Shown here: piece by piece, positions 1 to 33,677 of the stretch
Layout of the letters: every line of letters begins with the position of its first letter
How positions within the stretch are numbered: position 1 is the stretch's first letter
Source: Bacillota bacterium
Lineage (GTDB): Bacteria > Bacillota > Sulfobacillia > UBA8153
Direction: 5' to 3'
NCBI GenBank assembly: GCA_007130145.1
Contig: SLSY01000092.1
Location: forward strand, 1 to 33,677
DNA length: 33,677 nucleotides
The notes under the pieces: model-generated
What the model was told of the DNA's origin: nothing
Database searches by the model: none
The model's input: only the letters and a program-made list of their open reading frames with translations
Program-made: the position numbers and the translations under genes

Positions 1-495
1 CATAGACCCAGAACACGGGCAAACCGAACCTGTCTGCCGCGCCGTGCAGAAGTGATGGCACAAGAGAGCTCCAAGCGGGTATAGGTCATCTTCTCCGCGG
101 CGAGCATACAAGTCACGTTGTTTCTCATCAAAGTAGCAATCCACTGATCACTTCGTGTCAAACCATGCGTTCAAACCCTTGTCATCAGCCGGCTTCCTCA
201 CCTGGGCCGAGCACCCGCAGGACCCCGGTAGGGAACACCTCAATCGGATTTGTGATTCGTCTTTCTGTCGGTGGTGGCCGATTCCGGGCAGACGCGATAG
301 CAACGCAGGCAAATGATGTATTCCCCCCGGGTTCGTATCCTCTTCTCATCCCGGATCAAGTTCTAGAAGGGAGAGGAGTTCACGCAGAAACCGAAAACCA
401 TGCAACCCTCTCATCGTAGCCGATATCATCCCGGAGCTCAGGAGAGCCGGCTGCCTCCCTCCCATCCGAGCTTCCCCGACAAACCCCAACCGCCA
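1..495. other. Left-edge region without a supportable gene
   Basis: No reading frame here carries a recognisable domain and a ribosome binding site together. On the minus strand a short open frame (240-359) contains a CxxCxxxCP motif and is listed separately as a possible gene remnant. A minus-strand frame also stays open from an ATG at 126-128 to the left edge, but its translation is not recognisable. Confidence 0.5.
240..359 (-). pseudogene. Possible remnant with CxxCxxxCP motif
   Basis: A minus-strand open stretch of 39 codons ends in TGA (240-242) and is preceded five bases upstream, in frame, by a TAG. It encodes CLRCYRVCP, the spacing seen in 4Fe-4S or zinc-binding knuckles, in a lysine/arginine-rich context. 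The only possible start in this stretch is a TTG at 357-359 and no Shine-Dalgarno sequence precedes it. It could be the 3' end of a decayed cysteine-rich protein or chance. The motif is seen; the remnant interpretation is inference. Confidence 0.2.
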
Positions 496-2625
496 TCACT
501 TTGCGGGTAGCGTTTGCAGGTCCAGCTTCCGTAGTAACTGTGCGTTGAGGGCTACGATGATAGTGCTCGCCGACATGACAACAGCTCCCACCGCCATCGG
601 CAGGATGAAACCCACCGGCGCCAGGATGCCAGCGGCTAAGGGAATGGCTACAATATTATAACCGACGGCCCAAACCAGATTCTGCACCATCTTACGATAG
701 GTAGCGTGGGACAGCTGCACCAGTCGCGCGATATCACGCGGATCGTTGCGCACCAAGATAATGCCGGCCGACTCCACGGCAATGTCAGTGCCGGCGCCAA
801 TGGCCACTCCCACATCGGCACGAGCCAGGGCCGGGGCATCGTTGACCCCGTCACCTACCATGGCCACGCGGTAGCCCTGATCCTGTAGCCTGGCGACATA
901 GTCGGCCTTCTCGTCGGGCAAAACCCCGGCGAAGTACTGGCGTATGCCCAGTTCCTCGGCTACCGAGGCAGCGACCCCCGCACTGTCACCGGTGAGCATC
1001 ATCACCTCGATGCCCTGACCTTGCAATGCTTGCACAGCCTCATATGATTCGGCCCGCACCACATCCGTCATGATGAAAAGACCAATCACCTCATCGTCAA
1101 CGATCACATAAAGAGCACTCTGCCCCGCCTGTTCGGCTCGCTCCACTTCTTCTCGCAGCGTTTGTCTCGCTTCCCTTTCCAGATAGTCCAGAATATGGGG
1201 GCCCCCCACATACACATCTTTCTCTTCAACGCGGGCATGAACACCTCGTCCGGCCAGGGCAAGAAAGTCCGATGCTGAGGGAGGATTCAAACCCCTTTCC
1301 TTTACTGCCTGGAGCAACCCCCGGGCAATCATGTGCTCCGAATCAGCTTCGGCCGCAGCCGCATAGGAGAGCACCTGCTCCTCGCTAAACGGCTCCACTG
1401 CGAAGACCTCCTTGAGGGCTTGTTCTCCACGGGTCAGTGTACCGGTCTTGTCAAACACGACACAATTGATATTGCGTGCCGCTTCCAAGGCCAGGCGATC
1501 CCTTACCAACAGTCCGTTCTGGGCTGATAGTGAGGTCGCGATGGCGATGACCAAAGGAATGGCCAGCCCCAGAGCATGGGGACAGGCAATGATCAGCACG
1601 GTGACCACGCGCTCGAGGATGAAGGTAGACTCTGCACCCGCCGCACTCCAGGCCAGCGCCGTGACGGTGGCGGCGGTGATGGCCACCAACACCAGCCAGT
1701 AGGCTGCTCGATCCGCCAGCGCCTGGGTACGTGTACGCGAAGACTGTGCCTGTTCCACCAGGCGCATGATCCCGGCCAAGGTAGTCGCTGCACCCGTCTT
1801 CTCCACCCGCACGCGTAAAGAGCCGGCCCCGTTCACCGTACCGGCAATGACAGTATCGTCTGGGCCTTTGGCAATGGGCCGCGATTCACCGGTTAGCATG
1901 GACTCGTCGACCTCAGACTCTCCTTCCATGACCTGACCATCGGAAGGCACCTGCCCACCAGGGCGAACGAGAACCACATCGCCCACCTCGAGCAAGCCTA
2001 CGGGCACCTCTTCCACTTCACCGTCGACGATGCGCTGGGCCAAATCCGGCAGGAGTTTAGCCAGCTCCTGCAAAGCAGCGCCGGCCCGCTGAACGGCTGC
2101 CATTTCCACCCAATGTCCTAGTAGCATGATGGTCACCAATGTCGCGAGCTCCCAGTACACCGCCTCCCCCGGCACCCCCAGAGTCACGGCCAAGCTGTAA
2201 CCAAAAGCGACACTGATAGCCAAAGCAATCAACGTCATCATGCCCGGCTCTTTCTTACCTAGTTCTGCGGCGGCCCCGCGCAGAAAGACGCTACCGCCGT
2301 AGAAGAAGATGATGATTCCCAGCACCGCCGGGAGATGCTCCGAGCCGGCAAAGGGCGGGGGAGAAAAACGAAACCACGACTGAATGTGGTGACTGTAAAG
2401 CAGCACCGGAATGGTCAGAATCAGAGCGACCCAAAAGCGACGCCGGAACATCTCTGGGCTATGATGGCCATGTCCTCCGTGCGAGGCATGACCATCTTCC
2501 TGGTGGTCATGACCGCTATGTCCGCTAGCTGGCGGTGTTTCTCCCGCCGAATGCTCATGTTTACGATGATTGTGATCTCCATGGGGGTCAGGCTTGTGCC
2601 CGGATGACGCATGCTGATCGTACAT
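496..2625 (-). CDS. copB: Copper-type P1B-3 ATPase (CopB-like)
   Basis: This is a heavy-metal-translocating P-type ATPase of 709 residues, expected to export copper ions across the membrane. The first 57 residues hold about 15 histidines and no CxxC metal-binding domain, which is typical of CopB-type pumps. Motifs in order are TGES (245-248), the membrane CPH (348-350), the phosphorylation site DKTGT (Asp392), SEHM (429-432), a GDGVND hinge and a last-helix MSxST followed by NA. CPH with MSxST defines subgroup P1B-3. The HP dipeptide of the nucleotide-binding domain reads HM here. The start ATG at 2623-2625 is chosen because GGAGG lies 6 bases upstream; the frame stays open 40 codons further with no such signal. 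The metal (copper rather than silver) is inferred from subgroup. No metal-responsive regulator is adjacent. Confidence 0.92.
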   Translation of the reverse strand: MYDQHASSGHKPDPHGDHNHRKHEHSAGETPPASGHSGHDHQEDGHASHGGHGHHSPEMFRRRFWVALILTIPVLLYSHHIQSWFRFSPPPFAGSEHLPAVLGIIIFFYGGSVFLRGAAAELGKKEPGMMTLIALAISVAFGYSLAVTLGVPGEAVYWELATLVTIMLLGHWVEMAAVQRAGAALQELAKLLPDLAQRIVDGEVEEVPVGLLEVGDVVLVRPGGQVPSDGQVMEGESEVDESMLTGESRPIAKGPDDTVIAGTVNGAGSLRVRVEKTGAATTLAGIMRLVEQAQSSRTRTQALADRAAYWLVLVAITAATVTALAWSAAGAESTFILERVVTVLIIACPHALGLAIPLVIAIATSLSAQNGLLVRDRLALEAARNINCVVFDKTGTLTRGEQALKEVFAVEPFSEEQVLSYAAAAEADSEHMIARGLLQAVKERGLNPPSASDFLALAGRGVHARVEEKDVYVGGPHILDYLEREARQTLREEVERAEQAGQSALYVIVDDEVIGLFIMTDVVRAESYEAVQALQGQGIEVMMLTGDSAGVAASVAEELGIRQYFAGVLPDEKADYVARLQDQGYRVAMVGDGVNDAPALARADVGVAIGAGTDIAVESAGIILVRNDPRDIARLVQLSHATYRKMVQNLVWAVGYNIVAIPLAAGILAPVGFILPMAVGAVVMSASTIIVALNAQLLRKLDLQTLPAK

Positions 2626-3455
2626 GTATGTTCCTCCATCCCTTATTACCAGCCTACCAGCGTGCAAGAACTCAAGCTCCGAGTCATTGTTCTTCCTTCT
2701 ACTTCTGTATCCTAAGAAATGCATCCTGCCACCGGCCGCTACCAATCAGGGAAAGCCCTATGGGCGGCGATGATGGCGCCATCGGCCCCCCAAAAAGACT
2801 TGAGATGGATTTTCACGTTGACTCGGTGCCGGCGCCCCATCACATCCCGCTGGCGGCTCTTGGCTCACGAAGTGGGCATGAGACCTGGCATGAGGAAGTT
2901 CCCTCTCACTGCGGCCGCCTTTGCTATCATTTTGGCCCTTTGTGACCGGCTCTCGCCCCGGCCCCAGGAGGCCTGGTTACTCCTTTTTTCACCACAGCTC
3001 TTCCACTGTCAGGATGGATGCCGTCGGGGCCAAAAGCGCACGCGCGCATGTTCCCCACACCGCAAGGAGGTGTTGCCACCGGATGGGGCCTTGTGCGCAG
3101 GCACCAGGCAGCAAAGTCATCGTACCTTCTTGCTATCAGATGCAAGCGGTGATAATCGAAACGTCCAGCACACGATGTCGCTATCACACGAGGACAAACA
3201 TGATGTGCGAAGCGAGTGAGCCCTTTGAGCAGCTCTTGATGCGGTGTCATCTCAAGCGGCACCACCATCCCCGGCCCCGGTGGGGTCCTCTCTTATCCCG
3301 TTTAACGCCAGCTGATGCGCGCTCCGATAGCGCCCCCCAAGCACATCCCGGAAGGGTTTCATGTTGGGAACAGCGAAGCTGCCTCTTATGTTTTACGTTC
3401 ACCCCTGCAGGTCGAAAGGCCCACCCTTAATGGAAACGCGAGAGGAAATGAGCCA
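2626..3455. other. Long intergenic region, nothing recognised
   Basis: Between the divergent copper ATPase and the molybdopterin-fold lipoprotein, about 830 bases contain several overlapping open frames on both strands, none with a recognisable domain. One plus-strand frame beginning with ATG at 2890 starts like a signal peptide (MRKFPLTAAAFAIILALC) but continues into low-quality sequence and has no clear ribosome binding site. I see no tRNA, no repeat and no convincing terminator. Confidence 0.5.
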
Positions 3456-4100
3456 ATGATAAGGAAAGTTCTCGCAATGCTCCTGACCGTGACCGCGGTT
3501 TTGAGCTGCTTTGCTTGTGCGCCCAGTGGTCCGGTCCGGCTCGATCCGGAGACGATCACCCAATATCAAGGAACAGACCTGACGCCCGCTGATTCTCTGC
3601 CGGAAAACTCCATTCAAGGAGTGCAGGAGATCGCGCTGGAGGATTACCGCCTGGCCATCGGGGGCGAAGTCGCATCCCCCTTCACCGTGACCTACGATGA
3701 AATCTTGGAGAACACGCGGTACGAAAAGCTCGTCATCCTGCACTGCGTAGAAGGATGGGACGCGACCATCTTATGGGAAGGAATACTCATCCGCGAGCTG
3801 TTGGCCCCTGCGGCCATCAAGGAATCTGCCGTCACCGTAATCTTCCACGCCTCCGATGGATACACCACCTCATTGCCCTTGAGCACCATAAGGGAAAAAG
3901 ACATTCTCCTGGCCTACAAGGCCAACGGTGCAACTTTGCCCGCCCGTCTCGGTTTCCCGTTCATCGTGGTGGCAGAGGAGCGGTTGGGATACAAGTGGGC
4001 GCGCTGGGTCGTAGAAATCGAGCTGTCCGCTGATCCCAATTACCGGGGCTACTGGGAGCAAAGAGGATATAGCAACGAAGCCGAGGTGTCAAACCCATAA
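3456..4100 (+). CDS. Sulfite-oxidase-fold molybdopterin lipoprotein
   Basis: This 214-residue protein is a single oxidoreductase molybdopterin-binding domain of the sulfite oxidase/MsrP (YedY) type. HCVEGW around Cys97 matches the motif whose cysteine ligates molybdenum in MsrP (CVEAW). The C-terminal GYKWARWV and GYWEQRGYS are also typical. The N-terminus (MIRKVLAML, hydrophobic stretch, then SCFAC) looks like a lipoprotein signal, with Cys18 the likelier lipid site. There is no twin-arginine motif, which is odd because Mo-cofactor proteins normally fold in the cytoplasm and leave by Tat. The start ATG at 3456 follows AGAGGAA; an upstream in-frame ATG at 3315 would bury the signal peptide. 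It stands alone, with no heme or membrane partner next to it. Substrate unknown; cofactor binding is inferred from the fold. Confidence 0.82.
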   Translation: MIRKVLAMLLTVTAVLSCFACAPSGPVRLDPETITQYQGTDLTPADSLPENSIQGVQEIALEDYRLAIGGEVASPFTVTYDEILENTRYEKLVILHCVEGWDATILWEGILIRELLAPAAIKESAVTVIFHASDGYTTSLPLSTIREKDILLAYKANGATLPARLGFPFIVVAEERLGYKWARWVVEIELSADPNYRGYWEQRGYSNEAEVSNP

Positions 4101-4495
4101 CGAAGAGGTGCCAGGGGTAGCACATGATCTTGGGCTCCCACAGGTAGGGCCGGCACCCGAAGCGATCCAGGCTCTTCTTGGCACCGGTCCCTCAAGCGGC
4201 CGCACCTCCTTGGCCGGCATACCGGACCCTACTGTCATCTATGGTTTATCAAGCGCCGCAGGTCACGGCCAGGTGAGGAGCACAGCGGCGATGATCACCG
4301 CATGAATCAGCGTCTGAGGGAAACACGACCCGGATGATGGTGCTGCCGCCATGCCAAGAGGGAGCATCACTCCTGTCTGATCTCCACCGCATCGTTGCCA
4401 TCCCCTTGATGAGGCAAGCCCTTCGCGCGGGGAAGGTGCTCCGGGCCGCCTGCAAGGACCCGGGGAAGGGATGGTCTCGCTAACGCCAGCCATGA
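4101..4495. other. Intergenic region, nothing recognised
   Basis: About 395 bases between the 3' ends of two convergent genes. The short open frames on either strand have no recognisable content and no ribosome binding site. The only clear structure is the inverted repeat at its right end, listed separately. Confidence 0.5.
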
Positions 4496-4534
4496 GCAAG
4501 GCGCAAGCCGTGAAACTCACAGCTTGCGCCTTGC
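4496..4534 (-). terminator. Hairpin downstream of the fasciclin gene
   Basis: A perfect 13-bp inverted repeat (GCAAGGCGCAAGC at 4496-4508 and its complement at 4522-4534) with a 13-base loop begins 17 bases past the fasciclin stop codon. No T-tract follows on the minus strand, so termination efficiency is uncertain; position and stem length argue for a terminator or 3'-end stabiliser. Confidence 0.55.
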
Positions 4535-4550
4535 TTCGATTTATGTCTTG

Positions 4551-5972
4551 TTACTTCTGCTTGCGGCGCAGGAGATAGATCCCCATCCCAGCGCTGAACA
4601 TACCCATGAGGGCGCTACCGGCGAAGGAGCCTCCGGTCCGGGGCAACTCGGGAGCGACGTCATCGTCTTCGTCAACCGCGGGAACCAGGACACTGTTTAG
4701 CACGTGGATGACACCGTTTTGGCAAGCAACGTCAGTGACAATCACTTGGGCATCGTTGATGAAAACGTTGCCATCGGTGACGGTGACGGTCACCGTCTCA
4801 CCCAACAGGGTTTGCACTTCCTGACCGTCCAGTGTGACCACATCAGCCGCCAGCACTTCACCGGCCACTACGTGATAGAGCAAGATATCAGCCAAGGCGG
4901 CGGGGTTGGCGAGCAGCTCATCCAAAAGACCAGCAGGAAGAGCGGCAAAGGCTGCGTCGGTGGGGGCAAACACGGTGAAGGGACCGTCGCCCTTGAGAGC
5001 GTCGACCAAGTCCGCTGCTACCACTGCAGCAACCAGCGTATTGAAGTCAGCATTGAGGATGGCCGTTTCAACAATATCCCACTCGGGGATGATGACCGTA
5101 TCGATGACGTGGATGACACCGTTGGTGCAGACGATATCGGTTACGATGACTTCGGCATCGTTCACGAAGACGCTGCCAGCTTCCACACGAATGGCTACCT
5201 CTTGTCCCTGCAGTGTCGCAACGCTGGTGCCGTCCAAGCCGACCACATCGGCGGCCATCACTTCACCGGCTACCACGTGATACAGGAGTACTTTGGCCAA
5301 AAGGTCAGGATTACTCAACAGTTTGGTCATAACGTCAGCGGGAATGGCATCAAAGGCCGCATCGGTGGGCGCAAAGACGGTGAAAGGACCGTCGCCCTGA
5401 AGGGCTTCGACCAGTTCGGCAATACCCAATGCCGCTTCTAACGTGTTAAAGTCCTCATTGAGGATGGCCGTCTCCACAATATCCCACTCGGGAATGATGA
5501 CCGTGTCGATGACGTGAATGACACCATTGGTGCAGAGAATGTCAGTGGCGATCACTTCAGCATCGTTCACGAACACCGTGCCCGCATCCACGCTGATGTC
5601 CACTTCTTGTCCTTGCAGGGTCGCAACGCTGGTCCCGTCCAAGCCGACCACGTCAGCGGCCAGCACTTGACCGGACACGACATGATACAGAAGAACTTTG
5701 GCCAGCATGGATGGATTATCAAGTAGTTTCTCTAAAACGGCTTCGGGAAGCGCGGCAAAGGCCGCATCCGTGGGCGCAAAGACGGTAAACGGACCATCAC
5801 CCTTGAGAGCCTCTACCAAATCCGCCACAATAACAGCCGTCACCAGGGTATCGAAATCCTCTGCGGCAATGGCCGTATCCACGATGTCCATATCGGGGTT
5901 CTCAGCCAGGGCTCCTACTGCGGTTGTCAAGAGAAACATCAGTGCCAGGCCCAAGATCCAAAACTTTCTCAT
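4551..5972 (-). CDS. Triple-fasciclin (FAS1) LPXTG surface protein
   Basis: This 473-residue protein has a signal peptide (residues 1-23, ending ALA), three consecutive FAS1 domains of 135 residues each, a short acidic linker and a cell-wall sorting signal: LPRTG at residue 443, a hydrophobic stretch and LRRKQK. Each domain shows the FAS1 hallmark [15 protein letters not shown] and a later YHVV(A/S)G. It should be covalently attached to peptidoglycan by sortase and act in adhesion or matrix contacts; no sortase gene is in the window. The ATG at 5970-5972 is preceded by AAGGAG about 12 bases upstream, with GGAGG also abutting the ATG. The frame is open 54 codons further upstream but that part is not signal-like and overlaps the proposed promoter. 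The three domains are close copies of one another at DNA level. Ligand unknown. Confidence 0.92.
4686..5900 (-). repeat. Three tandem 405-bp units encoding FAS1 domains
   Basis: The same sequence recurs with a spacing of exactly 405 bases (135 codons). For example ATGGCCG occurs at 5059, 5464 and 5869, each followed by related sequence, and GTGAAGGGACC-like blocks recur in step. The copies differ mostly at synonymous or conservative positions, so the protein probably grew by internal duplication. Exact unit borders are approximate. Confidence 0.8.
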
Positions 5973-6075
5973 CCTCCGAACACACTCCTTCTGTAACGTT
6001 GAATATCTATACGACATAAGACAGATAGCCGACGAGCGATAGAGATAACCAAAAACTACCTTACTACACTTAACT

Positions 6076-6104
6076 ATCTTACCGTTATCAGAAAGGAAAG
6101 ACAA
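6076..6104 (-). promoter_or_regulatory. Candidate sigma-70-type promoter of the fasciclin gene
   Basis: Reading the minus strand, TTGTCT (6099-6104) and TAAGAT (6076-6081) are separated by exactly 17 bases, each matching the -35 and -10 consensus at four of six positions. They lie in a locally AT-rich stretch unlike the surrounding sequence, about 100 bases upstream of the chosen start, which would leave a 5' leader of roughly 95 bases. Confidence 0.45.
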
Positions 6105-6134
6105 GACGAACCAAAATACACGTAATAGTCGCAT

Positions 6135-6934
6135 AATTATTCATGGCTTCCTTCGCTGCTCAAGCGGCCTTCAACACAAGCGAGGTCAATGGTCTCGCCG
6201 TCGGTGGGTCCTCCCTGTGGGTATGCAAAGCACTCTCACCAGCTAGGGGATCATGGGTGTGGCTTGGAACTTGCCATAAGACCCGCATGATGCTCATCCC
6301 TTCCCTCCGGTCCTTTGACGTGGGGCCTCTCGTTCTACCGCGGCACGCGAAAGCCAAGGGGGCGATGTGCTCATCTTATTCCTTGGCTGGCCCTGAGTTC
6401 TTCCCGCGACGATGTGACGTTCGGGTGCACCCATAGCTCCCCTGAGCTGTTCCCGGCATCGGCAAAAAGCCCGGTTCGGCCCATGGGACCACGAGTATGT
6501 TTTGGGATGGCAATAACACAGGTTTCTTCCCTTTTTGGTAAGTGACATTTTGGGCCTTTGGAGCGAGCCTACCAGCATGCTGCCGTAGCGTGCGCACCGG
6601 TGCCTACGATGCCCGAACCTTGGCCCTGACCGTGCCCGGCATCTCACCTTCCACCGCTTCTAGCGGCTCTTTTGTCTTGCGAGGGACAAGACGGCCCATC
6701 CTTGCGCTCGCTTCATGAAAAAAGACAGGCCCTTCAAAGCCAAGCATGAGTCGAACGTGCCGTCGTTCTCACCGGTCCGCTCACCAAGAGCGTTCATATC
6801 GCACGGCCCCGCCCCGGCGTCCCCAGCAGCATTGCCTCATCTCTCGCAGCAGAGAGGGGATGGATAGTACGAAAATCGGGTCGGAGCAGCGATGCTCCCT
6901 TCTCGCTTCATCGCGCGCTCCGCTTGCGCTTCCT
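6135..6934. other. 800-base gap without recognised gene
   Basis: Both strands have short open frames with no domain, no signal peptide and no ribosome binding site worth noting. A weak inverted repeat (GTCTTG / CAAGAC) sits near 6680-6700. I could not recognise any gene remnant by reading the frames. Confidence 0.5.
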
Positions 6935-7438
6935 TCAAGCATCCGCTTGAGGAGAAAAGACCAGTATCTGGCCTTGGTAGTGCTCTTGGGCGAGGGCAAA
7001 ACCCGCGCGCTGCATATCATCTGTCAATGTCTCTACGCTAAGGTGCATGGGATACACGCACAACTGACCGTCCGGTTTGAGTACGCGCGCCAGTTCATGC
7101 AAGAGAAGATCCGACTCCTCCACCATGTGCAGCACGTCAAAAAGAAGGATCCATTCCACACTGCTCGCATCCAAGCGAAGAGTGATGTTCTTGACATGTA
7201 CCATGATGAGATTGCTCATATCATCCGGCAGCTGGCCCCTGAGTTCCTCCAACACCTCCAAGTCACGGTCCACTGCGTACACTCTGCCTTCTTCGCCTAC
7301 GAGCCGCGAGGCGGCCAGAGCATAGCCCCCGCGCCCGCAGCCAAAATCCACCACCACCTGTCCCGGCGCGATTCCCACCCTCTTCAATACCTCGTTGGCG
7401 TGCTCCAAGAGCCATTGCTTTTGCTGTTGCTCATCCAC
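6935..7438 (-). CDS. Class I SAM-dependent methyltransferase
   Basis: A 167-residue protein with the Rossmann-type methyltransferase core. Motif I is VVDFGCGRGGYAL (residues about 28-40), the acidic end of strand 2 is VYAVDRD (about 52-58), and WILLFDVLHMVEE (about 98-110) is the motif IV/post-IV region. The size is that of a minimal UbiE/Methyltransf_11-type domain. The start is a GTG (7436-7438) with GGGAGG about 10 bases upstream. It stands alone on the minus strand, so substrate and pathway are unknown; small methyltransferases of this class act on quinone precursors, metals such as arsenite, or other small molecules. It lacks the conserved cysteines expected of an arsenite methyltransferase. 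Confidence 0.82.
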   Translation of the reverse strand: MDEQQQKQWLLEHANEVLKRVGIAPGQVVVDFGCGRGGYALAASRLVGEEGRVYAVDRDLEVLEELRGQLPDDMSNLIMVHVKNITLRLDASSVEWILLFDVLHMVEESDLLLHELARVLKPDGQLCVYPMHLSVETLTDDMQRAGFALAQEHYQGQILVFSPQADA

Positions 7439-7707
7439 TCATCCTGCACCTCCCGGTTGATATCGACTTACCCTGTTTCATGAGATAAGCAAAGGTTTCT
7501 TTCGTCTTGGCGCTCCCTCAGCCCCCCGCCCTACCGCCCCCCGCATAGAAGCATGAGCCGGCGTTCGTTGCCCGTGCGACCCTTGATCATAACAAGCAGG
7601 CGCCCGTCGCGTCCCGCCCCCACATCTGGACGCAGCGCGAAACACCACGTTCGTGCCTAAAAGCTCCCGTTTTCACCCAGACGCTGAGGTCAACCTGCAA
7701 GCGAGCA

Positions 7708-8568
7708 TCATTCCAGCCCCAAAAGATGGGCCCCATTGTGCCACAGGCAGTTGGCCTGAGCCTCTTGGTCGAGTTCCAGACGCTTGAACTCCTCCAGACT
7801 CTGTCCCAGGGGACGAACGGGATAGCTGGAGCCATAGAGGATGCGGTGGCGCAAGTAGTAGTTGGTGGCCCGGACGATTTGATCGGCCATCGGCATCTGG
7901 GGGATGTACCCGTAGAAGTCTGGCAGCAAGTAGACGTTGGCACACTGCATAGCCATGCCCAGAGCCCCTTCGATGTGAGGCCAGCAAGCATGGGGCACAA
8001 CGATGGGAAGCTGAGGGAAGCGCAAGGCCACCCGCTGAATGTGCACGGGTTCTGAATACGTCATGTCCGGCCCCAAGAAGATGCTGGAGGTGATGGAGCA
8101 AATCCCGCCCATGTCCCGGCATTTGGCATACACGGGATCAAGCCGCTCATCACCAGGATAGAAAGGTGGATCCTCCCACTGCGGATCGATGGCAATCCCC
8201 TTGAATCCCGGCTGCTGCAGCCAGTGCTCTGTCGCTACCACCGCTTGCTCCATATCGGCAAGGTCAATGCCAGCAAAGCCCATGAAGCGCTGGGGATGGG
8301 CGTTGATGAGTTCCTGAATGTGGCCGTTATCCACCCTGCCGTAGAACGTTGGCGAGGAGCGTCCCATGACCACCGCCCGGGTGATACCGGCTGCATCCAT
8401 CTCCGCGAGGAAATGCTCCATAGACCCCTCTTCCCGCGAGGGCATGGGGCCCCGGTTCATGGTCAAAGCCGCCTGTTTTCTGGGATCGGCCGGCGGCGGG
8501 CTGGAGCGAAAAATGTGTAAGTCAAGGTAGCTCTTGTAAGGAGGGCGGATACGAAAATCGAGCACCAT
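7708..8568 (-). CDS. Amidohydrolase-fold protein lacking metal ligands
   Basis: This 286-residue protein has the layout of the amidohydrolase_2 (ACMSD-like) TIM-barrel family: an N-terminal strand (MVLDFRIRPP), FKGIAIDPQW in mid-barrel, VVPHACWP, and a C-terminal LYGSSYP strand followed by a short helical tail. In catalytic members the first strand carries HxH and the C-terminal motif is GSDxP, with Asp binding the metal. Here the first is FRIRP and the second GSSYP, so at least three ligands are missing. It is probably metal-independent or non-catalytic. The ATG at 8566-8568 is preceded by AAAGG nine bases upstream and matches where the family begins; the frame remains open 49 codons further upstream. 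Just upstream lies a stub of a second similar gene. Substrate unknown. Confidence 0.75.
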   Translation of the reverse strand: MVLDFRIRPPYKSYLDLHIFRSSPPPADPRKQAALTMNRGPMPSREEGSMEHFLAEMDAAGITRAVVMGRSSPTFYGRVDNGHIQELINAHPQRFMGFAGIDLADMEQAVVATEHWLQQPGFKGIAIDPQWEDPPFYPGDERLDPVYAKCRDMGGICSITSSIFLGPDMTYSEPVHIQRVALRFPQLPIVVPHACWPHIEGALGMAMQCANVYLLPDFYGYIPQMPMADQIVRATNYYLRHRILYGSSYPVRPLGQSLEEFKRLELDQEAQANCLWHNGAHLLGLE

Positions 8569-8573
8569 CTCCA

Positions 8574-8669
8574 TCATCCTTTCGTTGGGTGGCATCGAAT
8601 ACCCGGGCCGGCCACCATCTCCATATATTGGGCGGTATGGGGCCGGGCGCGAAAATCGATGAGTCCCAC
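8574..8669 (-). pseudogene. N-terminal stub of a second amidohydrolase-like gene
   Basis: Immediately upstream of the amidohydrolase-fold gene, a GTG (8667-8669) preceded by AGGGAG opens a 31-codon frame whose translation begins VGLIDFRARPHTAQYMEM. This parallels the true gene's MVLDFRIRPPYKSYLDL over the first 17 or so residues. The similarity then stops and the frame ends in TGA (8574-8576), a few bases before the downstream start. The simplest reading is that a tandem paralogue lost everything but its 5' end. A translated leader peptide is the alternative. Confidence 0.5.
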
Positions 8670-9020
8670 CAACCATCTCCCTCATACCACGTTTTACCCG
8701 AGGATTCCTCACCAAGAAGCATAAAACCTTGTTGCCAATTCATGATTCTGCGCACCAAAACACCGCGCTGCCAAGACGCTACCTCTTCGGTCGCCGCAAT
8801 ATCGCCCGCAGGGTCATGAGCAAGCAGTCTGACCCCTGCATCCGGTGGGCACCACCCCCCGCCTCCCTTGGTTTTCGCGCCGCCTCACGCAGCGCCGGGC
8901 AGGAAGAAGCAGAGTTGATCCTGAATCCATGTTGTAAGAACCTGGCGTTCAAACCTCACAACCCCTTCTCGACGCAGCAGCAAGACGTGTTCAAGCGCCA
9001 GCATGACAGGGAGTGCTATC
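8670..9020. other. Intergenic region between divergent genes
   Basis: About 350 bases between the amidohydrolase stub (-) and the SLC13-type carrier (+). Open frames on both strands have no recognisable content. No clear promoter pair was identified. Confidence 0.45.
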
Positions 9021-10742
9021 ATGATACCGGGCGGGCGCCGGCGTCACCTCATCTGGATATACTTGTGGCAGTTGCACCACCAGACGATGAAGCTCATCCG
9101 CATGGACTGGCCCCAAGGCACGCAGGATAAAACGCCGTCATCTCAGGGTAATCACCGCCAAGAACGTATCGGTGATGAACAACTCGAGGCCGAGGATATC
9201 ATCCCGGGGGGTGAAGATCAGACCGGCGATGGTGACTCCCATCAGGATGAACCGGGCCCACGCCAGAAGTGGGGGCTGCTCCTGGGTCCCCTCCTCTTCG
9301 CATTGCTCTTGGCAGCGCCCACGCCCGCGGGAATGAACGTGGAGGCCAAACGCGCGCTGGCGGCGGCGGTATGGATCGCCATCTGGTGGGTCACCGAGGC
9401 CATACCCATCCCCGCTACGTCGCTTCTCCCCATCGTGCTCTTTCCGCTCACCGGGGCGGTGAGCGTAGCCGATGCTGCCGCCCCCTACTCCAACCCCAAT
9501 GTCTTCCTCTTTTTGGGAGGATTCACGATCGCTATGTGCATCGAGCGCTGGAACCTGCACCGGCGCATCGCTCTTTACATCATCTTTTGGGTGGGAACCA
9601 CGGCCAACCGGCTCATACTGGGCTTTATGGTGGCTACCGCCTTCTTATCGATGTGGATCTCCAATACCGCTTCCACCATGATGATGATGCCCATCGGCCT
9701 TGCGGTCATCTTGCAAATCGCCCGCATGATCCAAGAACAGGGCGTGGAAGGCATCGATGTGCGTCAGGGCCATTTCACCTTTGGCACCTGTCTCATGCTG
9801 TCCATCGCCTACGCGGCCTCCATTGGCGGAGTGGCCACCTTGATCGGCAGCCCGCCCAACATCATATTTGCCGGGGTGGCCGAGCAGTTGTTCGATGTCA
9901 GCATCGGCTTCTTCCAGTGGTTCACCTACGGTCTCCCCATTTCCGTCGTCTTTTTGTTCTTGGCTTGGCTCTACATGACGCGCTGGGCCTATCCGCCCCA
10001 GCTGGAAGGGATACCCGGAGGGCGTGAGTACGTAGAACAAGAACTGAAGGGACTCGGTCCCATGACCCGGCCAGAAAAATCCATCGCCGCCGTTTTCACC
10101 GCCGTGGCCCTGGCCTGGGTCAGTCGCCCGTTTCTCTTAGAAGCCCTCTTCCCCGAGATCAACGATGCCCTCATCGCCATCGCCGGGGCCGTCGTCACCT
10201 TCATTATTCCGGTCAGAGCCAAAGGAGCCTACTTCCTCAATGACTGGGATACGGCGCTGCGCATCCCCTGGGGCATCCTCTTGCTCTTTGGCGGAGGCTT
10301 GTCGATGGCCGGTGCCTTCGCTGATACGGGACTGGCCGAGTGGATGGGAGAGCATCTCTCGGCCCTGGCCGGTTTTCCCATGATCGTCATCATGCTCGCG
10401 GTGGTGACCATGGTCATCTATCTCACCGAGGTGACCTCCAACACCGCGATCACCAGTATGATGATGCCCATCATGGCCTCCATGGCCGCGGCCATGGAGG
10501 TGCACCCCTTTGCCTTGATGATCACGGCCGCCACCGCCGCCTCCTATGCGTTCATGCTCCCGGTAGCCACCCCGCCCAACGCGGTCATCTTCGGCAGTGG
10601 CTACATGTCCATTCCCCAGATGGTCCGCGCCGGGGTTTGGCTCAACCTGCTGGGCGTCGTACTGTTGACCTTGTTCGCCTACTTCTGGCTCCCGGTGATC
10701 TGGCGTATTGATATTGGCATCTTTCCTCCGGCCTGGAAGTAG
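9021..10742 (+). CDS. SLC13/DASS-family anion:cation symporter
   Basis: This roughly 573-residue membrane protein belongs to the divalent anion:sodium symporter family (CitT/NadC/VcINDY type), which imports di- and tricarboxylates or sulfate. The two pseudo-symmetric substrate/sodium motifs are visible: SNTASTMMMMP in the first half and TSNTAITSMMMP in the second. WWVTEAIPIPATSLLP near the start of the core and SYAFMLPVATPPNAVIFGSG near the end are family hallmarks. About eleven hydrophobic segments are present. The start is uncertain: the family core begins around 9270, and the preceding 80 or so residues are hydrophilic and unlike other members. ATG 9021 is chosen because AGGGAG precedes it; 9003, 9087 and 9102 are alternatives. 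A ZIP metal transporter follows on the same strand 244 bases away. Substrate unknown. Confidence 0.88.
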   Translation: MIPGGRRRHLIWIYLWQLHHQTMKLIRMDWPQGTQDKTPSSQGNHRQERIGDEQLEAEDIIPGGEDQTGDGDSHQDEPGPRQKWGLLLGPLLFALLLAAPTPAGMNVEAKRALAAAVWIAIWWVTEAIPIPATSLLPIVLFPLTGAVSVADAAAPYSNPNVFLFLGGFTIAMCIERWNLHRRIALYIIFWVGTTANRLILGFMVATAFLSMWISNTASTMMMMPIGLAVILQIARMIQEQGVEGIDVRQGHFTFGTCLMLSIAYAASIGGVATLIGSPPNIIFAGVAEQLFDVSIGFFQWFTYGLPISVVFLFLAWLYMTRWAYPPQLEGIPGGREYVEQELKGLGPMTRPEKSIAAVFTAVALAWVSRPFLLEALFPEINDALIAIAGAVVTFIIPVRAKGAYFLNDWDTALRIPWGILLLFGGGLSMAGAFADTGLAEWMGEHLSALAGFPMIVIMLAVVTMVIYLTEVTSNTAITSMMMPIMASMAAAMEVHPFALMITAATAASYAFMLPVATPPNAVIFGSGYMSIPQMVRAGVWLNLLGVVLLTLFAYFWLPVIWRIDIGIFPPAWK

Positions 10743-10797
10743 AGCACGCAGGCGAAGATGACCATAGTAGCCAGCTACCTTGACCCGGCGTCTTTGG

Positions 10798-10822
10798 CGT
10801 AAGGGAGGCCGGCGTCCTTACG
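10798..10822 (+). terminator. Weak hairpin after the SLC13 carrier gene
   Basis: CGTAAGG (10798-10804) and CCTTACG (10816-10822) form a 7-bp stem with an 11-base loop, 56 bases past the stop codon. No T-tract follows. It may be a weak terminator or no signal at all. Confidence 0.25.
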
Positions 10823-10986
10823 ACAAACGCGGTGCCGCAACACCCCATGGTCGAAGACATGCTGGAGCCTCTCGCGTCACGGGCCGCTGGCAAAACGGAA
10901 GGAACGGACCACCGAGTCATAGAATCTTCTACGATGACATCCCCCGCACGGGGGACCAGTGGTTACAAGCGCGGAGGTGTCATGAC

Positions 10987-11721
10987 GTGAGTTGGGTCGA
11001 AGTGACTCTCATTGGTTTTCTCGCCGGAGCCGTGGGAACCGGGCTGGGCGGAGGTCTTGGCGCCATCGTGCGCAAGCCATCGCCAAGATTGCTCGGCTTC
11101 CTCTTGGGGCTAGCTGCTGGCGTCATGCTGTCCATCATCTTCATGGAACTTTTGGAGGAAGCGATTGCTGCCTCCTTTACCCACGGTATGCTGGGACTGG
11201 TTGCGGGCATCCTGGCCTTTGTCGTGCTCGATCATCTCATACCCCATCACCATCCGGTCAGCAACGAGACCAGTTCCCCATCTCTGATGCGCAAAGGCAG
11301 CTTCATCGCACTGGGCATCGCCTTGCACAATCTACCCGAAGGCATGGCCATTGGCGCCGGCTTTTCCGCCTCCACCGCGACCGGCGTGGCCTTGGCCCTC
11401 ATCATCGCACTGCACAACATACCCGAAGGCATGGCGGTGGCGGTGCCCCTGGTGGCCGGGGGCATGAAGCGGTCAAACGCAGTGGCCCTTAGCATCGCGG
11501 CCGGACTACCCATGGGTGCTGGCGCCCTCTTGGGTTCGCTCATGGCCGGCGTGTCTCCCGCCTCCTTGAGCTGGGCCATGGGATTTGCCGCCGGAGCCAT
11601 GCTCTACATCGTGTGCGATGAGCTGATTCCCGATGTGTATGACCTCACCGACTCCCACACCGCTATCGCGGGCATTACCACTGGAACCGCACTGGGGGTG
11701 GCCCTGATCTACTTTCTCTAG
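10987..11721 (+). CDS. ZIP-family divalent metal transporter
   Basis: This 244-residue protein is a ZIP-family (ZupT-like) transporter that would bring zinc or related divalent metals into the cytoplasm. Two signature motifs form the binuclear metal site: LHNLPEG on helix IV and LHNIPEG on helix V. About eight hydrophobic segments are present, and the variable loop after helix III holds a short histidine cluster (HHHP). The start is GTG at 10987, with GGAGG (10973-10977) nine bases upstream; an upstream ATG at 10780 in the same frame would add 69 non-membrane residues. It follows the SLC13-type carrier but a 244-base gap separates them, so co-transcription is uncertain. The exact metal cannot be read from sequence. 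Confidence 0.9.
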   Translation: MSWVEVTLIGFLAGAVGTGLGGGLGAIVRKPSPRLLGFLLGLAAGVMLSIIFMELLEEAIAASFTHGMLGLVAGILAFVVLDHLIPHHHPVSNETSSPSLMRKGSFIALGIALHNLPEGMAIGAGFSASTATGVALALIIALHNIPEGMAVAVPLVAGGMKRSNAVALSIAAGLPMGAGALLGSLMAGVSPASLSWAMGFAAGAMLYIVCDELIPDVYDLTDSHTAIAGITTGTALGVALIYFL

Positions 11722-12102
11722 CCAGCGGTCGGCGCCGGCAGGGGCTCTTTTCATGCTGATGTCACGGCAAGGACGTGGGCTTTGTCATTGCACCGCCCTC
11801 TGTCCAGCTCTTGTCATCCTCGGGTTGGCATCCATGCTCTTCATGCAAAGGCTCAGGTTGCCCGCCTGCCCATGCACTCTTTCCCCGAACGTCGAGCTCA
11901 GACACGAAACAAGGCGACGACAAGAGCGTGAAAACAAGAGCGCGACCAGCCAGATGTTTTCGCCCTCTACCCAAGTACAAGGAATGGGCCCCACCCTTGG
12001 CCGTCAGAAACGGTGAGGGGCGCGGCCCGCTGTTTTGACGAGGCTCTGAGTAAGTCCCTAGCCTAAGCCGCGGGAACGTTCATATCGAGCCACGGCTTGT
12101 TC
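11722..12102. other. Intergenic region, nothing recognised
   Basis: About 380 bases between convergent 3' ends. Open frames on both strands are unremarkable. GC-rich partial inverted repeats near 11990-12035 are too imperfect to call a terminator. Confidence 0.45.
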
Positions 12103-12966
12103 CTAGTCATCACTCCAGGGCAAATCCACCGGCATATGCGCCACCGTACCATCCTGGAAGGTGACGACGATGACAAGACGCCCCACCTCCTGAGTGGTCA
12201 CCTCCATAACTTGGTGCCACTCGTGATCAGCAACAGCCGCGAGCCTTGTCTGGGTCTTCTCGCTCAAAGCGCGAGAGAGCGCTATCACGTCGAGAGTTGC
12301 TACATTGTTCCACTGTGGATCGCTGTGATAATGCCGGCGCATCACGTTGATATGAAACGCCTCTTGGGATGGATCCTCCTTTATCACCGCATGAAAGAAA
12401 CCGGTCACCTGCTTCAGCTCGAAGCTCTCTCTGGAACTCTCAATATGATGACCGTCGCTGGCGATGATGTTATAATTCACCAGGGCCGGACCGTCCTTCC
12501 ATTTCATCTCCATGCTGGGCGGCTTTTCGTGACCGGCGGTGGAGCTGAACTCGATGGTGTAAGGCATGGTCTCCAGGGTAACGGGTATGGTCACATGAGC
12601 TCGGTAGGTGAGACCGGATACGTGCTCGACCTCGGCCTGTTGCCACGTTCCCCCTGCTACTTGATAATCCAACTCGACCTCCATCCCTTGTTCCAAGGAC
12701 TGGAAGGTCCAGCTGATGGTGAAATATGCTTCGCTCTCCAATTCATCACTTCCGATGAATTCCACCTGGGGCTGGGAGTACCAGGCTGCCTCTTGCTCCA
12801 TGCGCCTCAAATGATCACGCAGATCTCTTACTTCTTGACGAGCATGAATCAAGGCTGATTCCAAAATTCGCGACTGATTGACGAGGTCGTTGTAATGTCC
12901 CCTACCCTGAAAGAATACGGCTACCAGTAAGGCAATGGTGACCAAATAGTAGATGTCTTTGCGCAT
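12103..12966 (-). CDS. Membrane-anchored coiled-coil protein, function unknown
   Basis: I do not recognise this 287-residue protein. It begins with a short cytoplasmic end and one hydrophobic helix (residues about 6-20), then a charged heptad-like stretch (about 25-60, e.g. EVRDLRDHLRRMEQE) predicted as a coiled coil. A mostly beta-type extracellular region follows, rich in aromatic and acidic residues, ending DLPWSDD. The layout suggests a type II membrane protein exposed outside, perhaps with Ig-like or carbohydrate-binding beta domains. The ATG at 12964-12966 is preceded by AGGAGG four bases upstream; the upstream in-frame extension of 45 codons lacks such a signal. The M42 peptidase gene ends 107 bases upstream on the same strand, so the two may be co-transcribed. 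Confidence 0.75.
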   Translation of the reverse strand: MRKDIYYLVTIALLVAVFFQGRGHYNDLVNQSRILESALIHARQEVRDLRDHLRRMEQEAAWYSQPQVEFIGSDELESEAYFTISWTFQSLEQGMEVELDYQVAGGTWQQAEVEHVSGLTYRAHVTIPVTLETMPYTIEFSSTAGHEKPPSMEMKWKDGPALVNYNIIASDGHHIESSRESFELKQVTGFFHAVIKEDPSQEAFHINVMRRHYHSDPQWNNVATLDVIALSRALSEKTQTRLAAVADHEWHQVMEVTTQEVGRLVIVVTFQDGTVAHMPVDLPWSDD

Positions 12967-13073
12967 AGTACCTCCTATCGTTTCGTTGCCCAAGAGTCCT
13001 GCCTCCATTTTGCCTTTGACGGAGCAGCTATAGGAAAGGTTCCACGATAATCCGTCTCTTCCGAATCCCCCCA

Positions 13074-14114
13074 TCATGATAGGTCGCCACAAACCAAACA
13101 CCTTAGCAGTTCCACACAGGCCTGGACATCAGCGGGATGAACCATTTCTATGGGGCTGTGGGTATAGCGGGTGGGCGGAGCCATAAGCGCCGTGGCTACC
13201 CCCGCGCGGAGAAACTCCAACCCATCCGTGCCTCCGCCGGCCATACTACGCTGAAACGCAATGCCCCCACGCTCTGCGGCTTGGATCAACCTTTGGGTCA
13301 TAGCATGGGTATAATGAGCACTGGCATCTTTACTACGAATGATGGGCCCCTGACCCAGCTTGACCGGCGCTTCCTCCTCCTTGACGGTGGGTATATCGCC
13401 GCACACGCCAATCTCAAGCGCCACAGCCATGTCCAAACGAGGCAGCTCAGAAGAAACCGATGCGGCTCCCACCACCCCCATCTCTTCCATGACCGTGGCG
13501 ACTAGGTAGAGTTCACAGGACAGCTGCTCGGCTTTCACCGTCTCACCCAGCCGCGTCATGATGGCCAACCCCACGCGGTCGTCCATGGCTTTGCCTACCA
13601 CGTGTTGACCCAAACGGCGGGTCTGTGCTTTCCATACCGCCGGCGATCCGACCGTGATACCGGCCTCTTCCACAGCCTGGCGCGAGGTGAGGCCAAAGTC
13701 CAAGAATACGCTCTGGGCGTCTACCGCACCCGTTTGCTCCGCATGGCCAAAGCGAAGATGCCCAGTACGACTGGCCAACACGGCGCGGACGATCTGACCG
13801 TCCGCGCCCAGCACGTCGAATTCATGTCCCAGCCCGTCGCGAATGTGATAGCTCCCCCCACCGCGATGACCATGGGTAATGCGGGCAAAGCCCTCGGAAG
13901 TGATGGAGGTAACGAAGAGACAAATCTCGTCCATATGGGCGGTGATGGCCAGTGCCGGGCCCGTTCCACCGATACGGGCCATCACGTTACCTACCGGTGT
14001 GATCCACAGCTTTTCAGACCATGGCGCCCAACGCTCCGCCAAGTAGGCGGCGACCGCTTCCTCCCGGCCGGAGGGTCCAAACAATTCGGTCAGTGTCTTG
14101 ATGGTAGAGAACAT
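13074..14114 (-). CDS. M42-family metallo-aminopeptidase
   Basis: This 346-residue protein belongs to peptidase family M42 (tetrahedral aminopeptidases, also annotated as glutamyl aminopeptidase or endoglucanase M), cytoplasmic enzymes that trim peptides with two zinc or cobalt ions. Metal and catalytic motifs are in place: TAHMDE (His60, Asp62), GKAMDDRVG (Asp178 bridging), VMEEMG (Glu210, Glu211), and HSPIEMVHPAD near the C-terminus. The length is usual. The start ATG at 14112-14114 is preceded by AGGGGGGAT five bases upstream; the ATG six codons further upstream lacks a comparable site. It is divergent from the cyclase gene at 14298 across a 183-base gap and is followed by the coiled-coil membrane protein gene. 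Substrate preference cannot be read from sequence. Confidence 0.93.
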   Translation of the reverse strand: MFSTIKTLTELFGPSGREEAVAAYLAERWAPWSEKLWITPVGNVMARIGGTGPALAITAHMDEICLFVTSITSEGFARITHGHRGGGSYHIRDGLGHEFDVLGADGQIVRAVLASRTGHLRFGHAEQTGAVDAQSVFLDFGLTSRQAVEEAGITVGSPAVWKAQTRRLGQHVVGKAMDDRVGLAIMTRLGETVKAEQLSCELYLVATVMEEMGVVGAASVSSELPRLDMAVALEIGVCGDIPTVKEEEAPVKLGQGPIIRSKDASAHYTHAMTQRLIQAAERGGIAFQRSMAGGGTDGLEFLRAGVATALMAPPTRYTHSPIEMVHPADVQACVELLRCLVCGDLS

Positions 14115-14297
14115 GCTATCCCCCCTATTCATGTCGTAGAATGTGGCGTCAAAGGGTCTCTAGCAACCATTCTCCACACGCCGAACCTCTCCTTTAACCG
14201 CTGTTTCTCATCGCGGCCCATACCCACACCCCAGCAGGATTCACCTTGCTTTTCACGAAGACAAATAGAGCCACTCGAGGAGAAAGGAAGACCGTCC

Positions 14298-14945
14298 GTG
14301 AAATTCATCGATATCACCGTAGGGCTTTCGGCCGACGTCGCTCCCTGGCCGGGAGACAACTCGTTGCAATGGAAATGGCCACTTCGCATCGGCCCGGACT
14401 GCCCCATCAACTTGTCATGCATCTCATTTAGCCCTCACCTGGGTACCCATGTGGATGCTCCGTTGCACTACGTGCCCGAGGGAGAAACAGTAGAGACCAT
14501 CCCGCTGGAATCGCTCATTGGCTGCTGCTGGGTGCTGGATGTTTCGGAAGCTACTCATGACCATGCCGTCTTAAGCAGGGATGACGTAGGAACCCAGCTG
14601 CACAAGCTTCCCTTGCCGGCCCAGGGCCCCGTGCGCATACTGCTCAAAACGGGATACCGGCGAGAAAACCCCTTCAACACCGATTTTCGCTATCCATCGC
14701 CCGAAGCCATTGACCAGCTCGCTCAGAAGGGAACGGTTCTTTTGGGGACCGATGCACCCTCCATGGATCACTTTCACTCCAAGACACTGGATAGCCATCG
14801 CGCCTGTCACCGCCACGGCATCACCATCCTGGAGAACCTGGCACTGGACAAAGTAAGCGGCGGGAGCTATCAGCTGGTGGCATTGCCACTGCTGCTGGCA
14901 GGGGGTGAATCCTCCCCGGCCCGCGTCGTACTCATGCCGGTTTGA
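14298..14945 (+). CDS. Cyclase / kynurenine formamidase-like metal hydrolase
   Basis: This 215-residue protein is of the cyclase family (PF04199), which includes KynB-type arylformamidases, isatin hydrolases and antibiotic cyclases. The metal-binding signature HLGTHVDAPLH (His47, His51, Asp53, His57) is intact, as is the later LGTDAPSMD block and the HGITILENL motif near the C-terminus. Length is normal. The start is GTG at 14298, with AAGGAAG seven bases upstream; the upstream in-frame extension of over 200 codons is antisense to the M42 peptidase and is rejected. No other tryptophan-catabolism gene is nearby, so a kynurenine role is not supported. It is followed on the same strand by the QueG-like protein (142-base gap). 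Substrate unknown; hydrolytic, metal-dependent chemistry is likely. Confidence 0.9.
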   Translation: MKFIDITVGLSADVAPWPGDNSLQWKWPLRIGPDCPINLSCISFSPHLGTHVDAPLHYVPEGETVETIPLESLIGCCWVLDVSEATHDHAVLSRDDVGTQLHKLPLPAQGPVRILLKTGYRRENPFNTDFRYPSPEAIDQLAQKGTVLLGTDAPSMDHFHSKTLDSHRACHRHGITILENLALDKVSGGSYQLVALPLLLAGGESSPARVVLMPV

Positions 14946-15087
14946 GGGGTGACAAACAACGCTAGCAGATAGGGAAGACTCCGGTAGAAACCTAGGTGTC
15001 AATGCCTTTGGCCTTTGGCACTCAAGTCGCGCAACGGTTCGGTAAGATGACCCCGACAAGACTGATAGTGACAGGAGTGATGACCCA

Positions 15088-16215
15088 ATGACGCAAGTTG
15101 CGGTGACAGAATCCATCCTCACGTCCCTGTTGAAAGAGAAAATGGCTACACTCCTCAAAAAGCCCAAATATCGCTGGTGGGATGAGCGCTCCCTCTACGA
15201 ACCGGATGCTGACGACCTGCCCCTGATCAAGGTGGCCATGGGACATTGCCCCTCGACGTATGATCTGTGGCAGGGGATCAGAGGACCGGCCACGGTGGGC
15301 CTTCACCCCGCTACGTTCCAGGACATTTGGGACTATTATGCGTGTGAAGTACAGACTCCCATCCGGTGGGATGACGATGACTACTACCAGTTCCAAGTGC
15401 CGCGCCTTTCCGACTTCCCTTACGCGGCAGTGGCCAGCATCATGCTTGTGGCGTCACCTCAGCAACTGGAAGAACAGGCCCTGCTTCTGGACGCGGGCGA
15501 GCTGGGCTGTGCCGATGACTACACCACAGCATGGAAGCTTCTGAGTGAGCTGCTGGAAACATCCCTTTCCCGCACCGCCATGAGCCTCTACTCTCCCGAT
15601 CTGGTCTGCGTACCCATGATAGAGGAGACCCAAAAACGCCTCGCACAAGAGGTGATCCCCGCATTTCATCAAAAGGACCGGCACGGTCCGGACAAGGGTG
15701 GGAACTGGCCGCAAAAGAGCGTGGCCTTCCTCACCGGCCTGGGCCAATTCGGCGCCTCACGCCTTATCTTCCGGGATGAAATCATCGATGGTCAGGTGCA
15801 GCGCTTCTACGGTCAGATCCGCTCACTGGTGTTGTTTAGTCGGGAAGACAACCTGTCGGGTTCGGTGAAACTGGATGACCCCGTGCACCGAAAGCGGCTT
15901 TTCACTTTGGCGCAATTTCGAGACGCTCTCCCCCAAGAAGAGGACATACGCTTTTGTCGCTTCAAGAAGGGATGCTCTGAATGCATAAGGGCCTGTCCGT
16001 CAGGGGCTCTCCCCCATTCGATTCCCGAAAAAGACAATGCCCGCGGGCGCAGTTCGCAGGGGTGGCAGCAGTTTGCCGCCTCACCCTGCCGCGACTTTGC
16101 CCGCCATTCCCGGGTCTTTCCCGGCTGGGTCTGTGCACGCTGCGTGGTGGCCTGTGTACGTCGGGGTCACAAGGACGAAGCTGCTGTGGCCCGCTACTGG
16201 CAGGAGCGTTCTTGA
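15088..16215 (+). CDS. QueG-like double 4Fe-4S oxidoreductase
   Basis: This 375-residue protein resembles the epoxyqueuosine reductase (QueG)/reductive dehalogenase superfamily in its C-terminal two thirds. A conserved-looking GLGQFGASRLIF region is followed by two cysteine groups, CSECIRACP (Cys296, 299, 303) and a later Cys334 plus CARCVVAC (Cys349, 352, 356), spaced as in the two-[4Fe-4S] domain of QueG. The N-terminal third is not recognised. Unlike true QueG there is no HEAT-repeat tail and the region after the last cysteines is short, so tRNA modification is doubtful. The start ATG at 15088 has AGGAG (15073-15077) ten bases upstream. It lies between the cyclase and the PurL-like gene on the same strand. 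Cobalamin binding is a family property, not visible here. Confidence 0.75.
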   Translation: MTQVAVTESILTSLLKEKMATLLKKPKYRWWDERSLYEPDADDLPLIKVAMGHCPSTYDLWQGIRGPATVGLHPATFQDIWDYYACEVQTPIRWDDDDYYQFQVPRLSDFPYAAVASIMLVASPQQLEEQALLLDAGELGCADDYTTAWKLLSELLETSLSRTAMSLYSPDLVCVPMIEETQKRLAQEVIPAFHQKDRHGPDKGGNWPQKSVAFLTGLGQFGASRLIFRDEIIDGQVQRFYGQIRSLVLFSREDNLSGSVKLDDPVHRKRLFTLAQFRDALPQEEDIRFCRFKKGCSECIRACPSGALPHSIPEKDNARGRSSQGWQQFAASPCRDFARHSRVFPGWVCARCVVACVRRGHKDEAAVARYWQERS

Positions 16216-16230
16216 TGGGAGAAAACTCGG

Positions 16231-16254
16231 GCCCCCATGGGGTGGACCGGGGGC
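16231..16254 (+). terminator. Candidate weak hairpin after the QueG-like gene
   Basis: GCCCCC (16231-16236) and GGGGGC (16249-16254) can form a 6-bp GC stem, followed by TTGATTCGCG. It lies just past the QueG-like stop codon. If real, it would partly separate the QueG-like gene from the PurL-like gene; the stem is short and the T-tract poor. Confidence 0.25.
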
Positions 16255-16447
16255 TTGATTCGCGTTTCTCTCTTGTGCCAAGAGGTGGCGCGCAGGGTAT
16301 GATAAGCCACGTGGCCGCTGGCTGCTCGCTGGGAATGAGCCAGCGAAAGAGCATCTGTTGCTCCGCGCACATCTACAAAGATGTGACCCTGGGTTGGGGC
16401 GGCATGGCCCCGGTCCCACGCCTTGAACATTGAGGAGGTTGTTGGTC

Positions 16448-17554
16448 ATGAACCGATTGGAAAAAGCTCTGATGCACGGACTTTTTGTGCACCTGCATCA
16501 CAACATTGATCAAGCCATTGATTTTAGCGCTTTCAGAGAACTCAACGAGCACATCGCCCAGAGGTGGCCGGGCGGTCTAGTCATAGGTCCGGACGCCAAC
16601 GATGATGCCGCCGTCTTTCGTCTGCCCGGAGATGATCGTCTTATGGTAGCCAAAATGGAGAGCCACTGCTCTCCCTGCGTACCCAGACCGTACGATGGTG
16701 CTGCCACCGGCGCGGGAGGGGCCATGCGTGATGTAGTTGCCATGGGTGGTCGCCCTTACGTCCTCTTGGATTTCATCGGAACCCGCCCCCTGGATGAAGA
16801 AGTCATTGTGGGCCCGTGCGGCTTCTCTGGTGAATGCACTTGCGGAGACTGCGAGAAGATGACCAGTGGCGAACGGGTCAATCTCATGGTCAAAGGCATC
16901 AGCGATATGTGCAGAAGCATGGAGGTGTTCGTGGTAGGAGGCGGGCTGTCCACGTCGTTTCAGGATATCGTCCCCGCCGTGGTCGTTGCCGTTTTCGGGG
17001 AATTGGTCACCGACAAGCCCCTCACCAAGCCGGCCAAGCAAGCCGGCGATCAGTTGATCATCGTGGGAAAGACCGGCAACGACGGCAATGATACGCTCTA
17101 CCGTGCCGGTTTGGTAGACGTCATGCGTCCGGCCCAGGCCCTCTTTGCAGAGGAAAAGCAGACCATGGAATCCGCTCTTTGCGCCATGAAGACCGGTAAG
17201 ATCCACGCCTGTTCTGACCTGGGGGCAGCGGGCATTGGGGCAGCGGTCAGCGAATCGGTGCGCTTTGGCGGCCTCGGTGCGCGCGTGGATCTGGCCCAGG
17301 TGCCCCAGCGCGTGGATGACATGACTCCCGAGGAACTTCTCATCTGCGAGACGCAAGCTCGCATGATATTCCAGGTCGCTCCGGAGGATGTGGAAGAAGT
17401 AACGGCGGCGGTGCGCGCAAAGGGAGCTTGCACCGCTGTCATTGGCGAGATCACCGACACCCAGCAAACGGTCTTCTTTTACGGCAAAGAAGAAGTGGCC
17501 CGCATTCCCAACCAGCCTTCAGAAGACATCCTGGCCCAGCTGCGCGCCCTCTAG
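16448..17554 (+). CDS. Half-length PurL/AIR-synthase-like protein with cysteine cluster
   Basis: This 368-residue protein matches the N-terminal half of PurL (FGAM synthetase), as in PYDGAATGAGG (82-92), RDVVAMGGRP, IVGKTGNDGND and DLGAAGIGAAVSE. PurL itself is about twice as long. The PurL catalytic motif ESHNHPS reads ESHCSPC (71-77) here: the catalytic histidine is Ser75, and Cys74 and Cys77 are new. A further cysteine group, GPCGFSGECTCGDC (Cys124, 130, 132, 135), sits where PurL has none, with Cys155 nearby. FGAM synthesis is therefore unlikely, whereas ATP-binding fold residues remain. The cysteines suggest a metal or Fe-S site (inference). The ATG at 16448 has GGAGG nine to ten bases upstream. 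The QueG-like gene precedes it and a strong terminator follows. Confidence 0.85.
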   Translation: MNRLEKALMHGLFVHLHHNIDQAIDFSAFRELNEHIAQRWPGGLVIGPDANDDAAVFRLPGDDRLMVAKMESHCSPCVPRPYDGAATGAGGAMRDVVAMGGRPYVLLDFIGTRPLDEEVIVGPCGFSGECTCGDCEKMTSGERVNLMVKGISDMCRSMEVFVVGGGLSTSFQDIVPAVVVAVFGELVTDKPLTKPAKQAGDQLIIVGKTGNDGNDTLYRAGLVDVMRPAQALFAEEKQTMESALCAMKTGKIHACSDLGAAGIGAAVSESVRFGGLGARVDLAQVPQRVDDMTPEELLICETQARMIFQVAPEDVEEVTAAVRAKGACTAVIGEITDTQQTVFFYGKEEVARIPNQPSEDILAQLRAL

Positions 17555-17563
17555 ACCTTTCCC

Positions 17564-17597
17564 AAGCGCCCCGGGGCAGCGCCCCCGGGGCGCTTTC
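17564..17597 (+). terminator. Strong GC-rich terminator
   Basis: AAGCGCCCCGGGG (17564-17576) pairs perfectly with 17583-17595 across a 6-base loop, followed by TTTC. It starts ten bases past the PurL-like stop codon and closes that transcription unit. The complementary strand also ends in a short T-rich run. Confidence 0.8.
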
Positions 17598-17754
17598 ACT
17601 CCCCCCTCCCCACGGGAGACAACAAGGAGCCCATTCGCTTGCATCCAGCACCGTGAGGCAGGCACAGGCGCCGGCTTGTCGAATACCTGGGACGTCATGA
17701 CCTATTGGCCCACATCCTTTCGATTGCAATAAAATGGATGGGGAGAGAAGACGT

Positions 17755-18873
17755 ATGGGGCAAACACGCGGCATCTGGTGGAGCATGGAACGCTACCTGA
17801 TCCTCCCGGTCATGGTCCTCCTCTTGCTATTTATGATCATGTCCACCGGTTACATCATGGTCGCCCGCGAACGTACGCGAGCGGCAGGTGTCATCACCGC
17901 TCCCGACGGGATCGAGCGCCTGGAAGAAGTCATGTTAGGAGGCTATCCGCAATGGATTTCCCTGCGGGGCCAAAGTCGCCAGGCCCCGATCTTACTCTTC
18001 GTTCACGGCGGTCCGGGGGCATCAGCAATGGTTCCGCTACGCCACTACAATCGAGAACTCGAACAACACTTCGTCGTGGTAAGTTGGGACCAGCGCGGGG
18101 CGGGAAAATCCTACTCAGCCAGTCATCCTCCTGACCAGATGGAGAAGGAGCAATTCGTTCAGGACGCGGTGGAGTTGACCCGTCGCTTGCGCAAAGAATT
18201 CGAGCAGGATCGCATCTACTTGGTGGGTCACTCTTGGGGAACCATCATCTCCACGTTGGCCGCAGCACGCCACGGCGAATATTTCCATGCCTACGTCGGC
18301 ATCGGCCAGGCCGTTCACTTTGTGGACGCCGAGAAGATCTCCTACCAATTTACGCTGGATACCGCCCGCGCCCGCGGACATGATCGGGCCGTGGAAGAAC
18401 TCGAAGCCATCGGGCCACCCCCCTACGGCCCAGACGAGTTCCGCGAGAAGTTAGCGGTACAGCGTAAGTGGCTCTTTCACTTCGAAGGTGAGGTCTACGG
18501 CGAGACCAGCAACCTACGCTGGCTTCTTGGCCTGCTCCACCTTCACCTCATCGCCCCCGAGTATTCAGTGCAAGAAATCGTCCAGTGGGTACAGGGTAAC
18601 ACCTTCTCCGGCGAGGCATTGTGGGAAACGCTCTTGGCCACCGATCTTCCCAGCCAGGTTCGGGCACTGGACATTCCGGTATACTTGTTTAGCGGGCGCC
18701 ACGACTATGTCACCGTATTCGAAAAGGTCCAGGAATATTACGAGCTTTTGGAGGCCCCCCACAAGGAATTGGTCTGGTTTGAATACTCCGCTCACAGTCC
18801 CAACTTCGAAGAGCCCGACCGCTTCGTGCAGGAGATGATCCGGGTGAAGGAAGAGACGCTGCCGCGCCCGTGA
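17755..18873 (+). CDS. Membrane-anchored alpha/beta hydrolase (S33-like)
   Basis: This 372-residue protein has an N-terminal membrane helix (residues about 14-36) and an alpha/beta hydrolase domain of the proline iminopeptidase (S33) type. HGGPG (84-88) forms the oxyanion hole, WDQRGAGKS follows, GHSWG carries nucleophile Ser160, SGRHDYVT supplies the acid and EYSAHSP the catalytic histidine. A cap domain lies between about 200 and 290. It is probably exposed on the outer face as a peptidase or esterase; substrate unknown. The ATG at 17755 is preceded by GGGGAGAG (17740-17747); an ATG seven codons upstream overlaps that ribosome site. The stop codon lies inside a dispersed repeat whose hairpin probably ends the transcript. 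Confidence 0.88.
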   Translation: MGQTRGIWWSMERYLILPVMVLLLLFMIMSTGYIMVARERTRAAGVITAPDGIERLEEVMLGGYPQWISLRGQSRQAPILLFVHGGPGASAMVPLRHYNRELEQHFVVVSWDQRGAGKSYSASHPPDQMEKEQFVQDAVELTRRLRKEFEQDRIYLVGHSWGTIISTLAAARHGEYFHAYVGIGQAVHFVDAEKISYQFTLDTARARGHDRAVEELEAIGPPPYGPDEFREKLAVQRKWLFHFEGEVYGETSNLRWLLGLLHLHLIAPEYSVQEIVQWVQGNTFSGEALWETLLATDLPSQVRALDIPVYLFSGRHDYVTVFEKVQEYYELLEAPHKELVWFEYSAHSPNFEEPDRFVQEMIRVKEETLPRP

Positions 18874-18938
18874 AACCAAAAGCCTGAGGGAAGAGACGGG
18901 GAAAATCTTCCCTCAGGGCCAAGAACCCGCGTCCCTTT
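18846..18938. repeat. Dispersed hairpin repeat, copy A
   Basis: About 93 bases align with 27811-27901 in the same orientation at roughly 80% identity by eye. Both copies share GCTGCCGCGCCCGT, then AAACCAAA, then an inverted repeat around GAGACGG, then CCCTCAGGGCC and a CTTCCCTT-like end. Copy A includes the last codons and stop of the alpha/beta hydrolase. Confidence 0.6.
18883..18917. terminator. Hairpin terminator inside repeat copy A
   Basis: CCTGAGGGAAGA (18883-18894) pairs perfectly with TCTTCCCTCAGG (18906-18917) across an 11-base loop, ten bases past the hydrolase stop codon. On the minus strand the stem is followed by CTTTTGG, so it may act on both strands. Confidence 0.65.
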
Positions 18939-19133
18939 GTCTTGGGCCTAGGAGTAGGAGTCGGAATGGGAGTGAGTGTGGGCGGCAGCGGCGGGTCAGA
19001 TCCGCAGACTGATAAGAAGCAGATTAAGGCTACTGTCAAAAAGCGGATACATAGGTTTTTCACTGTACAGCCTCCCGACGAATATGCCAGAGGGCTGCCG
19101 CTGTTTTGTCATGTGATTAAGGTGGGCAGGGGT

Positions 19134-19376
19134 TTAGGAACCCAAAGCCCCCGCAATGACGGCGTACATACCAACAAGAAGAATGACCAGTATGGGCAGC
19201 AAACATCCGAGTTGGGTTAGCGCACATCCGGTTTTTTGCATGGCATCGGCCACTGAGAGTCTAGGGCTTCCGTCTTTCCATACCATCTCCGATTTACAAT
19301 GGCCACAAAGCCTAACCCCTTCTTCAAGGGTAGCGTTGCAATGCGGACACTTCTTTTTCTCTTCCAATCGAACCAC
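19134..19376 (-). CDS. Small zinc-ribbon membrane protein
   Basis: An 80-residue protein with a zinc ribbon (CPHC at 10-13, CGHC at 24-27) followed by a hydrophobic helix (about 57-77) near the C-terminus. Such proteins are common in Bacillota and mostly uncharacterised. The start is doubtful: GTG 19374-19376 has only GAGG two bases upstream, and a TTG three codons later is possible. The residues before the zinc ribbon (KYEAVVRLEEKKK, open back to a TGA) resemble the linker seen inside larger zinc-ribbon proteins, so this may be the 3' remnant of a longer gene. It lies among decayed genes on the same strand. Confidence 0.5.
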   Translation of the reverse strand: MVRLEEKKKCPHCNATLEEGVRLCGHCKSEMVWKDGSPRLSVADAMQKTGCALTQLGCLLPILVILLVGMYAVIAGALGS

Positions 19377-19564
19377 CGCCTCGTACTTGTTTTGAGCAAA
19401 AACGCCTCAACCGAGCCTACCCTAAGCCCCTGACGAATGGTTCTACCCTTCTCCTCATGTGCGGTTTTTCCTTGTCCTTCCCGGTCAAATTTAAGCAGAT
19501 TTTTGTGAATATTTCATGCATGCGCTTTGTCTTTTGGAGCGTTCGTTAAGCGGGAGGTGATATT

Positions 19565-19579
19565 ATGGCAAGCCAATGA
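19565..19579 (+). other. Strong ribosome site with four-codon frame
   Basis: GGGAGGTG (19552-19559) stands five bases before ATG GCA AGC CAA TGA. The ribosome site is as good as any in the window but the frame ends after four codons. It may be the start of a gene interrupted by mutation or a chance occurrence in this decayed region. Confidence 0.25.
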
Positions 19580-19655
19580 ATGTACGGCAAAATGGCAAAG
19601 TTCAAGCACCGCCCATGATTGACACCCCTGCATTGGCGCATATGCTCCTCGGTAG

Positions 19656-20215
19656 CTACTCCACCCTCACGCCATTTCTCCCAATACCAGTAACCTCGGT
19701 TCCATCAACACACATTCGTGTTCCGGGCCCATGCAGGTAACCATATTCAAGATAACCCACATATGTAGCCCCATCGGGCCACCGGTAAGGGCCAAAGCCG
19801 TGCCGACCATCATCATGATACTCGCCGGTCTACACTTCGCCATTCGTGAGAAAGCACGTGCCCTGTGCGTGCATCTTTCCGTCTTTTTACTCTCCTATGT
19901 ACATTCGGGTGACTCCATGTATGCCGTGACCGTGTGGTTTTCCCTCCTTATGGTGCCCGAGTATCTCTGGCCGTGTGCGTGTGTATCCGCGCCTTGTCCG
20001 TGAAGTAGACCGTCCTTCCCCTCTCCCCCATAGACATCACCGATCCCTATACCAAATGTCCAAACCAGGATGCCGTATCCATGTGGCTTACTACCACTCA
20101 TCTGACCGGTGTACTTGCGGTTGCACTCAACCAGCTCGCCCTCGTGAGTCGACTCACAACCTCCCATTACCAGTACCATCTGCACAAGAAGTACAAGACC
20201 AGAGTCTTGGGCCAT
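19656..20215 (-). pseudogene. MORN-repeat lipoprotein, inactivated
   Basis: The minus strand encodes a lipoprotein-like N-terminus (hydrophobic stretch then VMGGC) and a series of MORN repeats, but the frame is broken three times. Repeats such as KYTGQMSGSKPHGYG and VYGGEGKDGLLHGQG lie in the first frame. Near 19941-19949 one base appears lost: restoring it joins RYSGTIR to a repeat continuing GKPHGHG in the next frame. That frame then meets TAA (19887-19889) and TAG (19830-19832), each at an aromatic position of a repeat, and continues through GEYHDDGRHGFG and YVGYLEYGYLHGPG to TAG at 19656-19658. MORN proteins often act in membrane-associated assembly; this copy is almost certainly dead. 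The 5' start is uncertain (ATG 20213-20215 or GTG 20266). Confidence 0.75.
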
Positions 20216-20662
20216 TTTGGCTTGGCGTAGAACAAGACGTGCATCGTATGGTAAATCAAAGCACACGGGAACGGCTGAAAACGGTGCTCAAAGCACGGGA
20301 TGAGGAACGGGCTGAGCGTCATGATAAGACGCGTTGCGCCACGTGGGGAAGCGAACGCGCTCGCTGATGACACCACGGGGGGAAGCCCAGTATAGCTCCG
20401 CAGCGGACATAACCCAAGTAGGCAGTCCCAAAGAGTGGTGAGCATCTGTTTGGGGTGTAGGGCATTCCATGAGGAACATAGCGCCTCATACTATGTCAAA
20501 GGAAAGCAGACCCCCACCATGTTCACCGCGTTCCTTGCTTGTGAGCATAGACTCTGTTGAGAACATTCATCCTTCAAAAAAGCCAGGCCTGCTCATCACG
20601 GCGCGCTTGTTTCATCCAAAAGATAGCAAAATACCCTCAAAGATGGACATACATCCGCCCTG
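20216..20662. other. Intergenic region downstream of tatA
   Basis: About 450 bases between tatA and the MORN pseudogene. The open frames are unremarkable. No hairpin strong enough to call a terminator for tatA was found. Confidence 0.45.
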
Positions 20663-20860
20663 CTATTGGGGCTTTTCTTGCTCCTTGTTCTCTTGCTCTT
20701 TTGGATCTTTGGTGGCGTCTTCCATTTCGTTCGCTGCAGAACGAAACTCCCGGAGGCCCCGGCCAATCGCGCGGCCGATCTCCGGCAGACGACTGGGGCC
20801 GAAAATGAGTAAAACAACACCGAGAATAATGAGGAGTTCTGTCGGTCCTAAACCAAACAC
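20663..20860 (-). CDS. tatA: Twin-arginine translocase subunit TatA
   Basis: A 65-residue protein with the full TatA/TatE pattern: a short N-terminal membrane helix (FGLGPTELLIILGVVLLI), the FGPSRLPEIGRAIG hinge and amphipathic helix, and a charged glutamate/lysine-rich tail. It forms the pore-like part of the Tat pathway, which exports folded, cofactor-loaded proteins. The start is GTG (20858-20860), with AAAGGGG upstream. No tatC is visible in the window. It follows rnfC by 276 bases on the same strand as the operon encoding a Tat-exported molybdoenzyme, which it could serve; whether it shares that transcript is unclear because a weak hairpin lies between. Confidence 0.93.
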   Translation of the reverse strand: MFGLGPTELLIILGVVLLIFGPSRLPEIGRAIGRGLREFRSAANEMEDATKDPKEQENKEQEKPQ

Positions 20861-21075
20861 GCGTATTCCCCTTTCCGATTCTCAGAACAAAGACGTCATT
20901 GCTCCGGGAGCATCAAGAGCGATTCTCTCCTACTACCCAGGGAGGAACGCACGGCCACCAGAGCAGGATAGACCGGTGGTTATGCTCTTCAAACGCTAGC
21001 GAACTCACGACACTCCCAACGTGGGAATCCCTTGCGATGACAAGTTTGACCCAGACCAACCGTGCCCCGGGACCC

Positions 21076-21095
21076 CATAGCACCCTCTTGCTATG
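21076..21095 (-). terminator. Weak hairpin downstream of rnfC
   Basis: CATAGCA and TGCTATG (21076-21082, 21089-21095) form a 7-bp stem with a 6-base loop about 40 bases past the rnfC stop codon. No T-tract follows on the minus strand. It could attenuate rather than end transcription into tatA. Confidence 0.3.
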
Positions 21096-21136
21096 CCCTT
21101 TCTCCCCCCGAAGTAATCATCGAGCTGCAACCTGAC

Positions 21137-22474
21137 CTATGACATATTATCAATCACGGTCTTGGCTCGCTTGACAAAATGCACGATAGGTCTTTGCGAA
21201 GGGCATACGTAGGCACAGACGCCGCATTCGATGCAGTCCCAGATGTCCCATTGTTGCATCTCTTCATACATCCCATACTCGGAAAGAATGCTAAGCTGAT
21301 GAGGGTAGAGCCAGTTCGGACAGCGTTCGACGCATACCCCACAACGCACACAGGCCGTATATGGAACCTGCTCACGCACTAACTCTGAAGGCAGAACCAA
21401 CACACCCGTAGTATTCTTAACCACAGGTACGTTAAGATCGCTTTGTGCCAAACCCGTCATGGGACCACCGAAGATGACCTTATTCCCTGCGAGCTGATTG
21501 GGATCGACACCGGCCTCTCTCAGTATGAAGTCAGCGGGAGTTCCAAGCCGGACAATATAGTTGCCCCGGTTGGGAACCTCAGGTCCGCTCACGGTAATGA
21601 TCCGTTCAATGAAGGGCTTCCCGTGCACCACAGCTTCGTAAACCGCGAAGGTGGTCCCTACATTGCGAACAATGCAGCCCAGTGCAGCAGATCGCGCTCC
21701 CCGAGGTACATCCCGCCCCGTGATGGTCTTGATGAGATAGGATTTGTAACCCTGAGGGTATTTCACTGCCAGCGGTACGACTTCCATGTCTTCACGTGCT
21801 TTTGTTTTTGACGAGAGGATCCTGATGGCGTCGAGCTTATTGCTCTCTATACCGATGAAGGTCTTCTTGGCCCCGATACAGCGCATGAGAATATCGGCGC
21901 CCGTGATGAGCTCATCGGCTCTCTCCACCATCAAGCGATGATCACAGGTTAAGAAAGGCTCGCACTCAGCCCCATTGAGGATGAGCGTATCCACTGGCTG
22001 CCGCGTATTGATATTTACATAGGTTGGGAAGGCAGCACCACCCATGCCGACCAGCCCCGCCTCCTTAATCGCGTCTTTCAATTCCTCAGGAGACATTTGG
22101 TCCGGGTTGTTCTTCGCCACAGGCACAAACTCGCCTTGCTCACCTTTTCCCTCGATGACAACACACTCAACCGCCTCGCCGGCAGGGTGAGTTCGCCTCT
22201 CAATGGCCACAACAGTACCACTAAGAGTTGCGTGTACCGGGGCGCTGATAAATTCCTCTGAATCTCCGATCTTCTGTCCTAGCTGAACTGTAGCTCCCAC
22301 CTGCACCAGGGGCTCACAGGGAGCACCGGAGTGTTGCATGAGGGGCACGATCACTCTGTCGGGAATCGCCATGCGACGGATGGGCACATCATTGGTCAAG
22401 CTCTTGTATTCCGGTATATGCATACCACCGACAAAGGACCTGCCTTCACCTTCTCTCAGAGTTCCTGCGTCCAC
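21137..22474 (-). CDS. rnfC: RnfC-like NADH-binding subunit
   Basis: This 445-residue protein is RnfC, the cytoplasmic subunit of Rnf complexes that binds FMN and NAD(H). It has the N-terminal barrel-sandwich part, the NuoF-like core (GLVGMGGAAFPT, NGAECEPFLTCD), an SLBB-like segment and two [4Fe-4S] motifs, CVRCGVCVERCP (from Cys375) and CIECGVCAYVCP (from Cys414). Length and motifs are those of a complete protein without the long C-terminal repeats of proteobacterial RnfC. The start is GTG (22472-22474) with GGAGGTGA about eight bases upstream. It is the last gene of the torD-molybdoenzyme-FeS-rnfD-rnfC series. RnfA, B, E and G are not in the window, so this is not a standard rnf cluster. 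Expected role: exchange of electrons between NAD(H) and RnfD. Confidence 0.93.
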   Translation of the reverse strand: MDAGTLREGEGRSFVGGMHIPEYKSLTNDVPIRRMAIPDRVIVPLMQHSGAPCEPLVQVGATVQLGQKIGDSEEFISAPVHATLSGTVVAIERRTHPAGEAVECVVIEGKGEQGEFVPVAKNNPDQMSPEELKDAIKEAGLVGMGGAAFPTYVNINTRQPVDTLILNGAECEPFLTCDHRLMVERADELITGADILMRCIGAKKTFIGIESNKLDAIRILSSKTKAREDMEVVPLAVKYPQGYKSYLIKTITGRDVPRGARSAALGCIVRNVGTTFAVYEAVVHGKPFIERIITVSGPEVPNRGNYIVRLGTPADFILREAGVDPNQLAGNKVIFGGPMTGLAQSDLNVPVVKNTTGVLVLPSELVREQVPYTACVRCGVCVERCPNWLYPHQLSILSEYGMYEEMQQWDIWDCIECGVCAYVCPSQRPIVHFVKRAKTVIDNMS

Positions 22475-22589
22475 GCAGCGTCACCTCCAAATTTTCACGA
22501 ACCATGTATAGGGCATGAGCCAAGGTGAGAGCCAACCCGCTCTGAGTCTCAACGATCCCTCCCCCTTTCGAAGGAAGGAAACCGTTCTC
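22446..22589 (-). other. Open frame bridging the rnfD-rnfC gap
   Basis: On the minus strand 47 codons without stop run from just after a TGA (22590-22592) across the 170-base gap and end in TGA (22446-22448), overlapping the start of rnfC in another frame. The translation includes IVETQSGLALTLAHALYMV. It has no ATG, GTG or TTG start with a ribosome site. The SG..T pattern faintly recalls the flavin-binding end of RnfG-type domains, but this may be chance. Confidence 0.15.
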
Positions 22590-22644
22590 TCACACCCCAT
22601 GCCCAAGAGCATCAACTCGGGCCCGCCAAGACCTCACTGTTCAA

Positions 22645-23592
22645 CTATCCCGTGGTGGGAGCACTCACCGGTTCGCTAAAAGAAGCGCGGCGGGTCACCC
22701 GTTCCAAGAGAGGCACGAACGCATTCATGATCAAAATGGAGAAAGCAACGCCCTCCGGAGGCGGGAGAAACAGCCGGAAGATCACCACCAAAACCCCAAT
22801 AGCAAAACCGAATATGAGCTTTCCTTGCTTGGTGATAGGACTGGTCACCCAGTCCGTCGCCATGAAGAAAGCTCCCAGCATGATACCACCGGTCACCAGG
22901 TGTTGTACAGGATTCTGGCCCAAGATGAAAGTCAACACGAATATGCTAGCGAGCATGCTAACAGGAATGTGCCACCGGATGTGTCCCCGGTACAGAAGAA
23001 AAGCTGCTCCCACCAAGAGCGCCAAGGGCGATGTTTCCGACAAAGCCCCTCCGGGGAAGGCGACGAAGAGTTCCCAGGTCGAAGGCATATCCCATCCCTG
23101 GGCTAGTTTCGCCAGGGGCGTGGCCCGGGTCACCGTGTCAACGGACCAATACAGGGGGATTTGGTTCAAGAAAGGAAGAAGCGGGGCCAAGAATATGATA
23201 GCGACGCGACCAAAGAGGGCCGGATTCAAACGATTCCGCCCCAACCCTCCCATCAGTTCCTTGGCCACGCCCACAGCTAGGAACGTAGCTAACATGGCCG
23301 TCAATACCGGAGTCGTGGGAGAGAAAAGGAGTGCCACAAATAGCCCGGTCAGAGCCGCACTGCCATCTGAAAGGGTCACTCGTTGGCCCCGGGCTCGTCG
23401 AAAGACATATTCCGTTGCCAGTGCGGTAACCACGCACAGTGAGATCAGCTTCAACGCAAAGGCATGGTAAAAGTAAACAGACACGGCACTGATGGGTAAA
23501 AGAGCCAGCATCACATCGCGCATGGCTCCCCCCACCGTTCTCTCTAGCTTCAAGTGCGGAGGTGGCGTCACTATCAGCGCGGACTGCTTCAT
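22645..23592 (-). CDS. rnfD: RnfD-like flavin-bearing membrane subunit
   Basis: This 315-residue membrane protein is RnfD (NqrB/RnfD family), with about nine to ten helices. Family marks are the early TLSDGSAALTGL helix, GGLGRNRLNPALFGR and the late GAFFMATDWVTSPIT. The covalent flavin site matches Dxx(S/T)gAT as DTVTRAT, with Thr158 the probable FMN attachment and Arg in place of the usual Gly. In Rnf, RnfD relays electrons between an outward-facing flavin and RnfC and is linked to ion movement. The ATG at 23590-23592 overlaps the stop codon of the Fe-S subunit gene (ATGA), and AGGAGG stands nine bases upstream, so translation is coupled. rnfC follows after 170 bases. No flavin transferase (apbE) gene is in the window. 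Confidence 0.92.
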   Translation of the reverse strand: MKQSALIVTPPPHLKLERTVGGAMRDVMLALLPISAVSVYFYHAFALKLISLCVVTALATEYVFRRARGQRVTLSDGSAALTGLFVALLFSPTTPVLTAMLATFLAVGVAKELMGGLGRNRLNPALFGRVAIIFLAPLLPFLNQIPLYWSVDTVTRATPLAKLAQGWDMPSTWELFVAFPGGALSETSPLALLVGAAFLLYRGHIRWHIPVSMLASIFVLTFILGQNPVQHLVTGGIMLGAFFMATDWVTSPITKQGKLIFGFAIGVLVVIFRLFLPPPEGVAFSILIMNAFVPLLERVTRRASFSEPVSAPTTG

Positions 23593-24389
23593 GAAGCATC
23601 TCCTCCTAGGTCAACCTTTTTTTCCGATGCATCCGTGTTCTTCTTGCCCTGCTCCAGGGCAACCTGCTTCGTTCTTTCCATGAAACGCGTGTGCAGGTAG
23701 TTGGTCCCCATAACCAGCCCGGCAGCAACCAAGACGGCCGGGGTAAGCGGGATCATCCGCCATAGTCTCAAGCCCAGGGGGATGCGGGGGTCCGGGGGAA
23801 GTCCATAGCTTTGCGGTGCATCGCTAAGTACGGTAATCACTTGGAGACCACCCAACTCCTCTTCCCCATATATGGTAGCGTTGGCATATCCTTGTTCCAG
23901 CAACCTCTTTCGTCTTTCCTTGGCCTTGGCTATCATGCGGGAGCGTTCGCCAAACTCAATCACACGGGAAGTGCAAACCTCGACACACAACGGTTGCAGA
24001 CCATCGCGAATTCGCACCAAACAGAGGTCACATTTCTCCATGGTCCTGGTGGAGCGGTCATAATTGATCGCTCCATACGGACAGTTGGCGACGCAATAAT
24101 TGCAAGTTATGCACAGGCGTTGGTCGAGGACTGTAAGCTTATCAGGGGTCTTTTGTAAAGCACGAGTCGGGCAGGCCATCACACATGCAGCTTCACGACA
24201 ATGCTGGCACGCTCGCTTATTATAACCAACCTTTACGCTGGGGAACACCCCGGTTTCCTCCCGGTCGATCTTCGTCCGGAAGACGCCCGTGGATACCCCG
24301 TACACGGATTTACATACCGTGGTGCACGCTTCACATCCCACGCAAAGGGATTGATCAATGAGCATAACGGGCTGTTCTACCACTGCCAT
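23589..24389 (-). CDS. 4x[4Fe-4S] electron-transfer subunit with membrane anchor
   Basis: This 266-residue protein is the DmsB/PsrB/FdnH-type iron-sulfur subunit of a complex iron-sulfur molybdoenzyme. Sixteen cysteines form four cluster motifs starting at Cys16, Cys61, Cys93 and Cys120; the last is CDLC...CVEVC. A C-terminal extension has one membrane helix (about 213-231) and a charged tail, as in the formate dehydrogenase-N beta subunit. No NrfD/DmsC-type membrane subunit is encoded nearby. The ATG at 24387-24389 is preferred (GGAGG ten bases upstream) over an in-frame ATG three codons earlier. It lies between the catalytic subunit gene (33-base gap) and rnfD (4-base overlap). It would pass electrons between the molybdopterin subunit and the membrane, here presumably RnfD (inference). 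It lacks its own Tat signal and should be co-exported. Confidence 0.93.
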   Translation of the reverse strand: MAVVEQPVMLIDQSLCVGCEACTTVCKSVYGVSTGVFRTKIDREETGVFPSVKVGYNKRACQHCREAACVMACPTRALQKTPDKLTVLDQRLCITCNYCVANCPYGAINYDRSTRTMEKCDLCLVRIRDGLQPLCVEVCTSRVIEFGERSRMIAKAKERRKRLLEQGYANATIYGEEELGGLQVITVLSDAPQSYGLPPDPRIPLGLRLWRMIPLTPAVLVAAGLVMGTNYLHTRFMERTKQVALEQGKKNTDASEKKVDLGGDAS

Positions 24390-24422
24390 CGGTCCCATTC
24401 CTCCTTTCCGCTTCGGTGCTTA

Positions 24423-26693
24423 TCATGCTTTGTATACTTTGACTCCGAAGTCTGTCATGCAGGCACCCATGCCAGGGTCACGCAGTTTCCGCATCTCGGC
24501 AAACGTCATGTCAGGAATCAGGTCGCCATCATTGGCTCCCACTTGATAGGCCCGGGTCATATCGCGGCTCCAATGACCAAAACCGTGAACCACCTGCACG
24601 CAGTCGGGTCGGATTCCCTCAATGAGTCGAGCCTTTAACTTGATTCTCCCAACTCGGGATTCCACGTAAACCTCATCGCCATGGCGTATACCGAGTTTCT
24701 GACCGAGTTTCGCATTCATCGTAGCAAAATTCTCAGGGTACACTTCCATGATCAAGCGGTTGTTCTGAGTCTGTGTCATCTTGTGCATAGCCGGTCGCCC
24801 AATGAGAAAGTGGTACGGATATTCAACCGATGGTTGTTCCCTTCTCGGGGCCCAGTAGGGCAAGGGATCATATCCTGCCTCTTCCAACACCGTGGAATAA
24901 AGTTCAATCTTGCCGCTGGGGGTGTTGAACTCCGTCCGGGGTTGGAATGGCTGCCGATCCTCCCAAATACCCGTGGGGCTGTTGGTCAGTTCATCCCAGG
25001 AAGTTCCAATGGCCCGGAGCTGCGCATCAGTGAACTCAGCACCGGATACACCCCGGAAATACTCCCCATAGCCCATGGCCTCGGCCAGTTGCATGACAAT
25101 GGTCCCAAATCCCCGGGTTTCATGCAAGGGCGCAACCGCTGGTAACCGAACCGCGATTTGGGGGTACGTGCTGTGATACGAACGGGCTCCAAAGCCAGAT
25201 ATCTCCAACCAGTGGGGTTCGGGAAGAACCACGTCGGCCAAGTGAGCCATGTTGGAGGGATAGATTTCACAACACACCATGAAATCAAGGCTGGCCAATG
25301 CTTCTGTGGCCCTAACGGCATGGGGAAAAGACGTGGTGTTATAGCCTCGTACCAGCGCTGCCTTCAAAGGGTAGGGCTCCTCATTGAGAATGCCATGAGC
25401 CAACGTGGCAAAGTTGCCTTGGATACTCCCCTGGAAGAAGGGATTATCCTGTTCCCAGCCATCAATGCGCTCCCGTCTTGGCGTTGGATAGGCCGGTGGA
25501 GGAAAGACTGCATCCAGACCGGGCATACTCGGATTGCGAGGCAACGTCGTCCCCCCCGGACGATCAATGGTTCCAACCAGTGCATTGAGGATGATCTGCG
25601 CCTGGGCTAGTTTCCAACTATTGGAATAATTCGGACCCGCTCCATCCCGCTTGTGACTTGGGATGTGAGCCGGAGAAGTGCTGGCAAACTCACGGGCTAT
25701 ACGGACGATGGTCTCAGCATCGATACCGGTTATCTCAGCGGCCCATCCCGGCGTATATTCCTTGGCGAAGTGGCGTAATTTATCCATGCCGAAGGTGAAC
25801 TCATCAACGAATGCGCTGTCATAGCTCTTTTCTTCGATAATGACATGGATCATGGCCAAACAGAAGGCCAGATCTGTGCCCGGGACAATGGGGTGCCACT
25901 CATGAGCCTTGGAGGCCGTGACCGACTTATAGGGGTCAAGAATGACCATCCTTGCCCCTCGCTCTAAAGCACGGGTGGCATTGCGCACATGAGGATTCTT
26001 GCCTTTCCCCAGCCCATCCCAACCAAAGCCCAGGATGTAACGGGTATTCTCGATATCGTACGTCCACGGCTTGGCACCGCCGGTCACCATGGCTCGCCAC
26101 GCCGCTTGCTGCGTCGTAAAGCACGTCGACTGGTGGGCCACAAAGTTGGGCGTACCGATAGCCCTTCCTAAGCGTACCGAATAAGGATTGCTGCGTGAAA
26201 GCACCATGAAGGACTCCGGGCCATATTCAGCGATGACTCTGCTTAACCCCTCAGCCGCCCGTTCAATGGCTTCGTCCCAGGATATCTTGACAAAGCCCGG
26301 GTCCTCTCCCATTCCCTTGCGGGGATTGGTCCTTTTCATGGGAAACTTGGCTCGGTCAGGGTCATATAAGGTCGCAAGCGCGGTATGCCCTTTGACGCAA
26401 AGCCGTCCCCCTGCTCCTTGTGGATCAAAGGGATCTCCTGCGGCAAAATCATGAGGATTCCCGGCCAGATGCACCAACCGGCCACGATCAACATAGGCTT
26501 TGAGCCCACAGTTGGCACTGCAGACACTACAGTAGGTATGGACCATCTTCTCAGACTCTTCCACGATCCCTTCCCGGGTTCCACTCTTAACAAACGCAGG
26601 AACGGATATCCCCGTTCCCATTGCGATCCCCGTCCCCAGCGCCATCTTAAGGAAACCACGTCGATTTAGGCTGTAGTCGCTAGGTTTGGTCAT
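24423..26693 (-). CDS. Molybdopterin oxidoreductase catalytic subunit (Psr/Phs-type)
   Basis: This 756-residue protein is a DMSO-reductase-superfamily catalytic subunit. A twin-arginine signal (RRGFLK, Arg11-Arg12) directs export of the folded enzyme. The N-terminal [4Fe-4S] site is Cys55, Cys58, Cys62 and Cys99 (CSVCSANC ... RLCVKGH). HQSTC places Cys191 at the molybdenum-ligand position, as in polysulfide, thiosulfate and related reductases; selenocysteine is not used. The C-terminal molybdopterin-dinucleotide domain ends with GVKVYKA. The ATG at 26691-26693 overlaps the TorD-like stop codon (ATGA), with GGGAGG eleven bases upstream. The substrate cannot be read: a sulfur compound is plausible, arsenic or selenium oxyanions cannot be excluded. 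It is encoded with a dedicated chaperone, an Fe-S subunit, RnfD and RnfC. Confidence 0.94.
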   Translation of the reverse strand: MTKPSDYSLNRRGFLKMALGTGIAMGTGISVPAFVKSGTREGIVEESEKMVHTYCSVCSANCGLKAYVDRGRLVHLAGNPHDFAAGDPFDPQGAGGRLCVKGHTALATLYDPDRAKFPMKRTNPRKGMGEDPGFVKISWDEAIERAAEGLSRVIAEYGPESFMVLSRSNPYSVRLGRAIGTPNFVAHQSTCFTTQQAAWRAMVTGGAKPWTYDIENTRYILGFGWDGLGKGKNPHVRNATRALERGARMVILDPYKSVTASKAHEWHPIVPGTDLAFCLAMIHVIIEEKSYDSAFVDEFTFGMDKLRHFAKEYTPGWAAEITGIDAETIVRIAREFASTSPAHIPSHKRDGAGPNYSNSWKLAQAQIILNALVGTIDRPGGTTLPRNPSMPGLDAVFPPPAYPTPRRERIDGWEQDNPFFQGSIQGNFATLAHGILNEEPYPLKAALVRGYNTTSFPHAVRATEALASLDFMVCCEIYPSNMAHLADVVLPEPHWLEISGFGARSYHSTYPQIAVRLPAVAPLHETRGFGTIVMQLAEAMGYGEYFRGVSGAEFTDAQLRAIGTSWDELTNSPTGIWEDRQPFQPRTEFNTPSGKIELYSTVLEEAGYDPLPYWAPRREQPSVEYPYHFLIGRPAMHKMTQTQNNRLIMEVYPENFATMNAKLGQKLGIRHGDEVYVESRVGRIKLKARLIEGIRPDCVQVVHGFGHWSRDMTRAYQVGANDGDLIPDMTFAEMRKLRDPGMGACMTDFGVKVYKA

Positions 26694-27271
26694 GAATCCA
26701 TTTTCCTCCCTTCAAAATCCCATGGCGGACTGTGATTGTGATGCACCCGCTTCTCCCTCGCGAGAAAACGGCGTCCGTACTCAGCAACCGAACCATAGAA
26801 GTCCGCGTAACGATGACTCGCTATATCCTCCAACAACTGTGGGATCCACGTGCTCACATGTTGCTGAAAGAAACGAGCCGCTTCTGTTGTGGCACCATCA
26901 CCTCTTAAGTGAGCCATAAAAGATAGTTCCACCGCTGCATGGTCTTCTGGCAAAGGTGAACGTTCCAATTGCCAACCGGAGCGACGATAGAAATCCCTTA
27001 CCTGCACCCACGGTTCTTGCATGAGCAAGGGCTCAGTACCTCGGTAAATCGACTCATACGGTTTGACCCCACCCGGCAATAAGAAGAGACGAGCAAATTC
27101 TCGTTTCACAAGCATGGCATGTTCATCCTTATCCAACCACTGCTCAACCTTGTGCAGCAACGGTCGAACCATGGAATCACTGCTCTCGTCTTGGAGCACG
27201 GCGTTCAAGTCCTCCAGGGCCACCGCATCCGCCAAGAGCCCGGATAACAACGCATAATGCACGGAGAACAC
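26690..27271 (-). CDS. TorD/DmsD-family molybdoenzyme chaperone
   Basis: This 193-residue, mostly helical protein has the TorD-family pattern: EFARLFLLPGGVKPYESIYRG in the first half and LPEDHAAVELSFMAHL in the middle, where the PxDH and E.EFM-type motifs lie. Such chaperones bind the Tat signal of the catalytic subunit and hold it until cofactor insertion. The start is GTG (27269-27271) with GAGG upstream. It is the first gene of the operon and overlaps the catalytic subunit gene by four bases, so the two are translationally coupled, as expected for a dedicated chaperone. A short inverted repeat lies 23 bases upstream of its start. Confidence 0.9.
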   Translation of the reverse strand: MFSVHYALLSGLLADAVALEDLNAVLQDESSDSMVRPLLHKVEQWLDKDEHAMLVKREFARLFLLPGGVKPYESIYRGTEPLLMQEPWVQVRDFYRRSGWQLERSPLPEDHAAVELSFMAHLRGDGATTEAARFFQQHVSTWIPQLLEDIASHRYADFYGSVAEYGRRFLAREKRVHHNHSPPWDFEGRKMDS

Positions 27272-27293
27272 CTCGCTTCCTCACCATTCCCAC

Positions 27294-27316
27294 TGCCATG
27301 GGGTAGCGTCATGGCA
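27294..27316. promoter_or_regulatory. Inverted repeat upstream of the molybdoenzyme operon
   Basis: TGCCATG (27294-27300) and CATGGCA (27310-27316) form perfect 7-base arms around a 9-base spacer. On the minus strand a weak promoter-like pair lies further upstream, TTGACG (27376-27381) and AAAAAT (27352-27357) with 18 bases between, so the repeat would fall in the transcribed leader or overlap an operator. No regulator gene is adjacent. Confidence 0.4.
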
Positions 27317-27421
27317 ACGATACACAACAAAAATACTTCTACTCCCCCACGATTTTTCCTGCCATGATTACGTGTCGTCAAGTAGTGTAGATTTCCGCCT
27401 CGGTCCCGGCGCTCGTATGGT

Positions 27422-27745
27422 CTACCCTGCGATGGCTTGTGCTAACGGATACGCCCACGTAGTGACCTCTTCATCGGGTCGACACAGTTTCTTCATAGAC
27501 TCCTGGCTTTGATCGCATCGCCGCACGGCCCACTCATCGTCCTGCTCAGCTAGGATGGAGCCGGCCCGGCGCATCAGTGACGGGCGGCGAGGGAAGCTGC
27601 CTACCACCTCCCCTCTTGGCTTGGTTTCCTTGTGCATTCTCTCGAGTGGGTACGTCGAGTAGAGCGGCCGCCCATGTTCGGCGGGGAAACTCACATCGGC
27701 CAGGATCTCTTCTTCGGCCTCCTCCAACAGCTGGACACCCGGGAG
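27422..27745 (-). mobile_element. IS256-family transposase C-terminal remnant
   Basis: About 100 codons match the C-terminal end of IS256 (Mutator-type) transposases: LLEEAEEEILADVSFPAEH, then STYPLERMHKETKPRGEVVG, SFPRRPSLMRRAGSILAEQ, DDEW and SQESMKKL. Intact members have the same blocks (STNPLERLNKE, VVGIFP, EEW). The frame is open upstream to 27928, but that part is unrelated and crosses the dispersed repeat. The N-terminal and central catalytic parts are absent and no terminal inverted repeats were seen, so the element cannot move. It marks an old insertion between the molybdoenzyme operon and the cyclophilin gene. Confidence 0.75.
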
Positions 27746-27810
27746 AAAGCGTTTGACCAGAGCCGTCGCCACCATTGCCCGTTGACGGCTGGCCTCTTTC
27801 CGGCTCGGTG

Positions 27811-27901
27811 GGAGGAAGAGGCTGCCGCGCCCGTAAAACCAAAGGCCCTGAAGGGAGAGACGGTGAGAATCTCCCCTCAGGGCCCAGAGCCTACTTCCCT
27901 T
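27811..27901. repeat. Dispersed hairpin repeat, copy B
   Basis: About 91 bases align with copy A at 18846-18938 in the same orientation at roughly 80% identity by eye. The stem bases differ between copies while the ability to pair is largely kept. Copy B lies directly behind the cyclophilin gene and next to the transposase remnant. Confidence 0.6.
27844..27884 (-). terminator. Hairpin terminator of the cyclophilin gene
   Basis: GGCCCTGA / TCAGGGCC (8 bp) continues after one mismatch into GGGAGA / TCTCCC (6 bp), with a loop of about 11 bases. On the minus strand the stem starts 16 bases past the cyclophilin stop and is followed by TTTGGTTTT. Confidence 0.65.
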
Positions 27902-28427
27902 ATGCGTTCGTAATCTTGTCGGGTTCATCGCTGTTCTGGCCGAAGGTATCCACCGTGACCTCCTGCATGCGCTGATCGACCACAGGCTTGTCGTTGGGGT
28001 TGCGCTCGGCCGCCACGATGCGGTCTACCGCCTTCATGCCTTCGATCACCTGACCAAAAGCGGCGTACTTCCCGTCAAGATGGGGTGCGTCGGCCACCAT
28101 GATGAAAAACTGGCAGCCAGCTGAATCAGGATGGCCCGAACGGGCCATGGAGATGACGCCCCGCTGGTGCCGGATGGGATTGGCATGGCCTTTTTCGGCA
28201 AACTCTCCTTTGATGCTGTAGCCGGGATTGCCCGTGCCTGTGCCCTGAGGACATCCCCCCTGGATCATGAAGCCGGGAATAATGCGGTGAAACAGGAGGC
28301 CGTCATAGAAGCCATCCTTCACCAGGGAGATGAAATTGTTCACTGTATTCGGCGCACTCTGGGGATCAAGGGCGACCTTGATCACTGCACCGTCTTCCAT
28401 CTTGATGGTAACCAGGGGACTTTTCAT
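27900..28427 (-). CDS. Cyclophilin-type peptidyl-prolyl isomerase
   Basis: This 175-residue cytoplasmic protein is a bacterial cyclophilin that speeds cis-trans isomerisation of proline peptide bonds. Active-site residues are visible in FHRIIPGFMIQGG (catalytic Arg48, Phe53, Gln56), ISMARSGHPDSAGCQFFI, and HLDGKYAAFGQV, where a histidine replaces the tryptophan that binds cyclosporin in eukaryotic forms. No signal peptide or membrane segment is present. The ATG at 28425-28427 is preferred because GGAAGG lies nine bases upstream; an in-frame ATG three codons earlier directly abuts that ribosome site. It stands alone and ends in a hairpin terminator within repeat copy B. Confidence 0.95.
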   Translation of the reverse strand: MKSPLVTIKMEDGAVIKVALDPQSAPNTVNNFISLVKDGFYDGLLFHRIIPGFMIQGGCPQGTGTGNPGYSIKGEFAEKGHANPIRHQRGVISMARSGHPDSAGCQFFIMVADAPHLDGKYAAFGQVIEGMKAVDRIVAAERNPNDKPVVDQRMQEVTVDTFGQNSDEPDKITNA

Positions 28428-28666
28428 TGCTATCATCCTTCCTTAACGTTGCAGCCATGACCGGCGTTGTGCACGTTCTCGGCCCGTTTCTATCCTGTCC
28501 CGTTTCGTGATGGTCCCCTCCGATACCTTTGTATTCTAACGTCCGGTCAATTGCACCGGGCCCGCTGGGCAGCAGCTGTAGGCTGACAACCGCCTCCTAG
28601 TAGCACCATAAAGATGACGTACGCACGGGGGACATGAGAAGGGTAAGAGGCAACGTCTATGATGCG

Positions 28667-28699
28667 AAGGGGCGGGGCCCCACTGGTGCCCCGCCCCTT
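28667..28699 (-). terminator. Hairpin downstream of the beta-helix/SLH gene
   Basis: AAGGGGCGGGGC (28667-28678) pairs perfectly with GCCCCGCCCCTT (28688-28699) across a 9-base loop, about 22 bases past the stop codon. There is no T-tract on the minus strand, but stem strength and placement support a terminator. Confidence 0.6.
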
Positions 28700-28721
28700 G
28701 TCACCCATGATGTTCCCTCAC

Positions 28722-31700
28722 TTACTCCGCCTGGCGCCAGAACCGGGCCAGCATAGTCGCGGCTTCGGCCCGGGTGGCATGGGCCCCCGGAACCAGCTGC
28801 TGCGCGCTCTTTCCTGTCACAATTCCCTCGGCGATGGCAAGAGCCATGGCCCCTCGTGCCCAGCTCTTGACCGCTTGGCCGTCAGCATACTCGGCCAGCC
28901 ACTCCTCTACGGCCTCTTCATCGAGAGCTTCGCTCTGGCCTGAGAGCAGCAAGGCCCGTCCGATCATGGTCGCCAGCTGCTCGCGCGTAATGAGGTCGCC
29001 CGGACCGAAGGTGCCGTCATCATAGCCGGTAATGAGTCCGGCGGACACCGCCGCTTGTAGCGGTTGGTAGTACCAGGCCGTTTGCTCTACGTCCGTAAAG
29101 CCCAGCGCTCCTTGCTCCAAGGGCAATTCCAGCGCTCGAGCCAGCATCACGGCAAATTCGGCTCGCGTAACCAGGCCCTCGGGAGCAAACTGACCGTCGG
29201 GATAGCCCCGAACCACGTGACGCGCTGCCATCAGCTCGATATCCGCACGTGCCCAGTGTCCCACGATGTCATCGAAGGTGCGCTCGGTGCTGCCCACAAC
29301 GAAGCGGCTGAAGCTGTGTAGCTTGACGACAAGATCATTGCCCACCAAACGTCCCCCGACAAAGCGCATGCTTCCGTCAGGCATCACCAAATAGAGCCCG
29401 ACTTTAGCCGGATCGGTAATGCGTTCCATCTCATATGCGGTAAGGTGCACGGTGAGAACCAGGGGAGGAGCAAAGCGCCTTACCTCCATCTCTTCGCCAT
29501 CCTTGATCAGACGGGCCAGGAAATCAAAGGAGCGCTTAATGAGCGTAAAGTCCTCCGGCACATCAAGATCCTCCCAAGCCTGGGGTTCCTGATCTCCCGC
29601 ACGGGTGGTGACGGTGACGATGAGTTCACCTTCGCTGCCCGCTGCCTCTGGTGGAACGGTTAGGGTGAAACGCGCATAGTCATGGAACCATTCACCGCCT
29701 GTACCAGCAGGGAAACTTCGGGATTCTGTCACGTCAAACTCCCAGGGAGTGGTCGGTATCCAGGGCGGCATGGGATCATACACCGGTCCCGCATCGCGGA
29801 CGGTCGCCTCGGCCCCATCCGCAAAGAGACTGCTGATGGTGGCCGTGCCCAGCCCCGTCTTGGTCACCAGGCCCTGCTGGCTCACCCTGGCAATGGACGG
29901 GTCGCTGCTGTCATAACGAGCAAAGCGACCGTCCACCGCCTTCACACTCTTCTCCTGATCGTGATGGACAAGCGTTGCCATAAGGGTCAGCGCGCCTTGT
30001 TGTCCCACGTTCAGCTCGAGGAGCTGGGGGTGGATGGCAGCCGAATAGATCCAATCGTCAAGCACGAAGGTCACACCGGGACCGCTGGTCTGACCCTGCC
30101 GGAGCCCATCGGCATGCCCCCACCAATTGCTGCTTATGTCCAGTTCGGGGTGGTCTATCATAATCATCGCCTTAGGAGCAGACTCTGCCTCTGTCACCAC
30201 GATAGCGGGCCCATCATGACGAAACTCATTAAACATGATGATGAAGCCAGAGAAATCACACCCGTCATCACGGTACATATCGATGCCCGTCCCGGTCGGA
30301 CTGTCTGTGAAACGGTTGCCGGTTAGCGTGACGGTTCCCCATTGGCCCGCGTACCCATCCAAGACCACAGCTGCCTCGGCAAAGCCAGAGAACCAGTTCC
30401 CTGAGACGGTCAGATTCCTCTCCCCCGAGGTGGGCCAAGCTACCAAGCCCCAACCGGTCCCAGCGACGCGGTTCCACGACACCTCCATATCTGCTTGGTA
30501 TGCCTCACATGCGATGGCCATCTCAAAGGGTCCCGTCACCTCGTTGTCGGTGACAGTGACCTCTCCGGCAGCCACAAACCCGATGCCGAAGCCGTGGTGG
30601 TACGCCTCTTGGTTCCCAAGCTCCCACGCCTGCACCAACTCCTCCAGTGATCCGGCCGTAGCGCTGGGTAACAGACCATCGCCGGCAGCCAGCATTTCAT
30701 TGCCAGTGATAGTAAGCTGCGCATTCTCATCTACCCTGGCAAAAATACCGGACCAGCCCACCTCCAAGGAGTTGTTCTGCACCACACTCTCCAGCACTGG
30801 TGCGGGCAAAATGTCCATTGTAACCGCCTGTGAACCCCCAGTTTCGGGTCCCAGTGACAGTTCGATACCCACCCAATGACCCACTACTTCGTTATCCTCG
30901 ACAGAAAGAACACCGCTGGTTTGGTCGAGGTAAATACCTGTGTTACCTCGTCTTTCCACCGCGTTGCTCAGGCCACCATAGATATGGTTATCTATGACAT
31001 GAACCTCGGCGTTGTGAGATGTGCCAATCCACACCCCTTCTTGGTTGTGCACTAAGATATTGTCCCGAATATTGGCCTCCACCAGGACAGAAGGCATGGC
31101 CAGAGTTACGTAGATAGGCCTATCTCCCAGGCTAGAAACATAAATAGCACGGTGAAATCCTTCCACCGTGTTCCCAATGATATCCAGCTGCCCGGCATGC
31201 AAGGTGTTGACATAGATTGCTGCCGCCATGCCCTTAATCTGCGTCGACAAGATGTCAGTACGCACCGTGTTGTTCTCGATGCGGATGTCAGCCGTTGCCG
31301 AAAAGCCAGAGGTCATACCCAGATAAATTCCCTGGTAGCCTGATCCTTCGATGACATTCTCGCCAACATCCAGGGTGCTCGCCTCAAGAGCGCCCAGAAT
31401 ACGTATGGCGCGGAGGCTTTCGATATGATTGTCGAGAATCCTCACCATGGAATCATAAACAGAGGCCTCGAGCTGGGCCAGATTGGAATACTGCCCGATG
31501 ACTACCCCTTCATCAAGCTGGTCAATGACATTCCCGGCAATAGTGACGTGGGATTCCCTGATTCCTCTTAGGAGGATGCCTTGACTTCCGGGATATCCTG
31601 CTTGATACCCATCGGTGCTGCGAAACGTGTTATCCGCAATCGTCAACGTCGCTACGGTCAGACTCTCCCAGAAAAGGATCCCTGCATCCTCCACATCGAT

Positions 31701-32576
31701 AATTTCGTTATCCGTGATGGTGAGAGTAGCGTTGTCAATGGGGCCCCATACGTCGATCGCCACTTGCAGGTCAGACCACTCGTTGTCTCGTATGAGCAAT
31801 TGGGCATCTGCGCCGATCCCATTCAGGACCAGGCCTTCTCCTGCCCGGTTCCCGTTCACCACGTTGCCTGCGAAAAGGCCCTCGGTGTTTGCCCAGTCCG
31901 AGAGAATGAAAGCCGTACTGGGAGCAGGATTGCCACCCGCATAGGTATTGTCCGTGATGACCACCCATGCATCCTGGGCACCCACTAACGCCACGGCACA
32001 GTTACCGTAAATCTCATTATCGCGAAAAACGATCTCGCCACCAATGGCTTGGTCCACCGCCAGCGCCGTCGCTACCGCTGTGAAGCTGCACTCAATCACC
32101 TCTACCGTAGCAGTGACGGTGTCAGACCCGACACCCGCGGCTAAGCCATGAAAATCGCAACCAATGACATAGCCCGAGGCACCTTCATTGAACTCGATGC
32201 CGGTCTCAGTACCCCCATTGATGGGAGCAATGGTAAAGCCCTGGATCGTCACACCCGTCGCATCGATGAAGATGAGGGAGCCTTCGTTTCCCTCGCCCTG
32301 AATCTCTGCCCCTTCGTCGCTTATGAGGGTGAGATCAGATGTTTCAATGCGTAGTGCCTCCGGATAGTCTCCGGGTCCCACCCGCACGGTTTCACCTGCT
32401 TGGGCTGCATCAATGGCCGCCTGAATGGTATGATAACCCTCGGGTCGACCATCGATAGAAACTCCTGGATCTCCTACGGCCATGACCTGTGCACCCATCA
32501 GGACCAGCACCATCATGGTGCACACCGAAAGTGCCAGTCCCCTACCCATCCGTTGCGCCAATCTCTTCTGTATCAT
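28722..32576 (-). CDS. Secreted beta-helix protein with SLH cell-surface anchor
   Basis: This 1284-residue protein starts with a signal peptide (cleavage likely after Ala33). Residues about 40-840 form a right-handed parallel beta-helix: many PbH1/NosD-like turns with recurring D/N-N-x-I/V and G-I-x-L patterns. A bacterial Ig-like (BIG2) segment (DPSIARVSQQGLVTKTG) and an uncharacterised beta domain follow. The last 185 residues are three SLH domains (HWARADIELMAARHVVRGY; ITREQLATMIGRAL; TRAEAATMLARFW), which bind pyruvylated secondary wall polymer. The protein should sit on the outer surface. Beta-helices of this kind bind or cleave polysaccharides, but I see no clear catalytic set. The ATG at 32574-32576 has GGAGG four bases upstream. 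It is divergent from the CBS gene across 282 bases. Confidence 0.92.
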   Translation of the reverse strand: MIQKRLAQRMGRGLALSVCTMMVLVLMGAQVMAVGDPGVSIDGRPEGYHTIQAAIDAAQAGETVRVGPGDYPEALRIETSDLTLISDEGAEIQGEGNEGSLIFIDATGVTIQGFTIAPINGGTETGIEFNEGASGYVIGCDFHGLAAGVGSDTVTATVEVIECSFTAVATALAVDQAIGGEIVFRDNEIYGNCAVALVGAQDAWVVITDNTYAGGNPAPSTAFILSDWANTEGLFAGNVVNGNRAGEGLVLNGIGADAQLLIRDNEWSDLQVAIDVWGPIDNATLTITDNEIIDVEDAGILFWESLTVATLTIADNTFRSTDGYQAGYPGSQGILLRGIRESHVTIAGNVIDQLDEGVVIGQYSNLAQLEASVYDSMVRILDNHIESLRAIRILGALEASTLDVGENVIEGSGYQGIYLGMTSGFSATADIRIENNTVRTDILSTQIKGMAAAIYVNTLHAGQLDIIGNTVEGFHRAIYVSSLGDRPIYVTLAMPSVLVEANIRDNILVHNQEGVWIGTSHNAEVHVIDNHIYGGLSNAVERRGNTGIYLDQTSGVLSVEDNEVVGHWVGIELSLGPETGGSQAVTMDILPAPVLESVVQNNSLEVGWSGIFARVDENAQLTITGNEMLAAGDGLLPSATAGSLEELVQAWELGNQEAYHHGFGIGFVAAGEVTVTDNEVTGPFEMAIACEAYQADMEVSWNRVAGTGWGLVAWPTSGERNLTVSGNWFSGFAEAAVVLDGYAGQWGTVTLTGNRFTDSPTGTGIDMYRDDGCDFSGFIIMFNEFRHDGPAIVVTEAESAPKAMIMIDHPELDISSNWWGHADGLRQGQTSGPGVTFVLDDWIYSAAIHPQLLELNVGQQGALTLMATLVHHDQEKSVKAVDGRFARYDSSDPSIARVSQQGLVTKTGLGTATISSLFADGAEATVRDAGPVYDPMPPWIPTTPWEFDVTESRSFPAGTGGEWFHDYARFTLTVPPEAAGSEGELIVTVTTRAGDQEPQAWEDLDVPEDFTLIKRSFDFLARLIKDGEEMEVRRFAPPLVLTVHLTAYEMERITDPAKVGLYLVMPDGSMRFVGGRLVGNDLVVKLHSFSRFVVGSTERTFDDIVGHWARADIELMAARHVVRGYPDGQFAPEGLVTRAEFAVMLARALELPLEQGALGFTDVEQTAWYYQPLQAAVSAGLITGYDDGTFGPGDLITREQLATMIGRALLLSGQSEALDEEAVEEWLAEYADGQAVKSWARGAMALAIAEGIVTGKSAQQLVPGAHATRAEAATMLARFWRQAE

Positions 32577-32858
32577 AGTTCCTCCCCTCGCCGCACCCCG
32601 TTCATTGGGCGCCAGCGTGAATTAGTACTTCATAACTCTTTCGCTCCACCGCAACCTCCTCCTCCCTATATCACCAGTACAATAGCTGAAAGCCAAAAAG
32701 CAACGCCTCTCGGGCACACGCTCGAGGAAACGAGATGGGAGCCTTGCGGCCCGACGGCAGTGTGATTCTCGATTGCCTTGTACGGTGGATAAGTGACATG
32801 GCCAAGACAAAAGGATCCCGCCCCGACAGTGTGGAATCAGATCACGAGGTGATAAGCA

Positions 32859-33344
32859 ATGTTGGCAAAAGACGTAATGAAGAGCCCAGTGATCACCATA
32901 TCCGAAAACGATACCCTGGCCGATGTGGCCCGTGTCCTTCAAGAACACAACATCAGTGGTTTGCCGGTTCTAAACGACAAGGGCGAGTTGGTGGGCATCA
33001 TTACCGAGCACGATCTGATCCATCGCAGCCAGCAGCTGCAGGTGCACGTTTTACCCAGTGTGTTCGGCTGGATCTCCCCTCATACCAGTCTGGACGAAAT
33101 CGCCAGGTATAGCCAAGGGCTATGCACGGTGGCAGAAACACCGGTACACAAGGTAATGACCCGCAAGGTGTTTTCGGTGGAAGAAGATGAGTCTCTCGAA
33201 TCCGTGGCCCAGGTTATGGCTCGGCGCCGCATCAACCGCGTACCGGTAACGCGCAACCAAAAGCTGGTCGGTATCATTAGCCGGGGCGAGTTGGTCTGGG
33301 CTATGAGCAACCTTTGTGAGCGCAAGCCCGGAGTCCTGTCTTAG
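32859..33344 (+). CDS. CBS-domain-pair protein
   Basis: A 161-residue cytoplasmic protein made of two CBS domains. The first (residues 1-60) has MKSPVITISENDTLADVARVL and GLPVLNDKGELVGIITEHDL; the second (about 95-150) has VMTRKVFSVEEDESLESVAQVM and RVPVTRNQKLVGIISRGEL. Between them lies a 35-residue insert with aromatic residues. Stand-alone CBS pairs sense adenosine nucleotides or SAM and regulate partners; which ligand and partner apply here is unknown. The ATG at 32859 is preceded by GAGGTGAT five bases upstream. It is followed by a strong hairpin terminator and has no same-strand neighbours. Confidence 0.92.
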   Translation: MLAKDVMKSPVITISENDTLADVARVLQEHNISGLPVLNDKGELVGIITEHDLIHRSQQLQVHVLPSVFGWISPHTSLDEIARYSQGLCTVAETPVHKVMTRKVFSVEEDESLESVAQVMARRRINRVPVTRNQKLVGIISRGELVWAMSNLCERKPGVLS

Positions 33345-33446
33345 GTCGAAGCACAAGGCTTTCTCCGGCAAAAGGCGCTTGAGGCGCAGCCGACGTCACG
33401 CTGCTTGCCCCGCTAGAGACGGTGGGTTTGTGAGTGAGTACCGGCC

Positions 33447-33484
33447 AAGGCCGGGCGCTGACAGCAGCATCAGCGCCCGGCCTT
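33447..33484. terminator. Bidirectional hairpin terminator
   Basis: AAGGCCGGGCGCTGA (33447-33461) pairs perfectly over 15 bp with 33470-33484 around an 8-base loop. It lies between the convergent ends of the CBS gene and the partial gene at the right edge and probably serves both, though T-tracts are short. Confidence 0.75.
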
Positions 33485-33500
33485 CTCTTGGGGTGCTCTG

Positions 33501-33677
33501 CTATATCAGATGATACTCAGTGGGGCGCCCGCCCAGGAAATAGACCTTGCCCTCGGTAAAGAGCACGTCCTGTTCCAGGGCAATGCGCAGGTCTTGTCCT
33601 CCCCATTCGGGCACCTCTTTGACGACGTTGAACTCGTAAGAAAAGCACGTATTATCAAACAGCTGGTAGGTAGGACG
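33501..33677 (-). CDS. Partial gene cut by the window edge, C-terminal 58 codons
   Basis: The minus strand is open from the right edge to a TAG stop at 33501-33503. The visible C-terminal part contains FSYEFNVVKEVPEWGGQDLR, then EQDVLFTEGKVYFLGGRPTE and ends in YHLI. Codon usage looks like that of neighbouring genes and a strong hairpin follows the stop, so this is very likely the 3' end of a real gene. I do not recognise the family from this fragment. The start lies beyond the window. Confidence 0.65.
   Translation of the reverse strand, partial: RPTYQLFDNTCFSYEFNVVKEVPEWGGQDLRIALEQDVLFTEGKVYFLGGRPTEYHLI

Follow-up and report, generated by a model that had tools for sequence, protein, structure and literature searches.

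A molybdoenzyme operon with RnfC and RnfD, a putative quinone-free link between NAD(H) and an exported enzyme

The operon and its gene products

The window, by which we mean the whole 33,677-nucleotide stretch of DNA analyzed here, comes from a Bacillota metagenome-assembled genome (MAG; 2.37 Mb, 96% complete, 258 contigs), referred to below as the host. Five of its genes, all on the minus strand, encode a TorD-like chaperone, a molybdenum (Mo) subunit, a 4x[4Fe-4S] (FeS) subunit, RnfD, and RnfC, as established from open reading frames (ORFs) and Pfam and NCBIfam matches. The features of the locus are as follows.

26690..27271, minus strand: TorD/DmsD-like chaperone for a Mo enzyme (PF02613, 6e-22; NCBIfam TorD match below the cut-off)
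24423..26693, minus strand: Tat-exported Mo-bisPGD catalytic subunit of Psr/Phs type (Tat motif NRRGFLK; Cys ligand of Mo in HQSTCF)
23589..24398, minus strand: 4x[4Fe-4S] electron-transfer subunit, FdnH-like, with a predicted C-terminal membrane helix (conservation, model, fold match)
22645..23592, minus strand: RnfD of the half-Rnf clade, putative transmembrane flavin conduit (TIGR01946, PDB 9eri_D/7zc6_D, conservation, tree)
22475..22644, minus strand: rnfD-rnfC gap of 170 bases (ribosome site GGAGGTGA; no terminator-like site)
21137..22474, minus strand: RnfC of the half-Rnf clade, NAD(H)/FMN and 2x[4Fe-4S] cytoplasmic subunit (TIGR01945, PDB 9eri_C, tree)
20663..20860, minus strand: TatA-like subunit of the Tat translocase (PF02416, 2.6e-21)

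Four-base overlaps join the TorD and Mo genes and the FeS and RnfD genes, and between the Mo and FeS genes lie 24 bases if the listed start is used, or 33 when counted from an ATG three codons in. Neither RnfA, B, E, or G nor NrfD was found among the ORFs examined at the locus. In all of these respects (five same-strand genes and their order, the overlaps and the 33-base gap, the missing subunits), a first-pass annotation made from the sequence had described the locus correctly; it missed the TatA-like gene and the membrane helix at the C-terminus of the FeS subunit. The ribosome site in the rnfD-rnfC gap is a strong one and precedes the GTG start of rnfC. The absence of a terminator-like site from this gap is the only result we use from the terminator scan, since its matches lie nearly all within coding regions, and promoter matches did not exceed the shuffled expectation. 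We count the 170-base gap itself against certainty of co-transcription.

Below, half-Rnf denotes an RnfC-RnfD pair without RnfA/B/E. The TatA-like gene lies 276 bases downstream of rnfC and is probably accessory to the operon; in two relatives (L012 and L046), TatC lies upstream. Between the operon and the next genes of the window is a short ORF with MORN-like Gly/Tyr repeats (19895-20266, minus strand), which may be a decayed gene; the region around it has poor coding potential.

The nearest NCBIfam model to the Mo subunit is PhsA, at 415 bits and thus below the cut-off of 694, and the FdnG-type (formate dehydrogenase-N) model gives only 92 bits against a cut-off of 814. The best PDB match is the polysulfide reductase PsrA (2vpw, 1e-92), with the Cys ligand of Mo aligned. 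In the FeS subunit, 16 Cys are invariant among 17 relatives. A fold search with its structural model (pLDDT 83) returned E. coli FdnH (1kqf_B) as the best match over 255 columns and PsrB as the second, and as modeled, the subunit carries an FdnH-like C-terminal membrane anchor.

RnfC scores 498 bits against TIGR01945 (cut-off 246) and matches PDB 9eri_C at 2e-102. RnfD, a protein of 315 amino acids with PF03116 as its only domain and RnfC encoded separately, scores 255 bits against TIGR01946 (cut-off 207), and its model aligns to solved RnfD chains with a TM score of 0.84. The A. woodii RnfD binds FMN covalently on T156 and holds riboflavin with N123 and D249 (Kumar et al. 2025, PMC11889175). 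Alignment to that protein places Thr158 of the window RnfD at the covalent FMN site, and Asn123 and Asp247 at the riboflavin site.

Half-Rnf loci and their partner enzymes

Searching one genome per GTDB species with the window RnfD as query gave 79 loci, about 50 of which have RnfC-RnfD without RnfA/B/E. On the RnfD tree (99 rows), 55 half-Rnf rows, the window included, fall within one branch with support of 100/98, and every full-Rnf RnfD falls outside it. The RnfC tree has the same split between half and full (94/99, in 96% of bootstrap trees). No RnfA/B/E gene lies beside the half-Rnf genes at any locus examined. The window belongs with these loci: its RnfC and RnfD are of the half clades, an exported redox enzyme is adjacent, and RnfA/B/E are not. 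Its recurrence across dozens of genomes puts the arrangement well outside what chance could produce.

Within the half clades, the cofactor residues are conserved. The riboflavin Asn and Asp are invariant in 55/55 half RnfD, at the flavin position 51 of these have Thr and 4 have Ser, and all eight cluster Cys are kept in RnfC. The clades also have marks of their own, Glu112 in RnfD (55/55) and Cys177 and Thr340 in RnfC (46/46). ApbE adjoins half-Rnf in four actinobacterial loci (L043, L048, L051, and L055). The C-terminal tail of RnfC after the last Cys was considered as an indicator that contact with RnfB had been lost, and was dropped when half and full sequences overlapped with no clear difference. 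An in-frame TAA interrupts the half-Rnf RnfD translation of L040 (8001-8948) and of L093, whose RnfD is identical; this may be a pseudogene, an assembly error, or an overrun of the end.

The members are mainly Bacillota (many soda-lake Syntrophomonadaceae, Tindallia, and Anoxynatronum) and Actinomycetota (Geothermincolaceae and kin). Most are MAG contigs, and we infer that the MAG names Desulfovibrio (L029) and Dehalococcoidia (L022 and L033) may be binning errors. Two further loci, L069 and L073, were rejected as half-Rnf: they are full clusters cut by contig ends and are placed in full-Rnf clades. At four loci (L022, L027, L033, and L013), opposite-strand genes for Mrp/NuoL-type antiporter subunits follow the half-Rnf, which suggests that NADH-driven chemistry is linked with Na+ handling in the soda-lake forms.

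The commonest half-Rnf partner is a formate dehydrogenase (FDH), not a molybdoenzyme of the Phs type. The neighbor map counts FdnG-type selenocysteine (Sec) formate dehydrogenase-N at 33 loci, Phs-like enzymes at 8 (window included), and NiFe hydrogenase at 2. The FdnG-type gene at half-Rnf loci is split at an in-frame UGA, and when TGA is read as Sec, the three FDH partners tested (3/3) exceed the TIGR01553 cut-off (formate dehydrogenase-N alpha). Both NiFe hydrogenase partners are above their family cut-off; in L059 (2295-7920) and L029 (6551-12697), a Tat-bearing small subunit and the large subunit of the hydrogenase adjoin RnfC-RnfD, and the FeS subunit of L029 has a Tat-like signal of its own. 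Gene orders vary while the linkage is kept, with FDH-FeS-C-D, C-D-FDH-FeS, Phs-FeS-D-C, and Hyd-C-D all present. One locus, L008, reads TatC-FeS-RnfC-RnfD with no Mo gene in between, and we count it against assigning these genes to a single complex; another, L042, has only RnfG-C-D, and at the remaining half-Rnf loci, the neighbors are cut by contig ends.

The history of these associations appears to be one of exchange. Partner labels on the RnfD tree require at least 5 changes, of which the Phs-like group accounts for 3 or more. On the Mo tree, RnfCD-linked Phs-like subunits form their own clade (support 100/100), apart from same-class relatives such as L110, where a cytochrome b of the formate-dehydrogenase-gamma type takes the place of RnfCD. 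The Mo tree groups the window with L036/L039, and the RnfD and RnfC trees do not. This conflict indicates that the module was exchanged while the association was kept, which in turn argues for function. A Mo subunit 75% identical to that of the window is encoded alongside TorD in a different family of the host's class (G005:C81, L115, 3749-5445), on a contig that ends inside the gene, leaving neighbors such as RnfCD out of view.

The first-pass annotation had read RnfD and RnfC as a separate half-Rnf tied to an exported redox enzyme, and so far as sequences can speak to it, this reading is well supported by the separate clades, the recurring partners, and the kept flavin and Fe-S residues. It also came through a search among relatives for rnfG, rnfE, rnfA, and rnfB directly adjacent to each other with the Mo enzyme unlinked. 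Its picture of a recombination of two known complexes stands as regards modularity, but not as a single event with a molybdoenzyme, given that FDH is the commonest partner and hydrogenases occur as well.

A putative route between NAD(H) and the exported enzyme

We think it quite probable that the products of the five genes assemble into a single membrane-bound complex, with RnfC-RnfD acting as a plug-in, quinone-free conduit between NAD(H) and the extracytoplasmic enzyme. Electrons would pass from NADH to RnfC (FMN and two [4Fe-4S] clusters) and on to RnfD, where riboflavin would sit near the cytoplasm and the covalent FMN on Thr158 near the outside. From there, they would enter the FdnH-like subunit, which would be anchored next to RnfD, pass through its four [4Fe-4S] clusters, and finally reach the [4Fe-4S] cluster and Mo cofactor of the exported subunit. 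The path could run in either direction. Electrons would cross the membrane once, as opposed to making the U-turn of full Rnf, so the transfer would be electrogenic without an ion pump, and run in reverse, the path would be a redox half-loop that conserves energy.

If the Phs-like enzyme is a thiosulfate reductase, all three partner types act on couples (formate, H2, and thiosulfate) whose textbook potentials are about -400 to -430 mV, just below NADH. With outer couples below NAD such as these, outward flow would spend membrane potential and inward flow would build it. Arithmetic from textbook potentials gives about +16 to +22 kJ/mol for the reduction of thiosulfate, H+, or CO2 outside by NADH; a potential of 150 mV, inside negative, brings these NADH-driven reductions to -7 to -13 kJ/mol by simple arithmetic. 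Thiosulfate, more than tetrathionate or arsenate, is suggested as the predicted substrate of the window enzyme by the low potential of the formate and H2 couples, both just below NAD. Our guess from family and thermodynamics is that what this enzyme reduces outside is most likely a sulfur compound, either thiosulfate, pulled by the potential, or polysulfide.

We also lean, with less assurance, toward a broader interpretation, in which RnfC-RnfD would be a general, exchangeable, quinone-free half-loop, single-crossing and electrogenic, that docks on an extracytoplasmic FDH, a Phs-like enzyme, or a hydrogenase. If true, such a half-loop would use the membrane potential to drive electrons from NADH to outer acceptors of low potential, or build that potential in reverse, and would provide syntrophs and formate producers with a device for reverse electron transport.

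A quinone-linked route is unlikely in the host, since neither a UbiA-family gene (control positive in 14/14 genomes) nor NrfD (PF03916; control positive in 4 genomes) was found anywhere in the MAG, with the caveat that the MAG is 96% complete and in 258 contigs. The quinone-free NAD(H) link of the first-pass annotation is upheld to this extent; its suggestion of ion pumping by RnfD is disfavored (PMC11889175).

Could electrons of the enzyme reach RnfD by way of a mobile flavoprotein, RnfG-like or other, whose gene lies elsewhere, with half-Rnf serving as a general conduit from NAD(H) to the envelope, like the NQR/RNF-like systems? The host does have an unlinked RnfG (175 amino acids, contig C48) and a two-domain FMN_bind lipoprotein-like protein (contig C201), one locus (L042) consists of RnfG-RnfC-RnfD only, with no exported enzyme beside it, and the portions of Timmers et al. 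(2018, PMC6295475) that concern a soda-lake syntroph list RnfC, RnfD, and two RnfG. However, almost all half loci are without RnfG and have a membrane-anchored FdnH-like FeS subunit instead. The unlinked RnfG also has another likely use: the full Rnf cluster of the host (contig C204, order RnfC-D-E-A-B-ApbE) has no G and hence needs it, and the C48 protein probably belongs there. We regard a mobile flavoprotein as unlikely.

At L042 (5893-8972), found in a Dethiobacter MAG, the downstream ORFs include one that is cytochrome-b-like and a short one that carries a heme-like motif. As for full clusters, rnfD is followed directly by rnfE with no rnfG between them in the host (L005, G000:C204, 9565-15164) and also in several families of its class (L097, L100, L102, and L104-L106), and the order rnfCDEAB is on record for Limnochordia (PMC11456536).

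Full Rnf is common in these genomes, which raises a second alternative: that RnfC-RnfD are spare copies that assemble with A/B/E/G of the full Rnf, their proximity to the Mo operon being incidental. Half and full subunits are homologous, and 28 of the 32 half-Rnf genomes have a full-length RnfA/E match elsewhere, as does the host on contig C204. Yet the other four have no complete RnfA/E gene (two without a match, two with fragments), and the full Rnf is generally provided for. With respect to INDEPENDENCE from full Rnf, an RnfD distinct from the half-Rnf RnfD lies <4 kb from RnfA/E in 25 of the 28 genomes. In the host, C204 holds a second RnfD and the only RnfA/E pair, and since RnfC and RnfD are both encoded in this cluster, the pair in the window is an extra one. 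The separate clades of half RnfC and half RnfD, and a linkage to exported enzymes that recurs despite partner swaps and varied gene orders, also speak against spare copies, which we consider very unlikely. We likewise rejected a split-operon variant, in which half-Rnf supplies C/D to a distant RnfABEG, because 25/28 RnfA/E loci are accompanied by an RnfD of their own. Several half-Rnf genomes also encode a third kind of RnfD (L129-L134), ~285 amino acids long and standing alone, with neither RnfC nor any other Rnf gene as an immediate neighbor; a ferritin-like gene is often close by.

Least probable is that RnfD pumps Na+ or H+ during electron passage, on top of the transfer of electron charge: for NQR, ions have been proposed to pass through NqrB/RnfD (see PMC12174285), but mutants and simulations of A. 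woodii RnfD give no Na+ pathway, leaving RnfD with electron transfer only and pumping with RnfA/E (Kumar et al. 2025, PMC11889175), which are absent here, and electron transfer with a single crossing conserves energy already.

Relation to known systems

The complex that we favor, with RnfC-RnfD joined to an exported enzyme, shares parts with several known systems. Its RnfC and RnfD are homologous over their full length to those of Rnf (RnfABCDEG), with the same fold and cofactor residues. In contrast to Rnf, the locus is without RnfA, B, E, and G, and without the ferredoxin site and the Na+-pumping subunits, its sequences form a separate clade, and the inferred single crossing differs from the Rnf path. 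FdnGHI resembles half-Rnf loci in that the commonest partner is FdnG-type and the window FeS subunit models as FdnH with a membrane helix, but RnfD-RnfC stand in place of the FdnI cytochrome b and its quinone site, and the window catalytic subunit is Phs-like, not FdnG. That subunit is nearest PsrA/PhsA, and PsrB is the second-best fold for the FeS subunit, whereas the NrfD/PsrC or PhsC quinol subunit of PsrABC/PhsABC is lacking in the window, where the FeS subunit would have a membrane helix of its own and RnfC/RnfD are linked.

The NQR/RNF-like systems (Meheust et al. 2021, PMC8238504; PMC10979944, a 2024 preprint on flavinylation) also move electrons one way across the membrane, connecting NAD(P)H with an outer acceptor by means of an NqrB/RnfD homologue. 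In those systems, RnfD is fused to an NqrF-type NAD domain, has an RnfG-like partner, and lacks the RnfD flavin Thr (PMC8238504; PMC10979944); in the window, RnfC is separate and the flavin Thr is kept, and the outer partner in half-Rnf is a Mo or NiFe enzyme. The defining pair of features, an RnfD-NqrF NAD-domain fusion and an FMN_bind protein, does not occur in the window.

Closest in setting is "Ca. Syntrophonatronum acetioxidans," one of the type of soda-lake syntroph in which many of the half-Rnf loci here are found. The relevant portions of its description report RnfC, RnfD, and two RnfG without A, B, and E under the name of incomplete Rnf, and treat it there as classical Rnf with three subunits found, making no tie to an exported formate dehydrogenase (PMC6295475). 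In the open-access full-text literature, a scope outside which subscription papers and most preprints fall, we found no prior description of an FDH, Phs-like enzyme, or hydrogenase joined to RnfCD.

These loci imply that Rnf can be split into halves, and annotations of "incomplete Rnf" in MAGs may conceal half-Rnf. If our reading is right, half-Rnf would give cells a means of making or spending membrane energy that has drawn little notice, as well as a candidate route by which quinone-free syntrophs and haloalkaliphilic acetogens re-oxidize NADH through formate or H2 production outside, a long-standing question. The isolate Anoxynatronum buryatiense has half-Rnf in both its FDH and its Phs-like form (L010 and L012), which makes this reading testable; FDH-RnfCD is also found in two Tindallia genomes (L018 and L019).
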